A DNA stretch of 64,000 bases from Anaerotruncus rubiinfantis (lineage in GTDB: Bacteria > Bacillota > Clostridia > Oscillospirales > Ruminococcaceae): contig NZ_FKLA01000009.1 in NCBI RefSeq assembly GCF_900078395.1, positions 882,614 to 946,613 of the forward strand, read 5' to 3'. A program made the translations under genes and the position numbers. Below are positions 1-64,000 of the stretch, in pieces (the first letter of the stretch is position 1; each line of letters starts with the position of its first letter). Under the pieces are notes generated by a model. That model did no database searches and was not told where the DNA came from. It was given only the letters and a program-made list of their open reading frames with translations.

Positions 1-1
1 G

Positions 2-1450
2 GCTGAAATCGGCAAGCCGAAGTTCTCCTTTGAGTCGATGGAAGTCCCGCACGACCTGTTCGACGCTGTGGAATCCTTCTGCGCCGAAGATGTGAAGGTT
101 GCGCTCGACACCGACAACAAGGTGGTCCGCGACGAACGGCTCGCGCCGATCGTCGACCGTGTGCATGAAAAATTCGACGACGGCCTGGAAAACCCGGCCA
201 TTCTCGACGAAGTGATGTATAAGCTCCAGAAAAAGATCGTCCGCCGCTGGCTGCTCGATGAGCAGAAGCGGGTCGACGGCCGCAAGATGGACGAGATCCG
301 CCCGCTGGCTGCCGAAGTCAGCCTGCTGCCCCGCGTCCACGGTTCCGGCATGTTCACCCGCGGCCAGACCCAGGTGCTGACCGTCTGCACCCTCGGAACG
401 GTCAGCGAAGCGCAGAAGCTCGACGGCATCGACGACCAGGAGCAGAAACGCTACATCCACCACTACAACTTCCCCTCCTACTCGGTCGGTGAGACCCGTC
501 CGAGCCGCGGCCCCGGTCGCCGCGAGATCGGCCACGGCGCGCTCGCGGAGCGTGCGCTTGAGCCGGTGATCCCGTCGGTGGAGGAGTTCCCGTACACCAT
601 CCGCCTGGTTTCCGAGGTGCTCTCCTCGAACGGTTCCACCTCCCAGGGCTCGATCTGCGGCTCTACGCTCGCCCTGATGGACGCGGGCGTGCCGATCAAA
701 CGGCCGGTCGCGGGCATCTCCTGCGGACTCATCACCGAAGGCGACCGCTGGATGACCATGGTCGATATCCAGGGGCTTGAGGACTTCTTCGGCGACATGG
801 ACTTTAAGGTCGGCGGCACCGAAAAGGGTATCACCGCGATCCAGATGGACCTCAAAATCGACGGCCTGACCTACGACATCATCAAGGAGGCCTTCGAAAA
901 GACCTATAAGGCCCGGATGTATATCCTCAACGACATCATGCTGCCGGTCATCCCCGCGCCGCGCGAGGAGCTTTCCAAATACGCGCCCAAGGTAAAATCG
1001 ATCCACATCCATCCGGACAAGATCCGTGAGGTCATCGGTTCGGGCGGAAAGGTGATCCAGAAGATCACCGCCGACTGCGGCGTCAAGATCGACATCGACG
1101 ATGACGGTACTGTGGTTGTTGCCTCGACCGACGCGGACGGCATCCGCCGCGCCATCTCGATCATCGAAACGATCGTCAACGACCCGGAGGTCGGCGCGAT
1201 CTACAAGGGCAAGGTCACCCGCCTGATGAACTTCGGCGCGTTTGTCGAGCTCGCCCCCGGCAAGGAGGGCCTTGTGCACATCTCGAAACTCGATATGGGC
1301 CGCGTCGAGAAGGTGGAGGATGTTGTCGCCGTGGGCGACGAAGTGATTGTCAAGGTCACCGAGATCGATCAGCAGGGCCGCATCAACCTCTCCCGCCGCG
1401 ACGCGCTCATCGCGATGGAGGCGAAGAAGAACGCCGCCAAAGGAAACTAA
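2..1450 (+). CDS. pnp: Polyribonucleotide nucleotidyltransferase (PNPase), C-terminal part
   Basis: PNPase degrades RNA 3' to 5' by phosphorolysis and works in mRNA turnover. The gene is cut by the left edge; the reading frame is open from base 2, and 482 residues are seen of a family that is usually about 700 long. Visible are the linker and second RNase PH domain, which includes the RGQTQ motif and the GHG(A)LAERAL stretch. A KH domain follows around bases 990-1170 ([11 protein letters not shown]), and an S1 domain around 1195-1420 ([17 protein letters not shown]). A strong terminator follows the stop codon. The identity is clear; only the 5' end is missing. Confidence 0.97.
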
Positions 1451-1470
1451 AAGCTGCTTCATCAGATAAC

Positions 1471-1505
1471 AAAACGCCCCCGGCCACTGGCCGGGGGCGT
1501 TTTTG
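1471..1505 (+). terminator. Rho-independent terminator of pnp
   Basis: A perfect GC-rich stem (ACGCCCCCGGCC / GGCCGGGGGCGT) with a short ACTG-like loop is followed by a run of five T, 20 bases after the pnp stop codon. Confidence 0.93.
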
Positions 1506-1609
1506 GTTTCTCTTTTGTGCTGCCGAAGGCTGCTCCTCTCAATGATTCGTCAGGATAGACAAGAGCAGGCAGCCGCTTGAAAGATAGCGGCTGTCCGGCA
1601 AACGAAAAT

Positions 1610-2140
1610 TTATAAAAAAGCATGATTCATGATCTTGTTTTGTAAATGAGCATAAAAGGCATCGTATTCCGCTTGTGAAATCGGCCTAGGGCTGCTCATG
1701 ACAACAAGTTCATGTCCCTTGTCTCCTTTATGGTAAGGAGGGTGAATATGGAAATACGGATTCTCAACAAATTCACATCGTTCATAGAATCCTTTTCTTC
1801 TTATAGATACTGCATCGATGGGAGGATCAATTTCAAGTATAAGAGTTTTCTTCTGTTTCTGCAAAAGGGAAAGTACTCTCTTTCCATATTGCTTGTTTCG
1901 CATCTCCGGCAAAATACAAAAATGTTCTATATAGATGTCATTTAAATTTTTCCAATATAAAACAAGCCCTACGAAAACGCCCACATCGTAAATCAATTCG
2001 AAGTGATAGGTATCATCATTCAAAATTGCAGCTTGAGAAAACTCCTCTCGTTGTTCATGAAGTGGAAAACTGATTTGATACAGTTCTAAAGCTCGCTTAT
2101 ACATGGGGTGCAGTGGATTTGTGATTCGTTCAAGATCCAT
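1610..2140 (-). CDS. GNAT-family N-acetyltransferase
   Basis: This is a 176-residue protein with the layout of GNAT enzymes, which move an acetyl group from acetyl-CoA to an amine. The central strand and acetyl-CoA loop appear as IEHFCILPEMRNKQYGKRVL, where R-N-K-Q-Y-G-K stands in for the usual Q/RxxGxG/A. The later F-Y-E-R-C-EF segment is typical of the C-terminal GNAT motif. The substrate cannot be told. The gene is clearly more AT-rich than its neighbours, stands alone between pnp and the CorC gene, and may have come in by transfer. The start has a GGGATTAAT leader, so the ribosome site is only moderate. Confidence 0.75.
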   Translation of the reverse strand: MDLERITNPLHPMYKRALELYQISFPLHEQREEFSQAAILNDDTYHFELIYDVGVFVGLVLYWKNLNDIYIEHFCILPEMRNKQYGKRVLSLLQKQKKTLILEIDPPIDAVSIRRKGFYERCEFVENPYFHIHPPYHKGDKGHELVVMSSPRPISQAEYDAFYAHLQNKIMNHAFL

Positions 2141-2413
2141 AATTAATCCCTTTCTAAAATTCGATTTGCCGGGTCCATTCTATCACACGATTAAACCGCT
2201 TTCAATCAGGGATACTGGTGAAAACGATGGGCTTTTCGCCTAAGCGCTGGGATAAAAGGGATTTTTATTTTGCGGATTTGAATTTTCAGTAAACTTATGA
2301 TAGAATAGATTGTTAATCGACGCGGAATTTGCTATGATACTAACAGTTGCATCCTTGCAATTGTATATCCGCTCGAAATTATACTTAATGTAAATCTGGA
2401 GGTTCGATTTTTC

Positions 2414-3700
2414 TTGGACAGTACAAGCGGTATCCTTTATATCGCGCTGATGGTCCTGCTTTGCTTTTCAGCGTTTTTCTCGGCCAGTGAAACGGCCTAT
2501 TCTTCGCTCAACAAGATCCGCATGAAAAATTACGCGCAGGAGGGCAACAAAAAGGCACAGCGCGCATTGAAGGTCGCGGACGATTTTGACCGTCTGCTAT
2601 CCACCATCCTCGTGGGCAACAACGTGGTCAACATGACCTGCGCATCGGTGGCGACAGTGCTGGCTACCAGCCTGTTCGGCGCGTCGGGCGCGGCGATCGC
2701 AACCGCTGTCATGACCGTGCTGGTGCTGATCTTCGGGGAAATCCTGCCAAAAACGCTGGCCAAGGAAAACAGCGAATCGATTGCAATGAAGACGGGCGGG
2801 CTGCTCTGGTTTTTCATCAGGCTGCTCACGCCGGTCGTATTCATCTTCGTCAAGATCAAGGAATTCGCTCTGCGCATGCTCAAAGGTACCGACGCGCAGC
2901 CGTCGGTGACCGAGGAGGAACTCAAATACATTGTCGAATCGATCGAACAGGAAGGCGTGCTGGAAGAATCCGAAAGCGAGCTGGTCCAGTCGGCGCTTGA
3001 ATTCGACGAGATCAGCGTCCAGGAGATTCTCACCCCACGCGTTGACCTGGTGACCATCGATGTGGAGGACCCGCTCGAAGAGGCGCTGCGTACGGTGCTG
3101 GAGGCGCATTTCTCCCGTATCCCGGTCTACCGTGGGACGGTGGACAACATTATTGGCGTTTTGCAGGTGCGCGACCTGCTCAAGGCGGTGGTCACCGGGG
3201 AGGAGACCCGCGTGGCGCACCTGCTGACCGACTGCGTCTATGTGCATAAGACAATGAAGATTTCCGCGCTCTTGGCCGAACTCAAGGCAAAGAAACTGCA
3301 TCTGGCAGTCGTAACCGACGACTATGGCGGCACAATGGGCATCGTCACGATGGAGGATGTGCTCGAGCAGCTTGTCGGCGACATCTGGGACGAAAGCGAC
3401 GAAGTGGTGCCCGATCTGGTCAAGACGGGCGATAACACCTATGTTGTGAGCGGCGATATGAATGTCTTTTCTCTGCTGGAGGATCTGGACGAAGATGCCA
3501 GGGATTTTGACAGCGATTATAACACCGTGGGCGGCTGGGCGATGGAAATGCTTGGCCACATCCCCGAGGTGGGTGAAAAGTACCAGTATAAAGATCTGGT
3601 AATCACCATCCTGGTGGTCGAGGAGCAGCGGATTCTTTCCCTGCGGGTGGAACGCATCCCGACTCTGCAGGATATGGAAAACGAAATAAAGGGACGATAG
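2414..3700 (+). CDS. CorC/HlyC-type membrane protein (DUF21, CBS pair, CorC_HlyC)
   Basis: This 428-residue protein has the CNNM/CorC layout linked to magnesium and other divalent cation homeostasis. An N-terminal DUF21 membrane domain (residues about 1-170, with ASETAYSSLNKIR and EILPKTLA) is followed by two CBS repeats (about 200-330, including LTPRVDLVTID and VTDDYGGTMGIVTMEDVLE). The end is a CorC_HlyC domain (about 345-425, with DFDSDYNTVGGW). TTG is taken as the start because CTGGAGG lies 8-10 bases upstream. It is followed after 3 bases by proB, so it probably shares a transcript with the proline genes. The transported ion is inferred from the family only. Confidence 0.88.
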   Translation: MDSTSGILYIALMVLLCFSAFFSASETAYSSLNKIRMKNYAQEGNKKAQRALKVADDFDRLLSTILVGNNVVNMTCASVATVLATSLFGASGAAIATAVMTVLVLIFGEILPKTLAKENSESIAMKTGGLLWFFIRLLTPVVFIFVKIKEFALRMLKGTDAQPSVTEEELKYIVESIEQEGVLEESESELVQSALEFDEISVQEILTPRVDLVTIDVEDPLEEALRTVLEAHFSRIPVYRGTVDNIIGVLQVRDLLKAVVTGEETRVAHLLTDCVYVHKTMKISALLAELKAKKLHLAVVTDDYGGTMGIVTMEDVLEQLVGDIWDESDEVVPDLVKTGDNTYVVSGDMNVFSLLEDLDEDARDFDSDYNTVGGWAMEMLGHIPEVGEKYQYKDLVITILVVEEQRILSLRVERIPTLQDMENEIKGR

Positions 3701-3703
3701 AAG

Positions 3704-4510
3704 ATGGATCGTAATTTTCAAAATGTCAGACGGGTGGTTGTAAAGGTGGGTTCCTCCACACTGACCCATGAGAGCGGGCTTCTCAATATCCGCCGGGTCG
3801 AACAGCTTGTGAAGGTGCTTGCCGACCTCAAAAACAGCGGAAAACAGATCATCCTGGTCAGTTCCGGCGCGATGGCCGTCGGCGTGGGCAAGCTGGGGCT
3901 TGCGAAAAAACCGGGCGACATGCCCGGCAAGCAGGCGGTCGCCGCTGTCGGCCAGTGCGAGCTGATGTACATATACGACAAACATTTTTCGGAATATAAC
4001 CATGTGACCGGCCAGATCCTGCTCACGCGGGACGTGGTGGACGACGGGGTACGCAAGCAGAACGTCCAGAACACCTTCAACCGCCTGATCGACATGGGCG
4101 CAATCCCGATTGTGAATGAAAACGACTCGGTCTGCACCGAGGAGATCGAATACGGCGGGACCTTTGGGGACAACGATACCCTGTCCGCCATCGTCGCGGT
4201 ACTTGCGAACGCGGAACTGCTGGTGGTTTTGAGCGACATCGACGGACTTTACGACGCGAATCCCCGTACCAACCCGGGCGCGAAGCTGATCCCGGAGGTG
4301 GACGTGATCACCCCGGAGATCGAAGCGGCGGCGGCGGGCGCGGGCAGTGCGCGCGGCACCGGCGGCATGATCACCAAGGTGCACGCGGCGCAAATTGCAA
4401 CCGAAAAGGGGATCGGCATGGTCATCATGAATGGCCAGAACCCGAAACGGCTGTACGACCTGTTTGAAAACAAGGCGATCGGGACTTACTTTGTGCCCCG
4501 GAAAGCCTGA
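3704..4510 (+). CDS. proB: Glutamate 5-kinase
   Basis: It phosphorylates glutamate to gamma-glutamyl phosphate, the first step of proline synthesis. The amino acid kinase fold is plain: VVKVGSSTLT at the N-terminus, LVSSGAMAVG, NENDSV, FGDNDTLSA and LSDIDGLYDANP. At 268 residues it has only the kinase domain and lacks the C-terminal PUA domain found in the Escherichia coli enzyme; short forms are normal in many Firmicutes. It lies 3 bases after the CorC gene and 37 bases before proA, so the pair forms the proline operon. Regulation by feedback from proline is known for the family and not visible here. Confidence 0.96.
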   Translation: MDRNFQNVRRVVVKVGSSTLTHESGLLNIRRVEQLVKVLADLKNSGKQIILVSSGAMAVGVGKLGLAKKPGDMPGKQAVAAVGQCELMYIYDKHFSEYNHVTGQILLTRDVVDDGVRKQNVQNTFNRLIDMGAIPIVNENDSVCTEEIEYGGTFGDNDTLSAIVAVLANAELLVVLSDIDGLYDANPRTNPGAKLIPEVDVITPEIEAAAAGAGSARGTGGMITKVHAAQIATEKGIGMVIMNGQNPKRLYDLFENKAIGTYFVPRKA

Positions 4511-4547
4511 CCACACATAGAACAAGCTGGAAAGGCAAGGTGTTTTG

Positions 4548-5792
4548 ATGAACAGTCTGACAGAGCTTGGCAAACGCGCAAAAGCCGCGTCGCGCATACT
4601 TTCCTGTGTGACGACCGCGCAGAAGAACCGGGCGCTTTCCGCCATAGCGGACACGCTTTGCGCGCGGACGCAGGAGGTCATCGCCGCCAATGAAAAGGAT
4701 CTCACCGCGGCACAGGAAAACGGTATGACCCAGTCGCTGCAGGACCGCCTGCGGCTGACTGAGGACCGGATCGCGGGAATTGCAAAGGCCGTGCTGGAGA
4801 TTGTGGGACAGGAGGACCCGATCGGCCGGGTGACCGGCGGCGGCAGCCGTCCGAACGGCCTTAAGATCGAAAAGGTTACGGTGCCGCTCGGCGTGGTGGG
4901 CATGATCTATGAGGCGCGCCCGAATGTGACGGTTGACGCGGCCGCGCTCTGCCTCAAATCCTCAAACGTCTGCATCCTGCGCGGCGGCAAGGAAGCGATT
5001 CATTCCAACACCATGCTGGTGGAGCTGATGCGCGAAGCGGTACAGTCCGCGGGGCTTCCCGCCGACTGCATCCTGCTGGTGACCGATACCACCCGCCAGT
5101 CGGCTGCCGACCTGATGACGCTCGATGGATATATCGACGTGCTTTTCCCGCGCGGCGGCAAGGGACTCATCCAGAGCGTGGTGAAAAACGCCAGCGTCCC
5201 GGTCATCGAGACCGGCGCGGGCAACTGCCACATCTTTGTGGATGCCTCTGCCGACCTCGAGATGGCGGTACGGGTCTGCGACAATGCAAAGACCTCCCGT
5301 CCTTCGGTCTGCAACGCGGTCGAGACGGTGCTGGTCCACCGCGAGATCGCGCCGCTGTTTCTGCCGAAGCTGAAAGAGGCGCTTGACGAACATCGTGTGG
5401 AGCTGCGCGGCTGTGCGCGCACAGCCGCTCTCATTCCCGGCGTTGTCCCGGCCAGCGAGGAGGACTACGCCACCGAATACGACGACTATATCCTTGCTTT
5501 GCGGGTGGTCGATACGCTCGATGAGGCGATCGAACATATCCAAGCCTATTCGACCGGCCATTCGGAAGCGATTCTCACAAATGATTACCGCAATGCGCAG
5601 GCCTTCACCGCACGGATTGATTCGGCTGCGGTTTATGTCAACGCGTCCACCCGTTTTACCGACGGCGGGGAATTCGGCTTCGGCGCGGAGATCGGCATCT
5701 CCACCCAGAAACTGCACGCGCGCGGCCCGATGGGCCTTGAGGCGCTCTGCTCCTGCAAATACATTGTGACCGGAGACGGCCAAACCAGATAA
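4548..5792 (+). CDS. proA: Gamma-glutamyl phosphate reductase
   Basis: It reduces gamma-glutamyl phosphate with NADPH to glutamate semialdehyde, the second step of proline synthesis. The 414-residue length is normal. Visible are the aldehyde dehydrogenase-like features PLGVVGMIYEARPNVT, FPRGGKGLI, the catalytic cysteine region (KTSRPSVCNAVET) and the C-terminal YVNASTRFTDGGEFGFGAEIG. An in-frame TTG lies directly before the ATG; ATG is chosen because AAGGCAAGG is then better spaced. It follows proB in the same operon. Confidence 0.96.
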   Translation: MNSLTELGKRAKAASRILSCVTTAQKNRALSAIADTLCARTQEVIAANEKDLTAAQENGMTQSLQDRLRLTEDRIAGIAKAVLEIVGQEDPIGRVTGGGSRPNGLKIEKVTVPLGVVGMIYEARPNVTVDAAALCLKSSNVCILRGGKEAIHSNTMLVELMREAVQSAGLPADCILLVTDTTRQSAADLMTLDGYIDVLFPRGGKGLIQSVVKNASVPVIETGAGNCHIFVDASADLEMAVRVCDNAKTSRPSVCNAVETVLVHREIAPLFLPKLKEALDEHRVELRGCARTAALIPGVVPASEEDYATEYDDYILALRVVDTLDEAIEHIQAYSTGHSEAILTNDYRNAQAFTARIDSAAVYVNASTRFTDGGEFGFGAEIGISTQKLHARGPMGLEALCSCKYIVTGDGQTR

Positions 5793-5815
5793 ACCTACAT
5801 TGGAAAGGAAAAGGC

Positions 5816-6598
5816 ATGGGAAAAAAGAAGCGTTCCGAAAAGCCGGCCGGCCGGCAGAATCTGCCGGCGGACCGGATTCACTACCGTAAAAACAAATATG
5901 CCGCGCCGATCGGGGGAATTTTCATTTTCCTGTCGATTGTCGGGCTTATTGGGCTGACCATCTTCTGCGTCAATTTCACCCGCGGGATGCTTGATAACTC
6001 CCGCGAGAAGCAGCAGTTTGAACAGATCATCTACCCTGTGCTGATGTTCGACCCGGTGCCGTTTGAAAAAGCCACCGACGCGGACCCGCTGTTCCTGCTG
6101 CAGTCGTCGCTCTGGAGCACGCTGCTCGGAGAAAAACGGGACAGCTACCAGTTCGATGCAATGGAGCGGCTGATTGTGCCTTCCTCCGACGTGGACGTGG
6201 CCTGCGCGCGGCTGTTTGGGCCGGATGTCAAGCTCGAACATCAGAGCTTCGGCGATTACGAGACCACCTACTATTACGATGAGGAAACCAAGACTTATTA
6301 CGTCCCGGTCACGGGCCAGGTCGGACTCTATACCCCGAGTGTCGAATCGGTCGTCAAGAAGGGCGACCAGTTCACTGTGACAGTCGGCTATGTGCCGCCC
6401 GCAAACGCCTGGACCCAGCGCATCGGCACCGACGAAAAGCCGAAACCCATCAAGTTTATGAACTATGAGCTGCTGAAGGTGAGGGACCATTACCAGCTCA
6501 CCGCGATCCGCGACCTGCCTTCGGCCGATGGCCAGAGCCATGCCGGCCAGGGCATCCCGAACCAGCTTGTCACTGAGCAGCAACGGGCCGGCGACTGA
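5816..6598 (+). CDS. Membrane-anchored protein of unknown function
   Basis: A 260-residue protein that I do not recognise. The N-terminus is highly basic (GKKKRSEKPAGRQ), then comes one strong membrane helix (residues about 28-52, GGIFIFLSIVGLIGLTIFCV). The rest has no further hydrophobic segment and reads as a soluble domain outside the cell by the positive-inside rule. A Tyr-rich stretch (TTYYYDEETKTYYVPVTG) sits near residue 145. A ribosome site GGAAAGGAAAAGGC precedes the ATG. It lies 23 bases after proA and ends at a terminator, so it is probably the last gene of the corC-proBA operon. No catalytic motif is visible. Confidence 0.8.
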   Translation: MGKKKRSEKPAGRQNLPADRIHYRKNKYAAPIGGIFIFLSIVGLIGLTIFCVNFTRGMLDNSREKQQFEQIIYPVLMFDPVPFEKATDADPLFLLQSSLWSTLLGEKRDSYQFDAMERLIVPSSDVDVACARLFGPDVKLEHQSFGDYETTYYYDEETKTYYVPVTGQVGLYTPSVESVVKKGDQFTVTVGYVPPANAWTQRIGTDEKPKPIKFMNYELLKVRDHYQLTAIRDLPSADGQSHAGQGIPNQLVTEQQRAGD

Positions 6599-6627
6599 TT
6601 ACAGGGGACAAAACGGAACAGCAAAAT

Positions 6628-6672
6628 AAAACAAGGCGGAATATCCATTTCGGATATTCCGCCTTGTTTTAT
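6628..6672. terminator. Bidirectional terminator
   Basis: A 19-base inverted repeat (AAAACAAGGCGGAATATCC and its complement) around a short loop has T-runs on both strands. It sits between the convergent hypothetical gene (ends 6598) and the AraC-type regulator gene (ends 6676), so it can serve both. Confidence 0.92.
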
Positions 6673-6675
6673 TTT

Positions 6676-7929
6676 TTAACCGTTCAGATGCGCAACACGG
6701 CTGTGCTGCGCTTTCGTACGGTAAGCGCTGGGGGTCATCACCATGAGCTTTAAAAAATTGCGCGTGAGGGTTTTGGGGTTGTGGTAGCCGACATCGAGCG
6801 CAATTTCGAGGACGCTCTTTTTGGTTGCGGCGAGCAGCTCGCAGGCCCGGTTCACCCGCACCAGATTTAAAAAGTCCTCAAAATTGCGTTCTACCTGGCA
6901 GAGCATGATGCGATGGAGCTGCTCGACCGAGATGCCGAAATTGTGCGCGACGGATTTTGCGGAAAGTTTCTTTTCGTAGTTGCGGTAGATGTAATTTACA
7001 AGCGTGTAGGAAACGCGGCTTTCCTCGATCTGGCAGATGTTCTGGACTTTCTGGTAGGTGTTGCGGTATTCGCCGATTTTGACCCCCATCCGCGCGGCAA
7101 AGACTTTGGAGATGTGCGATTCGTCCACATAGCCGAGAAATTCCGCCATTTCCTTCAGGGTGAAGTCGGTGTAGAGCAGGAAGTTGACCGTTTTGCCGAT
7201 ACGCATCTCGTTGAGAAGATCGAAGAAGGAGAGCCCGGTCATCTGGGTGATGTTGGCGCTCACGGTGGATTCGCTGCAGAAAAAGACGCTTGCGAGCAGT
7301 TTCAGGGTCAGCTTTTCATTGCAGTGCAGATACATGTAACGCAGGATCTCGGTGTAATCAATCATCGCGTCGCGCTTTGTCTGGGACTGTTCCATGGCGC
7401 TGCGGCAGTAGAGGACAAGCAGCTGCACCAGCATGCTGGCGGTCATGATGCTGGAGAACGGTTTTTCCTCCGAAAGCTGAAGGGTGGATTCCATGCCGAG
7501 CTCACAGCGCAGCGTATCCAGAATAAATTCCACTTCCGGTAACCGGTTGGGATCACATTGGACAACCGGCTTCTCCTCAATCAGCGGCTGGATGGGCAGC
7601 GGCTGCCCGTCCACCCCGCGGAACAGCTTCGCGATGCGTTCGACCGTATCGAAATGGTACGCGATCAGGACATATTGCAGAGGGCTGTCCACCTGGATGA
7701 TGTCACTGACCTGCCAGGGCAGGATCGCGACCAGGCTGCCGCTTGTGAGGGAATAGGATTTTCCCTGCAGGGAGATCTCGCCGCTTCCGTTTTTGACGTA
7801 AAGGAACCGGGCCTCCTGGTGGATGAGCGGGGTGGTCGGCCGGTCGATAACTTCCTGATCAAAGCTGAAAAGGCGGCCCTGATCAAATTGGGAACGGGCG
7901 AACGACTGCATTTCAATGAGTTTTTTCAT
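6676..7929 (-). CDS. AraC-type regulator with two tandem AraC DNA-binding modules
   Basis: This 417-residue regulator begins with a cupin-like sensing domain (residues about 20-110 from the chosen start, with YVKNGSGEISLQGK). It then carries two complete AraC DNA-binding modules. The first runs about 190-295 (LTLKLLASVFFCSESTVSANI, IAEF-type second helix DFTLKEMAEFLGY, ending GEYRNTY). The second runs about 305-410 (SVAHNFGISVEQLHRI, SVLEIALDVGYHNPKTLTRNF, TPSAYR). One module is the rule in the family. The ATG at 7929 is preferred over one 90 bases upstream because GGAGGG lies 12 bases before it. It is divergent from the arginine deiminase operon and is its likely regulator. Confidence 0.87.
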   Translation of the reverse strand: MKKLIEMQSFARSQFDQGRLFSFDQEVIDRPTTPLIHQEARFLYVKNGSGEISLQGKSYSLTSGSLVAILPWQVSDIIQVDSPLQYVLIAYHFDTVERIAKLFRGVDGQPLPIQPLIEEKPVVQCDPNRLPEVEFILDTLRCELGMESTLQLSEEKPFSSIMTASMLVQLLVLYCRSAMEQSQTKRDAMIDYTEILRYMYLHCNEKLTLKLLASVFFCSESTVSANITQMTGLSFFDLLNEMRIGKTVNFLLYTDFTLKEMAEFLGYVDESHISKVFAARMGVKIGEYRNTYQKVQNICQIEESRVSYTLVNYIYRNYEKKLSAKSVAHNFGISVEQLHRIMLCQVERNFEDFLNLVRVNRACELLAATKKSVLEIALDVGYHNPKTLTRNFLKLMVMTPSAYRTKAQHSRVAHLNG

Positions 7930-8127
7930 AGCGATCCAAATCCCTCCGCTGACTGTCTGTAAAAAATTATACCATATTCCGGATTTGATTTCACTTTCAT
8001 TTTTGCTTTGCACAGACATTTCGCATGAAATCTATTGTATTTAAAAGTGGATTTTAGATAAGTTGCCGAATTGTTTTTCGGCGGTATATCCCATATCTGA
8101 AGGGAAATGCGTGTGGAAAGTTCTGCT

Positions 8128-8133
8128 TATAAT
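8128..8133 (+). promoter_or_regulatory. Possible -10 element of the arc operon
   Basis: A perfect TATAAT lies 92 bases before the arcA start in the divergent intergenic region. I see no good -35 hexamer at the right distance, which would fit activator-dependent control by the divergent AraC-type protein. Confidence 0.35.
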
Positions 8134-8224
8134 ACAAAAACACCGTTTTTTACTGTCCGGAAAACCTGTTAAGGGTCTGTTAAAATAGAGGGCAGTGATA
8201 ATCCGTTTGAAAGGAGGAAACGAA

Positions 8225-9442
8225 TTGCCCATTTGCGTAAAAAGCGAAATCGGCCCCCTGAAAAAGATCCTTTTACAGCGGCCGGGCAAGGAGTTGGAGC
8301 ATCTCAGCCCAAATACAATGGGACAGTTGCTGTTTGACGATATTCCATATCTGTATGGCGCGCAGCTCGAACATGACCGTTTCGCAGACACCCTGCGTGA
8401 AAACGGGGTGGAGGTCCTGTATCTGGAGGATCTTGTGGTGGAAACGATATCTCAGGATGAACGCCTGAAGAAGGCCTTTGTCCGGGAGGTGATTGAACAG
8501 GCGGACAGCCTGGCGGTCAACTATCAGGAGGAGCTGTACGATTACCTGCTCAGTTTTTCAGATCCCAGGAAACTGGTGCTCAAAACGATGGAAGGCATCT
8601 GCCTTAATGAGATTCCATCCCATAAAAAAGACCGGCTAGCCAGCCTCACCCAGCCTGACACCCATTTTGTGATGGACCCCATCCCGAACCTGTACTTTAC
8701 CCGCGACCCATTCGCCTGTATCGGAAACGGAGTCAGCTTAAACCATATGAGCTCGTTTACCCGCAACCGGGAAACCATCTATGGAAAATACATCCTGAAT
8801 TACCATCCGGACTACGCGGGCAGGGTACCGCTCTACTATACACCGGACGAACACCTCAGCATCGAAGGCGGCGACATCCTGAATCTGAGCTCCAACGTGC
8901 TTGCGGTTGGGATTTCTCAACGCACCCAGCCGGAGGCGGTCGAGCTGCTTGCCCAAAATATATTCCGGGACGAAACGGCTGAGATTGATACGGTGCTGGC
9001 ATTCGACATCCCCCGCACCCGGGCGTTCATGCACTTGGACACGGTGTTTACCCAGATTGATGTGGATAAATTTACCGTCCATCCCGGCATCCTCGACACG
9101 CTGCGGATTTTTGAGCTGACCGGCAAAGGAAAACCCGAAATCCATACACGTGAAGTCTCCGGAAGCCTTGCACAGGTGCTCGGCAGGTATCTGCGCATCG
9201 ACAGCGTCAAACTGATCCACTGCGGCGGGAAGAACCAGATTGCCTCCGAACGCGAACAGTGGAACGACGGCTCGAACACGCTTTGCATCTCGCCCGGCGT
9301 AGTGGTGGTTTACGACCGCAACTATGTGACCAACGAGATATTGGAGGCCTCCGGCGTCAAGGTGCTTAAACTCCCCAGCGCAGAGCTTTCACGGGGCCGC
9401 GGCGGCCCGCGCTGCATGAGCATGCCGCTGCAAAGGCTCTGA
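8225..9442 (+). CDS. arcA: Arginine deiminase
   Basis: It hydrolyses arginine to citrulline and ammonia, the first step of the arginine deiminase pathway. The 405-residue length fits. Motifs are MDPIPNLYFTRDPFACIG (substrate-binding Asp and Arg), HLDTVFTQID (catalytic His), HCGG and the C-terminal GRGGPRCMSMPL with the nucleophilic Cys. The TTG start is chosen because AAAGGAGG lies 7 bases upstream; an ATG 30 bases earlier would place that ribosome site inside the gene. arcB and arcC follow in the same direction. Confidence 0.96.
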   Translation: MPICVKSEIGPLKKILLQRPGKELEHLSPNTMGQLLFDDIPYLYGAQLEHDRFADTLRENGVEVLYLEDLVVETISQDERLKKAFVREVIEQADSLAVNYQEELYDYLLSFSDPRKLVLKTMEGICLNEIPSHKKDRLASLTQPDTHFVMDPIPNLYFTRDPFACIGNGVSLNHMSSFTRNRETIYGKYILNYHPDYAGRVPLYYTPDEHLSIEGGDILNLSSNVLAVGISQRTQPEAVELLAQNIFRDETAEIDTVLAFDIPRTRAFMHLDTVFTQIDVDKFTVHPGILDTLRIFELTGKGKPEIHTREVSGSLAQVLGRYLRIDSVKLIHCGGKNQIASEREQWNDGSNTLCISPGVVVVYDRNYVTNEILEASGVKVLKLPSAELSRGRGGPRCMSMPLQRL

Positions 9443-9487
9443 AACAGGGCCGGACAAACCAAATTGGAATAAAGGAGCGTAAAAATC

Positions 9488-10480
9488 ATGGCAATCAACC
9501 TCAGAGGGAGAAGTTTCCTGAAACTTTTGGACTTTTCAGCGCAGGAGATCCGTTACCTGCTGGATCTTTCAAAGGATTTTAAAAGCATGAAGCGCGCGGG
9601 CGTACCGCATCGCTGGCTTGCTGGCAAGAACATCGTGCTTTTGTTTGAAAAGACCTCCACCCGTACCCGCTGTTCGTTTGAGGTGGCCGGTATGGACTTG
9701 GGAATGGGCGTGACCTACCTCGATCCAGGCAGCAGTCAGATGGGAAAAAAGGAGAGCATCGCGGACACAGCCCATGTGCTGGGGCGCATGTACGACGGGA
9801 TCGAATACCGCGGGTTCAGCCAGAATCTGGTCGAAGAGCTTTCGGAAAACGCGGGCGTGCCGGTCTGGAACGGGCTCACGGATGAATTTCATCCCACCCA
9901 GATGCTTGCAGACCTTATGACCATCGAGGAGAAAAAGGGCGCGCTCAAAGGGCTGCGCTTTACCTTCTTCGGCGACGCCAGGAACAACATGGGCAACTCC
10001 CTGATGGTCGCCTGCGCGAAGATGGGGCTGCATTTTACCGCCTGCGCGCCCAAGGAGCTTTTCCCCGCGCAGGAGCTGGTGGATACCTGCAAAAAGCTTG
10101 CGGCCCAAAGCGGCGGCAGCGTTTCCCTCACCGAGGACATCGCGGAAGGCGCGCGCGGCGCCGACATCATCTACACCGACATCTGGGTCTCGATGGGGGA
10201 GCCGGACAGCGTGTGGGAAACCCGCATCAAGCTGCTGACCCCATACCAGGTGAATGCGAAGGTTATGGGACTTGCCAAGCAGGACGCGCTTTTTATGCAC
10301 TGCCTGCCGTCCTTCCACGACACCAACACCACCACCGGCAAAGAGATCGCGGAAAAATTCGGTATCACCGAGATGGAAGTATCCGACGAGGTGTTTGACG
10401 GTCCGCAGTCGGTGGTGTTCGACGAAGCGGAGAACCGCATGCACACCATCAAAGCGGTCATGTATGCGACGCTGCAGTAA
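9488..10480 (+). CDS. arcB: Ornithine carbamoyltransferase (catabolic)
   Basis: It splits citrulline by phosphate into ornithine and carbamoyl phosphate in this pathway. The 330 residues contain the carbamoyl phosphate loop [21 protein letters not shown], the catalytic HCLPSFHD and a C-terminal segment [10 protein letters not shown]. The anabolic enzyme ArgF has the same motifs; placing between arcA and arcC makes the catabolic role the best reading. An AAGGAGCG ribosome site precedes the ATG. Confidence 0.95.
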
Positions 10481-10499
10481 TTTGAACGGAATGAGGGCT

Positions 10500-11459
10500 A
10501 TGGACAGAAAACGGATTGTAATTGCATTGGGCGGCAATGCCCTGGGCAAAACGCCGGACGAACAGCTCCGGCTGGCCCGAGGCGCGGCCAAATCGATTGT
10601 GGATCTGATCGAGGCGGGCGGCGAGGTTGTTATCACACACGGCAATGGCCCGCAGGTTGGGATGATCAACCTTGGGATGGGTGCTTCCGCCCAAAGCGGC
10701 GTGATTCCGGCAGAAATGCCGTTCGCGGAATGCGGGGCAATGAGCCAGGGATACATCGGATACCATCTCCAGAACAGCATCGCAAACGAGCTGCATGCGC
10801 GCGGCATCCATAAAGAGGTGGCCGCGGTCGTCACACAGGTGGTGGTAGACCGGGACGACCCGGCTTTCCGCAGCCCGTCCAAACCGGTGGGCGCGTTTTA
10901 TACCTATGAACAGGCGCAGGCGCTTGCCACGGACAAGGGCTACTGCATGCGGCAGGACGCGGGCCGCGGCTGGCGGCGGATGGTAGCCAGCCCGCAGCCG
11001 GTGGATATCCTCGAGAAAAAGGTTATCCGCTCACTTGTGGAACAGGGAAATGTGGTTATTGCCGCGGGCGGCGGCGGAATCCCGGTGGTACGGCGGGACG
11101 GACGGTATGTCGGCGTGCCGGCTGTGATCGACAAGGACCTGGCTGCCGCGAAGCTCGCAAAATTTCTGGACGCGGATATGCTGCTCATCCTGACAGCGGT
11201 GGAGCATGTGGTCATCAACTGGGGCAAGCCGAATCAGATCGCGCTGCACCGGATCACAGCGGACGAAGCGGTCTGCTTCTGCGCGCAGGGACAGTTTGCG
11301 CCGGGGAGTATGCTGCCGAAAATTCAGGCCGCGGTCGAATTTGCACAATGCGGGAAAAAAGCGGTGATCGCATCGCTTGACCGGGCGCTCGAGGCGGTGC
11401 GCGGCCAGTCCGGCACGGTGATTTTACCGGCTCCGCGCGCGCAGGCGGCGTCGGCATAA
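10500..11459 (+). CDS. arcC: Carbamate kinase
   Basis: It transfers phosphate from carbamoyl phosphate to ADP, making the ATP gained from arginine fermentation. The 319 residues show the amino acid kinase fold with RIVIALGGNALG, THGNGPQVG, the YT(Y)EQA region, and AAGGGGIPVV. Two in-frame ATG codons (10491, 10500) lie 11-20 bases after arcB; the second is chosen because GGAATGAGG then serves as ribosome site and family members begin close to the KRIVIALGGN strand. Third gene of the arc operon. Confidence 0.95.
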   Translation: MDRKRIVIALGGNALGKTPDEQLRLARGAAKSIVDLIEAGGEVVITHGNGPQVGMINLGMGASAQSGVIPAEMPFAECGAMSQGYIGYHLQNSIANELHARGIHKEVAAVVTQVVVDRDDPAFRSPSKPVGAFYTYEQAQALATDKGYCMRQDAGRGWRRMVASPQPVDILEKKVIRSLVEQGNVVIAAGGGGIPVVRRDGRYVGVPAVIDKDLAAAKLAKFLDADMLLILTAVEHVVINWGKPNQIALHRITADEAVCFCAQGQFAPGSMLPKIQAAVEFAQCGKKAVIASLDRALEAVRGQSGTVILPAPRAQAASA

Positions 11460-11474
11460 AGGAGAGGGGAAAGC

Positions 11475-12380
11475 GTGGAAACGAAACGGAAGAGTTGGAT
11501 TTGGCTCGGCTCGCGCGCGGCGCTGCTTTTGGTGGGGATCATCTGGGGCAGTTCGCTGGTGGTGGTCAAATCCTCGGCGGAACTGATCCAGCCGAACCTG
11601 CTGATCGCGAGCCGTTTTTCACTGGCATGTATCGTACTGTCAATCATCTTTTTCAAAAAATTCAAGAAACTTGACCGGGATTCGCTCATCAGCGGCGCGA
11701 TTATCGGCGCGTGCCTGTTCGCGGCCTACTGGCTGCAGACGCTGGGTGTCACGCTCGCCATGCCCGGGAAAAGCGCATTCCTTTCCTCCATCTACTGCGT
11801 GCTTGTGCCGTTTGTATTCTGGATGATCGGCGGCAAACGGCCCGCGCCGCACAATCTGATCGCGGCGTTTTTATGTGTGACGGGCATCCTGCTCTCCTCG
11901 GTCACAAGCGGTTTTTCGATCCTGCCGGGAGATCTGCTGGCACTTTCGAGCGGACTGTTCTTCGCGGTGCATATCGCGGCGGTCGGAAAATACGGGGATG
12001 GGAAGGATCCGGTGCTCATCACCATTCTGCAGTTCGGGTTCTGCGCCGCATTCGCCTGGATCGCGACCTTTACGCTCGAAGGATTCCATCCACAGTGGCA
12101 TCCAGGCGCGACCGGCGGGGTGCTCTATCTGGCCCTTGCCTGCACGGCGCTGGCGCTGCTTTTGCAGAACGTCGGGCAGAAATATGCGGACCCGTCGAGC
12201 GCGTCGATCCTGATGAGTACCGAATCGATCTTCGGGGTGATTTTCTCGGTCGTCTTTATGGGCGAGATCCTCACGGCAAAACTGGTGCTGGGATTCGTCT
12301 TTATCTTTGCATCGGTGCTGATCTCAGAGGTGCCTTTCACAATCCGCACACGGAAATTGCGGACTGATACTCCCTGCTGA
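11475..12380 (+). CDS. EamA/DMT-family transporter
   Basis: A 301-residue membrane protein with about ten hydrophobic helices in two similar halves, the pattern of EamA (drug/metabolite transporter) proteins. The first half has GIIWGSSLVVVKSSAE and the second half ends with EPIFG-like STESIFGVIFSVVFMGE, both typical for the family. It starts with GTG 15 bases after arcC behind GGAGAGGGG, so it is probably cotranscribed with arcABC. It could export an arginine-pathway product or an amino acid; the substrate is not visible. Confidence 0.82.
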   Translation: METKRKSWIWLGSRAALLLVGIIWGSSLVVVKSSAELIQPNLLIASRFSLACIVLSIIFFKKFKKLDRDSLISGAIIGACLFAAYWLQTLGVTLAMPGKSAFLSSIYCVLVPFVFWMIGGKRPAPHNLIAAFLCVTGILLSSVTSGFSILPGDLLALSSGLFFAVHIAAVGKYGDGKDPVLITILQFGFCAAFAWIATFTLEGFHPQWHPGATGGVLYLALACTALALLLQNVGQKYADPSSASILMSTESIFGVIFSVVFMGEILTAKLVLGFVFIFASVLISEVPFTIRTRKLRTDTPC

Positions 12381-12434
12381 CACAATAGATGGGGATAAAA
12401 GGTCAAGGAATGTCGAATAACTTGGGATTTTGTA

Positions 12435-12462
12435 TTGAAAAAATATTTATGCAGTTTATAAT
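12435..12462 (+). promoter_or_regulatory. Sigma-A promoter of the catabolic cluster
   Basis: TTGAAA (12435-12440) and TATAAT (12457-12462) are 16 bases apart, in an AT-rich stretch about 80 bases before the first dehydrogenase gene. It is the only good promoter seen for the genes that follow up to the terminator at 21517. Confidence 0.7.
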
Positions 12463-12541
12463 AATATAGTGACCTGCAAAAGCGGGAATCCAGTTATTTC
12501 CATAACTTTTGTATCGTTGCAAATAAATGAGGAGGAGAATA

Positions 12542-13318
12542 ATGGAAGCAAAACTGATTGAAAAGGCAATGTACGACTATTTTAAACTGGTCGGTAAAAC
12601 CGCGATCGTCACCGGTGCGGGCAATGGGATCGGCCAGGGCATTGCCAAGGTACTCGCCGGGCTCGGCGTGAACGTTGTGGCCTGTGACATTGAGGAAGAC
12701 AGTGTAAAAGGCACGGCCGATGGCATCACCCAGGCGGGCGGCGCCTGCATCGGCATGTACTGTGACGTGCGCAAATATGAGGACATCCAAAAGGTGATCC
12801 AGACCGCCATCGACAAATTTGGTACGGTGGACATCCTGGTCAACGACGCCGCCGGGTGCGGCGGCGGTGTGACGGTGGATACGATCAACGAGGAAGAGTG
12901 GATGCGCCTCATCGAACTGAACCTCAACAGCGTATACCGTTTTACAATTTCCGTCCTGCCGCTGATGCGCGCGAAGAAGAGCGGGAAAATCATCAATATC
13001 AGCTCAGGCGCGGGTATCACCGGAGATTTCTCCGACCCGCATTATGCGGCCGCCAAGGGCGGCGTAATCGCATTCACCAAGGAGATCGCCCATGAGGTCG
13101 CAAAGGACCGCATCAACGTCAACAGCGTTGCGCCGGGCCTTGTGGATACCCGGATGGCGCGCATCCGCCCGTGGGAGGATGAAATCGCCGACACCCTGTG
13201 GCACCGGGTCGGACAGCCGGAGGACATCGCGTATGCGGTGGCGTACCTGGCGTCTTCGGCAAGCGATTACCTCACCGGGCAGGTGATCTCTCCGAACGGC
13301 GGAGCGTGGATGCAGTAA
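12542..13318 (+). CDS. Short-chain dehydrogenase/reductase
   Basis: A 258-residue classical SDR oxidoreductase using NAD(P). It shows the dinucleotide motif TGAGNGIGQGIA, the acidic residue of NACDIEED-type after strand 2 (suggesting NAD), NDAAG where NNAG is usual, the catalytic Ser in NISSGAG and YAAAK with catalytic Tyr and Lys. The ATG at 12542 is preceded by GAGGAGGAG; an ATG 15 bases upstream lies before that site. It opens the catabolic cluster. The substrate is unknown; a second SDR lies at the end of the transport genes. Confidence 0.88.
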   Translation: MEAKLIEKAMYDYFKLVGKTAIVTGAGNGIGQGIAKVLAGLGVNVVACDIEEDSVKGTADGITQAGGACIGMYCDVRKYEDIQKVIQTAIDKFGTVDILVNDAAGCGGGVTVDTINEEEWMRLIELNLNSVYRFTISVLPLMRAKKSGKIINISSGAGITGDFSDPHYAAAKGGVIAFTKEIAHEVAKDRINVNSVAPGLVDTRMARIRPWEDEIADTLWHRVGQPEDIAYAVAYLASSASDYLTGQVISPNGGAWMQ

Positions 13319-13328
13319 GGAAAAGAGT

Positions 13329-14768
13329 GTGAATGCGGTGACGGTGGATTACCTGTTCCGCCACGCCGTCGTGGTGACCATGGCGGACGCCGGGGGCTGC
13401 GGCCTCATTGAAGATGGGGCTGTGGCGGTGAAGGCGGACCGGATTGTCGCGGTGGGCGAGACAAAGCGGCTGGAGAAGCTTTACCCCGCGCATCGGGAAA
13501 TCGACGCATCGGGGAAGCTTTTGATGCCGGGACTTGTTGATGCTCACATGCACACCCGCGCGAGCCTTTGGAAAGGCCTGGCGCAGGACTCTCAAAACTG
13601 GCTGGCTGACTGTTCGATCCCCTACCGGGAAGCGCTGGATGGCCCATCGGGCAGGGCGGGGTCGATGGTGATGATCGCGGAAGCGCTCAAAGCCGGGACC
13701 ACCACCTTTGTGGATCAGAATGAGGATATGTGCCTGCTCGCGGAAAACCATCTCCAGGCAGGGACACGCGCCCTGCTTGCGCAGCAGGTGCACGGGCTGC
13801 CGCCTGGGACCGCGCTGATCGCGAAGGGGGAGCTTTACCCGCTTGACCCAGCGGTAGAAGAACGGCTGTTTGCACAAAGCCGCAAACTGGTGGAAACCTG
13901 TCACATGCAGGCTGGCGGCAGGCTCACCTGCGCGATGAGCCCTCTGGGGCCGGACCGCGTTTCAAAAGAGATGTTGCTGGAAGTGGGGGAATACGCCCGG
14001 AAAAATGAGCTTGCGATCCATATGCATCTCGCCTGCGGCGAGCGGGAAACCGACCAGATGGAGCGGCGCTACCACAAACGCAGCATCCCGCTGCTCGATG
14101 AGCTGGGGCTTTTGAATGAGCGGCTGGTGGGCATCCATCTGTCGGTTGCCACCGACGCGGAACTGCGCCGGTTCGCGCAGTCCGGGGCGGCGATGGTGCT
14201 CTGCTCCGGCAGCGAGGCCATTGTGGACGGGAATATCCCGCCAGCCTATGAGTTCAATTCCTACAGCCCAAAGCTTGCAATCGGTTCGGACCAGACCTCG
14301 GGCGGAAATACGAGCAACCTTTTTTATGAGATGAAGGTGGGCGCGCTGCTCAACAAATGCAAGTTCCACGACCCGGAAATCTGGCCAGCGTGGAAGATGC
14401 TGCGGCTGGCGACCATCGACGGCGCGCGGGCAATCGGAATGGGCCATGAGATCGGTTCGCTGGAAGTGGGAAAAAAAGCCGACCTCATTCTGTTGGATCT
14501 GCAGGTGCCGCATATGGCGCCACAGCTCTTTGCTCCCCTGCGCAATCTCATCCCAAACCTTGTTTATGCGGCAAACGGCAGCGAAGTGGTCCTTTCGATG
14601 ATCGATGGCAAACTTGTCATGGAGGACCGGAAACTGCTGACACTGGACGAAAGGAAGGTGGTTGAGCAAGCGAACATCGAGGGGGAAAAACTGCTTCAAC
14701 GTGCGAAAAAAGCGCTGTTTTCTCATGAGACGGCAATGAACCGCCTGATGCGGCAAAATAAGCTCTAG
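13329..14768 (+). CDS. Amidohydrolase-superfamily deaminase/hydrolase (TrzN/SsnA/MtaD-like)
   Basis: A 479-residue metal-dependent hydrolase of the amidohydrolase superfamily. Metal ligands are visible as DAHMH near residue 71, HMHLACGE near 230, a His in GIHLS near 265 and the Asp in GSDQTSGGN near 318. The C-terminal half has ATIDGARAIGMGHEIGSLEVGKKADLILLD, in pieces typical of the deaminase/chlorohydrolase branch. Such enzymes act on the amidine, halide or amide carbon of N-heterocycles and adenosine-like compounds; the exact substrate cannot be read. GTG start behind AAGGAAAAGA, 10 bases after the SDR gene. It joins the ABC importer genes in one cluster. Confidence 0.82.
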   Translation: MNAVTVDYLFRHAVVVTMADAGGCGLIEDGAVAVKADRIVAVGETKRLEKLYPAHREIDASGKLLMPGLVDAHMHTRASLWKGLAQDSQNWLADCSIPYREALDGPSGRAGSMVMIAEALKAGTTTFVDQNEDMCLLAENHLQAGTRALLAQQVHGLPPGTALIAKGELYPLDPAVEERLFAQSRKLVETCHMQAGGRLTCAMSPLGPDRVSKEMLLEVGEYARKNELAIHMHLACGERETDQMERRYHKRSIPLLDELGLLNERLVGIHLSVATDAELRRFAQSGAAMVLCSGSEAIVDGNIPPAYEFNSYSPKLAIGSDQTSGGNTSNLFYEMKVGALLNKCKFHDPEIWPAWKMLRLATIDGARAIGMGHEIGSLEVGKKADLILLDLQVPHMAPQLFAPLRNLIPNLVYAANGSEVVLSMIDGKLVMEDRKLLTLDERKVVEQANIEGEKLLQRAKKALFSHETAMNRLMRQNKL

Positions 14769-14792
14769 TTTATACGGAAAGAAGGAAAAAGT

Positions 14793-16013
14793 GTGAAAAG
14801 AGTGACAGCTATTCTTTTGGCATTGGCATTGATGTTGGCAATGGCCGCCTGCGGCGGTTCGGATTCGGCACCAGCCGCTTCCGGTGATTCCGCCGTCGGA
14901 GGGCAGGCGGCCGAAGCGGAAACCATCCGCATCGGCGTGGTCTGTCCGCTGACCGGAGAAAGCGCTATCTTCGGCGACGTGCTTTCTCAGACTATCATGC
15001 TGCTGGCGGAACAGAAAAACGCGGAGGGCGGCCTGCTGGGCAAACAGATCGAGATCAAGGTGTACGACAATCGCGACGACGCGGTGGAAACAACAAACGC
15101 GGCGCGCAAGGCGATCCTCAACGACAATGTCGTGGCCTTCATCGGGACCGATTCTTCCGCCAGTACCATAGCGCTTGTGGAGGTGGCCAGCGAATATGAA
15201 ATCCCGGTCCTCACCAGCATCGCGACCAACTCGAAGATCACCATGACCGACGACGGCCAGGTGCGGCCTTGGGCGTTCCGTGCCTGCCTGTCCGATCCAC
15301 AGAGCGGCGCCATCCTCGGTCAGTACGCGGTCAAGGAACTGGGACACAAGAATATTGCGATCATCTATGAAATTGGCAGCGATTTCTCGATCGGCGTCAT
15401 GAATGAATTCACCAAGAATGTGGAGGCGGCCGGCGGCAAGATCGTCTGCAGCGAAGCTTACAACACCGGCGATGTGGATTACCGCGCGGTGCTCACCCGC
15501 ATTAAGAATTCCGGTGACTTCGACGCGCTTTATATCGCGGCGGGATACTACAAGCAGATCGGCCTCATTGCCAATCAGGCGCGTGAGCTCGGCATTACAG
15601 AGCCGCTGCTTACCACTGAGGGCGCGACGTCGAACGACCTGTTCAACATCGCGGGCGACGCGGTTGAGGGGCTCGTCTTTAACGGCACTGTCAACACCGA
15701 GTCGGACAAGGTGCATGCGCTGCTCGAGGACTTTATCGAAAAGTGGGAATACGACCCGAGCGTCAACGTTGGGCCGGACTGCTATCTAGCGCACGATGCC
15801 TTCAAGCTGATGGCCAATGCAATCGAGAAGGCCGGTGCGGCGGACTCGAAGAAGATCCGCGACGAGCTGGAAAACACCACCGAAATCGAGGGCCTGACCT
15901 GCACGATCACCTTTGACCCTGAAACCCATCTGGTCTACCGTGAAGTTCCCATCTATAAGGTGGAAGACCAGACGCTTAAAATCCAGACACTGTTTATGCC
16001 TGAGAAAATGTAA
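14793..16013 (+). CDS. ABC transporter substrate-binding lipoprotein, LivJ type, copy 1
   Basis: A 406-residue periplasmic-binding-fold lipoprotein (Leu/Ile/Val-binding family, Peripla_BP_6). A signal peptide with lipobox AMAAC at about residues 18-22 anchors it outside the membrane. The mature domain begins IRIGVVCPLTGESAIFGD and has the usual NDNVVAFIGTDSSAST and GDVDYRAVLTRI segments. GTG start behind AGAAGGAAAAA. A near copy follows at 16105. The two copies are almost identical in the first domain and differ more around residues 265-310, where the second lobe faces the ligand. The ligand is probably a small amide or amino acid-like compound, inferred from the neighbours. Confidence 0.9.
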   Translation: MKRVTAILLALALMLAMAACGGSDSAPAASGDSAVGGQAAEAETIRIGVVCPLTGESAIFGDVLSQTIMLLAEQKNAEGGLLGKQIEIKVYDNRDDAVETTNAARKAILNDNVVAFIGTDSSASTIALVEVASEYEIPVLTSIATNSKITMTDDGQVRPWAFRACLSDPQSGAILGQYAVKELGHKNIAIIYEIGSDFSIGVMNEFTKNVEAAGGKIVCSEAYNTGDVDYRAVLTRIKNSGDFDALYIAAGYYKQIGLIANQARELGITEPLLTTEGATSNDLFNIAGDAVEGLVFNGTVNTESDKVHALLEDFIEKWEYDPSVNVGPDCYLAHDAFKLMANAIEKAGAADSKKIRDELENTTEIEGLTCTITFDPETHLVYREVPIYKVEDQTLKIQTLFMPEKM

Positions 16014-16104
16014 TCAGATGATACTGGCCCAAACGCGGCGGACAGCAGATCAAAACAGCCCAGTTATCGCTACGTCCGGGCTTTAAAAGAAGGAAGGAAA
16101 AAAC

Positions 16105-17316
16105 GTGAAAAAAATTATTTCGATACTCCTCGCAATGGCATTGTCCCTTTCCATGGCGGCCTGCGGAAGTTCTTCGGCTCCCTCCGGCGCGTCCGGAGAC
16201 GCGGAGGCCGCCGAGCCGGAGACCATCCGTATCGGTGTGGTCTGCCCGCTGACCGGCGAAAGCTCGATCTACGGCGATGTGCTTTCCCAGACCATTCAGC
16301 TGCTGGCGGAACAGAAAAACGCGGAGGGCGGCCTGCTGGGCAAACAGATCGAGATCAAGGTGTACGATAACCGTGACGACGCGGTGGAAACGACCAACGC
16401 GGCGCGCAAAGCGATTCTGAACGACAAGGTTGTGGCCTTCATCGGCACCGATTCCTCCGCCAGCACCATCGCGCTTGTGGAGGTTGCCAGCGAATATGAA
16501 ATCCCGGTCCTCACCAGCATCGCGACCAACTCGAAGGTCACCATGACCGACGACGGCCAGGTGCGCCCGTGGGCGTTCCGCGCCTGCCTCAACGACCCGC
16601 AGAGCGGCGCCATCCTCGGCCAGTACGCGGTCAAGGAATGCGGCTATAAGAACATTGCGATCATCTACGAGATCGGTTCCGACTTCTCGATCGGCGTCAC
16701 CAATGAATTCACCAAGAATGTGGAAGCTTCCGGCGGCAAGATCGTCTGCAGCGAAGCTTACAACACCGGCGATGTGGATTACCGCGCGGTGCTCACCCGC
16801 ATCAAGAATTCCGGTGACTTCGACGCGCTTTACATCGCGGCGGGATACTATAAGCAGATCGGACTCATTGCCAACCAGGCGCGCGAGCTCGGCATCGAGC
16901 AGCCGTTTTTGACCACCGAGGGCGCGATGTCCAGCGACCTGTTCAACATCGCGGGCGATTCGGTCGAGGGCATGATCTATAACGTTGCGGTCGATACCGG
17001 ATCCGACAAGGTGCACACCCTGCTGGAAGACTTTATCGAGAGATGGGAGTATGACCCGAGCGTCAACGTCGGCCCGGACTGCTACCTGGCTTACGACGCA
17101 TTCAAGATCCTGACCGGAGCGATCGAGAAGGCCGGTGCGGCGGATTCGAAGAAGATCCGCGACGAGCTGGAAAACACCACCGAAATCGAGGGTCTGACCA
17201 GTAAGATCACCTTTGACCCTGAAACCCATCTGGTTTACCGTGAAGTGCCGATCTGCCAGATCGAAAACGGCGATTTTAAAACCCTGGGCCTGTTTATGCC
17301 TGAAAAGACTGCATGA
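16105..17316 (+). CDS. ABC transporter substrate-binding lipoprotein, LivJ type, copy 2
   Basis: A 403-residue tandem paralogue of the preceding gene, with its own lipobox SMAAC and GTG start behind GAAGGAAGGA. Between the genes many stretches are identical even in DNA, for example the part coding for LLAEQKNAEGGLLGKQIEIK, so the duplication is recent or kept alike by gene conversion. Differences gather in the signal peptide and in EQPFLTTEGAMSSDLFNIAG and the following VEGMIYNVAVDTGSDK. Both probably feed the permeases LivH and LivM encoded next. Confidence 0.9.
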   Translation: MKKIISILLAMALSLSMAACGSSSAPSGASGDAEAAEPETIRIGVVCPLTGESSIYGDVLSQTIQLLAEQKNAEGGLLGKQIEIKVYDNRDDAVETTNAARKAILNDKVVAFIGTDSSASTIALVEVASEYEIPVLTSIATNSKVTMTDDGQVRPWAFRACLNDPQSGAILGQYAVKECGYKNIAIIYEIGSDFSIGVTNEFTKNVEASGGKIVCSEAYNTGDVDYRAVLTRIKNSGDFDALYIAAGYYKQIGLIANQARELGIEQPFLTTEGAMSSDLFNIAGDSVEGMIYNVAVDTGSDKVHTLLEDFIERWEYDPSVNVGPDCYLAYDAFKILTGAIEKAGAADSKKIRDELENTTEIEGLTSKITFDPETHLVYREVPICQIENGDFKTLGLFMPEKTA

Positions 17317-17407
17317 GCAGAGATTAAAAAACCATAACGAGTACGTGCGGTTGTAATGAACCTATAGTTACTGTGCGCGGGCTCTTAAAAAAGGAGGGTG
17401 CCTTCAT

Positions 17408-18283
17408 TTGTTTATTCAGCAATTGATAAACGGGTTATCAGTTGGCAGTGTGTATGCATTGATGGCAGTTGGTTACGCACTCATTTACAGTCTACTCAAC
17501 TTTACCAACTTCGCGCACAGTATCTCTGTTACCATCGGCGCGTTCGCAACATTCTTTTTCCTGACCTACGCGATGCAGGATCTGCTCGCGGGTGTGATCA
17601 TGGGGATCGTGGCGGCGGCGGCTCTGGCGGCGTTCATCCAGTTCGTCGCCTACCGCCCGCTCTTAAAGCGCAACGCCCGGCGTGTTTACCTCATGATCAT
17701 CGGGCTTGGTATTTCGGTCATGGGCGACAATCTGATCATCATTGCGTTTTCGGGAAGGTTCCGGATCTATCCGGTCAACTTCTCCTCCCAGAGCCTTGAG
17801 ATTTTTGGGGCGAGCGTCGGCGTGGTGGACGTCGTTATCTTTGTGGTGAGCATGCTGTCCCTTCTGGTGGTGGAGCTTATCATCCGTAAAACCCGGCTGG
17901 GCCTTGCGATCCGCGGCGCCTCCTACAGCCTGGAGACCACCTCCCTCATGGGGGTGGACACCTACCGGCTGATTCTGGCGATCTTTTTGATTGCGGGCGC
18001 TTTGGCGGGGGTCGCGGGCGCGCTGCTCGGCGCGAAATACACGACCTATCCGTCGCTGGGCACCTTCTATACGAACAAGGCGTTCATCTGCGCGGTGTTC
18101 GGCGGCCTGGGAAGCCTTCCTGGAGCCGTGGTCGGCGCATTGGTGCTGGGCGTGTCGGAAGCGATGATTTCCGCTTATGTCTCCACCACCCTGCGTGACC
18201 TGTTCGCATACATACTGCTCATTGGTATTCTGCTGATCCGCCCCTCCGGCCTTATGGGGAAATCCAGCGAAGACAAGGCCTGA
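17408..18283 (+). CDS. Branched-chain amino acid-type ABC permease, LivH type
   Basis: A 291-residue membrane permease with about eight helices, starting FIQQLINGLSVGSVYALMA, the classic LivH N-terminus (LxxGLxxGxxYALxAxG). It carries the second LivH landmark GALAGVAGALLGAKY and the C-terminal LIGILLIRPSGLMG. TTG is the start since GGAGG lies 11 bases upstream. It forms the membrane channel with LivM, 14 bases downstream. Confidence 0.93.
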   Translation: MFIQQLINGLSVGSVYALMAVGYALIYSLLNFTNFAHSISVTIGAFATFFFLTYAMQDLLAGVIMGIVAAAALAAFIQFVAYRPLLKRNARRVYLMIIGLGISVMGDNLIIIAFSGRFRIYPVNFSSQSLEIFGASVGVVDVVIFVVSMLSLLVVELIIRKTRLGLAIRGASYSLETTSLMGVDTYRLILAIFLIAGALAGVAGALLGAKYTTYPSLGTFYTNKAFICAVFGGLGSLPGAVVGALVLGVSEAMISAYVSTTLRDLFAYILLIGILLIRPSGLMGKSSEDKA

Positions 18284-18297
18284 AGGAGGGTTATGAG

Positions 18298-19197
18298 ATG
18301 GAATATTGGTTGGGTGTAGCGACTCTTGTCGGTATCTATATGATCGCTGTCCTGGGCGTGTCGATCCTATGCGGTTTTACGGGCATGTTCTCAATGGGAC
18401 ACGCGGGCTTCATGGCGGTCGGCGCCTACACGTCGGCGCTTTTGACAAAGCAGTTTGGAATCCCGATTTTCCTTGGCGTCATCGCGGGGATGATCACGGC
18501 CTCTATTGTCGGCGCCATCGTCAGTTATCCCACATTGAAACTGCGGGACGACTATTTCATCATTGTGACGCTGGGGATCGGCGAGGCAATCAAGCTGATC
18601 ATCCAGAACGCGACTTCGATCACGGGCGGCGCGCGCGGCCTTTCGGACATCCCGAAGGGCGCGAGCTTTGGCACCGTGTGGATCATTGTAATCGTCACGA
18701 TCATTGTCCTGCGGCTCTATATCAATTCGAAACATGGGCGCAACTGTATTGCGGTGCGTGAAGAGGAACTCGCGGCCCAGTCGGTTGGCATCAATATTTT
18801 CAAATATAAAATGGAAGCGATGGTCATCAGCTGTGCGCTGTGCGGATGCGCGGGCGCGCTGCTGGGCCACTATATGCACTACCTGCAGCCCAATATGTTC
18901 ACAATGGTCAAATCGGATGAGTTGGTCATTATCGTCATTCTGGGCGGCCGCGGAAGCCTCACCGGCACTATCCTTGCAAGCCTCCTGCTATTGCCGCTTC
19001 CGGAACTTCTGCGCTTCGGCTCCGCCGAACAGTGGCGCATGGTGCTTTACGGCCTGCTGGTGGTCTTTGTCATCCTGTTCCGCCCATCCGGCCTGATGGG
19101 TACGCGCGAGCTGTGTCTCAAGGACTTTAAGAATGCTTTTCACTGGGTGACCGGCAAATTTAGAAAACGCCCGGCAGATGCACAAAGTCAAAAGTAA
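18298..19197 (+). CDS. Branched-chain amino acid-type ABC permease, LivM type
   Basis: A 299-residue membrane permease of the LivM family. It shows GFTGMFSMGHAGFMAVGAY (the LivM signature), NSKHGRNCIAVREEELAAQS with the cytoplasmic coupling loop, GGRGSLTGTILAS and the end VILFRPSGLMG. AAGGAGGG lies before the ATG. Second permease of the importer. Confidence 0.93.
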   Translation: MEYWLGVATLVGIYMIAVLGVSILCGFTGMFSMGHAGFMAVGAYTSALLTKQFGIPIFLGVIAGMITASIVGAIVSYPTLKLRDDYFIIVTLGIGEAIKLIIQNATSITGGARGLSDIPKGASFGTVWIIVIVTIIVLRLYINSKHGRNCIAVREEELAAQSVGINIFKYKMEAMVISCALCGCAGALLGHYMHYLQPNMFTMVKSDELVIIVILGGRGSLTGTILASLLLLPLPELLRFGSAEQWRMVLYGLLVVFVILFRPSGLMGTRELCLKDFKNAFHWVTGKFRKRPADAQSQK

Positions 19198-19228
19198 CGA
19201 TACGAGAGATCGGGAAAGGGATACAGCT

Positions 19229-20008
19229 ATGGGAACAAGTACCTATTCACTGGAGATCAGGGATGCCTGCAAGCGGTTCGGCGGCATCGTGGCCACCGAC
19301 CATGTCAATATCAAAGCACAGCGCGGCCAGATCTTTGGGATCATCGGCCCGAATGGCGCCGGAAAAACCACGCTGTTCAATATGATCACGGGCGTTTATC
19401 GGCCCACCGAGGGAGATATCTTCCTGGAAGGCGAATCCATCGCGGGGAAGATGCCCTATCAGATCGCGCGCGAGGGGATTGCGCGCACCTTCCAGAACAT
19501 CCGCCTTTTCAACGACCTGAGCGTGTATGAAAACGTCCATATCGCCTATCAGAAGAATATGACCTATAACCTGGTGGAAGGCGTTTTAAAGACAAAGAAA
19601 TACCGGGAGCAGGAGCGGCAGTGCGCCGAAGCCTGCGAGACGTCACTGAGGAGCGTGGGCCTCTGGGAGATGCGCGACCACATCGCAAGCAACCTGCCGT
19701 ACGGCATGCAGCGCCGTCTGGAAATCGTACGCGCGCTGGCCACTTCGCCGAAAGTCCTGCTTCTGGACGAACCGGCCGCCGGTATGAACGAGGAGGAGTC
19801 GGAACGGCTCTCCGAAATCATCAAAAATATCCGCGACACGCACAGGGACATCACAATCCTGGTCATCGACCATCATATGGACGTCATCATGGATGTCTGC
19901 GACGCCATCACGGTCATCAACTTTGGCAAACAGCTGGCCACAGGCACGCCGGATGAGATCCAGCAGAACCAGGAAGTAATCGACGCTTATTTGGGGGTGG
20001 GTGACTAA
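19229..20008 (+). CDS. ABC transporter ATPase, LivG type
   Basis: A 259-residue ATPase that powers the importer from the cytoplasmic side. Walker A is GPNGAGKTT, the signature is LPYGMQRRLEIVRAL (the LivG variant of LSxGQ), Walker B is VLLLDEPAAGMN, and the H-loop is IDHHMDV. An ATG 51 bases upstream would overlap livM; the ATG at 19229 is chosen because AAAGGGA precedes it and the family begins near LEIRDACKRFGG. Confidence 0.93.
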   Translation: MGTSTYSLEIRDACKRFGGIVATDHVNIKAQRGQIFGIIGPNGAGKTTLFNMITGVYRPTEGDIFLEGESIAGKMPYQIAREGIARTFQNIRLFNDLSVYENVHIAYQKNMTYNLVEGVLKTKKYREQERQCAEACETSLRSVGLWEMRDHIASNLPYGMQRRLEIVRALATSPKVLLLDEPAAGMNEEESERLSEIIKNIRDTHRDITILVIDHHMDVIMDVCDAITVINFGKQLATGTPDEIQQNQEVIDAYLGVGD

Positions 20009-20009
20009 G

Positions 20010-20735
20010 ATGCTGCGGATAGAAAACCTGACTTACAGTTACGGCAAAATCCAGGCGCTCAACGGCGTCAGCTTTGAGATGCGGCAGGGAGAGATCATGT
20101 CCATCGTCGGCGCGAACGGCGCGGGCAAATCGACCCTGATGCGCTGCATCGCGGGGCTCTTGAAACCGCAGGGCGGCAGAATCCTTTACGATGAGAAACC
20201 GCTCACATCGGCCGCGCACGCGGTGGTGGCGCGGGGAATCGCGCTGGTGCCGGAAGGACGCTGGATTTTCCCAAACCTCACGGTGGAGGAAAACCTTCTG
20301 ATGGGCGGCTACCTGGTAAAGAACCGGCAGCCCGGCCTGGAGCGTTCTTACGAGCTGTTCGAGCGTTTAAAGGAACGCCGCAGCCAGCGCGCGGGCACCC
20401 TTTCGGGCGGGGAGCAGCAGATGCTCGCGATCGCGCGCGGGCTGATGTCGAACCCGAAGGTGCTGCTGCTTGACGAGCCTTCGCTCGGACTTGCGCCGCT
20501 CATCGTCAACGATGTCATCAACATCATCGACGAGATCAACAAACAGGGTGTGAGCGTCCTGCTCGTCGAACAGAATGCGCGCAAAGCACTTAAAATTGCA
20601 CATCACGCCTGTGTTATCGAACAGGGCAGAATTGTCAAATTCGGCACCGGCGATGAAATTGCCAAAAGCGAGAGCGTGGTCTCCGCTTATCTTGGCAAAC
20701 GGAAAAATGAAGGAGAAAGAGGGCAGCAGTCATGA
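20010..20735 (+). CDS. ABC transporter ATPase, LivF type
   Basis: A 241-residue ATPase partner of LivG. Walker A GANGAGKST, signature LSGGEQQMLAIARGL, Walker B VLLLDEPSLGLAP and the LVEQNARKAL H-region typical of LivF (Gln in place of His). The ATG one base after the livG stop is chosen; a GTG 9 bases earlier overlaps livG. The stop overlaps the start of the next dehydrogenase gene as ATGA, so translation is coupled. Confidence 0.92.
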   Translation: MLRIENLTYSYGKIQALNGVSFEMRQGEIMSIVGANGAGKSTLMRCIAGLLKPQGGRILYDEKPLTSAAHAVVARGIALVPEGRWIFPNLTVEENLLMGGYLVKNRQPGLERSYELFERLKERRSQRAGTLSGGEQQMLAIARGLMSNPKVLLLDEPSLGLAPLIVNDVINIIDEINKQGVSVLLVEQNARKALKIAHHACVIEQGRIVKFGTGDEIAKSESVVSAYLGKRKNEGERGQQS

Positions 20736-21493
20736 AAGATTATCTGCAGATCGGCGGAAAAGTAGCGATCGTCACCGGTTCGGGCCGGGGCATCGGCCGT
20801 GGCGTGGCGGAGGAGCTCGCCGCCTACGGCGTGAAGGTCATGGTCAGCGATATCAACGATGAAAACGGGAAGAAAGTCAAGGAAGGGATCATCGAAGCGG
20901 GTGGCATTGCCGAATACTGTCACTGTGATATCATGAAAATCGAGGACATCAAGAATCTGGTTGCCGAGACGGTCCGGGTGTTCGGTACAGTTGACATTCT
21001 GGTCAACAATGGCGGCGGCGGCGAGCCTCCGTGCGATTTCTTCACCATCACCGATGAGCGTTGGGACCACTACATTCGCTTCAACCTCTACAGCGCGTTC
21101 TTCATGATCCGGGAAGTGTTCCCGTATATGCGCGCCCAGAAGAGCGGCAAGATCGTGAACATCAGTTCCGGTTATGCGATCGGCGGCGGCGACCAGTGCG
21201 CCCACTATGCTTCCGCGAAGGCGGGCATCATCGGGCTCACCACTTCGATTGCGAAGGAAGCCGCGCCGTACAACATCAACGTGAACGTCATCCCGGTCCC
21301 GACGACCGACACCCCCGGACTGCGGGAAGCGGACTTCGAGCTGGTCGCGGACGAGATCCCGCTCATCCCGATGGGACGCATCGCGGTGCCGAAGGACGTT
21401 GCGAACACGGTGCTGTTCCTTGTTTCCGAAGCGGCGGACTATGTGACCGGCCAGATTGTCGCGCCCAACGGCGGCAAACGGATGCTGGTGTAA
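20732..21493 (+). CDS. Short-chain dehydrogenase/reductase
   Basis: A 253-residue SDR with TGSGRGIGRGVA, an acidic D after strand 2 (VSDIND, suggesting NAD), NNGGG, the catalytic Ser in NISSGYA and YASAK. The C-terminus DYVTGQIVAPNGGKRM is that of the family. It overlaps livF by 4 bases, which ties an oxidation or reduction step directly to uptake. It differs in sequence from the SDR at 12542 and so probably acts on another intermediate. Confidence 0.88.
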   Translation: MKDYLQIGGKVAIVTGSGRGIGRGVAEELAAYGVKVMVSDINDENGKKVKEGIIEAGGIAEYCHCDIMKIEDIKNLVAETVRVFGTVDILVNNGGGGEPPCDFFTITDERWDHYIRFNLYSAFFMIREVFPYMRAQKSGKIVNISSGYAIGGGDQCAHYASAKAGIIGLTTSIAKEAAPYNINVNVIPVPTTDTPGLREADFELVADEIPLIPMGRIAVPKDVANTVLFLVSEAADYVTGQIVAPNGGKRMLV

Positions 21494-21516
21494 GGGCGCC
21501 CGGTTAAGAAATACGG

Positions 21517-21556
21517 GGCGGCCGGGAGTCAGAATATGGTTCCCGGCCGCCTTTTT
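21517..21556 (+). terminator. Rho-independent terminator
   Basis: Stem GGCGGCCGGGA / TCCCGGCCGCC with a 13-base loop and five T. It divides the catabolic cluster into a transport part and a hydrolase part, though read-through or a second promoter is possible. Confidence 0.88.
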
Positions 21557-21621
21557 AGGCTTTTGCAGATTTGCGGCCGCGGCTGGCGCGGCAAGAATAC
21601 CAACGAAAAGGAGCAATCATT

Positions 21622-22476
21622 ATGGTTTGGCCAAACAAAGCCAAATGCGCGTTTTCCCTGGGCTTTGACATGGACGGCGACACCATCTGGCGCAACAAGA
21701 TCCGGCATCTGCCGAACGGTTCCGCCTATATCAAAGGGCCGTCGATCGGTCAGTATGGACCGCGCAGAGGCGCTCAGCGCATCCTTGAAATTCTGGAGGA
21801 GTATGATCTTCGGGCGACCTGGTTCATACCGGCGGACATGGTGCGGGAATATGCGGACGTGGTGGAAAAGATCCTAGCCAAGGGCCACGAGATCGCCCAC
21901 CATGGGCTTGACCACACCGGCGCATACGGAAAAACCTTTACGGAGCAGGTCGAGCGGTTCGAACGCTGCCAAGAGATCTTCTTAAAATATGCCGGTGTGA
22001 AGGCGCTCGGCATCCGTCCGACCGGTTCGCTGCTGCCCGAGACCGAGCGCTGGCTTTACAGCGACGGCGGCTTTGTCTATTCCAGTGCGGGCACCAGCGG
22101 CGAGGAATGCGGCTGGTACAAGGTCGAGGGGACGCCGACAAAGGGCGTCAACATCCCCTGCCGTGACGAACAGACCGACGACTATGTTCAGACGGTCCTG
22201 CACAACTACCCTGCGGTGCTCGAAGGGATGCCGCGGCTTGCCTCCTACGACTGCGTTTACCAAAACTGGATTCGTGAAGTGGAAGGCGCGGCGCGTTTCG
22301 GAAATTCCGGTTCCACCGCGTTTCATCCGCAGATCGCGGGAACCCCGGGCCGCGCAATTATGCTGGAGAAGTTCTGCAAATATCTTGCGGAAAATCCCGA
22401 TGTCTGGAGCGTCCCCTGCATTGAAATTGCAAACCACTTTAAATCGGTCATGGAGGGCAAAGGTCATGAGGAATGA
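21622..22476 (+). CDS. NodB-fold polysaccharide deacetylase-family hydrolase, first of a pair
   Basis: A 284-residue cytoplasmic protein (no signal peptide) of the polysaccharide deacetylase family. The first metal motif is FDMDGD near residue 15, the second AHHGLDH near residue 94. It resembles the PuuE/PgdA-like branch, which includes allantoinase and cyclic imide hydrolases instead of true cell-wall deacetylases; this is inference from length, lack of export signal and neighbours. ATG chosen behind AAAAGGAG; an upstream in-frame ATG lies before that site. Its end overlaps the second family member by 11 bases. Confidence 0.82.
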   Translation: MVWPNKAKCAFSLGFDMDGDTIWRNKIRHLPNGSAYIKGPSIGQYGPRRGAQRILEILEEYDLRATWFIPADMVREYADVVEKILAKGHEIAHHGLDHTGAYGKTFTEQVERFERCQEIFLKYAGVKALGIRPTGSLLPETERWLYSDGGFVYSSAGTSGEECGWYKVEGTPTKGVNIPCRDEQTDDYVQTVLHNYPAVLEGMPRLASYDCVYQNWIREVEGAARFGNSGSTAFHPQIAGTPGRAIMLEKFCKYLAENPDVWSVPCIEIANHFKSVMEGKGHEE

Positions 22477-23290
22477 AAAAGCAGTATGGCCGGAAGGGAA
22501 AAGATGCGCCGCTCTGATCAGCGTGAACCTTGACGCGGAATTCTATGGGCGGATTTTCTATCCGGAGGTGGACGTGGACGAAGGGGATATCCTGCGCCTC
22601 GGCCGCACCGGTATGGAATTTGGACTGCCGCATCTGCTGGATGCGCTCGACAATTACGGCGTGAAGGCCACTTTTTTTGTGCCGGGAGAAGTGGCGCGCC
22701 GTTATCCGGAAAAGGTGAAAGAAATTGCCGCGCGCGGCCATGAGATCGGCTGCCACGGACTAAAGCATGAGATCTTCGCACATCTTCCCCGCGCGGAGCA
22801 GGAAGCTCGGCTGCGCGAGGCCCGGTCGATCCTCAGGGAGACGGTCGGAAAAGACCCGGTGGGCTTTCGGATGCCGGAAGGGGAGATCACCGAGGAAACC
22901 CTCTGTGTCGCAAAGGAATTGGGCTTTGCCTATTCGAGCTCGCTTTCGGACAGTGACCTGCCGTATATCCGCGAACCGGCGGGCCTGCTGGAACTGCCGA
23001 TTCATTGGGCGCTTTTCGATCTGCCGTATTTCACCTTTGCGTTCGATCCGCCGATCCCGCCGGGACAGGCGCGCAGCGCTTCGATGGACGACGTGCTGCA
23101 AAACTGGCGCTATGAGCTTGAGGGCGCGCGCCGCTGGGGCACCTTGCTGAACCTCCAGCTCGACCCGCAGGCGGTCGGCGAGCAGGGACGCATCTTCATG
23201 CTGGAAAAGCTGCTCGACGAGATGCAGCGCGCGGGCGACGTCTGGATCGCCACCGGCGAGGAGATTGCCGCGCGCTGCGGGAAGGCATAA
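22466..23290 (+). CDS. NodB-fold polysaccharide deacetylase-family hydrolase, second of a pair
   Basis: A 274-residue protein of the same fold, with SVNLDAEF as the first motif and GCHGLKH as the second metal motif. It starts inside the end of the preceding gene, behind GGAGGGCAAAGG, so the two are translated together. They may act as a heteromeric enzyme or on successive substrates. No signal peptide is visible, which argues against a role in cell wall editing. The likely reaction is hydrolysis of a C-N bond of an amide or ring. Confidence 0.82.
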   Translation: MRNEKAVWPEGKRCAALISVNLDAEFYGRIFYPEVDVDEGDILRLGRTGMEFGLPHLLDALDNYGVKATFFVPGEVARRYPEKVKEIAARGHEIGCHGLKHEIFAHLPRAEQEARLREARSILRETVGKDPVGFRMPEGEITEETLCVAKELGFAYSSSLSDSDLPYIREPAGLLELPIHWALFDLPYFTFAFDPPIPPGQARSASMDDVLQNWRYELEGARRWGTLLNLQLDPQAVGEQGRIFMLEKLLDEMQRAGDVWIATGEEIAARCGKA

Positions 23291-23331
23291 CCGCCCCATA
23301 ACAGAAAATCAGAACAAAGGAGTCTCCCGTC

Positions 23332-24648
23332 ATGTCAGAAACCGCACTTAATGCAATGGCAAAACAGTATGAGGAAATGACCTTATGCAAAAGCCGGTAC
23401 GACGATATCGATATCCAGTGGTATACCGAAGGCCCTTTCTGGAGAAGGACCGATATGCGGTATTCCCGCGAATACAAGATCCTGCCCGACTATGAGATCG
23501 CGGACGCGAAACACGGGCGCACCCTGCGCGACATTCTGGACGAGTCGACCCACCTGCTTGACAACCTCGCGCTCTACAAAAAAACCGCCCGCCCGGAAGA
23601 AATCCACCGGGTCAATTACCTGATCGACCACGTGGGCCATGTGCGCACCCGCACCCGGATGCTGCTGGGTGAAAAGATCCCGTTCGATACGATGACCGAC
23701 GAGCTTTACAGCCTGGTGGCACCCGCCTATGACTACAAAAAATTCGACGATATCCTCGCGGAGCTCGGCCAGGCGCTGCCCGGCGCGGGTTCCGCGCAGG
23801 AGAAGGCCTGGGTGTTCCGTGAAAAAATCTCCATTCCAAAGGACAGGGTCCTGCGGGTTCTCAAGGAGACCACCCAGGTATTCCACGATATCTCGATGCG
23901 TAGGATGACCCTCACCGGCAACAGCATGCCGCGGGTACGGGTGCGCGAATATGCCGATCCGGGCATGGCGTTTTTGTCGATCCTGTTCGGTTATGACTAC
24001 AACCACCTCGAATATGAACGCAACTTCAATCTGAACTTCCCCTGGACAGTGGATAATGTGGTGGAATGCATCGGACATGAGATGGAACCCGGCCACATCA
24101 CCTACTATGAGAAGCGCACCCAGACCTTTATCGATACCTGCTGGCCGGAGATGGCGGTCGTTTCGCAGTTTTCTTCATCTTCAGCCTTCACTGAAGGTTC
24201 GGCGCGGTATGTTATCCCCATGTGCTTTGACCTGTCGATGGAAAAGCAGCTCGACTTTGAGCGTGAAACGATCTTTAAAAACGCCGGCCTGGATACCGGG
24301 CTGGTCGAATTGATGCCGCTCTGGCACAAGTACGTCGAGATTGCGGGCTATGCGAAGCTCGAGGTCACCCGTAATCTGTGGGAGAACCGCTGGAGCGAAG
24401 CGGAAGCGGCGGCGTTCCTGAAAAAGTATGCGGTCATCGGCAAGGACGCGGAGGACTCCTGCGTGAGCCGCCTTGCCGCGGATGACGGACATTTTGTGGC
24501 GCACGATTATGCCCGCGACGTGGTCAAGGATTACTTCAACGCGGTCGCGCCCACAGTCGATGAGCAGTGGCGGCTGTATGAGAGCCTTTGCTGCGCCGAT
24601 ATGTCGATGCGGGAGATCCAGGACAAGACCTTCCGGATCGATTTCTAA
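23332..24648 (+). CDS. Putative metallopeptidase, DUF885-like
   Basis: A 438-residue, mostly helical cytoplasmic protein. The motif CIGHEMEPGH (residues 246-255) has the HExxxGH layout of DUF885-type proteins, whose usual form is HEaxPGH. A further Glu and Tyr-rich helix follows (FTEGSARYV). I read it as a zinc-dependent peptidase or amidase, with the metal site visible and the substrate unknown. AAGGAGTC precedes the ATG. It is the last gene of the cluster, ending at a strong terminator, and fits as an amide-bond hydrolase acting after the ring-opening enzymes. Confidence 0.68.
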   Translation: MSETALNAMAKQYEEMTLCKSRYDDIDIQWYTEGPFWRRTDMRYSREYKILPDYEIADAKHGRTLRDILDESTHLLDNLALYKKTARPEEIHRVNYLIDHVGHVRTRTRMLLGEKIPFDTMTDELYSLVAPAYDYKKFDDILAELGQALPGAGSAQEKAWVFREKISIPKDRVLRVLKETTQVFHDISMRRMTLTGNSMPRVRVREYADPGMAFLSILFGYDYNHLEYERNFNLNFPWTVDNVVECIGHEMEPGHITYYEKRTQTFIDTCWPEMAVVSQFSSSSAFTEGSARYVIPMCFDLSMEKQLDFERETIFKNAGLDTGLVELMPLWHKYVEIAGYAKLEVTRNLWENRWSEAEAAAFLKKYAVIGKDAEDSCVSRLAADDGHFVAHDYARDVVKDYFNAVAPTVDEQWRLYESLCCADMSMREIQDKTFRIDF

Positions 24649-24670
24649 GCGTTTTTCCTTCTTTTAATCA

Positions 24671-24711
24671 GCAAGGGGCCCCATACCATCGGTATGGGGC
24701 CCCTTGTGTTT
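24671..24711 (+). terminator. Rho-independent terminator of the catabolic cluster
   Basis: A 17-base perfect stem (GCAAGGGGCCCCATACC and its approximate complement) with an ATC loop is followed by GTGTTTTT. It can also work for the convergent gene that ends at 24726. Confidence 0.92.
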
Positions 24712-24725
24712 TTATCCGCTTTTAT

Positions 24726-25562
24726 TTATTCTGATTCGGTGTTCATACAGAGCGCCGCGGCGTAAAGCCCCAGGCAGAAGTAGAAGCCCGCTTCGGAAAG
24801 GCTGATTGCAATGTCGGTAGCCTTTCCAAAGAACGGCGTGGCCAGGATGCCCGCCGAAACGCTGAGCGCCACAATTGCGAAGGAAAGCCCGAACGCGGTC
24901 ATCTGCCGCATGCCTTTTTCCGGGTTCACGCCGCCCATCACCCGGCCGTACGCGAGCAGGAACGGCACCAGCAGGATCAGCATCACAACGGTGTAACGCT
25001 GGTCGGAAACGCTGCGGATCGCAGTATAGGACATATAGGAGGTCAGCAGATTGGCAACCTGCCAAATGAGCGGCACCAGCATCAGTAGGCCGTTGATCCG
25101 GAAGGTACGGGAATCGCCCGTGCCTTTAAAACCGATATAGATGAACAGCACAGCCGAGACAACCGGCGCGGCGGCAAGACAGATGAGCCGCAAAAGGAGC
25201 ATCAGGGCGCCCACCACGACAGGGCCCGGAAAATCGAGGTCGGCCATATATGAAAACTGCGCGAAAGCGGAAAGCCCCGCGACTGGCAGCGCCACGATAC
25301 CCGCAAGGGCGGCCATCCCGCGCACCTGGTTTGGATAGGCCGCGTAGACCGTGGATGTGTTCTTTCTGGAAAACAGTGCGCTTACAATGATTGCGATGCA
25401 GGACGCGCCAAGGATTACGCCGTAAGCGATGGCGAAAAGCTGGCCTTCGTCGGTGTAAAAACCGGTATCCGGGTCGATATAGGATAGCTTCAGATAGATG
25501 CGCAGGCCGACGCAGGCAACCATAGAAAAGAAAAAGATGAATTTGGAAGTTTTATAAGGCAT
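24726..25562 (-). CDS. Polytopic membrane protein of unknown function
   Basis: A 278-residue protein with about seven to eight hydrophobic helices (for example IAYGVILGASCIAIIVSALF and YTVVMLILLVPFLLAYG). No transporter signature or catalytic motif is visible. The start at 25562 is chosen because GGAGG lies 7 bases before it; an in-frame ATG 39 bases earlier lacks a ribosome site. It lies downstream of the citrate synthase gene on the same strand. Confidence 0.78.
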   Translation of the reverse strand: MPYKTSKFIFFFSMVACVGLRIYLKLSYIDPDTGFYTDEGQLFAIAYGVILGASCIAIIVSALFSRKNTSTVYAAYPNQVRGMAALAGIVALPVAGLSAFAQFSYMADLDFPGPVVVGALMLLLRLICLAAAPVVSAVLFIYIGFKGTGDSRTFRINGLLMLVPLIWQVANLLTSYMSYTAIRSVSDQRYTVVMLILLVPFLLAYGRVMGGVNPEKGMRQMTAFGLSFAIVALSVSAGILATPFFGKATDIAISLSEAGFYFCLGLYAAALCMNTESE

Positions 25563-25622
25563 CGAAATCCTCCGTATTGTATGGATTCTTGAAATTTGCA
25601 TATTATTAACCTAATAATTATA

Positions 25623-25661
25623 CCTCTTGCCATCGGGGATGGCAAGAGGTATCTTTTTTTG
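25623..25661 (+). terminator. Hairpin with T-run on the plus strand
   Basis: A perfect stem ACCTCTTGCCATC / GATGGCAAGAGGT with a GGG loop is followed by ATCTTTTTTT on the plus strand. On the minus strand, where the flanking genes are read, only TATAATTATT follows. It may end citrate synthase transcripts weakly and antisense transcripts strongly. Confidence 0.6.
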
Positions 25662-25669
25662 GATTTGGA

Positions 25670-27049
25670 TTATTTGCGCTCCGCAAGGGGGATATACGGC
25701 CGGTCGCCAATGACAGGCTTGTAGGCGGGGCGCATGATCTTATTGCTGGTGCAGATCTCCTCGAGCCGGTGGGCGCACCAACCGACCGTGCGCGCGATGG
25801 CAAAGAGCGGCGTATGCAGCTCGTCCGGGATGCCGAGCATCCGGTAGACCAGCCCGGAATAGAGGTCGACATTGTTGGAGATCGAGCGGTCGGTTTTCCA
25901 TTTTTCACGCAGGATATTGGGCGCGAGACGTTCCACCGCATTGAGCAGGCGGAATTCCCCTTCAAAATCGGTGCCGTGCGCGAGGCGGAACGCGTTCTTT
26001 TTGAGCACGGCGGCACGCGGATCGCTTTTGGTATAGACCGCGTGCCCAATGCCGTAGATGAGCCCCGACCGGTCTCCTGCCTCCCGGTTGACGACCTTGC
26101 GCAGATAGTCGCGGATTTCGTTGTCGTCATCCCAATTTTGGACATTTGCCTTGAGATATTCGAGCTGTTCTATGACTTTAAAGTTGGCGCCGCCATGCCT
26201 TGGGCCTTTGAGCGCACCAATGCCTGCGGAGATGGCCGAATAGGTGTCGGTGCCGGAGGAGGTGAGCACCCGCACGGAAAACGTGGAGTTGTTGCCGCCG
26301 CCATGCTCGCTGTGCAGCATCAGGCATAGGTCAAGCAGATTCGCTTCCTCTTCGGTAAAGCGTTTGTCCGAGCGCAGCAGGCGCAGAATGTTCTGCGCGG
26401 TGGAGAGCTCGGGATCGGGGTTGTGCAGGTACATGCTGCGTCCGTCGTAGACGCGCTTTTTCACCTGATAGGAATTGACCATGATCGAAGGCATCCGCGC
26501 AATCAGCTGGATCGACTGGCGCAGGACATTTTCGATTGAAGTGTCATCGGGGCGGTAGTCATAGGTATAGAGCGCCAGGACCGACCTGGCGAGCATGTTC
26601 ATGATATTGGGGCTTGCGACCTTCATAATCATATCTTCTGTAAAGTTGTCGGGCAGATTGCGCGATTCAGCGAGCATCTCCTGGAATTTGGCGAGCTGCT
26701 GACCGGTGGGAAGATTGCCAAGCAGCAGGAGCCAGGCGGTTTCCTCGAAACAGAACCGGTTGTCAGCGGCGCAGCCAGCGATAATGTCGTTGATATTGAC
26801 GCCCCGATAGGTCAGCTCGCCGTCGATGGGAACCTTTTCCCCCTCGTTGATGAGGTAACCGTGGACGTTACAGATCTGGGTGATGCCAGCCATCACACCG
26901 GTGCCGTCCGCATTGCGCAAGCCACGCTTTACGTTGTATTTGGAGAAGAGTTCCGGATTGATATTGTTATACTGCGCGTACTCGCTGCATAAACTTTTAA
27001 TATCCTGCTGCAGCTGTTCGCTGGGCAGGTCGAGTTCCTTCATATGCAT
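25670..27049 (-). CDS. Citrate synthase
   Basis: It condenses oxaloacetate and acetyl-CoA to citrate. The 459-residue protein is of the long form seen in Clostridia. Motifs are LMLHSEHGGGNNSTFSVR (catalytic His), ALKGPRHGGAN (second catalytic His) and GIGHAVYTKSDPRA with the Asp and Arg region. The start at 27049 is chosen because AAAGGAGCC lies 10 bases upstream and a promoter lies before it; an open frame continues far upstream but has no support. Its role here is probably glutamate supply through 2-oxoglutarate, judged from general anaerobe metabolism. Confidence 0.94.
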   Translation of the reverse strand: MHMKELDLPSEQLQQDIKSLCSEYAQYNNINPELFSKYNVKRGLRNADGTGVMAGITQICNVHGYLINEGEKVPIDGELTYRGVNINDIIAGCAADNRFCFEETAWLLLLGNLPTGQQLAKFQEMLAESRNLPDNFTEDMIMKVASPNIMNMLARSVLALYTYDYRPDDTSIENVLRQSIQLIARMPSIMVNSYQVKKRVYDGRSMYLHNPDPELSTAQNILRLLRSDKRFTEEEANLLDLCLMLHSEHGGGNNSTFSVRVLTSSGTDTYSAISAGIGALKGPRHGGANFKVIEQLEYLKANVQNWDDDNEIRDYLRKVVNREAGDRSGLIYGIGHAVYTKSDPRAAVLKKNAFRLAHGTDFEGEFRLLNAVERLAPNILREKWKTDRSISNNVDLYSGLVYRMLGIPDELHTPLFAIARTVGWCAHRLEEICTSNKIMRPAYKPVIGDRPYIPLAERK

Positions 27050-27107
27050 GATTCGGTGGCTCCTTTCGTCGGTTGGATGCGTTTGACATCGCCGGATGAC
27101 AGATATA

Positions 27108-27136
27108 ATTGTACTGTAGCTATGGGGTGAAGTCAA
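27108..27136 (-). promoter_or_regulatory. Sigma-A promoter of citrate synthase
   Basis: Read on the minus strand, TTGACT (27136-27131) and TACAAT (27113-27108) are separated by 17 bases, about 60 bases before the start codon. Confidence 0.78.
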
Positions 27137-27214
27137 GCAAATACATTCTGAAAATAGAAATAATATGAAGGCGTTCGTGAAAAATCTTTCATAATGAGAG
27201 GAAGTAAAAGACAG

Positions 27215-28291
27215 ATGAAACTGATAAACACCCTCGTGTTTGCCCTGGTTATGTTTTTGATCCCACTCCTGGCGCTGAACCAGGATGCTGGAAATCTCCA
27301 GCTTCTCCCAGTGCGGGAGCCGGCTCAAAGCGCACAGACGAATAATGAGAACCGGGTTCCTGCAAATTCGCAGCCGCAGGAAGGGGATCCTGCAGAACCG
27401 GCCGCGCCGCATCAGACGGTGGAACTGCAGGACGACGGCTTTCAAATCCTGGACGAGCGCACCGGCGAACTTTTTTCGGTGAGCGCGCGGGATTATGTGC
27501 GCGGCGCGCTTGCAGCTGAATTGCCGCCGACCTTTCATCCCGAAGCGCTCAAAGCGCAGGCGGTGGCGGCGCATACATACGCTCTGAATCTAAAGCGGCT
27601 CAACGCCGAAGGCCTCGGAGAAGAACGGCTGAATGGCGCCGACCTTTCGGCCGACCCGCTCAACTGGAAGAGTTACACCACCGAAGCGGTCTTCCGTGAA
27701 CGTTACGGTGAACTGGCAGACGCCTACTGGAAAACCATCTGCGACGCGGCGGATTCGGTGAGCGCTTACCTTCTGACCTATGAGGGAGAGCCGATTGTGG
27801 CGGCCTATCATTCGATGTCCTCCGGAACCACCGAGGACGCCGCCAATGTCTGGATCGGCGGAAAGCCCTACCTCGTGCCGGTCGAGAGTTTCGGAGATAC
27901 GCTCGCGCCCGATTTCGTCACGACCGAAACCTTCTCCGCCGATGAGGTCGCCGCGGCCCTGCGCGGCGCCTGTCCGGATATCCAGCTCGGGGCCGACCCG
28001 TCCGGATGGTTTTCGGTGCTCGAACGCTCGCAGGGCGGTTATGTGACAAAACTTTCGGCTGGGGATCAGCAGATGCACGGCAAGGAGCTGCGTTCGCTGC
28101 TTGACCTGCGTTCTTCCGACTTTGCAATCAGCTGGGACGGCGCAAAATTCATCTTCACAGTCACCGGCTATGGGCATGGTGTCGGCCTTTCGCAGTATGG
28201 AGCGGATTATATGGCGCGCCAGGGCGCCACCTTTGATGAGATCCTCGCGCATTATTATCCAGGCACCACCCTGGCGGCAATCGGGCAGTAG
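27215..28291 (+). CDS. SpoIID-family sporulation protein
   Basis: SpoIID is a membrane-anchored lytic transglycosylase that drives engulfment by cutting peptidoglycan during sporulation. The 358-residue protein has an N-terminal membrane anchor, a Pro/Gln-rich linker, then the SpoIID domain with YVRGALAAELPPTFHPEALKAQ split by the family pattern, where the catalytic Glu is in AAELP. The C-terminal GYGHGVGLSQYGA is the second signature. The ATG at 27215 is chosen because GAGGAAG lies 10 bases before it. It may be spoIID itself or an SpoIID-like paralogue; SpoIIQ or spoIIIA genes are not near. Confidence 0.9.
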   Translation: MKLINTLVFALVMFLIPLLALNQDAGNLQLLPVREPAQSAQTNNENRVPANSQPQEGDPAEPAAPHQTVELQDDGFQILDERTGELFSVSARDYVRGALAAELPPTFHPEALKAQAVAAHTYALNLKRLNAEGLGEERLNGADLSADPLNWKSYTTEAVFRERYGELADAYWKTICDAADSVSAYLLTYEGEPIVAAYHSMSSGTTEDAANVWIGGKPYLVPVESFGDTLAPDFVTTETFSADEVAAALRGACPDIQLGADPSGWFSVLERSQGGYVTKLSAGDQQMHGKELRSLLDLRSSDFAISWDGAKFIFTVTGYGHGVGLSQYGADYMARQGATFDEILAHYYPGTTLAAIGQ

Positions 28292-28305
28292 GAAGGAATG
28301 CGAGA

Positions 28306-28341
28306 AGCGCCCGCGGACGGAAGTCCGCGGGCGCTTTTTTT
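28306..28341 (+). terminator. Rho-independent terminator after the SpoIID gene
   Basis: Stem AGCGCCCGCGGAC / GTCCGCGGGCGCT around GGAA, with seven T. Confidence 0.92.
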
Positions 28342-28406
28342 GTAGAGAAACCACCGGCTGTGCCGGTGGTAGAGAAAAAGCTTTAGCGAGGGGCGAGAAA
28401 AAAGAA

Positions 28407-28465
28407 CTCCTTTTGATATAATGAAACTGCGGTCTGCCAACTGCAAGTCAAAATATCAAAAGGAG
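28407..28465 (+). promoter_or_regulatory. Long inverted repeat that masks the transposase ribosome site
   Basis: CTCCTTTTGATAT (28407-28419) and ATATCAAAAGGAG (28453-28465) are exact complements, and the right arm contains the transposase ribosome site. RNA entering from outside would fold and block translation, a control known for IS200. Confidence 0.7.
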
Positions 28466-28473
28466 GAAGTCCA

Positions 28474-28932
28474 ATGAAGGACACGAATAGTTTAGCACAT
28501 ACAAAGTGGAACTGCAAATATCATATAGTGTTTGCGCCAAAGTATCGTAGGAAGGCGTTCTATGGAGAGAATAGAGCTGAGATAGGGAAGATATTGCGAG
28601 AATTATGCAGATGGAAAGAAATTAACATTATAGAAGCAGAGGTATGCCTCGACCACATACACATGCTGATAGAAATACCACCCAAAATGAGTGTAGCGGG
28701 GTTTGTAGGGTTCCTCAAAGGTAAAAGCAGCTTAATCATATTCGAGCGGCATGCCAATTTGAAGTATAAGTATGGGAATAGAACATTTTGGTGTAGAGGG
28801 TATTACGTTGATACAGCCGGTAAGAATGCCGCAAGAATAGCAGAGTACATACAAAATCAACTTAAAGAAGATCAAGTTGAAGACCAGATGACACTCAAAG
28901 AATATAACGACCCGTTTACGGGTAGTAGATAA
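28474..28932 (+). CDS. tnpA: IS200-type transposase (Y1 HUH nuclease)
   Basis: A 152-residue single-strand DNA transposase. It has the HUH motif DHIHMLIEIPP and the catalytic Tyr in AEYIQNQL, both typical of IS200/IS605 TnpA, and starts with the family's N-terminus WNCKYHIVFAPKYRRK. The enzyme cuts and joins single strands at subterminal hairpins. The gene is full length and appears intact. AAAGGAGG lies 6 bases before the ATG. Confidence 0.94.
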   Translation: MKDTNSLAHTKWNCKYHIVFAPKYRRKAFYGENRAEIGKILRELCRWKEINIIEAEVCLDHIHMLIEIPPKMSVAGFVGFLKGKSSLIIFERHANLKYKYGNRTFWCRGYYVDTAGKNAARIAEYIQNQLKEDQVEDQMTLKEYNDPFTGSR

Positions 28933-29080
28933 TAATCTCATGCAAATGGCAGACCGTATATGCACCTTAAGGTGCGGCTGGCATCATAGGGCTTTGCCCG
29001 CATATGAAATACCCCCGGCTATGCCGGGGGATTATTATTACGGGACAACCCCTTGTATCCGGGGAATTTCTGTGATAGTA

Positions 29081-29109
29081 TTGCATTGTTCGGATATAAA
29101 GACTATAAT
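29081..29109 (+). promoter_or_regulatory. Sigma-A promoter of trkA
   Basis: TTGCAT (29081-29086) and TATAAT (29104-29109) with 17 bases between, about 70 bases before trkA and about 40 bases after the insertion sequence. Confidence 0.7.
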
Positions 29110-29179
29110 AATATTTCGCGCATTTTGGTTAAAGTTTTGCAAAGATGCCGGGGGAAAACGGCAAGAGGAGATACGGAAT

Positions 29180-30592
29180 ATGAAGATCGTGATTGTGGGC
29201 GACGGCAAGGTCGGTTATACCCTGACCGAGCAGCTCAGCAAGGAAGGCCATGACATCGTGGTGATTGACTCTAACAAACAGGTGCTGCAGGAGTCGGTCG
29301 AGACGCTCGACGTGATGGTGGTGCATGGAAACGGCGCGAGCCTCAAGGTGCAGAAGCAGGCGGATGTCGGCGACTGTGACCTGGTGATCGCGGCGACAAG
29401 CGCGGATGAGATCAACATCCTTTGCTGCATCATCGCGCGCAAGCTTGGCTGCGCGCATACCATTGCCCGCATGCGCAACCCTGAATATGCCGAGCAGCTT
29501 TTCTTTTTAAAGGAGGAGCTGGGGCTCAGTATGACCATCAATCCTGAACGAACGGCAGCGAGCGAGATTTTCCGCCTGTTGCAGTTCCCCTCCTTCCTCA
29601 AGCGGGATTCGTTCGCCAAAGGCCGTGTGGAAATTGTGGAGATTGTTCTGCGCGAAGGGAACATCCTCAACGATAAACATCTTTCTGAAATGTATAAGAT
29701 TGCCGGCGTGCGGGTGCTGGTCTGTGCGGTTGAGCGGGGAGACGGGGTTTTCATCCCGGACGGAAACTTCCAGCTCAAGCAGGGCGACAAAATTTATGTC
29801 ACCGCTTCGGCAGCCGATCTGGCGACGCTTATCCGCAATCTGCATATCGAGAGCCGCCGGGTGCGCGATATCATGATCATCGGCGGCAGCACAATCGCCT
29901 ATTATCTGGCGGCCGACCTGCTCGATATCGGCGTGGACGTGAAACTGATCGAAACCAAGCCTGAACGCTGCCGGACGCTGGCAGAAAAGCTGCCGAAGGC
30001 GGAGATCATCAACGCGGACGGATCAAGCCAGGCGGTTCTTCTTTCCGAAGGGATCGAAAAGACCGACGCGGTGGTTACGCTGACCAATATGGACGAGGAA
30101 AACCTCCTCATCTCGATGTACGCAAACCACATTGGCGTGCCCAAGGTGGTCACCAAGATCAACCGTACCGAGTACAGTGAGGTCTTCCGGGATAAAGGGA
30201 TCGATTGCGTGATCAGCCCCAAGCTGCTGACGGCAAACGATATCGTGCGTTATGTGCGCGCCATGCAGAACACAACCGGCGGATCGGTGCTGACCCTGCA
30301 CCGCATCGTGGACAACAAGGTCGAGGCGCTTGAATTCCGCGTGACCGAGACCACCCGCCACCTGGGAGAGACGCTTTTGCAGATCACCCTGAAGCCGAAT
30401 ATCCTGCTGGCCTGCATCAATCGCTATGGGAAGATCATCATCCCAAAGGGCGAGGACACCATTGAACTCAATGACACGGTGATTGTGGTCACAACGGCCG
30501 ACCAGACCATCTATGACCTCAACGACATTTTTGATGATAAAATTGAAGCGTCCGATTACGAATACACCATCAATGACCAGTATATCGTATAA
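29180..30592 (+). CDS. trkA: Trk potassium uptake regulatory protein TrkA
   Basis: The cytoplasmic gating ring of the Trk potassium channel, binding NAD(H) or ATP. The 470 residues make two RCK units: the first Rossmann fold starts MKIVIVGDGKVGYTL, the second around residue 230 (DIMIIGGSTIAYYLA), each followed by a TrkA_C domain (EGNILNDKHLSEM-type and HLGETLLQITLKP). ATG chosen because AGAGGAGAT lies just upstream; the frame is open further upstream into the insertion sequence without support. trkH follows 30 bases later. Confidence 0.94.
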   Translation: MKIVIVGDGKVGYTLTEQLSKEGHDIVVIDSNKQVLQESVETLDVMVVHGNGASLKVQKQADVGDCDLVIAATSADEINILCCIIARKLGCAHTIARMRNPEYAEQLFFLKEELGLSMTINPERTAASEIFRLLQFPSFLKRDSFAKGRVEIVEIVLREGNILNDKHLSEMYKIAGVRVLVCAVERGDGVFIPDGNFQLKQGDKIYVTASAADLATLIRNLHIESRRVRDIMIIGGSTIAYYLAADLLDIGVDVKLIETKPERCRTLAEKLPKAEIINADGSSQAVLLSEGIEKTDAVVTLTNMDEENLLISMYANHIGVPKVVTKINRTEYSEVFRDKGIDCVISPKLLTANDIVRYVRAMQNTTGGSVLTLHRIVDNKVEALEFRVTETTRHLGETLLQITLKPNILLACINRYGKIIIPKGEDTIELNDTVIVVTTADQTIYDLNDIFDDKIEASDYEYTINDQYIV

Positions 30593-30622
30593 CGGGATTG
30601 TTTTTTCGGGAGTAAAAAGATT

Positions 30623-32074
30623 ATGAATTATCGGATGATCCTGTTCCTGATCGGTTATATCCTGCGGGTCGAGGCGGCCTTCATGGTTCCCGCGCTCGCG
30701 GTTGCGCTGCTCTATCACGAGCAGGCCTCGGTCAGCGGCTTTTTCATCACCATTTTGATTCTTCTGGCGGTGAGCATGCTGACGGTTTTTGTCCGTCCAG
30801 AGAAAAGGACCCTCTATGTGCGCGACGGGATGTTCACGGTTGCGCTGGCATGGATCGCGGTGTCGTTCTTCGGCGCGCTGCCGTTTTTCCTCAGTGGGTC
30901 GATCCCCAGTTTTGTCGACTGCATCTTTGAAACCGTTTCCGGCTTCACCACCACCGGCGCGAGTATCCTGACCAACGTGGAGGGGCTGCCGTTCGGAATG
31001 CTTTACTGGCGCAGCTTTACCCACTGGCTGGGCGGCATGGGCGTGCTGGTGTTCCTGCTGGCAATCGTACCGCTTGCGAAGGGCTCGGGCAACTCGCTGC
31101 ACCTTCTGCGCGCGGAAAGCCCGGGGCCGCAGGTCGGCAAACTGGTCCCGAAGATGCGCGACACCGCCACCATCCTCTACGGTATCTATATCGTGCTGTC
31201 GCTCATCGAGGTCATCTTCCTGCTGGCGGGCGGGATGTCGCTCTTTGACAGCATCACCACCATGTTCGGTACGGCCGGCACCGGCGGCTTCGGCGTGAAA
31301 AACGACAGCATCGCCGGCTACAGCCCCTATCTGCAGGTGGTCGTCACTGTCTTTATGGCGTTGTTCGGCGTCAATTTCAATATCTTTTATCTGCTGCTCA
31401 TCCGTGAGTTTTCCAAGGCGTTCCACAACGAAGAACTGCGCGCTTACCTTGGGATTATGCTCGGATCGATTATGATCATCACTGTCGACATCATGCCGAT
31501 GTTCGGCAACCGCTTCGGTGAAGCGCTGCGGCATGCGGCGTTCCAGGTTTCCTCGATCATGACGACCACCGGCTTTGCCACCACCGACTTTAACGTTTGG
31601 CCGGAGCTTTCCCGGGTGATCCTGGTGGTGCTGATGATCGTGGGCGCGTCGGCCGGTTCGACCGGCGGCGGCATCAAGGTCTCAAGGCTTCTGCTGCTCT
31701 TAAAGTCCGCAAAACGGGATCTGCAGAAGATGCTGCGCCCGCGCGCGGTCAAGACGGTGCGGATGGACGGCGAAATGATCGACGATGCCACCCTGCGCGG
31801 GGTGCACGCGTATATGACCGTTTACTGCGCGATTGCGGTTGTGTCGATCCTGCTGATCGCGCTCGACAATTTTTCGTTTGAATCGAACCTGACCGCTGTG
31901 CTTGCCTGTCTCAATAACATCGGGCCGGGCCTCGGCGTGGTGGGGCCGATCGAGAACTATTCCGTGTTTTCCGATTTCAGCAAGGTGATCCTCACCGCGA
32001 ATATGCTGATTGGCAGGCTCGAGATTTTTCCGATTCTTCTCTTGTTTGCGCCGTCCATGTGGAAAAAGATCTAA
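30623..32074 (+). CDS. trkH: Trk potassium uptake membrane protein TrkH
   Basis: The potassium-conducting membrane subunit, 483 residues. Four pore-loop repeats can be seen, with FETVSGFTTTGASIL, FGTAGTGGFGVKND, SSIMTTTGFATTDF and LNNIGPGLGVVG forming the selectivity filter. STGGGIKVSRLLLLLKS is the conserved loop after the third repeat. It forms an operon with trkA and ends at a terminator. Confidence 0.95.
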   Translation: MNYRMILFLIGYILRVEAAFMVPALAVALLYHEQASVSGFFITILILLAVSMLTVFVRPEKRTLYVRDGMFTVALAWIAVSFFGALPFFLSGSIPSFVDCIFETVSGFTTTGASILTNVEGLPFGMLYWRSFTHWLGGMGVLVFLLAIVPLAKGSGNSLHLLRAESPGPQVGKLVPKMRDTATILYGIYIVLSLIEVIFLLAGGMSLFDSITTMFGTAGTGGFGVKNDSIAGYSPYLQVVVTVFMALFGVNFNIFYLLLIREFSKAFHNEELRAYLGIMLGSIMIITVDIMPMFGNRFGEALRHAAFQVSSIMTTTGFATTDFNVWPELSRVILVVLMIVGASAGSTGGGIKVSRLLLLLKSAKRDLQKMLRPRAVKTVRMDGEMIDDATLRGVHAYMTVYCAIAVVSILLIALDNFSFESNLTAVLACLNNIGPGLGVVGPIENYSVFSDFSKVILTANMLIGRLEIFPILLLFAPSMWKKI

Positions 32075-32083
32075 AAGCCAAAG

Positions 32084-32117
32084 AAAAAGGCCGCTGCAAA
32101 ATGCAGCGGCCTTTTTG
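32084..32117. terminator. Terminator between trkH and azlD
   Basis: Stem AAAGGCCGCTGCA / TGCAGCGGCCTTT with T-runs on both sides; it lies between convergent genes and can serve both. Confidence 0.9.
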
Positions 32118-32125
32118 GGCGCTTT

Positions 32126-32446
32126 TCAAAGGAACAGACGCATGACTTGTTCGGCCAGAAAGACAGCGGCGGTCGAGCCGAGCGCCACCGTGAGGAGCCC
32201 GCGTCCCAGATAGGCGAGCACCAGCGCGGCCAGCAGCCCGATGGCTGCGGATGCGATGCTGGAAGTGGCGAAGAGGATGTCCGGGAAGGTCATCGCGGCG
32301 AGCACGGCGTAGGGGACATACTGCAAAAACGATTTGACGAACCGGTTTTCAATCTTCCGTTTCATAAAGACGAGCGGCACCATGCGCGGGATGTAGGTGA
32401 CCAGCGCCATGATAAAAATCCCGGTGAAAATACGTGGATAATTCAT
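32126..32446 (-). CDS. azlD: AzlD-type branched-chain amino acid export subunit
   Basis: A 106-residue protein with three to four hydrophobic helices and the AzlD start YPRIFTGIFIMALVTYIPRM followed by FLQYVPYAVLAAMTFPDIL. Together with AzlC it exports branched-chain amino acids and analogues. Its ATG overlaps the azlC stop codon (ATGA), so the two are translationally coupled. Confidence 0.9.
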   Translation of the reverse strand: MNYPRIFTGIFIMALVTYIPRMVPLVFMKRKIENRFVKSFLQYVPYAVLAAMTFPDILFATSSIASAAIGLLAALVLAYLGRGLLTVALGSTAAVFLAEQVMRLFL

Positions 32447-33168
32447 TCGGCGGCCACCTCCGGTTCATCCTCGTCACCCGCGGGATAGCGCAGAGCGGCG
32501 TAAGCGGAAGCGGCGATTGCGCAGAGGATGATTGCCCAGCCGCTCGAAAGGTTTTTGAGTATCGGCGTGAAGCGCAGGACACAGCTCAGCACAACCGCAA
32601 TCGCGATGACGACCGCAACCGGCTTCACCTTGCGGGCAGGCGGCACGATGATTGCGATAAACATACCGTAGATGGCCACGCCGAGCGCGCTGCGCAGGAC
32701 GGCGGGCAGAAGGCTGGTTGCCGTCGCGCCGAACAGGGTTCCGAGCGCCCACCCCCAGTACGGGGTGAAGATCAGCCCGGCCAGATAGGCGGCGGTGACC
32801 GGCCCTTTCTGCTGCATGCCCACCGCGAAGATTTCGTCGGTCACACCGAACGAGAGAATCGCCCGCTGCCAGGTTGGCATCGCGGGGTCCGCCTTCTGCG
32901 CAAGCGACAGGCTCATCAGCATGTAGCGGATATTGATGACGAAGGTCGTGACGGCAATCTCTATGTAGGCGCCGCCGGAGAGCAGCAGCGCCGTTCCGGC
33001 GAACTGTCCGGCGGAGGTGAGATTTGTCATCGAGATGAGCAGGGAGATCCAGAATGGCAGGCCGTTTTCGGTGCACATCATACCGAAAGTGAATGAGACC
33101 GAAAGGTATCCGAGGCAGATTGGCACACCATCCTTGAGCCCCTTTATGAATGCTGTTTTATTATTCAC
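32443..33168 (-). CDS. azlC: AzlC-type branched-chain amino acid permease
   Basis: A 241-residue membrane protein of the AzlC family. It begins with the typical GLKDGVPICLGYLSVSFTFG and has NLTSAGQFAG and SFGVTDEIFAVG. The start is GTG behind TGGAGTAAC. It probably makes the pore of the exporter with AzlD downstream. Confidence 0.92.
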   Translation of the reverse strand: MNNKTAFIKGLKDGVPICLGYLSVSFTFGMMCTENGLPFWISLLISMTNLTSAGQFAGTALLLSGGAYIEIAVTTFVINIRYMLMSLSLAQKADPAMPTWQRAILSFGVTDEIFAVGMQQKGPVTAAYLAGLIFTPYWGWALGTLFGATATSLLPAVLRSALGVAIYGMFIAIIVPPARKVKPVAVVIAIAVVLSCVLRFTPILKNLSSGWAIILCAIAASAYAALRYPAGDEDEPEVAAE

Positions 33169-33201
33169 GTTTTGTTACTCCATTGTACTGTTCATGAGAA
33201 A

Positions 33202-35112
33202 TCAGAGGCTGTCCACTTCGGCAAGCCAGAGCGAAGCCACCGCGTCGCTGGGCATCCGCCAGTCGCCGCGCGGCGAAAGCGAAACCGAACCGACTTTCGG
33301 GCCGTCCGGCAGGCAGGAACGCTTGAACTGCTGCGCGAAGAAACGGCGGTAGAAGTTTCTGAGCCATTTGAGGATGGTTTCGCGGGGATAGTCCTCCCCA
33401 AAGGCGTAAAGTGCGAGCCGGAAGATCTTGCGCGGTGCGAATCCCCAGCGCATCATATAGTAGAGGAAGAAGTCGTGCAATTCGTACGGGCCGACGAGGT
33501 CCTCGGTTTTTTGCTCGATTTCACCCTCGCGCGGCGGCAGAAGCTCAGGGCTGACCGGCGTTGCGAGAATGTCATAGAGCACCTCCCGCAGCTTTTCATC
33601 GTCCGCGCGCTGTGCCTCGTAGGCAACCAGATGGCGTACCAGCGTTTTGGGAATCGAGGCGTTGACCCCGTACATCGACATGTGATCGCCGTTGTAGGTC
33701 GCCCAGCCAAGCGCCAGCTCGGAGAGGTCGCCGGTGCCGACCACCAGACCGTTCGTTTCATTTGCCAGATCCATCAGCACCTGGGTTCGTTCCCGTGCCT
33801 GGGCATTTTCGTAGGTCACGTCACGTTTTTGTGGGTCGTGGCCGATGTCCGCGAAGTGCAGGTCGACCGCCTTCTTGATATCGATGTGATGCAGGGTCAC
33901 GCCGAGCCGTTCGCAGAGAAGTTCGGCGTTGCCCTTGGTGCGGGCGGTGGTGCCGAAACAGGGCATGGTCACAGCGACCACATCCTTGCGGCTGCGGGCG
34001 CAGAGGTCTGCCGCGCGCACCGCGACAAGAAGCGCCAGCGCCGAATCGAGCCCGCCCGAGATACCGACCACGCAGGTGTTCGCGCGGGAATGTTCGATCC
34101 GCTTTTTTAGGCCATAGGACTGGATGCGCAGGATGTCCTCGCAGCAGCTTTCCCGGGCGGACTTATCGGACGGAATGAATGGTTTCGCGGGCACCGGGCG
34201 GGAGAGCGGCGTCTCGCGTGCCGGGAGGGAAAAGGTCGAATGCAGATAGCCTTTGTCTTTTCTCTCCGGATAGGTGGTGAGCCTGCGCCGCTCGTAGACG
34301 AGCCGCTGCGCATCGATTTCCGAGAAGATGAACCCATTTTCAAAGCGGCGGCTCTCAGCGAGCGGCACGCCGTTTTCGCAGATCAGGTTGTGTCCGGCAA
34401 AGACCATGTCGGTGGTGGATTCGCCCTCGCCCGCATCGGCGTAGAGGTAGCCGCAGACGAGCCTTGCCGACTGCCCAGAGACGAGCGCGCGCCGGTAGGC
34501 GTCCTTGCCGACCGTCTCGTCGCTGGCAGAGAGATTCACGATGACCGTCGCGCCCGCGGCGGCGTGCGCGGTGGAAGGCGGATTGGGGGCCCAGAGGTCC
34601 TCGCAGATTTCAGCCGCCACAGTGAGGCCGGGCAGCGTATCGCAGGAGAAGAGCTGGTTTTGACAGAAGGGGACCGCGTCGTCCCAGAGGTCGTGATAAT
34701 CATATTCGTCCGGCGCGGGCGCAAACCAACGCTTTTCGTAAAACTCGCCATAGTTCGGCAGATGTGTTTTCGGTACGAAACCGAGAATCTCGCCGCCGCA
34801 GATCGCGGCCGCGCAGTTATAGAGCTTACTGCGGTGGATGACCGGAAGGCCCGCAAAGAGGAGCATGTCCAGCTTTGCAGTCTCCTTTGCGATTTTTTTC
34901 AGCGCTTCGAGCGCTCCTTCCAGGAGCGTCTGCTGCAAGAAAAGGTCGCCGCAGGTGTAACCGGTGATACACAGTTCGGGAAGCGCAAGCAGCTGCACCC
35001 CGGCCTCCCGCGCTTTTTTCGCAAGCGCGATGATCGAATCAGCATTATGGGCACAGTCGGCCACGCGGATGTCCGGCGTGCCGCAGGCGACCCTGATAAA
35101 TCCATCCTTCAT
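33202..35112 (-). CDS. nadE: Glutamine-dependent NAD synthetase
   Basis: It makes NAD from deamido-NAD, ATP and glutamine. The 636 residues hold an N-terminal nitrilase-fold glutaminase (residues about 1-275, with catalytic Glu in LPELCITGYTCGDL and Cys in EICEDLW) and a C-terminal synthetase (about 310-636) with the ATP loop SGGLDSALAL and TGDLSELALGW. GGAGGG lies before the ATG. Single gene upstream of azlCD on the same strand, so it could be cotranscribed with them. Confidence 0.95.
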   Translation of the reverse strand: MKDGFIRVACGTPDIRVADCAHNADSIIALAKKAREAGVQLLALPELCITGYTCGDLFLQQTLLEGALEALKKIAKETAKLDMLLFAGLPVIHRSKLYNCAAAICGGEILGFVPKTHLPNYGEFYEKRWFAPAPDEYDYHDLWDDAVPFCQNQLFSCDTLPGLTVAAEICEDLWAPNPPSTAHAAAGATVIVNLSASDETVGKDAYRRALVSGQSARLVCGYLYADAGEGESTTDMVFAGHNLICENGVPLAESRRFENGFIFSEIDAQRLVYERRRLTTYPERKDKGYLHSTFSLPARETPLSRPVPAKPFIPSDKSARESCCEDILRIQSYGLKKRIEHSRANTCVVGISGGLDSALALLVAVRAADLCARSRKDVVAVTMPCFGTTARTKGNAELLCERLGVTLHHIDIKKAVDLHFADIGHDPQKRDVTYENAQARERTQVLMDLANETNGLVVGTGDLSELALGWATYNGDHMSMYGVNASIPKTLVRHLVAYEAQRADDEKLREVLYDILATPVSPELLPPREGEIEQKTEDLVGPYELHDFFLYYMMRWGFAPRKIFRLALYAFGEDYPRETILKWLRNFYRRFFAQQFKRSCLPDGPKVGSVSLSPRGDWRMPSDAVASLWLAEVDSL

Positions 35113-35193
35113 TGAAAAAATCCCTCCGAAACCTGGAATGGCGTTTCCACATATTTACCAAATTATTATACTACATTATTGCGCAGACAACCA

Positions 35194-35227
35194 ACAAAAA
35201 ATAGCCGTATAACGGCTATTTTTTTAT
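35194..35227. terminator. Bidirectional terminator
   Basis: AAAAAATAGCCGT / ACGGCTATTTTTTT hairpin in the gap between nadE (start 35112) and the end of the DUF2500 gene (35243). On the minus strand it ends the DUF2500 operon. Confidence 0.85.
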
Positions 35228-35242
35228 CCTGTATGATCTATC

Positions 35243-35653
35243 TCAACGGGTTCGTTCAAATCCTTTGTAACGGGTCCCCTGGAAGGTGAGTTTTCCGTGG
35301 TCCCCCTCAGCGAGCATCCCGTATTCCCGGCCGGACACCCAGAATTCCAGCCGGTCGCCGCTTTCTACCTCAAAGGTGACATAGTAATCGGTGGAGGAGG
35401 TGGTGTGCATCCCGTGCGCACCGGTCGCATCACCGGCATTCATATGCTGATGATGGTGCACGTCGGTGCGCTTCGAGACGAGCGTGGCGTCCACCGTGAG
35501 GACCGGTGAAGCATTATTCCGGCTGTACTGCCGGGCGCCGACGACCGCGTTGCGGATAAAAATGCCGATGATGATGGCGAAAACGACAAAGAAAAAAATT
35601 GGAAAGAGAGTCGACATCAGGTCAAACCCGAATCCGAAAGGACTGATGCTCAT
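35243..35653 (-). CDS. DUF2500-family membrane-anchored protein
   Basis: A 136-residue protein with one membrane helix (residues about 15-32, LFPIFFFVVFAIIIGIFI) and a small beta-rich domain ending KLTFQGTRYKGFER, the DUF2500 signature. An unusual His-rich stretch HHHQHMNAGDATGAHGMH lies in the middle and could bind metal. No function is known for the family. It overlaps the upstream secreted-protein gene as ATGA, so the two are translated together. Confidence 0.8.
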   Translation of the reverse strand: MSISPFGFGFDLMSTLFPIFFFVVFAIIIGIFIRNAVVGARQYSRNNASPVLTVDATLVSKRTDVHHHQHMNAGDATGAHGMHTTSSTDYYVTFEVESGDRLEFWVSGREYGMLAEGDHGKLTFQGTRYKGFERTR

Positions 35654-37176
35654 GAACCAAGTACCCCCATTTCTGTCAGCTGCGCGGATGGAAGGCCGGT
35701 GAGGTCGACCGTGTAATCCGCTCCGGTGTAGGCGTAGCCGATAGGCGCGCCTCCCGCGGCGAGGTCAGCATTGTAAAAGCTGTCGGTGAACGCGCCGTAA
35801 TTATAACCGGCCACGCAACCGATCCGCCGGTATTTAGCGGGAGCGGTGACGCGGACCGACACGATTCCGCGGCTGATATAAGTGTTTTCATTATGCCCGA
35901 TGAACCCGCCAATGTCAATTGGAAGCTGGTTATCTTCCGCGTCCGCGGTCACGTTTCCGGTTGCGGTGCAGGTATAGACCCCGGCGTCCAGCGTGCGGCC
36001 AATGAGTCCGCCGGTCGATGCTGTGCCGGACACCTGTACGTCAGCCCGGCAGCCGCGGACCGTCCCGCCCACAAGTTTCCCGATGAGCCCACCGGTTTCT
36101 TTGCCGCCCTGTACCTGACCGGAAAAGCAGCAGTCCTCTATGACGCCGTAACAGGCGCCCGCGAGCCCGCCGGCGGGTGCGCAGTCATCCCCGGATTCCG
36201 TTTCAAGACGAACCAGCCCACCCCAAAGCGAAAGCCCGGTGACGCGTCCGTCCCTGCCGACGCAGGAAAATAACCCGGCGGGCGAGCCGGAAACGACCAT
36301 CGAAAGGTTCCGGATGGTGTGACCGCCGCCATCGAAAACCGCGGAAAAACCGGCTGGGGCCGGGTCGCGCGGGTCAGTGGGCAGATAACAGCCGATCGGG
36401 TCGATTGAGATCCCGCCAAGGTCGAGGTCGGCTGTAAGTCGGTAGGTATTCGCGGCATAGGCGCTGTCGCCGGAGTTGACCAGATCCGCGAGCTTTGCAA
36501 GTTCCCGCGGCGTGCTGATCGGGATCTCCCGGCCATGCGCCGCGGGAAGAGGGAGGTTTTCGACCGATACGAACCGGTAGAGCTGCCGCCCGGCGGGAAT
36601 GATCCCGGCAAGCACGGCTGGAACAGGCGCGGCCGACGGGGCGAAGACGTACCGCGCGGTGCGCCAGGCGCGGCTGTCCATTGTCCGTTCAATCGTTAAA
36701 GAAAGCCTGCCGGCCGGATCCATTTCACAGGCCAAAAGTGAAAGCTCCGGAGACGGCGGGGACGCGGGCGTTTCCGAAGGGAAGAGAAAGCCTTCGTCCG
36801 AGCCGCTTTCCGGCGCATGGCAGCCGAAAAATAAGGAACAGAGCTCATCGATCTCCGCCGCGGGGATCGAATAATGCAGAATGGTTCTGCTGTCCTGATA
36901 AACGGCATAAGGCGCAAGCCCGCCGGTTTCCCGCAGGAACGCGAATGAGAACGCCACAGCAGCTTCAGGATCGGCTTTTCCTGGTTCAAATTGCGCGCCA
37001 AGCAGCGCGTTTTCGTAAATGCGGATGTAGTCGCGCATTAAAAGGTCCTCGGCCGCAATGTTTTTCGGATCCGGAATGGAAGGGGAACCGGCGGCGTACG
37101 CGACAGGGGAGGACAACAGGCAGAGCGCGAGGGTCAACACAGCGGCAAGGATTTTGGCAAGAAATCGATTTTTCAT
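35650..37176 (-). CDS. Secreted protein with GLUG-type repeats
   Basis: A 508-residue protein with a signal peptide ending at about AYA-AG (residue 29). The middle has an ISTPRELAKLADLVNSGDS segment, followed by TYRLTADLDLGGISIDPIG and a beta-helix-like region with repeated GG-L-G patterns such as GLAGACYGVIEDCCFSG, GLIGKLVGGTVRGC and GLIGRTLDAGVYTC (GLUG motif). These are found in surface adhesins and proteins of unknown role. GGAGC precedes the ATG. I cannot name a ligand. Confidence 0.78.
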   Translation of the reverse strand: MKNRFLAKILAAVLTLALCLLSSPVAYAAGSPSIPDPKNIAAEDLLMRDYIRIYENALLGAQFEPGKADPEAAVAFSFAFLRETGGLAPYAVYQDSRTILHYSIPAAEIDELCSLFFGCHAPESGSDEGFLFPSETPASPPSPELSLLACEMDPAGRLSLTIERTMDSRAWRTARYVFAPSAAPVPAVLAGIIPAGRQLYRFVSVENLPLPAAHGREIPISTPRELAKLADLVNSGDSAYAANTYRLTADLDLGGISIDPIGCYLPTDPRDPAPAGFSAVFDGGGHTIRNLSMVVSGSPAGLFSCVGRDGRVTGLSLWGGLVRLETESGDDCAPAGGLAGACYGVIEDCCFSGQVQGGKETGGLIGKLVGGTVRGCRADVQVSGTASTGGLIGRTLDAGVYTCTATGNVTADAEDNQLPIDIGGFIGHNENTYISRGIVSVRVTAPAKYRRIGCVAGYNYGAFTDSFYNADLAAGGAPIGYAYTGADYTVDLTGLPSAQLTEMGVLGS

Positions 37177-37302
37177 TCTGTGCTCCTATCCATATAGTAA
37201 TTATGCTGCGTGGTTATTACGTATGGTTATGATTCTTTACTATATTATACCCATTCGCAGGATGCCTGTCTATCAAATAGTGTCGGTTCCAGATTAGTTT
37301 TG

Positions 37303-37332
37303 TTGCATCATGCCTCCGAAATATGGTATGAT
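37303..37332 (+). promoter_or_regulatory. Sigma-A promoter of the flavin reductase-like gene
   Basis: TTGCAT (37303-37308) and TATGAT (37327-37332), 18 bases apart, 42 bases before the start codon. Confidence 0.6.
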
Positions 37333-37374
37333 TAGCCTCAGAATGCAGATGATAAGGAAGGTGCAATTGCCGCC

Positions 37375-37989
37375 ATGCCAAAATTAGTTTGGAAACCTGG
37401 GACGCTGCTCGCACCGGTCCCGCCTGCGCTGGTCAGCTGTGGGACGTTGGAAAAGCCGAACACCTTTACAGTTGCCTGGACCGGTATTGTCAATACCAAT
37501 CCGGCAATGACCTATATTTCTGTCCGGCCGGAGCGGTATTCCTATGGGCTCATTCGGGAGAGCGGCGAATTCGCGGTGAATCTCACCACCACGGCACTGG
37601 TGCGTGCGGCGGATTTCTGTGGCGTGCGTTCCGGCCGCGACTTGGATAAGTTCGCGGCCTGCAAGCTCACTCCGGAGGCCGCCGCGGAGATTTCAGCGCC
37701 GCTCATTGCGGAAAGTCCGCTTTCGCTGGAATGCCGGGTGGAGCGGATGCTCGAGCTGGGCACCCATCATATGTTCCTGGCGAAGATCGTGGCGATCGAT
37801 GTAGATCCGAAGCTTGTGGATAAAGCGGGCAGGCTCAATCTGGGCGCGGCGGGGCTTGCGGCCTATGCGCATGGAGAATATTTCGAACTCGGCAGACAGA
37901 TCGGCACGTTTGGTTTTTCGGTCCGCAAGAAACCCGCGCGGAAAAAATCCCGCCCCAAAAGAGGCGGGAAAGGTTCGCCGGATGCTTGA
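37375..37989 (+). CDS. Flavin reductase-like protein (FMN-binding split barrel)
   Basis: A 204-residue protein of the flavin reductase domain family. It begins with PGTLLAPVPPALVSCG and has FTVAWTGIVNTNPAMTYISV, FAVNLTTTALVRAADFCGV and the late HHMFLAKIVAI, as in the clostridial flavoredoxin-like group. It probably binds FMN and moves electrons between NAD(P)H or an iron-sulphur protein and an acceptor. The C-terminal 20 residues are very Lys/Arg-rich (KKPARKKSRPKRGG) and may bind nucleic acid or just be disordered. Confidence 0.82.
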   Translation: MPKLVWKPGTLLAPVPPALVSCGTLEKPNTFTVAWTGIVNTNPAMTYISVRPERYSYGLIRESGEFAVNLTTTALVRAADFCGVRSGRDLDKFAACKLTPEAAAEISAPLIAESPLSLECRVERMLELGTHHMFLAKIVAIDVDPKLVDKAGRLNLGAAGLAAYAHGEYFELGRQIGTFGFSVRKKPARKKSRPKRGGKGSPDA

Positions 37990-38014
37990 CTTCGCAGGCA
38001 TTTTGTGGTATTAT
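37986..38014 (+). promoter_or_regulatory. Sigma-A promoter of the tRNA-Ser genes
   Basis: TTGACT (37986-37991) and TATTAT (38009-38014) are 17 bases apart; TATAAT at 38012-38017 overlaps. It begins inside the end of the upstream gene and lies 17 bases before the first tRNA. Confidence 0.75.
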
Positions 38015-38030
38015 AATCTCCGTCACGTAC

Positions 38031-38117
38031 GGAGAGATGTCCGAGCGGTTTAAGGAGCTGGTCTTGAAAACCAGTGACTCGCAAGAGCCGTGGGTTCGAA
38101 TCCCACTCTCTCCGCCA
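38031..38117 (+). tRNA. tRNA-Ser (anticodon TGA)
   Basis: A complete class II tRNA with a long variable arm. Acceptor stem GGAGAGA pairs with TCTCTCC, anticodon stem CTGGT/ACCAG holds loop CTTGAAA with anticodon TGA at 38065-38067, the T arm has GGTTCGAATCC, and CCA is encoded at the end. It reads UCA and other UCN codons. Confidence 0.97.
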
Positions 38118-38164
38118 ATTCTCCTTACGAGGCAAATAGAATTAAGAGGCGTTACCACCTATTT

Positions 38165-38255
38165 GGAGATGTACCCAAGTTGGTGAAGGGGCTCCCCTGC
38201 TAAGGGAGTAGGTCGGGAAACTGGCGCAAGGGTTCAAATCCCTTCATCTCCGCCA
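38165..38255 (+). tRNA. tRNA-Ser (anticodon GCT)
   Basis: Class II tRNA with acceptor GGAGATG/CATCTCC, anticodon stem CTCCC/GGGAG and loop CTGCTAA with anticodon GCT at 38199-38201, a long variable arm, T-arm GGTTCAAATCC and encoded CCA. It reads AGC and AGU codons. It probably shares a transcript with the tRNA upstream. Confidence 0.97.
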
Positions 38256-38306
38256 AAAGCCGCATGATAGCCACTTTAGAGGCCGTCATGCGGCTTTTCC
38301 TTTTGC
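38256..38306 (+). terminator. Terminator of the tRNA transcript
   Basis: AAAAGCCGCATGA is followed after an 18-base loop by GTCATGCGGCTTTT, then CCTTTTG. Confidence 0.85.
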
Positions 38307-38462
38307 CCGAAAATACACTTTTTCATTTTTCGGCGGAAAAATCAAGACAAACCGGCATTTTTTTGTTTCATTTTGCGGATTGAATACCAAAAACTTACTG
38401 AAATTGGCAGAATGCCCAATTTATCGCAGGCTTTTTATCCAGGCGGGGATTCCCGGGGCGGC

Positions 38463-38492
38463 TTGAAAGACTTCGGGTGGACGTGCTATAAT
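38463..38492 (+). promoter_or_regulatory. Sigma-A promoter of the TAXI-TRAP operon
   Basis: TTGAAA (38463-38468) and TATAAT (38487-38492), 18 bases apart, about 50 bases before the start of the binding-protein gene. Confidence 0.72.
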
Positions 38493-38540
38493 AAATCTTA
38501 CAGATTGTCTGAAAGACAACAAAGGAAAGAGAGGGTAACC

Positions 38541-39500
38541 ATGAAAAAAACCATTGTGCGCGCGTTGGCTTTGGCATTGGCCTGCGCGCTCCTGCTTGCC
38601 GGATGCGGCGGCAAGTCGGATTCGTCCGATATGAAACTCGGTACCGGCGGGACGACCGGCACCTATTATGCGTTTGGCGGCGTGCTGGCCAACGTGCTCA
38701 ACGATAAGGTTGAAAATATGAATATCACGGTGCAGTCGACCGGCGCTTCCAAAGCGAACATCTTCCTGATTGATGACGGCGAGGCCGAGCTGGCAATCGT
38801 CCAGAATGATGTCATGGACTATGCTTATAACGGCACCGACCTGTTTGAGGAGGATGGCGCAGTCAAGAGTTTTACAGCGGTCGCAGCGCTTTACGCGGAG
38901 GTCTGCCAGATCATCAGCGCGGAGGGCATCACCTCGATCGAGGATCTCAAGGGCAAACGTGTTTCGGTGGGTGACGCGGGCTCCGGCGTGGAATTTAATG
39001 CCCGCCAGATTCTGGAGTCCTATGGTATTTCGTTTGACGATATTACCGTGCAGAACCTTGGCTTTGGTGACAGCGCTGACGCGCTCAAGGACGGCAAGAT
39101 TGACGCGTTCTTCTGTACGGCGGGCGCGCCGACCACTGCGGTGGTTGAGCTTTCCACTACTAACAAGATCAATCTTCTCGAGATCGATGACGCCCACGCG
39201 GCCAAGCTGATCGAGAGCTATCCGTTCTATACCCAGTACGCCATCCCGGGCGGCTCCTACAACGGTGTGGATCAGGATGTGATGACTGTGGCGGTCAAAG
39301 CGACGCTGATTGCTTCGGACAAGCTTTCCGAAGACGCGGTATATCATCTGACAAAGGGTATTTTTGACAACAAGGATGCCATTACCGACGGCCATGCAAA
39401 GGGCGCGGAACTCGATCCGGCCTATGCGGTGGCGGGCATCTCGGTTCCATTCCATCCCGGCGCGGAAAAGTATTTTAAAGAAGTGGGCGCGCTGTCATAA
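38541..39500 (+). CDS. TAXI-family TRAP transporter substrate-binding lipoprotein
   Basis: A 319-residue binding protein. A lipoprotein signal peptide with lipobox LLAGC ends near residue 23, and the mature part begins MKLGTGGTTGTYYAFGGVLA, the hallmark of the TAXI family (TRAP-associated extracytoplasmic immunogenic protein). Inside are EAELAIVQNDV, VSVGDAGSGVEFNARQIL and FCTAGAPTTAV. ATG chosen because AGAGAGGG lies 7 bases upstream. Members bind dicarboxylates, amino acids or unknown organic anions, and the ligand here is not known. The permease gene follows with a DUF1850 gene between. Confidence 0.92.
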   Translation: MKKTIVRALALALACALLLAGCGGKSDSSDMKLGTGGTTGTYYAFGGVLANVLNDKVENMNITVQSTGASKANIFLIDDGEAELAIVQNDVMDYAYNGTDLFEEDGAVKSFTAVAALYAEVCQIISAEGITSIEDLKGKRVSVGDAGSGVEFNARQILESYGISFDDITVQNLGFGDSADALKDGKIDAFFCTAGAPTTAVVELSTTNKINLLEIDDAHAAKLIESYPFYTQYAIPGGSYNGVDQDVMTVAVKATLIASDKLSEDAVYHLTKGIFDNKDAITDGHAKGAELDPAYAVAGISVPFHPGAEKYFKEVGALS

Positions 39501-39991
39501 CCGGCAGGCGTAAACAGTTTCAGATTACAGCCGCGATAATTTTTGTTATTGCGGCTGTAATTCTTCTGATCGGCTGGCTCGGAGGCGGTTACTGCCTCAC
39601 CCTGCAGGATCCGGACACCGGGCGGGTCTATGCGCGGTATCCCGTCGCGGAAGGGGAGCGGTTTTCGGTGGGGTTTGTTCACTCGGTGAACAAGACCCCG
39701 CTCACCGACATCTACGAAATCCGCGGCGGAGGCATCTATGTGGTGGAAACGGTGTATTACAGCTTTGGGGCCGGGGTACAGACCGAGCTTGCGGAAGGCC
39801 AGACTCTGCGTTACGGTGAAGACGGGGCGATGATCGTTTCGGGCTTTGCGCAGCGGATGGACGATCTGCAATACCGGGTGGGAACCGTCTCGGACCACAC
39901 GCTCACGATCGGCGGCCGGCAGGTGAGCCTGCGGGCGCTTTGCGGGAAAAACGCAGCGGTGCGTTTTTCCTGCGCATGGAGGCTATTTTAA
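39497..39991 (+). CDS. DUF1850 protein of the TAXI-TRAP operon, non-canonical start
   Basis: DUF1850 proteins often lie between TAXI and TRAP fusion permease genes. The frame codes for an N-terminal membrane helix (IIFVIAAVILLIGWLGG), then the DUF1850 domain with RVYARYPVAEGERFSVGFVH, then SVNKTPLTDIYEI and SFGAGV. The first ATG, GTG or TTG in the frame is the GTG at 39668, which would remove the helix and the first strand. The frame is open back to 39479, and ATA at 39497 overlaps the TAXI stop as ATAA, in the place where ATGA would be expected. I therefore place the start at ATA with doubt. The full-length product has 164 residues. Confidence 0.72.
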   Translation: MTGRRKQFQITAAIIFVIAAVILLIGWLGGGYCLTLQDPDTGRVYARYPVAEGERFSVGFVHSVNKTPLTDIYEIRGGGIYVVETVYYSFGAGVQTELAEGQTLRYGEDGAMIVSGFAQRMDDLQYRVGTVSDHTLTIGGRQVSLRALCGKNAAVRFSCAWRLF

Positions 39992-40010
39992 TCATGAAGG
40001 GGGATAGGGT

Positions 40011-41990
40011 ATGTCCTTATTCAAAAAGAAACCGGACGAGGAGCCGCAAGAAGTGCGGCAGGAAGCGGTTCCGGGGGAAGAACTGACCGGGAGCGCGGCG
40101 GACGTCCAGGCGATTATGGAAAAATATGACCGGGAGTCGAACGTCCGTCACTTCAAGGGGGTCCCCAAAAAGGTGGTACGCTACCTGATGGCGGCCTTTT
40201 CGCTGTTTGCGGTATATATGAACCTGTTCGCAAACTGGGAGGAGCGGCTGCGCCGCGCCGCGTTTGTCGGGCTGGTGATCGCGCTGATCTTTATCATCTT
40301 TCCGGCGCGCAAAGGCACCGGGCATAAATACGATTACATCCCGTGGTACGATGTGGTGCTCGGCGTGCTGGGCGCGGGGAGCTTTTTCTACTTTGTCGTG
40401 AACTTTCAGGCGATTATCCAGCGCGCGACCCGCATCACCCAGTTCCAGGTGATCATCGGGGTCATTGGCATCCTGGTGCTGGTGGAGGCCTGCCGCCGGG
40501 TGGTCGGCATCCCGATTCTGATCGTGGCGGGAAGTTTTGTGGTTTATGCCTTTGCATCTGGCAACTCGCTTAAAACGATCGTCTACAATCTCTTTTATAC
40601 CACCAGCGGCGTCATCGGCGTGCCGATCGGCGTCTGCTCGACCTTTATCGTGCTGTTCATCCTGTTTGGCTCCTTTTTGGAGAAAACCGGTATTTCCGAC
40701 TTCTTTATCCAGACGGCCAATTCGCTGGCGGGCGCTTCGACCGGCGGCCCGGCCAAGGTCGCTGTCATCTCGTCCGCGCTGTGCGGTATGGTTTCGGGAA
40801 GTTCGGTGGCCAATACGGTCACGACCGGCAGCGTCACCATCCCGCTGATGAAAAAGACCGGCTACCGCGGCGAGTTCGCGGGCGCGGTTGAGGCCGCTGC
40901 ATCAACCGGCGGCCAGATCATGCCGCCGATCATGGGCGCCGCAGCCTTCCTGATGGCGGAGATGGTCGGCGTGCCATATGGCACCATTGCCCTCAAGGCG
41001 ATCCTGCCGGCGATCCTCTACTTCTCCGGTATCTTCATTATGGTGCATTTAGAGGCGAAAAAGCTCGGGCTCAAGGGCCTCTCCAAAGAGGAGCTGCCCA
41101 AATTTGGAAAGCTGCTCGTCACCCGCGGTTACCTGCTGCTGCCGCTCGTGATGCTTGTCTATATGATCATCCAGGGGTTCACCATGTCCCGTTCGGCGGT
41201 CTATGCGACGCTGACCGCGATTGTGGTCAGCATGTTCCGCAAGGATACCCGCATGACCCCGGCCACCTTTGTTGACGCGCTCGAGACCGGCGCGAAGAGC
41301 ACCCTCACGGTGGCGATTGCCTGCGCGATTGCGGGCATCATCGCAGGCGTGGTCACGATGACCGGCCTTGGTCAGATCCTGATTTCGTCGATTGTGGCCA
41401 TCGCGGGCGATGTGACCATCGTGGCGCTGCTGCTCACCATGCTCACCTGCATTGTGCTGGGCATGGGCGTCCCGACGACCGCAAACTATATCATCATGGC
41501 GACGACCTGCGCGCCGATCCTCGTCACCGGCATGGGGATCGAGCCGATCGCGGCGCATATGTTTGTATTCTATTTTGGTATCGTGGCGGATATCACCCCG
41601 CCGGTGGCGCTCGCCGCCTACGCGGGCAGCGCAATCGCCCGTTCCAACCCGATGAAAACCGGCGTGAACGCTTCGCGGCTTGCGATTGCGGCATTCATCG
41701 TGCCATATATCTTCGCGCTCAATCCGGCGATGCTTTTCATCAACACTTCCTTCTGGGAGGTCATCGGCATCATCATCACCTCGTTCCTTGGAATCTTCGG
41801 CATTTCGGCGGGGCTCGAGGGTTATATGCTGTGTGACATGCCTGCATGGGAACGAATGGTTGCGATTGTGGGCGGGCTTTTGCTGATCTATCCCGGCTTG
41901 GTCACCGACGTGGCCGGAATCGCGCTGATCGGCGTCATTGGGCTTACGCAGGTGCTTTCGGTGAAAAAATCCACCCTGAAAACTGCATAG
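40011..41990 (+). CDS. TRAP transporter fused permease, 4TM/12TM type
   Basis: A 659-residue permease that joins the small and large TRAP subunits, driven by ion gradients. The N-terminal soluble part is followed by about 17-19 hydrophobic helices. Typical segments are TGGPAKVAVISSALCGMVSG, EAAASTGGQIMPPIMGAAAF, MGVPTTANYIIMATTCAPIL and FYFGIVADITPPVALAAYAG, all marks of the TAXI-linked fusion class. GAAGGGGGAT precedes the ATG. It works with the TAXI lipoprotein at 38541. Confidence 0.95.
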   Translation: MSLFKKKPDEEPQEVRQEAVPGEELTGSAADVQAIMEKYDRESNVRHFKGVPKKVVRYLMAAFSLFAVYMNLFANWEERLRRAAFVGLVIALIFIIFPARKGTGHKYDYIPWYDVVLGVLGAGSFFYFVVNFQAIIQRATRITQFQVIIGVIGILVLVEACRRVVGIPILIVAGSFVVYAFASGNSLKTIVYNLFYTTSGVIGVPIGVCSTFIVLFILFGSFLEKTGISDFFIQTANSLAGASTGGPAKVAVISSALCGMVSGSSVANTVTTGSVTIPLMKKTGYRGEFAGAVEAAASTGGQIMPPIMGAAAFLMAEMVGVPYGTIALKAILPAILYFSGIFIMVHLEAKKLGLKGLSKEELPKFGKLLVTRGYLLLPLVMLVYMIIQGFTMSRSAVYATLTAIVVSMFRKDTRMTPATFVDALETGAKSTLTVAIACAIAGIIAGVVTMTGLGQILISSIVAIAGDVTIVALLLTMLTCIVLGMGVPTTANYIIMATTCAPILVTGMGIEPIAAHMFVFYFGIVADITPPVALAAYAGSAIARSNPMKTGVNASRLAIAAFIVPYIFALNPAMLFINTSFWEVIGIIITSFLGIFGISAGLEGYMLCDMPAWERMVAIVGGLLLIYPGLVTDVAGIALIGVIGLTQVLSVKKSTLKTA

Positions 41991-42005
41991 CAGCGTCTGG
42001 CTTCG

Positions 42006-42042
42006 CAGAGCCCGGAGGTGATCCTCCGGGCTCTTTTTGCGT
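42006..42042 (+). terminator. Terminator of the TRAP operon
   Basis: AGAGCCCGGAGG / CCTCCGGGCTCT around TGAT with five T. Confidence 0.92.
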
Positions 42043-42059
42043 TTCGTGCAAAAAGATGC

Positions 42060-42116
42060 TTGACAAACGAGGTTTACTGTTGTAGACTTGACATAAGGTT
42101 TAAACCTGTAAACCTC
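42060..42116 (+). promoter_or_regulatory. Promoter with BlaI-type operators
   Basis: TTGACA (42060-42065) and TAGACT (42083-42088) are 17 bases apart. GAGGTTTAC (42069-42077) between them and GTAAACCTC (42108-42116) downstream are exact complements. The palindrome AGGTTTAAACCT (42096-42107) lies between. Such symmetric sites over a promoter fit autorepression by the BlaI-type protein encoded just downstream. Confidence 0.7.
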
Positions 42117-42133
42117 TCGAAGGGGGAGTCAAC

Positions 42134-42493
42134 ATGGTCAAGATCAATGATTCCGAACTGCGATTTTTGAACCTGCTCTGGGAATATGAACCGGTCAATT
42201 CCACCGAGCTGGTTCGGCTCTGTGAAAAACATCTGGGCTGGAAGAAGTCGACCACCTACACGGTCATCCGGCGGCTGGCGGCGCGGGGCATCGTCAAGAA
42301 CGAGAACGCCCTCGTTTCGGTGCTCGTCGCACGCGAACAGGTGCAGAAGAACGAGACCGAGGAGCTGATCGACCGGGTCTACGGCGGTTCGCTCCAGATG
42401 TTCCTGGCCTCGTTCATCGGGCGGGGGAAGCTCTCGCCCGGCGAAGCGGCGGAACTCAAGCGGCTGATCGACAGCTGCACGGAGGAGGACTGA
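42134..42493 (+). CDS. BlaI/MecI-family transcriptional repressor
   Basis: A 119-residue winged-helix repressor. The recognition part KKSTTYTVIRRLAARGIVKNE matches, in pieces, the family pattern WKxSTVxTLLxRLxxKG, and the C-terminal helices serve for dimer formation (SLQMFLASFIG, where family members are cut by their protease partner). AAGGGGGAG precedes the ATG. One base separates it from the membrane protease gene, as in blaI-blaR1 or mecI-mecR1 pairs. Derepression should follow when the partner is activated. No beta-lactamase gene is near. Confidence 0.92.
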   Translation: MVKINDSELRFLNLLWEYEPVNSTELVRLCEKHLGWKKSTTYTVIRRLAARGIVKNENALVSVLVAREQVQKNETEELIDRVYGGSLQMFLASFIGRGKLSPGEAAELKRLIDSCTEED

Positions 42494-42494
42494 A

Positions 42495-44120
42495 ATGGAA
42501 GGGATTTTTCTCGGCGTTCTCAATATGTCGCTTGCGGCAGCCCTGCTCGCGCTGCCGGTCCTGCTGCTGCGATTGCTGTTGCAAAAGCACATCCCGCGCC
42601 GGTTTATCTGTTGGCTGTGGGCGGCGGTCTTTGTGCGGATGGCGGTCCCGGCCTACTTTTCGGCCGGTTTCAGCTTTTTCAACCTGTCGGTCGCCGGGCC
42701 GGCCGCCGCGCAGGTGGGGCCCCGTATCGAGCAGGCCTCCCGATATCTGCCGCTCGTGAAGGTGGACTATCTGCCGGAGGTACAGGGGGCCGCGCAGGCC
42801 GCGGGCCCGGTGTGGATAGCGGCGGCGGTCTGGGCTATGGTTGCGGCGGCGCTGCTCGTGTTCTTCACGGCATTCTATCTGCGCGCCTGCGCAAAGCTGC
42901 GGGACGCCTCCCGGTATCCCGGGGATGTACTTGTGCAGGAATGTGCGGCGGCCGCGGGCCTGCGGCGCTGTCCGAAGGTGTTCCGGTCGGCGAATGTGGA
43001 GTCGCCGGTCGTCTGTGGGACTGTCTTCCCAAAGGTCATCCTGCCCGCCACACTCGTTGAAACGGCGGACGAGCAGACGCTGCGGATGGTGCTCGCCCAT
43101 GAGATGGCACACATCCGGCGGCGGGACTGCTTCACGAAGCCGCTGATGCTCGCGGTGGCCTGCCTGCACTGGTTTAACCCCATGGCGTGGCTCTGTTTCT
43201 TCCTGGCGGTGCGGGATATGGAGCTTGCCTGCGACGAGCGGGTGCTGCGCGGCGCAAAGGAGGACATCCGTAAATCCTATGCGGGCACGCTTTACGAGAT
43301 GGCGGTGGCGGACACTGCGCTTCGCCGGTTCGGTCTGCCCGCTTTTGGCGAAAGCGCGGTCAAGAGCCGTGTGGTTTCGATCGTACGCTACCGGCGCAGC
43401 CCACTGTGGGTGAGCCTGCTTTCGGTCCTGCTGGTGGCCTGCGTGATGCTTTGCGCGCTGAGCAATCCGGCGCTGGTGTTTGCCGCCGGGCAGGCGCCCT
43501 CCATCGTGGTGGAAGGGCTTTACGACCAGATGTCGCGCCCGGAACAGCCGGTCTGGGTGCCCTATGAGGAACTGCCAAAGGACCTTGTCAACGCAGTGGT
43601 CGCGGTGGAGGACAGGCGGTTCTGGGAGCACGGCGGCGTGGACTGGAAACGGACCACCGGCGCAGCCATCAATTTGTTCGTGCCGGTCTACTGGGGACCT
43701 TCAGGCGGCTCGACCATCACCCAACAGCTGGTCAAGATCGCGACCGGCGACAACGAAGTGTCCATCAAGCGCAAGCTGCGGGAGATCAACACCGCACAGC
43801 TGGTGGAACGCGCTTACAGCAAAAATGAAATTCTGGAGGCGTATCTCAACCAGGTCTACTACGGCGAAAATACCTATGGGATCGGCAACGCGGCCCTGGT
43901 TTACTTTGGGAGGCCGCTGTCGGAACTGAACCTCACCGAACTGACGGCGCTTGTGGTGATTCCGCAGTATCCGCAGCGCTACAGCCTCTATGTGCATCCG
44001 GAACAAAATGCGCAGCGGCGAAAAGATGTGCTTTATGAGATGGTGAACCAGGGCTACCTCTCCCCCGAAGCGGCACAAGAGGCGAGCGAACGGGAGCTCG
44101 TCCTGGCGGCGAACCGCTGA
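42495..44120 (+). CDS. BlaR1-like M56 membrane protease fused to a GT51 peptidoglycan glycosyltransferase
   Basis: A 541-residue protein with an uncommon layout. Residues 1-330 look like the signalling part of BlaR1/MecR1: helices at about 4-26, 37-52, 105-128 and 303-325, with a cytoplasmic zinc protease holding HEMAH (202-206) and the third ligand in MELACDE (242-248). In BlaR1 an external penicillin-binding sensor follows. Here residues about 335-535 form a GT51 lipid II glycosyltransferase with all five motifs: EDRRFWEHGG (Glu372 as likely general base), GGSTITQQLVK, KRKLREI, NEILEAYLNQVYYG and the C-terminal RRKDVLYEMV. The domain should lie outside the cell. There is no transpeptidase domain. 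It follows a BlaI-type repressor gene by one base, so it may tie lipid II polymerisation or its inhibition to gene control. Confidence 0.9.
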   Translation: MEGIFLGVLNMSLAAALLALPVLLLRLLLQKHIPRRFICWLWAAVFVRMAVPAYFSAGFSFFNLSVAGPAAAQVGPRIEQASRYLPLVKVDYLPEVQGAAQAAGPVWIAAAVWAMVAAALLVFFTAFYLRACAKLRDASRYPGDVLVQECAAAAGLRRCPKVFRSANVESPVVCGTVFPKVILPATLVETADEQTLRMVLAHEMAHIRRRDCFTKPLMLAVACLHWFNPMAWLCFFLAVRDMELACDERVLRGAKEDIRKSYAGTLYEMAVADTALRRFGLPAFGESAVKSRVVSIVRYRRSPLWVSLLSVLLVACVMLCALSNPALVFAAGQAPSIVVEGLYDQMSRPEQPVWVPYEELPKDLVNAVVAVEDRRFWEHGGVDWKRTTGAAINLFVPVYWGPSGGSTITQQLVKIATGDNEVSIKRKLREINTAQLVERAYSKNEILEAYLNQVYYGENTYGIGNAALVYFGRPLSELNLTELTALVVIPQYPQRYSLYVHPEQNAQRRKDVLYEMVNQGYLSPEAAQEASERELVLAANR

Positions 44121-44243
44121 GCGAAAAACAAAAGCGGCGGGGCCTGTGAAACTTGACGTTTCACAGGCCCCGCCTTTTATCGTCCCGGGCAGATTTCTCA
44201 AGGGGAGGGGAAACGCTGTCCCGGGGGCGGGAAAGGAGGTGAT

Positions 44244-45062
44244 TCAAAGGCCGTACTGCGAAAGGATGTGATCGTAGCGGGCAATGACCCGTTCACAGAC
44301 GGCGTTCACCTTGTCAAAATCCATGGCGTCCACATAATAATCTTCGAGCTGGTCATGGAGTTTTTTCGCTTCGGCAAGCAGCCGGGCCGCCTGGTCGAGC
44401 ATCTGCGCGGCGGCTTTCTTGTTGAATGCGATCCGTTTACGGGATTTTTTGAGCTGTTCCGGATCGGTGAAGCGGCGGGAGCGGATAATTTTGTAAGGCT
44501 CGATATCCGGCTTGTGGTAATCATTCGCAGTCATGAAGCCGAGTTTCAGTTCCGGGATGAACAGATGTTCCAGCTTTTCAAACGGGGAGAGCGGACAGTA
44601 GCAGGTGATGATGTTCCAGCCAGCTTCCAGCGCTTGACTGCGCAGGGAGGTGAGCAGCAGCCGGGAGGCCGCGCCGTATGGATCTTCGATCAGATAGACG
44701 CGCTCACAGATGGTGCGTGCGGTTTCATCAAATATGGTAAGCCCCTTGTTTGTAACAGCGGAAAGGAAGCGGACCGACTCGTGGCCTCTGCCGTCCGGGC
44801 CCCCCTTGAATTCAGCCATGGCGATCCGCCCGGCCGCTTTGACCGTTTTGATGACCGAGGTGGCGTCGAGCGCAATCCGGTATGTATCCCCGATGAGACT
44901 CTGCGCCGCGCCAAGGAAGCGGCAGGAATGCTCGTGACAGCGGCTGATCTTTGCGGCCAGCGCCATGATGTCCTGACGGGATTCAAAGAGCTTGTGTTCA
45001 TCCCAGCAGGAGGACAGGTCGATCAGCTGTTCAAACGCGCCGGGATATTTGGGGTCGATGAC
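44244..45062 (-). pseudogene. PRK06851-type ATPase, C-terminal part (interrupted gene)
   Basis: This is the distal 272 codons of a two-domain ATPase whose first 96 codons lie at 52487-52774. The fragment starts at the junction with VIDPKYPGAFEQLIDLSSCW, which in the intact family directly follows DGTAPH. It continues with a helical linker and the second half-domain (SAVTNKGLTIFDETA, HLFIPELKLGFMTAND), where the second P-loop has decayed to IEDPYGAASR, and ends in a long helical stretch. No start codon of its own is evident at the junction; the open frame runs 300 bases further upstream into element DNA but that part has no family likeness. The family's function is unknown; it is common in spore-forming Firmicutes. 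Confidence 0.85.
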
Positions 45063-45067
45063 ATGGG
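45062..45067 (+). repeat. Left attachment-site core (CATGGG)
   Basis: CATGGG here and at 52486-52491 form the direct repeat at the ends of the inserted element. On the coding strand of the ATPase it is CCCATG, covering the codon for His and the first base of the next codon. Joining the two sites keeps the frame. The core could be shorter than six bases. Confidence 0.75.
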
Positions 45068-45137
45068 CTGGGGTTGCGGACGATAAAAAACGGGGATAAG
45101 CCGCCGGAGTCGGCGGGGTGCATCCAGATTCTTCGTA

Positions 45138-45148
45138 TTGTATTACAA
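45138..45148. promoter_or_regulatory. FCD-GntR operator candidate, distal site
   Basis: TTGTATTACAA is a perfect palindrome that fits the TNGTNNNACNA consensus of FadR-subfamily GntR regulators. The same 11 bases recur at 45293. Confidence 0.6.
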
Positions 45149-45235
45149 ATTGAGACCTGAATGAAAATCGAGGTGAATGAGAGGACTTTATGTGCGAAAA
45201 AATTCGTTTTTCGTGTGACAAATCATAGATTATTA

Positions 45236-45264
45236 TTGACTTTATCATCAAAGAGCAATATACT
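45236..45264 (+). promoter_or_regulatory. Sigma-A promoter of the GntR gene
   Basis: TTGACT (45236-45241) and TATACT (45259-45264) with 17 bases between, 76 bases before the start codon and flanked by the two operator candidates. Confidence 0.75.
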
Positions 45265-45292
45265 GAAATAAAAGTAATATGATTATAAAAAG

Positions 45293-45303
45293 TTGTATTA
45301 CAA
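45293..45303. promoter_or_regulatory. FCD-GntR operator candidate, promoter-proximal site
   Basis: Second exact copy of TTGTATTACAA, about 29 bases after the -10 element, where a bound repressor would block transcription of its own gene. Confidence 0.65.
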
Positions 45304-45339
45304 ATTTGCCCAAGATGGGGATAGAAATGAGAGCGATTT

Positions 45340-46044
45340 ATGGAAATAGAAAATCGTGCCACTCAGGCGAAGGGCAAACCAAACGTCAGTGATATGGTCT
45401 ATGAACGGTTGCGTAACTCGATCTATTCCGGCGAATGGAAGCCCGGCGAACGAATTCCATCGGAGAGCAAGATCTGCGAAATGATGAGCGTCAGCCGGGT
45501 ATCTGCGCGCGCGGCTATCAGCCGGCTGATGGGGCAGGGGCTTGTGGAGCGCAGGCAGGGCGGCGGTACCTACATCCGTACCTGCAGCTGTCCGGATCAG
45601 TTTGAACCGATGATCCCTTATATGCTTTCCGGACGGGCGGACCGGGTCAGTATGTTTGAATTCCGTAAGATCATCGAAGTGGAGAGCATCGGCCTTGCGG
45701 CGATGCGGGCCGATATTGGGCAGATCGACCAGATGCAGGCGGCGTATGAAGCAATGGCCATGGCGAAAAGCGATGAACTCATCAGCAGGTATGATATGCA
45801 GTTTCATCATCTGATTGCGGTTGCGACCAATAATCCGGTGATCCTTCGGGTCTTTGAAATTATTCAGGACACCTACCTGCGTCCCATGCTGGATCAGAAT
45901 GTCGCGGTCATGGGAGCGTACGGAGCGGTTTATCATGAAAAGATGATCCGCGCGGTGGAGCGCCGCGATGTCGCACAGGCCAAGCGTTTGATGGAGGAAC
46001 ATATCAACAACACCATTCAGATGACGGCGCAGCTCAACCGATAA
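45340..46044 (+). CDS. FadR-subfamily GntR regulator (FCD domain)
   Basis: A 234-residue regulator. The N-terminal winged helix has MVYERLRNSIYSGEWKPGER, then IPSESKICEMMSVSRVSARAAI, the GntR pattern. The C-terminal FCD domain (about 85-225) has EFRKIIEVESIGLAA, the metal-binding Asp and His of DMQFHHLIAVATNNP, and the later H-type ligand near MEEHINNT. Members answer to sugar acids such as glucuronate, galacturonate or lactate. It is the first gene on the left side of the element and probably controls itself and the two metabolic genes that follow. Confidence 0.9.
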   Translation: MEIENRATQAKGKPNVSDMVYERLRNSIYSGEWKPGERIPSESKICEMMSVSRVSARAAISRLMGQGLVERRQGGGTYIRTCSCPDQFEPMIPYMLSGRADRVSMFEFRKIIEVESIGLAAMRADIGQIDQMQAAYEAMAMAKSDELISRYDMQFHHLIAVATNNPVILRVFEIIQDTYLRPMLDQNVAVMGAYGAVYHEKMIRAVERRDVAQAKRLMEEHINNTIQMTAQLNR

Positions 46045-46198
46045 CCTGCTGGGCGCGCAGTGAAATTGAAGCAGGCGGAGGGCGGCTTTGCCGCGAAAAA
46101 TGGCCTGTCGCCTGCGGAATACCGGTTTGACGGCCCTGCCATTGCCAAAAGCAAGGGCGGCCCCAAATAGAAAATGATCAAAAGGGGGGATTGTAATT

Positions 46199-47095
46199 TT
46201 GCGAGAAAGCATTCACAAATATTTCAAAGTAGGAACGATCCAGTGGATGAGCCACCCTGGGCGTGAGCTTCTGGAAAGCCTGAAGACGATCGCATGCGAC
46301 GAATTTTTCGATGCGGTGGAAGTGTGCAAAGTCGGGGACGACGAGACGCGCGCGAAAGCGAAGGCGCTTTTGGAGCAGAGCCACCTGAAGGTGTGCTATG
46401 GAGCGCAGCCGCGGCTGCTGGGGCCGAAGCTGAACCCGAACGACCTGGACGAAGAGGGGCGCAAAAAGGCGGAGGCCACCCTGATTGAAGCGGTGGACGA
46501 AGCGGAATACCTGGGTGCGAAAGGCATCGCGTTCCTGGCGGGCAAATGGGAGGCGGCGCATAAGGAGGAAGCGTATGCGCAGCTTCTGAAAACGACCCGC
46601 GCGGTGTGCGATTACGCGAAGGCAAAAGGCATGATGGTGGAGCTCGAGGTGTTCGATTACGACATGGACAAAGCCGCGCTGATCGGGCCGGCGCCGCTGG
46701 CGGCGCGGTTCGCGGCGGATATGCGGCTGACGCACAGCAACTTCGGCCTGATGGTGGACCTGAGCCATTTCCCGACCACCTACGAGACGAGCAAATTCGT
46801 GGTGCGCACGCTGCGGCCGTACATCACGCATTTCCACATAGGGAACGCGGTGGTGAAGGAAGGATGCCCGGCATACGGAGACAAGCATCCGCGGTTCGGA
46901 TTCCCGAACAGCGCGAACGACACGGAGGAGCTGGTGGATTTCTTCACGGTGCTGAAGGAAGAAGGCTTCTTCAACCCGGCCGACCCGTATGTGCTGTCGT
47001 TTGAGGTGTCGCCGTTTGGGGACGAGGACGCGGATATCATCCTTGCGAACACGAAGCGTGTGATCAACCGCGCGTGGGCAATGGTGGAAGACTGA
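46199..47095 (+). CDS. Sugar phosphate isomerase/epimerase-like TIM-barrel protein
   Basis: A 298-residue protein of the xylose isomerase-like TIM-barrel superfamily (AP endonuclease 2 fold). Metal ligands are expected in VELEVFDYD (Glu), LMVDLSHFPTTYE (Asp and His), THFHIGNAV and LSFEVSPFG (Glu), which fits this family. The substrate is not clear; members isomerise or epimerise sugars, sugar acids or hydroxypyruvate. The TTG start lies behind AAAGGGGGGA. Third positions are very rich in G and Ala is almost always GCG, a usage unlike the nearby backbone genes. It is followed by a dehydrogenase gene after 28 bases. Confidence 0.8.
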   Translation: MRESIHKYFKVGTIQWMSHPGRELLESLKTIACDEFFDAVEVCKVGDDETRAKAKALLEQSHLKVCYGAQPRLLGPKLNPNDLDEEGRKKAEATLIEAVDEAEYLGAKGIAFLAGKWEAAHKEEAYAQLLKTTRAVCDYAKAKGMMVELEVFDYDMDKAALIGPAPLAARFAADMRLTHSNFGLMVDLSHFPTTYETSKFVVRTLRPYITHFHIGNAVVKEGCPAYGDKHPRFGFPNSANDTEELVDFFTVLKEEGFFNPADPYVLSFEVSPFGDEDADIILANTKRVINRAWAMVED

Positions 47096-47123
47096 GGCGT
47101 TTGCCGGATAAGGAGGAACTTTT

Positions 47124-48080
47124 ATGAAAATCGTGATATTGGACGGCTACACCGAGAATCCGGGCGACCTTTCATGGGGGGAACTGGAAGCGCTCGGAGA
47201 ACTGACGGTCTATGACCGGACGCCGGCGGAGAAGATCGCGGAGCGGATTGGGGACGCGGACGCGGTTTACACGAACAAAACCCCGATCAGCCGGGAGACG
47301 CTGGAGAAATGCCCGCATGTGAAGTTCATCGGGGTGCTGGCGACCGGCTACAACATCGTGGATGTTGGGGCGGCGAAAGAACGCGGGATACCGGTGTGCA
47401 ACATCCCGACCTACGGGACCGACGCGGTGGGACAGTTCGCGATCGCGCTGCTTCTGGAAATCTGCCACCACATCGGGCACCACAACAAGGCGGTGCACGA
47501 GGGCAGATGGGAGCATAACGACGACTGGTGCTTCTGGGATTACCCGCTGATCGAGCTTGCGGGCAAAACGATGGGGATCATCGGGTTTGGGCGGATCGGT
47601 CAGGCGACGGGACGGATCGCGAAGGCGCTGGGGATGAAGGTGATCGCGTACGATTCGTATCCGAATGAGAGCGGAAAAGCGCTGGCGGAATATGTGGATC
47701 TGGAAACGGTGCTGAAAACCTCGGATGTGATCGCGCTGCACTGCCCGCTGTTCCCGGAGACCGAAGGGATCATCAGCAGGGAAAACATCGCGAAGATGAA
47801 GGATGGGGTGATCATCCTGAACAACTCGCGGGGTCCGCTCATCGTGGAGCAGGACCTGGCGGACGCGTTAAACAGCGGGAAGGTTTACGCGGCGGGGCTG
47901 GATGTGGTATCGACCGAGCCGATCAAGGGGGACAACCCGCTTTTGGGGGCGAAGAACTGCATCATCACGCCGCACATCAGCTGGGCGCCCAAGGAGAGCC
48001 GCCAGCGTCTGATGGATATCGCCGTCGACAACTTCCGGCAGTTCCTCGTGGGCAGACCGGTCAATGTTGTAAATCCGTAA
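47124..48080 (+). CDS. D-2-hydroxyacid dehydrogenase (NAD)
   Basis: A 318-residue enzyme of the glycerate/lactate/phosphoglycerate dehydrogenase group. It interconverts a 2-hydroxy acid and its 2-keto acid. Visible are the NAD motif GIIGFGRIGQATGRIA, the catalytic Arg in NNSRGPLIVE, the Glu in VVSTEPI and the His in TPHISWAP. AAGGAGGA precedes the ATG. In the element it probably works on the product of the isomerase, for example tartronate or hydroxypyruvate-like acids; that part is inference. Confidence 0.92.
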   Translation: MKIVILDGYTENPGDLSWGELEALGELTVYDRTPAEKIAERIGDADAVYTNKTPISRETLEKCPHVKFIGVLATGYNIVDVGAAKERGIPVCNIPTYGTDAVGQFAIALLLEICHHIGHHNKAVHEGRWEHNDDWCFWDYPLIELAGKTMGIIGFGRIGQATGRIAKALGMKVIAYDSYPNESGKALAEYVDLETVLKTSDVIALHCPLFPETEGIISRENIAKMKDGVIILNNSRGPLIVEQDLADALNSGKVYAAGLDVVSTEPIKGDNPLLGAKNCIITPHISWAPKESRQRLMDIAVDNFRQFLVGRPVNVVNP

Positions 48081-48086
48081 AACGAA

Positions 48087-48127
48087 ACAAGAGGCGTGCA
48101 GCCCATTGGGCTGCACGCCTCTTATGC
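48087..48127. terminator. Terminator between convergent element operons
   Basis: AGAGGCGTGCAGCCCA / TGGGCTGCACGCCTCT hairpin followed by TATGCTTTTT on the plus strand. It lies between the dehydrogenase gene and the convergent aldolase gene. Confidence 0.85.
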
Positions 48128-48139
48128 TTTTTGGAAAAC

Positions 48140-48784
48140 CTAGCGCACTTTGCGTGCTTTGGCAAGTCCGATATAACTGGCTGCCCGGTCCCGCAGCTCG
48201 TCGAAACGCCCCTCGGCCGCAAGCTTCGGATCAAAAAGGCTCGAGCCGACGCCGACCGAGCAGGCGCCCGCCGCAAAAAATGCGGGTGTGGTATCGAGCG
48301 TCACGCCGCCGACCGGCATCATGCGGATCTGCGGCAGCGGTCCGCGCAGATCCTTGATATAGGCAGGCCCAACGCTGCCGCATGGGAACACTTTGACAAT
48401 CTGCGCGCCCGCCTGCCAGGCGGTGAGCACTTCGGTTGGGGAGAAAGCGCCTGGGATGGCGAGACAGCCGTAGGTGAGGCACATTTCGATCATTGGGAGC
48501 GAAAGGGTAGGCGCCAGCACAAAGTCCGCGCCCGCGATGATTGCGGCGCGTGCGCTGGCCGCTTCGAGCACGGTGCCCGCGCCGACCGCCATCCGATCGC
48601 CATAAAGCTCCCGGCTGCGTTCGATCATCCGCAGCGCGCCGGGGGTGTTCAGCGTAATTTCGACGGCGCGCACGCCTCCTTCGTAAAGTGCCGCGAGCGT
48701 TCCTTCCAGATCCTTTTCCGCGATGCCGCGCAGGATCGAAACGACGCCGGTTTCGCGTATCTGCTCAAATGCCGTCTGTCCCAT
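48140..48784 (-). CDS. eda: KDPG/KHG aldolase
   Basis: It cuts 2-keto-3-deoxy-6-phosphogluconate to pyruvate and glyceraldehyde 3-phosphate. The 214 residues show VRAVEITLNTPGAL (catalytic Glu), VGAGTVLEAASARAAI, IVKVFPCGSVGPAYIKDLRG (Schiff-base Lys in VKVFP) and MPVGGVTLDT, as in Eda. GGAGGAGAT lies before the ATG. It follows the KDG kinase gene by 14 bases, and together they make the lower end of hexuronate breakdown. Cleavage of related 2-keto-3-deoxy acids is also possible. Confidence 0.93.
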   Translation of the reverse strand: MGQTAFEQIRETGVVSILRGIAEKDLEGTLAALYEGGVRAVEITLNTPGALRMIERSRELYGDRMAVGAGTVLEAASARAAIIAGADFVLAPTLSLPMIEMCLTYGCLAIPGAFSPTEVLTAWQAGAQIVKVFPCGSVGPAYIKDLRGPLPQIRMMPVGGVTLDTTPAFFAAGACSVGVGSSLFDPKLAAEGRFDELRDRAASYIGLAKARKVR

Positions 48785-48798
48785 AAATATCTCCTCCT

Positions 48799-49746
48799 TT
48801 ATCGATAGATCACGGTTGCTTTTTGCCGGATGCGGTCAAACTGCTCCCGGTTGGGGAGCCCCTCCACGTCGCCGTTGGCGGAAACCGCCGCGCCGCCCAT
48901 GATGGAACCCATTTCGCCGCATTCCCGCACGCCGCAGCCTTCGAGGATGCCGCACAGGAAACCGGCGTCAAACGCGTCCCCCGCGCCGACATTGTCGACG
49001 ACCGGCCCGTCTACAATCGGGATCATAAAACTTTCGGACTGGTCCGCGACCATCGCGCCGCGTTTGCCCATCTTCACAGCGATCCACCGCGCGCCTTGCG
49101 CGCGCAGCGCCGCGATGATCCCCTCCGGTTCCCTTTCCCCCACCAGCATTTCGCCTTCGTCCTGCCCGATGAGTACGATGTCGCTTTGGGCGAACAGCGG
49201 CGCGAGGGTTTGTTTTGCGCGCGCGGCGTCCCAGAGCCGCAGACGGATATTGGGGTCGAAGCTGACCAGCGCGCCTGCCTCCCTGGCAATCCGCATGATG
49301 TGCGGCACGGTTTCGGCGCAGGATGCGGAAAGCGCTGGGGTGATGCCGCTCAGATGGACGATCCGCGCAGAACGGATGTAATCTGCGTCGAGATCCTCCG
49401 GACAGAGGGTGCTCGCGGCGGAATCGCGGCGGTAATAAAAGACGCTGGTCTCGCCGCCGGAACGAAACTGCTTAAACATGAGGCCAGTGGGATTGGTGCC
49501 CGAGCGGAGCACCCGGGAGGTATCCACCCCCTCGCCGCGCAGTTCACGCAGTAAAAATTCCCCGAATTCGTCGTTGCCGATCTTGCTGATCCAGCCGCTC
49601 GAATGCCCGAGCTTGGCAAGGCCGATCGCTACGTTGCTTTCCGCGCCGGCCGTCTTTTTGGTAAATTCCGAAACATAGCGCAGATAGCCGCTTTCCCTTG
49701 GAATAAAGACCACCATCGTTTCGCCAATGGTAACCAGGTCCAGCAT
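48799..49746 (-). CDS. kdgK: PfkB-family sugar kinase, probably 2-keto-3-deoxygluconate kinase
   Basis: A 315-residue ribokinase-family enzyme. It begins MLDLVTIGETMVVFIP and has the KTAGAESNVAIGLAKLG substrate loop and the C-terminal DNVGAGDAFDAGFL with the catalytic Asp. Its place next to the KDPG aldolase gene makes KDG the likely substrate. The start at 49746 is chosen because GGAGGA lies 6 bases upstream; an in-frame ATG 54 bases earlier lies in the leader. Confidence 0.87.
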   Translation of the reverse strand: MLDLVTIGETMVVFIPRESGYLRYVSEFTKKTAGAESNVAIGLAKLGHSSGWISKIGNDEFGEFLLRELRGEGVDTSRVLRSGTNPTGLMFKQFRSGGETSVFYYRRDSAASTLCPEDLDADYIRSARIVHLSGITPALSASCAETVPHIMRIAREAGALVSFDPNIRLRLWDAARAKQTLAPLFAQSDIVLIGQDEGEMLVGEREPEGIIAALRAQGARWIAVKMGKRGAMVADQSESFMIPIVDGPVVDNVGAGDAFDAGFLCGILEGCGVRECGEMGSIMGGAAVSANGDVEGLPNREQFDRIRQKATVIYR

Positions 49747-49810
49747 AACAGTTCCTCCGTTTTCGCATATAAGAAAATAGAACGTATTTACGAATAACAT
49801 TTACAAACGC

Positions 49811-49839
49811 ATTGTACCAGCGTTTTCAGCAGTTGTCAA
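49811..49839 (-). promoter_or_regulatory. Sigma-A promoter of kdgK-eda
   Basis: Read on the minus strand, TTGACA (49839-49834) and TACAAT (49816-49811) are 17 bases apart, 65 bases before kdgK. Just downstream, ATTTAC occurs twice about 10 bases apart (49786-49805 region), a possible regulator site. Confidence 0.8.
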
Positions 49840-49883
49840 TGCGCTTTTGGACGGACTCCCGGAAAAATTTTGATTGGGCGCAA

Positions 49884-49913
49884 TTGACAAGGCCAAACCA
49901 GGCGGGCTATAAT
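49884..49913 (+). promoter_or_regulatory. Sigma-A promoter of the IclR gene
   Basis: TTGACA (49884-49889) and TATAAT (49908-49913) with 18 bases between. It rules out the in-frame ATG at 49912 as a start, since that overlaps the -10 element. Confidence 0.8.
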
Positions 49914-49962
49914 GATCTCACAATATGAAACTATATTTGTATATGAGAAAGGCTGCGAACAT

Positions 49963-50721
49963 ATGGCCAGTGAACATAAACCCACTCTCCGGGTACTTTC
50001 GGTGCTGGAGCAGGTGTCGGCGGGCACGGGAAAATATACCCTGTCCGAGCTTTCCCGAAGCCTGGATATCCCGGTGAGCACCCTTTTTCCAATCGTGCGC
50101 ACCCTGCGGGAACATCAATATCTCGATTACGACCAGGCGGCCCAGACATATTCGCTGGGATACCGCCTTTTTGAAATCGGTAGCCGCATCCAAAATACCA
50201 ACGCTTACGAAAGCCTTGTGGAGATGATGTGGAAGATTGTGGATGGCTGCGGAGAGACCTGCCATTTTGGGATTCTTGACAGAGGGGATGTGCTTTATCT
50301 GGCGAAGGTCGATCCCAAGCAGCAACCCATCCGGATGTATTCAATGATCGGGCGGCGGCTGGCGGCCTATGGCACGGGAATCGGCAAGGCGCTTCTGCGC
50401 GATTTTACCCTTGGGCAGCTTCGTGAGACCTATCCGGACGGGCTCAGGCCCCTGACCGCCCATACAGTTACCGACTTTTCGGAACTTTACCGGCAGCTTC
50501 AGGAGATTAAAGCCACCGGTTTTGCATATGAAAATGAGGAGTCGAACGAATCGGTCCGCTGCATTGCCGTCCCGGTCGAATCGGGCGGGCGGGTGTCCGC
50601 CGCGCTCAGCGTGGCGATGCCGGTCTTTCGTTATGACGACCGAAAGAAGCGCTGCGCCGAACAGCTTTTGCGGGACGCGGCGGGCTATGCCGAAAAAATT
50701 GTTCCGCACCTGCATTTTTAA
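49963..50721 (+). CDS. IclR-family transcriptional regulator
   Basis: A 252-residue regulator with an N-terminal winged helix (LRVLSVLEQVSAGTGKYTLS, then LSRSLDIPVSTLFPIVRTL) and a C-terminal IclR effector domain (ARRLAAYGTGIGKALL-type GRRLAAYGTGIGKALL, and FAYENEESNESVRCIAVPV). It is divergent from kdgK-eda and so is the likely KdgR-type regulator responding to 2-keto-3-deoxygluconate or a similar acid. The ATG lies downstream of the promoter, behind GAGAAAGG. Confidence 0.9.
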   Translation: MASEHKPTLRVLSVLEQVSAGTGKYTLSELSRSLDIPVSTLFPIVRTLREHQYLDYDQAAQTYSLGYRLFEIGSRIQNTNAYESLVEMMWKIVDGCGETCHFGILDRGDVLYLAKVDPKQQPIRMYSMIGRRLAAYGTGIGKALLRDFTLGQLRETYPDGLRPLTAHTVTDFSELYRQLQEIKATGFAYENEESNESVRCIAVPVESGGRVSAALSVAMPVFRYDDRKKRCAEQLLRDAAGYAEKIVPHLHF

Positions 50722-50726
50722 GCGGT

Positions 50727-52268
50727 TTAGAAATTCCACTGGATGCGGATCTCCTGGCTTGCGTCCGTTTGGCGTTCCCCAATTTCGATCCGTCCTACCA
50801 CCAGCCCGATAACTGCGCGCGGGATGGGATCAAATCCCCACAGCTTTTCGATGCGCCCGGCGATGCCGGGCGCGTTTTGCTGTTCGCGTCGTTGGGATTC
50901 AAGCGCCGTCAGACGCGCTTGCAGCGTTTCGCGTTCGGCACAGAACTGTCCGAGGAGCTCGCGGAAGGTTTCCGGGGGAACAAGCCCCTGCGCATGGTCG
51001 AGATAGAGAGAACGCACCGCCGCATCCCGCCGCGCAATCTGCCCGCGCAGGGATTTGGCGTTCCGCTCCAGTATCAGCGCTTCCCCGTCCCGCACATGCG
51101 AAAGACGGCGCCCATCCGGCATCCGGCAAAGTGAATGGGCATACCCGCGGATGCGTGCTGCCACCGCGTCCTCCAGCCGGTCAAGCCGGATCGAATGCCG
51201 TGTGCAGTGGGGGATTGCCCGATTCGCTGCATAGGCGGAGCATTGCAGATAGCTGTGTTTTTGGCCCTTGTAGACATGGGAAACCTTGATCATCGGCGCG
51301 CCGCAATCAGCGCAGAATACCCGTCCTGCCAGCAGATGGACCGATCCGCTGCCATCCGAGCGGGTACGCGCGCAGAGCAGCCGCTGTACCGCTGCGAAGG
51401 TTTCCGGCGCAATGAGCGGTTCGTGCGTTCCGGGGACCCGGACCCATTCCTCTTTTGGAACAGCGGAGCACCGGTCGGATTTGTAGCTTGGCTTGCGTTT
51501 GACCCCCTGCACCAGCGTGCCGCAGTAGACCTCATTATGTAAAATCCGGCCCACAGTGGTGCGGTTCCAGCGTCCGCTGCCGGAATCGGCGCCATTCTGA
51601 TAGGCGAGCCCGGCCTGCCGCTTATAAGCGGTGGGGTTCGGGACGCCGCGGCTGTTGAGCAGATCGGCGATCCGCTGCTTGCCCATGCCGGAGAGACAGT
51701 GCGAAAAGATCTCCCGCACGATGGCGGCCGCCGTCGGGTCCGGGATGAGATGGTGCCGGTCTGCGGGGTCTTTCTGGTAGCCGTAAAGCGGGAAACTGCC
51801 GATGTACTGTCCATCCCGGCGCTTCTGGTCAAGGACTGCCCGGATGTTTTCTGAAAGGTCTTCCAGGTACCATTCGTTGACCAGCCCGTTGATCTGGCGG
51901 GCTTTTTTGTTGCCGCGCGCCGCGGTGTCCGCGTTGTCCACCACCGCGACGAACCGGACGCCCCAGAGCGGGAACAGACCGTGCAGATATTTTTCCACCA
52001 GTTCCATGTCACGGGTGAAACGGGATTGGTTTTTGCAGAGCACCACTTGGAATTTTCCCGCTTGGGCATCCCGGAGCAGTTCGTTGAAAGCGGGCCGGGC
52101 GCGGTCCGCGCCGGAATAGTCCTCGTCGCTGTAAATCCGGCAGATCTCCCAGCCCTGCTTTTCGGCATAGGCGATGAGCAGGGCCTTCTGGTTCTGAATG
52201 CTTTCGCTTTCCGCCGCGCCGCGCCCCTCGTCCTCGCGGCTCAGGCGGCAATAGACGGCGCAGGTCAT
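50727..52268 (-). CDS. Large serine recombinase (site-specific integrase)
   Basis: A 513-residue recombinase. The catalytic domain at the N-terminus has YCRLSREDE with nucleophile Ser10 and later KNQSRFTRD with the active-site Arg residues. It is followed by the recombinase domain (YGYQKDPADRHHLIPD to HNEVYCGTLVQG), a zinc ribbon (CADCGAPMIKV with later Cys residues in the YLQCSAY and PHC stretch) and a C-terminal coiled-coil region. This is the large serine integrase layout, which inserts and, with a helper, excises DNA at short attachment sites. The ATG overlaps the stop of the small upstream gene (ATGA). It sits 218 bases from the right attachment core and is the probable cause of the element's insertion. 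Confidence 0.94.
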   Translation of the reverse strand: MTCAVYCRLSREDEGRGAAESESIQNQKALLIAYAEKQGWEICRIYSDEDYSGADRARPAFNELLRDAQAGKFQVVLCKNQSRFTRDMELVEKYLHGLFPLWGVRFVAVVDNADTAARGNKKARQINGLVNEWYLEDLSENIRAVLDQKRRDGQYIGSFPLYGYQKDPADRHHLIPDPTAAAIVREIFSHCLSGMGKQRIADLLNSRGVPNPTAYKRQAGLAYQNGADSGSGRWNRTTVGRILHNEVYCGTLVQGVKRKPSYKSDRCSAVPKEEWVRVPGTHEPLIAPETFAAVQRLLCARTRSDGSGSVHLLAGRVFCADCGAPMIKVSHVYKGQKHSYLQCSAYAANRAIPHCTRHSIRLDRLEDAVAARIRGYAHSLCRMPDGRRLSHVRDGEALILERNAKSLRGQIARRDAAVRSLYLDHAQGLVPPETFRELLGQFCAERETLQARLTALESQRREQQNAPGIAGRIEKLWGFDPIPRAVIGLVVGRIEIGERQTDASQEIRIQWNF

Positions 52269-52411
52269 CTGTCCCGCCTGCTTTCCGCATCCGACTGGGC
52301 TTCAAGCATCAGGACGAGGCAGGTCTCCAGGAGCTGCTGTAAATTCTGGGCGCGTTCGGCTTCTTTCTCGGAACGGAATTCTTCCCGGAGGATCAAGTCT
52401 GGTTGTTTCAT
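52265..52411 (-). CDS. Small 48-residue protein coupled to the serine recombinase
   Basis: A 48-residue frame from ATG at 52411, behind GAGGTGAT, to a TGA that overlaps the recombinase ATG. It is highly charged and helical: MKQPDLILREEFRSEKEAER, then a Leu-rich stretch LQQLLETCLVLML and a charged end. It has no known domain that I recognise. Its size, place between recombinase and attachment site, and translation coupling fit a helper such as a recombination directionality factor or a DNA-binding regulator; this is inference. Confidence 0.68.
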   Translation of the reverse strand: MKQPDLILREEFRSEKEAERAQNLQQLLETCLVLMLEAQSDAESRRDR

Positions 52412-52449
52412 GCTGGATCACCTCAGCGTATCCTTATGCGCTGGACAAT

Positions 52450-52469
52450 CCCGCGTATGCGGGTTTTTG
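52450..52469 (+). terminator. Small hairpin with T-run beside the right attachment site
   Basis: CCCGC-GTAT-GCGGG followed by five T, 17 bases inside the right end of the element. Read on the plus strand it would stop transcription leaving the element, antisense to the ATPase N-terminal half. Confidence 0.55.
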
Positions 52470-52485
52470 AGAACGGTCCTCCCGT

Positions 52486-52491
52486 CATGGG
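52486..52491 (+). repeat. Right attachment-site core (CATGGG)
   Basis: Direct copy of the hexamer at 45062-45067. It marks the boundary where the ATPase N-terminal coding sequence stops and element sequence begins. Confidence 0.75.
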
Positions 52492-52774
52492 GCGCGGTAC
52501 CATCCGCAATTGAGGTTTTGATATCTCCGAGGATCACGCCGTCAAGCGAATCAACGTCGGAGGAGCAGTGGATGAGTTCCACATGGGAACAGCGTCCGCC
52601 GGCATGTTCGGCGACCTTTTTCATCAAGGAAGATTTGCCGGTGCCGGGCCCGCCTTTGATGACAAATTCACGCCAGCCGTCATTCGCATCGGCAAGCTGG
52701 TCAAAGCGGGAGACAAATCCCTGCGGCGTATTCGCGCCCAGGAAGAAGTGGTAAGGTTTTGCGCTGTTATTCAT
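52487..52774 (-). pseudogene. PRK06851-type ATPase, N-terminal part (interrupted gene)
   Basis: The first 96 codons of the interrupted ATPase. They hold YHFFLGANTPQGFVSRFDQL, the intact P-loop KGGPGTGKSSLMKK and HCSSDVDSLDGVILGD, ending with DGTAPH at the junction. Translation would run on for 22 element-coded residues to a stop at 52418-52420, giving a 118-residue truncated protein. With the C-terminal half at 44244 the full product has 368 residues. A hairpin covering the ribosome site lies just upstream. Confidence 0.87.
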
Positions 52775-52782
52775 AGAAAAAT

Positions 52783-52824
52783 CCTCCCAAAACGATTGTT
52801 ACCACATGGTATTCGTTTGGGAGG
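52783..52824 (-). promoter_or_regulatory. Hairpin masking the ATPase ribosome binding site
   Basis: CCTCCCAAAACGA (52783-52795) pairs with TCGTTTGGGAGG (52813-52824) with one bulged base, and TACC/GGTA pair inside the loop. On the transcribed strand the arm nearer the gene contains GGGAGG, the ribosome site of the ATPase gene, 9 bases before its ATG. It could act as a translation switch or as a processing site. Confidence 0.6.
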
Positions 52825-52888
52825 CGTTTGGTGAAAAGAATTGAAAAACTGCCTAAACCATAAGGAATCCGGCGTTTTTTTAGAAAGC

Positions 52889-53452
52889 TCAGTCTGGCAG
52901 GCTGTCCAGTTTTTCGCGCAGTTTCAGAAAATCTTCAAGTGCGGCGGGCTTGCTGCCCGGGTTTCGCAGCAGGGCCGCCGGGTGGAAGGTGCCCATCATC
53001 AGAGTACCGTTTCGGTCGTAGAACTCGCCGTGCTGCTTGGTGACCTTGAAGCCTGGGTCGATGATCGCGCAGGCCGCGATCCGGCCCAGGCAGACGATGA
53101 TTTTTGGGCGGATCAGATGCACCTGGTTGCGCAGATAGCCGATGCAGGCTTCGAGCTCGTCCTTTTCCGGGTCGCGGTTTTTGGGCGGGCGGCATTTGAC
53201 CATGTTGGCAATATAGACGTTTTCATTGCGTGAGAGGCCGACATGGGTGAGCATCTTGTCGAGCAGCTGTCCGCCGCGGCCGACAAACGGCTCGCCCTGC
53301 AAATCCTCATTTTCGCCCGGGCCTTCCCCAATGAACATCACCTTTGACTGCGGATTGCCCACGCCAAAGACGACGTTGTGACGGGTCTCGCAGAGCTTGC
53401 AGTTTTTGCAGGAAAGAACGGTCTGTCGCAGGGCTTCAAAATCTTCGATCAT
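52889..53452 (-). CDS. Uracil-DNA glycosylase, family 4 (iron-sulphur)
   Basis: It removes uracil from DNA in base excision repair. The 187 residues show the iron-sulphur cysteines CKNCKLC near the N-terminus and Cys at [13 protein letters not shown], the active-site [20 protein letters not shown] (the Udg4 uracil pocket) and the C-terminal [10 protein letters not shown] with catalytic His. AAAGGAGCGCG lies before the ATG. It stands upstream of the interrupted ATPase gene on the same strand, so both may share a transcript. Confidence 0.95.
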
Positions 53453-53543
53453 AACGCGCTCCTTTATCCATAGCTGGATTCGTTGTATTTTATTATATCA
53501 TAGATAAAATAGGAATAAAGCATTGATAATGTTTTAACAATAC

Positions 53544-53572
53544 TTGCAAATACCGGCGCAACATCGTAAAAT
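53544..53572 (+). promoter_or_regulatory. Sigma-A promoter of pduL
   Basis: TTGCAA (53544-53549) and TAAAAT (53567-53572) with 17 bases between, 46 bases before the start. Confidence 0.68.
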
Positions 53573-53617
53573 AAACAAAGAAACCTAGCAAATTTTATCA
53601 TATGGAGGAATACCTAA

Positions 53618-54193
53618 ATGGCAGGAAAATTTATTGTTGAAACTTCCGCGCGGCATGTTCACGTGACAGAGCAGGATCTGGAAACTCTGTTCGGCAAAGG
53701 AGCCAAATTGACCCCGAAAAAGGATCTTTCCCAGCCTGGACAGTATGCGTGCGTCGAGCGCGTTGATGTGGTTGGCCCCAAGAAAACCATCTCCGGCGTT
53801 TCGATCCTCGGACCGACCCGCCCGGCAACCCAGATCGAAGTTTCCCTCACCGATGCCAGAACCCTCGGCGTGAGCGCGCCGGTTCGTGAATCGGGCGATA
53901 TTGCCGGAAGCGCTGGCTGCAAGTTGGTCGGCCCGTGCGGCGAGGTCGAGCTCAAAGAGGGCCTGATCGCGGCCAAACGCCATATCCACCTTACCCCGGA
54001 AGCTGCCGCCGAACTTGGCGTCAAGGACAAGGAGATCGTTTCGGTCAAGGTTGATCCGGCTTCCCGCCCGCTCGTTTTCGGAGATGTCGTCGTGCGCGTC
54101 AGCGAGAAATTCTCTCCGGCAATGCACATCGATACCGACGAGGCCAATGCCGCTGGCTGCGCTGGCGAAGTCTGGGGCGAAGTCGTAAGATAA
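53618..54193 (+). CDS. pduL: PduL-type phosphate propanoyl/acetyltransferase
   Basis: It exchanges phosphate and CoA between acyl phosphates and acyl-CoA. The 191-residue protein has two similar halves, each with the zinc-binding motif: ETSARHVHVTEQD near residue 9 and AKRHIHLTPEAA near 118, and ends with HIDTDEANAAG. No shell protein or encapsulation peptide is visible, so it is probably the free metabolic form that works with acetate kinase, in place of Pta. AGGAGG-type site before the ATG. It is a single gene. Confidence 0.93.
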   Translation: MAGKFIVETSARHVHVTEQDLETLFGKGAKLTPKKDLSQPGQYACVERVDVVGPKKTISGVSILGPTRPATQIEVSLTDARTLGVSAPVRESGDIAGSAGCKLVGPCGEVELKEGLIAAKRHIHLTPEAAAELGVKDKEIVSVKVDPASRPLVFGDVVVRVSEKFSPAMHIDTDEANAAGCAGEVWGEVVR

Positions 54194-54494
54194 TTGGCGC
54201 CTTGCATGCGCCGCGGCTTTGCGCTCTGTGAGCGTTGGCATTGCGCCCTCCGCGCGCCTGGGATATCGCGCCCTCCGCGCGCCCGGGGTCCATTTCTTGC
54301 TTGTCCAAGAAATGGACGAAAGAAGACACGCGGGGACACCCCGCGGCCCCGTGCGCGCGATTTCGTTGCCTGCGGCAAAGATCGCGCGCAATCTGCTGAG
54401 ACAAAACGTTGTGTCCCGCGTGATGAAAAGCACGCGGGACATATTTTTGCGCCCGGCGCAAAAATGCGCTGCGCGCAAAGCGGACAAGCCGATT
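54194..54494. repeat. Palindrome-rich repeat block, left of the XRE pair
   Basis: No gene is seen here. The block holds a chain of palindromes: GCGCCCTCCGCGCGCC twice (about 54244 and 54268), CCATTTCTTG/CAAGAAATGG (54290-54315), GCGCGCGAT/ATCGCGCGC (about 54352-54388), TGTCCCGCGTG/CACGCGGGACA (54412-54441) with a T-run, and TTTTTGCGCC/GGCGCAAAAA. The first two modules recur, inverted, at 55247-55414. The T-run hairpin may end pduL transcripts. Confidence 0.72.
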
Positions 54495-54722
54495 TTAAAT
54501 TGCGCTCCGCGCTCGATGAATTTCCCGTTGGTCGGTTCTGTTAAGGATGTAATCTGTGGGAACATCGTAAAAAATCGAAAGCTGCACCAGCTCATAGTCG
54601 TAAATGTGCCCCGTGGTTTCCATTCTGCGGTACGCGGACAGCGAAACGCCGGCCGCGCTGGCAGCCTGCCTTTGCGTCAGCCCTTTCTCCAATCGTAATT
54701 CTTTGACTCGTGGATAAATCAT
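54495..54722 (-). CDS. Small XRE-family regulator
   Basis: A 75-residue helix-turn-helix protein: RVKELRLEKGLTQRQAASAA and GVSLSAYRRMETTG form the Cro/CI fold, and the end DYILNRTDQRE is typical of clostridial XRE proteins. ATG at 54722 lies 6 bases after GAGGTG. It is divergent from a second XRE gene; the 92 bases between hold a large inverted repeat. Confidence 0.86.
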   Translation of the reverse strand: MIYPRVKELRLEKGLTQRQAASAAGVSLSAYRRMETTGHIYDYELVQLSIFYDVPTDYILNRTDQREIHRARSAI

Positions 54723-54744
54723 GACAATCACCTCTAAAATAATT

Positions 54745-54788
54745 ATATCGGCAGTACCTATATTTGTAAATATGGGTAATGCCGATAT
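54745..54788. promoter_or_regulatory. 44-bp inverted repeat between the two XRE genes
   Basis: ATATCGGCA-G-TACC-T-ATATTT and its complement meet at the centre; 19 of 22 positions match. The symmetric site lies in the shared divergent regulatory region and is a likely operator for one or both XRE proteins. Confidence 0.72.
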
Positions 54789-54814
54789 TTTATACTAAAG
54801 TTGAGGTGATAATT

Positions 54815-55018
54815 ATGCTAATTAGACGAATCAAAGACTTACGAGTCGATTCAGACATGAAACAAAAAGAGCTTGCGGAGTATTTGAACGTAACGCAGAG
54901 CACATATTCTGATTACGAGAATGGAAATATCAATGTGCCAATTGAGCAGTTGATCCGAATTTGTGACTTTTACAAGGTTTCATTGGATTATTTGGTAGGA
55001 CGTACAGATAAGCGCTGA
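54815..55018 (+). CDS. Small XRE-family regulator
   Basis: A 67-residue helix-turn-helix protein: RIKDLRVDSDMKQKELAEYL and NVTQSTYSDYENG give the classic Cro/CI motif, ending FYKVSLDYLVGRTDKR. ATG at 54815 lies behind TTGAGGTGAT. The gene is AT-rich, unlike the palindromic DNA on both sides. It may regulate the divergent XRE gene or targets elsewhere. Confidence 0.88.
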   Translation: MLIRRIKDLRVDSDMKQKELAEYLNVTQSTYSDYENGNINVPIEQLIRICDFYKVSLDYLVGRTDKR

Positions 55019-55533
55019 TTAAGAAATCGCCGCCCTGCGGCGGCATCGATTGATCGCGTGATCCGCCCGGATTTTGCAGCCTGCCCATAACCTGGGAGCA
55101 CAATACGTTGCCATCAGTCCTGAGCTGACCGTTTCATTGGGAGCGCTTGCGATGCAAGTCTCGAAGTCTAAGGACGCGGCCGCCGCCTTTGCGAAGCAAT
55201 CAGCGGCGGTGGGGTTCCAAGGGGTTTCCCCTTGGCGTGTTCTTTCCCCCATTTCTTGCACGGGCAAGAAATGGGGCCCGGGCGCGCGGAGGGCGCCAGT
55301 GATTCTCAAGCGGCAAAGCCGCTTGATTCCCGCTTCTTGCACGGGCAAGAAATGGGGCCCGGGCGCGCGGAGGGCGCTCGTGATTCTCAAGCGGCAAAGC
55401 CGCTTGATTCCCGCCCGCGCGGCGACACGCGTGAATGTTTGCAGGTTTTTCAGAAAAGCCGAAATTTGCACACATTGGGAACACATTTCCATCGCATACT
55501 GAAAAACAGAAACAAAAAAGATGAGGTGCGCGT
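55019..55533. repeat. Palindrome-rich repeat block with an 81-bp tandem duplication, right of the XRE pair
   Basis: A 515-base gap without a convincing gene. It holds CCAAGGGG/CCCCTTGG near 55217, and two direct copies of an 81-base unit (55253-55333 and 55334-55414, nearly identical). Each unit has TTCTTGC/GGCAAGAA followed by GCGCGCGGAGGGCGC and TCAAGCGGC/GCCGCTTGA. The first two modules also occur inverted at 54244-54315. The open frame through the block codes only for the repeated sequence. The last 100 bases lead into the response regulator gene. Confidence 0.75.
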
Positions 55534-56208
55534 ATGGACAGCAAAATTTTGATTGCAGAAGACGAAGCGAAAATCCGCCAGCTCGTGGCGAGCTACCTGG
55601 TGCGGGAGGGTTTCAAGGTAATTGAAGCCGCGGACGGGGAACAGGCGATTGAAAAGTTCGAGAACAATGAGGATGTTGTGCTGGTCATGCTGGACGTTAT
55701 GATGCCGAAAAAGGACGGCTATGACGCCTGCCGGGAGATTCGGGGCCGGTCGGACGTGCCGATCCTCATGCTGACTGCCCGTGACAGCGAACATGACGAA
55801 GTACAGGGTTTCCGGATGGGTGCGGATGAATATATCTCCAAGCCGTTTTCCCCGACCATTCTGGTGACAAGGGTAAAAAACCTGTTAAAGCGCACCACGG
55901 TCAACGACATGAGCGATGTGGAGGCCGGCGGGGTAAAGATCCTGTACCGGGAACGTACTGTGACGGTCGACGGGGAGAAAATTATCACCACACCGAAGGA
56001 ATTTGACCTGCTTTATTACCTGCTGAAAAATGTGAATATTGTCCTTACGCGGGATCAGATCCTGTGTACAGTATGGGATATGGATTACAACGGAGACGAC
56101 CGCACGGTTGACACACATATCAAATGCCTGCGCGCAAAGCTCGGAAAGTACGCCAAAAATATCGTGACCGTACGAAAGGTTGGTTACAAATTTGAGTGGC
56201 TGGAATAA
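55534..56208 (+). CDS. OmpR-family response regulator
   Basis: A 224-residue two-component regulator. The receiver domain (1-120) has KILIAEDEAKIRQ, the phosphorylation Asp in VMLDVMMPKKDGYDA and the Lys in YISKPFSP; the winged-helix DNA-binding domain (130-224) has TPKEFDLLYYLLKN and DRTVDTHIKCLRAKL. GATGAGGTG precedes the ATG. The histidine kinase gene overlaps its end. Confidence 0.94.
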   Translation: MDSKILIAEDEAKIRQLVASYLVREGFKVIEAADGEQAIEKFENNEDVVLVMLDVMMPKKDGYDACREIRGRSDVPILMLTARDSEHDEVQGFRMGADEYISKPFSPTILVTRVKNLLKRTTVNDMSDVEAGGVKILYRERTVTVDGEKIITTPKEFDLLYYLLKNVNIVLTRDQILCTVWDMDYNGDDRTVDTHIKCLRAKLGKYAKNIVTVRKVGYKFEWLE

Positions 56209-57787
56209 ATGGAGCGTCAAACGTAAGCTTTTCTCGGTCATTTTGCTTATTTTGATTTTAAATGTTATCATTCTTCTTGTGATGGGGTCTTCGCTGTTTG
56301 AAGGGTTTTACCAGACCAACAAGCTCTATGAGCTGCGGGAGAATGCACGGGATATCCAGACGGCTTATCAGAAGAACAGCGATGAAATTTATGAGGTGCT
56401 CAGCCGGACGGAAAGCAAAAACACCGAGGTGATGTTGCTTTCGCTCAGTGGGGACGGCAAGCTTCAGATCGATTACCATTCCCGCAACCAGTGGGACAAT
56501 CCGCCGCTTGGCGTGCCGTTGCCGCCGGAGATTGAAAAAAAGATCCAGGAGCGGGAAACGATGCTGCTCGAACGGATCAAGCGCACCGGGATGGATTTTC
56601 TGATCGAAACGGGCGGTGAAAACGGTAAGAGAACGGGCTGGGAAGGGAAAAAAACAGAAGGCCAGGATGACAAATATAAAGAGGATTCACTGAGTTTGTC
56701 GGTCAGACTGGACGACAATGTTTTTCTTTACATCCAGACGCCGCGCGGATATATCAAATCGACCGCCGACCTCGCGGTGAAATATACCGCGCTGCTTTCG
56801 ATTGCGATTCTGCTGTGCGGTTCGGTGGTGATCTATTTTGTAGTTGGGCGGATTACAAAGCCGCTCAGCCGGATTCAGGAGGTTGCGGGCCAGATTTCCA
56901 AACTCGATTTCTCCCAGAAATGCGAAGCGCGCGGCGGAGATGAGATTTCCATGCTCGCGGCGAGCATCAACCGGATGTCGGACGACTTGCAGCAGGCGGT
57001 CGACCAGATGCGGGAAGCAAACGCGGTGCTGCAAAGCGACCTTGTCCGCCAGCAGCAGACAGACCGGATGCGCCAGCAGTTTGTGGCGAACGTCTCTCAC
57101 GATTTCAAGACCCCGCTCACCCTGATGATCAGCTATGCGGAGGCGCTGCGGGAGGATGAGAACCTTTCGGATGCCGACCGGGAATACTGTGAGATCATCG
57201 TCAGTGAAGGCAACAAGCTCTCGCGGATGGTGGGCAAACTGCTTGGGCTGTCGAAACTTGAAAGCGGCATCGATAAGGTGGAATATTCCTTTTTCTGCCT
57301 GAGCGAAGTGGTGGATGCGGTCATCTATAACCACACGATTCTCACCGAAAAGCGCGGCATCGAAGTCCGGCAGGAACTGGAGGACGCCTTCATTGTCACG
57401 GCGGACTTTGCTAAAATCGAACAGGTGGTGACCAACCTGTTTGAAAATGCGGCCAAATACGTGCCGGACGGCGGCCGGGTCCTGGTGACGGCAAAAAGAA
57501 TCGAAAACCGCTGCCGCGTCGCGGTGGAAAACAGTGGGAATCCGATCAGTGAGGAGGATATCGGCAGCCTGTTCGACAGTTTCTACCGCGCGGACAAGTC
57601 CCGCACGACGGGCGACAGCTACGGGCTGGGGCTTGCGATCGTTAAAGTGATTATGGAAGCGCATCATCAGGCCTACGGCGTGGAGAACACCGAAACCGGG
57701 GTCCGGTTCTGGTTTGAGTTGGAACTGGCGGATTTCGACGATGAGGAAGATGCCGAAGAGGCGGATGAAGAAAGCGCGGACGTGTAA
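56192..57787 (+). CDS. Sensor histidine kinase
   Basis: A 531-residue membrane kinase, partner of the regulator before it. One helix near residues 13-32 and another near 198-222 enclose an external sensor of about 165 residues that is rich in charged residues. HAMP (about 222-275), HisKA with FVANVSHDFKTPL (phosphorylated His about 303) and HATPase_c with NLFENAAKYVPDGG and GLGLAIVK follow. The C-terminus is strongly acidic (DFDDEEDAEEADEESAD). The start lies inside the regulator gene; TTG at 56192 is chosen behind GAAAGG, with TTG at 56180 as the other option. The signal is unknown. Confidence 0.92.
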   Translation: MSGWNKWSVKRKLFSVILLILILNVIILLVMGSSLFEGFYQTNKLYELRENARDIQTAYQKNSDEIYEVLSRTESKNTEVMLLSLSGDGKLQIDYHSRNQWDNPPLGVPLPPEIEKKIQERETMLLERIKRTGMDFLIETGGENGKRTGWEGKKTEGQDDKYKEDSLSLSVRLDDNVFLYIQTPRGYIKSTADLAVKYTALLSIAILLCGSVVIYFVVGRITKPLSRIQEVAGQISKLDFSQKCEARGGDEISMLAASINRMSDDLQQAVDQMREANAVLQSDLVRQQQTDRMRQQFVANVSHDFKTPLTLMISYAEALREDENLSDADREYCEIIVSEGNKLSRMVGKLLGLSKLESGIDKVEYSFFCLSEVVDAVIYNHTILTEKRGIEVRQELEDAFIVTADFAKIEQVVTNLFENAAKYVPDGGRVLVTAKRIENRCRVAVENSGNPISEEDIGSLFDSFYRADKSRTTGDSYGLGLAIVKVIMEAHHQAYGVENTETGVRFWFELELADFDDEEDAEEADEESADV

Positions 57788-57794
57788 AAAAAGC

Positions 57795-57838
57795 GGCCTC
57801 CGGACCGGCAAACGGTATTTGCCGGTCCGGAGGTTTTT
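57795..57838 (+). terminator. Terminator of the two-component operon
   Basis: A 16-base perfect stem CCTCCGGACCGGCAAA / TTTGCCGGTCCGGAGG around CGGTA with five T. Confidence 0.93.
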
Positions 57839-57846
57839 ATGTTTGA

Positions 57847-57876
57847 TTGGACTTTTCCTGGGGAATCCTGTATGAT
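57847..57876 (+). promoter_or_regulatory. Sigma-A promoter of the symporter gene
   Basis: TTGGAC (57847-57852) and TATGAT (57871-57876), 18 bases apart, 37 bases before the start codon. Confidence 0.65.
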
Positions 57877-57913
57877 ATGGTTATCTGAAAAGCGTGTGGC
57901 GAGGAGAAGGACA

Positions 57914-59233
57914 ATGGCGGAAATGAAAAACAGCGGTGAATTTGCAACCAAGATCGGCTTTGTCATGGCATCGGTGGGGTCGGCAGTCGGCATGGGCAAC
58001 ATCTGGATGTTCCCATACCGGGTCGGGCAGTATGGCGGCGCGGCGTTTCTGATTCCCTATTTTCTGTTTGTGGCGCTGTTCGGCTGGGTGGGGCTCTCGG
58101 GCGAATTCGGCCTTGGACGGCTCACGGGAACCGGACCGATCGGTTCGTACGACTATGCGATGAAGTCCCGCGGCAAGCGCGGCGGCAAATTTTTAGGGGC
58201 GATTCCACTGTTCGGCTCGCTCGGTATCGCGATCGGGTATTCGATCGTGGTAGGCTGGGTCCTGCGTTCGATGTTCGGATCGCTGACCGGCGCGATGCTC
58301 GATTCCGACGCGGGTGAATTTTTTGCCCAGATGACCGGCCCTTTTGGCAGTGTCCCGTGGCATCTGGCGGTGATCGTGATCACCGTGCTGGTGCTTGCCT
58401 GCGGCGCGGTGGAGGGGATCGAAAAGGTCAACAAGGTCATGATGCCTTCCTTCTTCATCCTGTTTTTGATCATCGCGGTACGGGTGGCGTTCCTGCCCGG
58501 CGCGGCGGAGGGCTACGCCTATCTGCTCATCCCGCACTGGGAACAACTGCTGCGGCCTGAGACCTGGATCATGGCGATGGGGCAGGCGTTCTTCTCCCTT
58601 TCGATCACCGGTTCCGGCATGATCATCTACGGCAGCTACCTTTCCAAAAAGGAGGACATTGTCCATTCGTCCGGCCTTACGGCGGCGCTCGACACGGTCG
58701 CGGCGCTGATTGCGGGATTTGCGATCATTCCGGCGGTTTTTGCGTTTGGGCTCGACCCGCAGAAGGGACCGCCGCTGCTCTTCATCACCCTTCCCAAAGT
58801 GTTTGCACAGATGCCTGCGGGGCGGCTGTTCGCGGTGCTGTTCTTTTTGTCGGTGCTGTTCGCGGGGATCACTTCGCTCGTCAATATGTTCGAGGTGGTC
58901 GGGGAAGCGGTGCAGCGTCATCTGCGTTTGGCGCGTGTCCCGGCGATGCTGCTGGTGGGCGCGGTGGCCTTCGCGGTCGGCGTCTTTATTGAATATGAGC
59001 CGTACATGGGCAGATGGATGGATATGATCACGATCTATGTGGTGCCCGCGGGCGCGGTACTCGGCGCGGTGATGATCTACTGGGTGCTGGGCCTGCCGAA
59101 AATTCGGGCGGAACTGATGCGCGGGCGTAGTAAGCCCCTCGGGAAAGCGTTCGATTTCTGTGCGAAATATCTGTATGTTTTGCTCGCGGCGGCGGTGGTG
59201 GCGTTCAGCGTCATCTATCAGGGGATCGGATGA
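57914..59233 (+). CDS. Neurotransmitter:sodium symporter (NSS/SNF) family transporter
   Basis: A 439-residue, 11-helix membrane protein of the LeuT-like NSS family, which takes up amino acids with sodium. The sodium and substrate site in helix 1 is seen as FVMASVGSAVGMGNIWMFPY, and helix 6 as GQAFFSLSITGSGMIIYGSY. The 11-helix length is usual for bacterial members such as MhsT and TyrT. The ATG at 57914 is chosen since GAGGAGAAGG precedes it; upstream in-frame codons would overlap the promoter. The amino acid carried is not known. Confidence 0.93.
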   Translation: MAEMKNSGEFATKIGFVMASVGSAVGMGNIWMFPYRVGQYGGAAFLIPYFLFVALFGWVGLSGEFGLGRLTGTGPIGSYDYAMKSRGKRGGKFLGAIPLFGSLGIAIGYSIVVGWVLRSMFGSLTGAMLDSDAGEFFAQMTGPFGSVPWHLAVIVITVLVLACGAVEGIEKVNKVMMPSFFILFLIIAVRVAFLPGAAEGYAYLLIPHWEQLLRPETWIMAMGQAFFSLSITGSGMIIYGSYLSKKEDIVHSSGLTAALDTVAALIAGFAIIPAVFAFGLDPQKGPPLLFITLPKVFAQMPAGRLFAVLFFLSVLFAGITSLVNMFEVVGEAVQRHLRLARVPAMLLVGAVAFAVGVFIEYEPYMGRWMDMITIYVVPAGAVLGAVMIYWVLGLPKIRAELMRGRSKPLGKAFDFCAKYLYVLLAAAVVAFSVIYQGIG

Positions 59234-59240
59234 ATCCGAC

Positions 59241-59269
59241 TATACAAAGTGAAAAGTTTGATGTATAAT
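59241..59269 (+). promoter_or_regulatory. Sigma-A promoter of the cytidylate kinase-like gene
   Basis: TATACA (59241-59246) and TATAAT (59264-59269), 17 bases apart, 50 bases before the start. The -35 element is weak. Confidence 0.6.
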
Positions 59270-59318
59270 TATATCACAGGGGAGCCATTGAACGGCCAAT
59301 ACGAAAGGAGCGGTTATC

Positions 59319-59945
59319 ATGGCAAAACGGACGGTCATCACCATCGGAAGGGAGTTCGGCAGCGGCGGCCGCGAGATCGGCAAAAAGCTGGCGGATGAGC
59401 TGGGAATCGCGTTCTATGACAAGGAGCTGCTGGAAATCGCCGCGCAGGAAAGCGGCATCTGCAGGGAACTGTTTGAAAGCAACGATGAAAAACCGGTCAG
59501 CAGCCTGCTCTACTCGTTGTCGGTCAATCCCTATTCGGTCGGAAACATCGCGGGTGCGTCCAACATCCCGCTTACCCAGAAACTGTTCCTCGCCCAGTTC
59601 GAAACAATCCAGAAGCTGGCGAAGAAATCCGACTGCGTCATCGTGGGCCGGTGCGCCGACTATGCTCTGCGCGGTGACCCGGACTGCATCAACGTGTTCA
59701 TCCATGCGCCGCTGGGATACCGGGTGGCGCGGATCAAAGAGCTGCACGAGCTTTCTTCGAACGAGGCGAAGGATCTCATTGTCAAAACAGACAAAAAGCG
59801 CGCGGCCTATTACAATGCCTATTCGGACAAAAAATGGGGTGAAACGGCCAACTACCATCTTGCCATCGACAGCAGCGTAATCGGTGGGGACAACGCGGTT
59901 GAACTGATCAAACAGTTTGCCGGGATGCGCCAGGACGCCCGTTGA
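59319..59945 (+). CDS. Cytidylate kinase-like protein
   Basis: A 208-residue P-loop kinase of the cytidylate kinase-like family. It starts VITIGREFGSGGREIGKKLA with the ATP loop in GREFGSGGREIG, and has LFLAQFETIQKLAKKSDCVI, VGRCADYAL, and KKRAAYYNAYS as lid. True Cmk has a GPSGSGKST loop and an AMP/CMP-binding insert, so this is the paralogue found widely in Clostridia; the substrate is unknown. GAAAGGAGCGG precedes the ATG. Confidence 0.88.
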   Translation: MAKRTVITIGREFGSGGREIGKKLADELGIAFYDKELLEIAAQESGICRELFESNDEKPVSSLLYSLSVNPYSVGNIAGASNIPLTQKLFLAQFETIQKLAKKSDCVIVGRCADYALRGDPDCINVFIHAPLGYRVARIKELHELSSNEAKDLIVKTDKKRAAYYNAYSDKKWGETANYHLAIDSSVIGGDNAVELIKQFAGMRQDAR

Positions 59946-60018
59946 AGAAGAGAAAGCTTGAAAATCAGTCCGGGACGTGGCCTTGCCTCGCCCCGGATTT
60001 TATGGAGCGTGGAGAAAT

Positions 60019-60255
60019 ATGATCACAGGCGATTTTGCAAACCGGTACACGGTTGACCGTTTTGAGGGCGGATTCGCGGTCTGCCTGAACGAGGAGAACG
60101 TCCAGCGGGAGGTGCCGCTTTTGCTGCTCCCGGAGGAGGTGCGCGAGGGCGACGTGCTGATCCTCGAATACGGCATGTGGCGGATCGACGAGGATGAGAC
60201 CGCCGCCCGCCGTGAGCGGATTGAAAAGAAGCTCGAAAGCCTCTGGGAAGACTGA
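60019..60255 (+). CDS. DUF3006 protein
   Basis: A 78-residue protein with the DUF3006 features YTVDRFEGGFAVCLNEE and DVLILEYGMWRIDEDETAARR. Such small proteins have no known function and often lie beside metallo-beta-lactamase or other genes. ATG at 60019 lies behind GGAG; an earlier in-frame ATG has no ribosome site. It is followed by the metal exporter gene after 24 bases. Confidence 0.8.
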   Translation: MITGDFANRYTVDRFEGGFAVCLNEENVQREVPLLLLPEEVREGDVLILEYGMWRIDEDETAARRERIEKKLESLWED

Positions 60256-60279
60256 TTTTGGAAGATAGGGACGCTGCAG

Positions 60280-61446
60280 ATGATTCGATTATTGGTACGG
60301 CTTTTTATCAAGGATTCCAACAGGACGGAGGACCCCGCTGTGCGGGGGGCGTTCGGCGTGTTGGCCGGCGGCGTGGGGATTTTTTTAAACCTGTGCCTGT
60401 TTGGCGCGAAATTTGCCGCGGGCATGCTGACCGCGTCGATTGCAATCATGGCCGACGCGTTCAATAACCTTTCGGACGCGGGCTCATCGGTGGTGACGCT
60501 GGTCGGCCTTAAAATGGCGGGAATGCCGGCTGACAGCGAGCATCCGTTCGGCCACGGACGGATCGAATACCTGACCGGCCTTGCGATCTCAATGGCCATT
60601 CTGCTGGTCGGGTTCGAGCTGCTGCGCAGTTCGTTTGGCAAGATCCTGCGGTCGGAAGAAGTGCTGTTCCGGCCGCTTTCGTTCGCAATCCTCGTTGTGT
60701 CGATCCTGGTGAAAGTCTGGATGTGTTATTTTAACCGCACGCTCGGCAATATGATCAATTCCACCGCGATGAAGGCCACCTCCGCCGACAGCCTCACCGA
60801 CGCGGTCGCGACCGCAGCCGTTGCGCTCGGCGTACTGTTCACCCGCTTCACCGGCATCAATATTGATGGCTGGATCGGCATGCTGGTGGCGGCTTTCATT
60901 CTCTATTCTGGTTTTACCACCGCGCGCGACAGCCTGTCGCCGCTTCTGGGGCAGGCGCCGGACACCGCTTTGGTACGGGAAATTGAAGACACGGTCCGCT
61001 CTCATCCGGAGGTGATCGGTGTGCACGACCTGATCATCCATGACTATGGCCCGGGCCGGCGGATCGTTTCGCTGCATGCGGAGGTGCCCTGCAATATGGA
61101 TATCCTCGCCATGCACGACGCGATCGACTTGATTGAACTGGAATTGCGCCACAAATTCAACTGTGACGTCACCATCCACATGGACCCGGTTGCGACCGAC
61201 GACAAGGTCACGGCTGCGGTGCGCGGTCAGGTTGAGGAGATGGTCAAGCGGATCGACCCGGCGCTTTCCATTCACGATTTCCGGATGGTGCAGGGGATGA
61301 CCCACACAAATCTCATTTTTGATGTGTCGGTGCCGCACCGTTTCCATCTCTCGGATAAGCAGGTGGCAGACAGGGTGCGCGACGGCGTGCAGTTCCTCAG
61401 TGAGAAATATTACGCGGTTATCCGCGTGGAACAGAGCTTTGTATAG
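60280..61446 (+). CDS. Cation diffusion facilitator (CDF) family metal exporter
   Basis: A 388-residue exporter of divalent metals such as zinc, iron or manganese. The membrane part has ASIAIMADAFNNLSDAGSS with the metal-binding Asp residues of helix 2, EHPFGHGRIEYLTGL, and in helix 5 ATSADSLTDAVATAAVALG. The C-terminal domain (about 205-300) is the cytoplasmic dimer domain with GVHDLIIHDYGPG; an extra 80 residues follow (KRIDPALSIHDFRMVQG), as in the longer clostridial members. A DtxR/MntR-type regulator gene lies opposite, so manganese or iron is possible. Confidence 0.93.
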   Translation: MIRLLVRLFIKDSNRTEDPAVRGAFGVLAGGVGIFLNLCLFGAKFAAGMLTASIAIMADAFNNLSDAGSSVVTLVGLKMAGMPADSEHPFGHGRIEYLTGLAISMAILLVGFELLRSSFGKILRSEEVLFRPLSFAILVVSILVKVWMCYFNRTLGNMINSTAMKATSADSLTDAVATAAVALGVLFTRFTGINIDGWIGMLVAAFILYSGFTTARDSLSPLLGQAPDTALVREIEDTVRSHPEVIGVHDLIIHDYGPGRRIVSLHAEVPCNMDILAMHDAIDLIELELRHKFNCDVTIHMDPVATDDKVTAAVRGQVEEMVKRIDPALSIHDFRMVQGMTHTNLIFDVSVPHRFHLSDKQVADRVRDGVQFLSEKYYAVIRVEQSFV

Positions 61447-61449
61447 AGC

Positions 61450-61496
61450 GAAAAAAGGCCGGGGCGCGTCAGGCTGACGCATCCCGGCCCTTTTCT
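61450..61496. terminator. Terminator between CDF and DtxR-type genes
   Basis: GGCCGGG and GACGC stem elements form a long hairpin (AAAGGCCGGGGCGCGTCAG / CTGACGCATCCCGGCC) with A-run and CTTTTCT on the two sides. It lies between convergent genes. Confidence 0.85.
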
Positions 61497-61501
61497 ATTT
61501 C

Positions 61502-61867
61502 TTAAATTGCATTTTTCACAAATTCTTTGACTTTGGCGAAGGTTTCCTCGCTGATCACATGCTCAATCCGGCAGGCATCCCGCGCGGCGAGCGCCTCATC
61601 GATGCCGAGGGTGATGGTGAGGTAGCGGGTGAGACAGCGGTGCCGTTCGTAGATGGCGTTTGCTTTTTCCCGTCCCGCGGCGGTCAGCAGGATCCGGCCG
61701 TTTTCGTCCATTGTGATCAAGCCGCTTTCCCGCAGGATGCGCATGGCGCGGCTGACGCTCGGCTTGGTGTAGTCCAGCTCGTTTGCGATATCGATCGAAC
61801 GGACGGTGCCGTTTTTATCCTCGAGCAAGAGGATTGTTTCGAGATAATTCTCACCGGATTCCTGCAT
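61502..61867 (-). CDS. DtxR/MntR-family metal-dependent regulator, short form
   Basis: A 121-residue regulator. The winged helix has ENYLETILLLEDKNGTVRSI and NELDYTKPSVSRAMRILRE, then the dimer and metal domain with AIYERHRCLTRYLTITLGI and RIEHVISEE holding the usual His, Glu and Cys ligands. It has no C-terminal SH3 domain, like MntR. ATG at 61867 is chosen since the open frame upstream has no family likeness and crosses the promoter. It probably regulates the neighbouring CDF exporter or other metal genes. Confidence 0.9.
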   Translation of the reverse strand: MQESGENYLETILLLEDKNGTVRSIDIANELDYTKPSVSRAMRILRESGLITMDENGRILLTAAGREKANAIYERHRCLTRYLTITLGIDEALAARDACRIEHVISEETFAKVKEFVKNAI

Positions 61868-61905
61868 AAAGACCCGCCTTTCGGACAAATTGTTTCCCTG
61901 ATGAT

Positions 61906-61953
61906 ATCTTAACATAATTGCGCCTTGTCCGCAAGTAAAGGACATGTTAAAAT
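61906..61953. promoter_or_regulatory. Overlapping divergent promoters of the DtxR-type gene and glpK
   Basis: Plus strand: TTGTCC (61925-61930) and TAAAAT (61948-61953), 17 bases apart, for glpK. Minus strand: TTGCGG (61934-61929) and TAAGAT (61911-61906), 17 bases apart, for the DtxR-type gene. The -35 regions overlap. TTAACAT (61910-61916) and ATGTTAA (61944-61950), with TGTCC and GGACA inside, form an inverted repeat over both promoters. Confidence 0.68.
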
Positions 61954-61973
61954 GGGAAAAAGGAGTGTTGCAG

Positions 61974-63461
61974 ATGGCGGAATATGTCCTGGCGCTCGAC
62001 CAGGGGACGACCAGCTCGCGGGCGATCCTGTTTGACCGGGAACAGAACATCGTGGAGATGGCGCAGAAGGAATTTACGCAGATCTATCCGAAGGAAGGAT
62101 GGGTCGAACATGACCCGATGGAGATCTATTCGTCGCAGTACGCGGTCATGATGGAAGTGATTGCGAAAAGCGGTGTAAACGTGCGGGAAATCGCGGCGAT
62201 CGGCGTGACCAACCAGCGGGAAACGACCGTCCTGTGGGATCGCGAAACCGGCCGCCCGATCCACAATGCGATCGTCTGGCAGTGCCGCCGTACGGCCGAT
62301 CTTGTGGACGCGCTCGTAAAGGACGGGCTCGGGGATTATATCCGGGAAGCGACCGGCCTGGTTCCGGACGCGTACTTTTCCGCGACCAAGATCAAATGGA
62401 TTCTGGACAAGGTGCCCGGGGCGCGGGAACGCGCCGCGCGCGGAGAGGTGCTGTTCGGCACGGTGGACAGCTGGCTGATCTGGAAGCTGACAGGCGGGCG
62501 GGCGCATGTCACCGACTACACGAACGCGTCGCGCACCATGCTCTACAATATCAAAAAGCTCTGCTGGGACGAAACGCTGCTTCGGGCGCTCGATATCCCG
62601 GCGCAAATGCTGCCCGCGGTGCGCGATTCGAGCGAGGTTTACGGCTATGCCACCGTGCAGGACGTGCAGATCCCAATCGCGGGGATCGCGGGCGACCAGC
62701 AGGCGGCGCTGTTCGGGCAGTGCTGCTTTGAAAAAGGCGAGGCGAAGAATACTTACGGCACTGGCTGTTTTCTGCTCATGAATACCGGCCAAACGCCCTG
62801 TGAAAGCAAGAACGGCCTGCTCACCACCATTGCGGTCGGGCTTGGCGGCAAGGTGCAGTATGCGCTTGAGGGTAGTGTGTTTGTGGGCGGCGCGGTGATC
62901 CAATGGCTGCGCGACGAAATGCGCTTCATCACTGAAAGCCGCGACGCGGAATACTACGCCCAAAAGGTGGACGGCACCGGCGGAGTCTATCTGGTTCCGG
63001 CGTTTACCGGCCTTGGCGCGCCGCACTGGGATATGTATGCGCGCGGCTGCATTGTGGGGATCACCCGTGGGACCCGCCGGGAGCATATCATCCGCGCGGC
63101 GCAGGAATCGATCGCCTATCAGAGCCTCGAACTTGTGGAGGCGATGGAGAAGGATACCGGCATTCCGATGCAGGAGCTCAAGGTGGACGGCGGAGCGAGC
63201 CGCGACCGGTTTCTGATGCAGTTCCAGGCGGATATCCTGGGGAAACGGGTGCGCCGCCCGATGATCCGTGAAACGACGGCGCTTGGCGCGGCATATCTCG
63301 CGGGGCTCGCGACCGGCGTTTGGAAAAGCCAGGACGAGATCCGGAAACTCTGGAGCTGCGACACTTCGTTTCAGCCGGATATGGACGAAGATCGCCGCGG
63401 ACAGCTTTTAGACGGCTGGCGCAAGGCGGTTGGCAGGAGCCTCGGCTGGGCAAAAGACTGA
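61974..63461 (+). CDS. glpK: Glycerol kinase
   Basis: It phosphorylates glycerol to glycerol 3-phosphate with ATP. The 495-residue length fits. Motifs are [19 protein letters not shown] (phosphate-binding loop), [41 protein letters not shown] and [17 protein letters not shown] at 61974 is preceded by AAAAGGAG. No glpF or glpD gene is near. The next gene begins 3 bases after the stop. Confidence 0.96.
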
Positions 63462-63464
63462 GCC

Positions 63465-64000
63465 ATGGACAAGAAAAAAGCGAATGCCCGGCGGACAAAG
63501 CTTTGGAAGCGGGTGCTGTTCCTTTTGCCTCTGCTGCTTCTCCTGCCGCTTGCCGGGAACCTGGCGGCGTCGGTGGCGCTGGGCCGCTATGCCGACGAAA
63601 TCTATCCCGGCGCAACGCGCCAAAGCGGCTGGCTGGCAAACTATAACCCGGTCAGCGGGCGGTACGGCGCTGTGTTTGCCGTTTCCGGGGAATCGGTCAA
63701 TCTGGAATTTGACCTGATCGACGGGACGATCCAGGACCCGAAACGGTCGGAGGCTTACGAGGCGCAGACCGGGCTCTCCGATAAATTGAGGATGCTGAAC
63801 GCGCGGAATGCGGGAAACTGGATCGGACTTTACCATTGCGCGCACCTATCCGATTTCGGCACGCTGAAAAGCACCCTGCACGTGGATCTTTTGGAGAGCG
63901 CGGACACGCCGCTTCCATCGCAGGCCGAAATGAGGGAAAAGCTGGCGGACCGGGCGCTCGCCGCCTGGAGCGAGCTGCACCCGCTCTGCGAGATCGAGCG
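63465..64000 (+). CDS. Membrane-anchored protein of unknown function (cut by right edge)
   Basis: The first 178 residues of a protein that runs out of the window. A basic start (MDKKKANARRTKLWKR) precedes one membrane helix (VLFLLPLLLLLPLAGNLAAS). The rest is a soluble part, probably outside the cell, with ALGRYADEIYPGATRQSG and WLANYNPVSGRYGAVF. I do not recognise a family with certainty; short-spaced coupling to glpK suggests cotranscription only. Confidence 0.72.
   Translation, partial: MDKKKANARRTKLWKRVLFLLPLLLLLPLAGNLAASVALGRYADEIYPGATRQSGWLANYNPVSGRYGAVFAVSGESVNLEFDLIDGTIQDPKRSEAYEAQTGLSDKLRMLNARNAGNWIGLYHCAHLSDFGTLKSTLHVDLLESADTPLPSQAEMREKLADRALAAWSELHPLCEIE

Follow-up and report, generated by a model that had tools for sequence, protein, structure and literature searches.

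The dwNTPase gene of Anaerotruncus rubiinfantis, encoding a PRK06851-type ATPase, is interrupted by a 7,424-bp serine-recombinase element at positions 45065-52488 of the window (the whole 64,000-nucleotide stretch of contig NZ_FKLA01000009.1 that was analysed), and exact removal of the element in sequence restores the reading frame at a conserved site. The segment is probably a sporulation gene-intervening element that, like skin and gin, is cut out of the DNA of the terminal mother cell.

A split gene and the element within it

The two minus-strand frames that a first-pass annotation had read as parts of one PRK06851 ATPase lie where it had placed them, and together they span positions 6-94 and 90-356 of the 363 in the NF005320 profile; each half alone scores under the profile's cut-off, as is to be expected of a partial sequence. 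In a comparison with 22 intact genes (those of 25 rows within the length filter), all 42 of the 42 invariant columns are kept in the window's halves. The N-terminal ORF is 118 aa long, consisting of 96 native residues and element-encoded codons up to the stop, and the C-terminal half has 273 codons counted from His96, plus a stop; its longer open frame extends upstream into the element, giving a 372-aa ORF. CATGGG is present at both edges, as that annotation had reported (45062 and 52486, spacing 7,424 bp), and joining there in silico gives the anticipated stop-free frame of 368 residues; intact genes of relatives aligned to both junctions match on both sides, a mismatch being what the annotation had named as counting against it. 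Taken alone, the six bases common to both edges are weak evidence, because CATGGG occurs seven times on the plus strand between 44900 and 52700 and CA is the sole sequence common to every dwNTPase junction across relatives. Judged by its sequence, the segment has the features of a gene-intervening element, with a core repeat at both ends and exact excision that restores the gene; it lies between in-frame halves of a gene whose sporulation role is assigned by homology with CD3298 of C. difficile.

Table 1. Features of the split dwNTPase gene and its element, in window coordinates
Feature	Position	Strand	Remarks
dwNTPase C-terminal half	44244..45065	-	NF005320 match, positions 90-356
Left attachment-site core CATGGG (CCCATG on -)	45062..45067	.	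CA exchange dinucleotide at 45065-45064 (-), by comparison
GntR/FCD transcription regulator (cargo)	45340..46044	+	
Xylose-isomerase-like TIM barrel (cargo)	46199..47095	+	sugar isomerase/epimerase
D-2-hydroxyacid dehydrogenase (cargo)	47124..48080	+	
KDPG/KHG aldolase (cargo)	48140..48784	-	TIGR01182 above cut-off
PfkB sugar kinase (cargo)	48799..49800	-	best NCBIfam match KDG/KDGal kinase, below cut-off
IclR-type regulator (cargo)	49912..50721	+	best NCBIfam matches BhcR, KdgR, below cut-off
Large serine recombinase, 513 aa	50727..52268	-	Resolvase PF00239, Recombinase PF07508, Zn_ribbon_recom PF13408; PHROG integrase
48-aa small ORF	52265..52411	-	begins six bases past N-half stop; overlaps recombinase start
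dwNTPase N-terminal half	52418..52774	-	NF005320 (PRK06851) profile match, positions 6-94
Right attachment-site core CATGGG	52486..52491	.	CA exchange dinucleotide at 52489-52488 (-)
Conserved 15-mer GAATANCATRNNNTA	52800..52814	-	upstream of dwNTPase start; sole exact match within window

The recombinase has the resolvase catalytic domain, recombinase domain and zinc ribbon of a large serine recombinase, and its 513 aa fall in the usual range for such enzymes of about 450-550 aa. The 48-aa small ORF is a candidate recombination directionality factor; it matches no family of Pfam, NCBIfam or PHROGs, and comparable small ORFs lie upstream of the recombinase in many relatives. Recombinase, sugar-acid cargo and the analogy with skin had all been named correctly at first pass; that the interruption is "programmed", as was also proposed, we infer. 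The element does not qualify as a prophage: it holds no phage structural genes, the recombinase is its sole match to a PHROG of known function, and megablast of the region against 50,697 phage records gave no match. Among plasmids, the best match to the recombinase is 43% over the whole length.

Conservation of the split

The same gene is split at the same place in at least 15 other genomes, with both halves found in at least 13, these counts being lower bounds from the matches listed. The 13 two-half genomes share the identical split codon and all are in frame after joining; with the window included, a crossover at CA gives a frame of 360-376 residues with His at the joint in 14 of 14 pairs. 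In three genomes (G006, G007 and G038) the codon on the N side is CAG (Gln), and the conserved His is regained only through the exchange. Relatives were found by an alignment-based contig scan, a scan with the single joined sequence having given none, and the dwNTPase gene is uninterrupted in 12 of the 19 loci covered. The split stands above chance because the 13 two-half genomes share the codon and rejoin, while those 12 scanned loci are uninterrupted. Intact relatives are ~93% identical to two of the split genes, and therefore the elements come and go like ordinary mobile DNA. None of the other 15 split genomes yielded a second, intact dwNTPase copy, and in one Anaerotruncus colihominis pair (G004/G005) dN/dS is ~0.08 for the N half and ~0.07 for the C half.

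Seven further genomes, each with two matches, were rejected as splits at this site: G136 and G210 hold two gene copies, and G164, G173, G215, G302 and G354 show contig boundaries, a distant second match or a damaged copy. Simple inheritance of a single old element was likewise rejected, as recombinase position, orientation and cargo differ between elements.

The recombinase family, its targets and promoter patterns

The family was drawn from 58 recombinase matches at E<=1e-100, of which 42 were fetched and 16 left out; seven further loci bring the set to 49. One half of dwNTPase (15), sleC (11), cotJC (16) or cwlD (2) accompanies the recombinase in 44 of these, and no other target was identified among the 49 loci, five being unassigned (G006, G424, G135, G298 and G299; the recombinase of G006 is on a contig separate from both dwNTPase halves). 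Recombinase clades are target-specific: on the tree the four targets require three changes, the minimum possible, a count that none of 200 label shuffles matched. That count had G424 and G006 labelled as dwNTPase; repeated with the 44 linked labels only, leaving both out, it again gave three. The tree does not resolve the dwNTPase recombinases into a single clade.

In the sleC set, CCTGG is found on both sides of the junction in 11 of 11 and continues into intact PTWPE. In the cotJC set, a fragment is absent in 5 of 16 draft genomes, and G350, G019, G012 and G266 contain a further Mn-catalase gene that is whole. Several interrupted genes may share a genome, as in G003 and G084 (dwNTPase and cwlD) and G005 (dwNTPase and cotJC). 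Elements made up of a bare recombinase unit were considered and rejected: the 2.9-kb element in sleC of G116 carries an additional ORF of 341 aa, and the 3.9-kb element of G475 carries two additional ORFs.

In 22 of the 49 loci the 420 bases upstream contain a sigma-E-type pattern, ATA-N16-18-CATANNNT, which was fixed after the sequences had been looked at. Shuffling gave a mean of 1.2 and a maximum of 4 (200 rounds), with 1.5 predicted from background; the pattern is enriched in the family (the dwNTPase promoter group being 17 rows, G424 and G006 included). By script, a small-ORF start lies within 60 nt in 19 of the 22, those without being G001, G084 and G381. The pattern is absent upstream in 27 of 49 loci, among them the window's recombinase and all 11 of the sleC clade. 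The window's recombinase lies downstream of the N half of the split gene and points the same way. With these two and the intervening small ORF arranged head to tail, the small ORF and recombinase are probably transcribed from the promoter of dwNTPase itself. The 15-mer GAATANCATRNNNTA has one match in the 3.1-Mb A. massiliensis genome, likewise before the dwNTPase gene; as that match is single, it was rejected as a general sporulation promoter.

Proposed mechanism, alternatives and known systems

All four targets have C. difficile counterparts that are mother-cell genes: according to PMC3789822, CD3298 (the dwNTPase homologue) and cwlD are sigma-E genes, and sleC and the Mn-catalases cotCB/cotD are sigma-K genes. 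Spores of a CD3298 deletion are described in PMC10449524 as almost without CaDPA and heat-sensitive, a role that would carry over to the window's dwNTPase. The element, residing in a gene that would serve the sporulation mother cell, would leave that gene split during growth, with the cargo carried along. Sporulating cells would produce an active recombinase together with the product of the small ORF, the latter acting as directionality factor; attL and attR would recombine at the CA dinucleotide and the circle would leave. The mother cell would thereby acquire the whole 368-residue gene, presumed to be needed for calcium-dipicolinate loading, and the forespore would retain the element.

That recombinase relatives lie inside four different spore-making genes in related genomes suggests scheduled removal in the cell that is sacrificed to form the spore. 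The elements could instead be ordinary mobile DNA whose recombinases favour conserved motifs within coding sequence as attB; insertion would inactivate sporulation genes that the host can do without, and excision would serve transfer only. This reading fits the variation in cargo, in element size (~2.9-37.5 kb) and in where the recombinase lies and which way it faces, the close relatives without the element, and the window recombinase's lack of its own sigma-E pattern, but it is unlikely given the confinement of 44 of 49 loci to four mother-cell genes (the five unassigned aside), the sigma-E-type patterns in the family, and the keeping of both halves with low dN/dS in one close pair. It is very doubtful that the halves act as separate polypeptides, the split being tolerated without excision: both are conserved and the C half has its upstream extension, yet the unrelated SleC, CotJC and CwlD show the same pattern and all would need to work in pieces.

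A reversible phase-variation switch of growing cells would suit serine recombinases, which with a directionality factor can work both ways, and yin of C. botulinum gave two subpopulations in culture (PMC10747680); this too is highly improbable, as the targets are sporulation genes, sigma-E-type patterns occur in the recombinase family, and no excised form was seen, the best full-length homologue of the joined protein among 120 listed being 75% identical. This last result also counts against the proposed mother-cell excision. An assembly chimera or decayed remnant is hardly credible: the recombinase has an uninterrupted ORF, the same left junction recurs in P0123, a separate database protein, at 97.5% over 280 residues, and the complete genome of A. 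colihominis DSM 17241 (L009/G004) has the same kind of split.

Extending scheduled excision to the family, it is somewhat favoured that Anaerotruncus relatives hold a large recombinase family with a mother-cell-gene niche, each clade having one target motif (dwNTPase DGTxPH, SleC SEVYPTW, CotJC AAEQKAR, CwlD DAGHGG) and each bringing an operon of small factor and recombinase that in many cases has a sigma-E-type promoter; spore genes would then be developmentally spliced DNA, the mother cell losing the metabolic cargo that the spore line retains. Were this so, programmed DNA excision would be a widespread level of gene regulation in sporulation of these bacteria, some genomes having more than one interrupted gene, which would account for the broken look of such spore genes in annotation. 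It would imply selection for elements occupying genes that serve only a dying cell, and offer a source of natural integrase/att pairs. The finding also opens a route to study of the dwNTPase family.

Four known systems can be compared. Gin, in gerE of Bacillus cereus ATCC10987 (PMC5595907), is likewise a non-phage element within a sporulation gene, with a serine recombinase and small factor GirX, and the gene is rejoined in sporulation; the likeness is by description, not recombinase sequence. It differs in gene, host and cargo, has three recombinase genes, and was tested experimentally, whereas the window's element is known from sequence. SkinCd, in sigK of C. difficile (PMC5025042), resembles the proposal in its large serine recombinase, its small directionality factor under sigma-E control and excision confined to the terminal mother cell, but it is prophage-like and its recombinase gene is expressed constitutively and located away from the factor gene. 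Vfbin, in spoVFB of B. weihenstephanensis (named in PMC5595907 and PMC10747680), also interrupts a dipicolinic-acid gene, though it is prophage-like and its target is a dipicolinate synthase subunit. Yin, which splits yabG of C. botulinum (PMC10747680), is an excisable element in a clostridial sporulation gene, but is prophage-like and had been detected by its authors in one isolate only. The kind of element is known; the targets, the recombinase family and the metabolic cargo look new.

The divided dwNTPase gene and its element

The window element is real and site-specific. Two minus-strand frames had been read in the first-pass annotation as parts of one PRK06851 ATPase, and both match NF005320, at 6-94 (N half) and 90-356 (C half). 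CATGGG stands on each element edge, as had been described, at a spacing of 7,424 bp, and joining the junction in sequence does yield the single 368-residue frame that was expected. Within the element, a large serine recombinase of 513 aa is encoded, its start overlapped by a 48-aa ORF, together with six metabolic or regulatory cargo genes; no transfer or phage-structure genes were recognised among the element's proteins. The stop of the N half lies six bases ahead of the 48-aa ORF, and a single transcript could therefore span the N half, the small ORF and the recombinase. To the right of the element, CCATTTCTTGC..GCAAGAAATGG repeats occur at 54290-54315 and 55248-55409, with an 81-bp tandem copy among them, at 55248 and 55329.

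Split gene and element cargo; cargo of relatives comes from a Pfam search of nine protein heads, except where read by eye
Location	Feature	Position	Strand	Basis
Window	dwNTPase N half, first 96 codons of PRK06851 protein	52774-52487	-	ORF reading
Window	dwNTPase C half, remainder of PRK06851 gene	45065-44244	-	ORF reading
Window	GntR/FCD regulator			
Window	Sugar isomerase-like protein			
Window	2-hydroxyacid dehydrogenase			
Window	KDPG/KHG aldolase			
Window	PfkB sugar kinase			
Window	IclR regulator			
G001	FeoA and FeoB			Pfam
G002, G007	Iron-dependent repressor			Pfam
G002	FeoB-like ORF (additional)			By eye
G003	ABC transporter and FGGY kinase genes			Pfam
G038	Cation-ATPase N-terminus			Pfam
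G084	Permease match, under cut-off			Pfam
G475	Two HflK/HflC-like ORFs			By eye

PRK06851 is the dual-wield NTPase (dwNTPase) family, whose C. difficile member is CD3298 (PMC10949312, excerpt). CD3298 is entered in a sigma-E regulon table, with a sigma-E promoter (PMC3789822, excerpt), and its deletion is described as giving spores in which CaDPA is largely undetectable and which resist heat poorly (PMC10449524, excerpt). The 15-mer GAATANCATRNNNTA is found exactly in 13 of 35 regions upstream of the dwNTPase gene, from split and intact genes, and has a single exact match both in the window and in the A. massiliensis genome, thus marking this gene and not sporulation genes at large. One 513-aa homologue (P0180) has an internal duplication that takes in the DGTAPH region.

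Recurrence of the split in other genomes

An uninterrupted gene in relatives, the check proposed in the first-pass annotation, is present at 12 of 19 loci in a genome-contig scan. The C half stands alone at seven of the 19, and all seven of these genomes hold both halves (N matches ending at 97-107, C matches starting at 90-93). Five of 25 homologues, chosen out of 120 listed, begin precisely at the C half, with MIEPKYPG, and a separate database protein (P0123) has the window's left junction. Of 396 genomes drawn from the A. massiliensis family, 263 contain the dwNTPase gene, and at least ten hold it split with both halves (G001, G002, G003, G005, G006, G007, G038, G084, G106, G120); in G390 the N half is followed by a recombinase and no C half was found. 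An order-level draw, from Oscillospirales, added both halves in G475 and G559, and in G447 an N half adjoining a recombinase, with no C half found. Besides the window, at least 15 genomes are split, A. colihominis DSM 17241 (G004) included, and 13 have both halves. The N half in G120 has another recombinase-family gene (32% identical) ~1.2 kb upstream, at G120:C1:2099606-2100976.

Elements in single-contig cases measure 3.9 kb (G475), 4.75 kb (G007) and up to 37.5 kb (G004). The junctions read fall within the codon following DGTxP, CA being the sole bases common to all sides, and crossover at CA gives, in sequence, frames of 360-376 residues in 14/14 pairs; the N side codes Gln in three of these, the conserved His arising only via exchange. 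All 42 columns invariant among 22 intact genes are retained in the joined window protein, the lowest joined proteins retaining 36 (G007), 36 (G475) and 37 (G559). Between the A. colihominis pair, dN is 0.023 and dS 0.279 for the N half, and 0.029 and 0.432 for the C half. Among 15 intact full-length proteins compared, the closest to joined G002 shares 93.5% identity with it and the closest to joined G003 92.9%, indicating that element presence varies among near relatives.

One recombinase family at four genes

A search of 11 split genomes placed the closest relative of the window recombinase in the dwNTPase element (50-61%; in G038 53%, over part only), except in G006, where it lies on another contig, apart from both halves; other copies reach at most 44%. 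Matches at E<=1e-100 number 58, in 54/396 family-draw genomes, and 42 of these plus seven others make up the 49 loci examined. A target half lies on the recombinase contig at 44 of the 49: dwNTPase (15), sleC (11), cotJC (16) or cwlD (2); the other five loci have no assigned target. The targets map onto a maximum-likelihood tree of the 49 recombinases with three changes, which is as few as four groups allow; 0/200 shuffles came as low, and the count is again three with the 44 linked labels alone. The cotJC and sleC recombinases each form one group (100/100 for both), with 100/98 for cwlD. Those of dwNTPase, which may be the ancestral group, are set apart by a single branch in only 23% of the bootstrap trees. 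Two sleC-clade recombinases (L077 and L078, of G359 and G391) have ~406 aa vs the usual ~510; neither genome gave a dwNTPase match.

SleC is a cortex-lytic enzyme precursor (the G116 half matches PDB 9h68, E 2e-15), and both halves were found in 11/11 genomes, separated near query residue 185, the G290 N half being spread across two contigs. It is whole in three comparison genomes, which were picked for a long open frame, and the junctions carry CCTGG at both edges, continuing to PTWPE as in intact genes. CotJC halves were assigned via family PF05067; all pieces were found in 10/16 genomes, five lack a piece, and the N match in G005 contains stops. Three pieces, broken near profile positions 65 and 150, are seen in G370, G340, G224, G012 and G266. 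In G002, G006, G007 and G146 a cotJC-like Mn-catalase gene likewise has a break near profile 65, distinct from the ~150 site, and in G019 the halves lie ~91 kb apart on one contig (C1:284205-376147), possibly around a large or nested element. A CwlD half (TIGR02883) scores 212 against a cut-off of 222.

Promoter pattern and probable developmental excision

Excerpts of PMC3789822 report, for C. difficile, sigma-E control of cwlD, sigma-K control of sleC and of the Mn-catalase coat genes cotCB and cotD, to which CotJC here would correspond by family alone, and sigma-E promoters with ATA at -35 and a -10 common with sigma-K. The pattern ATA-N16-18-CATANNNT, derived from those sigma-E promoters and sought within 420 bases upstream, was fixed after the sequences had been looked at, so that the test is not blind; it is present at 22/49 loci, and on the opposite strand at 1/49. 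Dinucleotide shuffles (200 rounds) give a mean of 1.2 loci and a maximum of 4, and 1.5 would be predicted from its frequency elsewhere in these loci. By target, it occurs at 9/17 dwNTPase (G424 and G006 counted in), 10/16 cotJC, 2/2 cwlD, 0/11 sleC and 1/3 remaining loci.

By script, small ORFs lie ahead of many recombinases, not all; their start is within 60 bases of the pattern at 19 of the 22 loci. By analogy with known intervening elements, the small ORF is the natural candidate directionality factor; protein-family searches gave no match for it. The pattern is absent upstream of the window and G390 recombinases, where the small ORF/recombinase pair lies downstream of the N half and is read in its direction; among the 13 remaining linked dwNTPase elements eight carry the pattern, in G084 far from the small ORF.

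The best explanation, and a probable one, is developmental excision of the element in the mother cell, the main reason being that four mother-cell genes are occupied by members of a single recombinase family, much of which has sigma-E-type promoter patterns upstream. Within titles, abstract openings and excerpts of open-licence PMC literature, no reported insert in dwNTPase, sleC, cotJC or cwlD was found; the sporulation intervening elements described there are skin, SPbeta/spsM, gin and yin, with vfbin also named.
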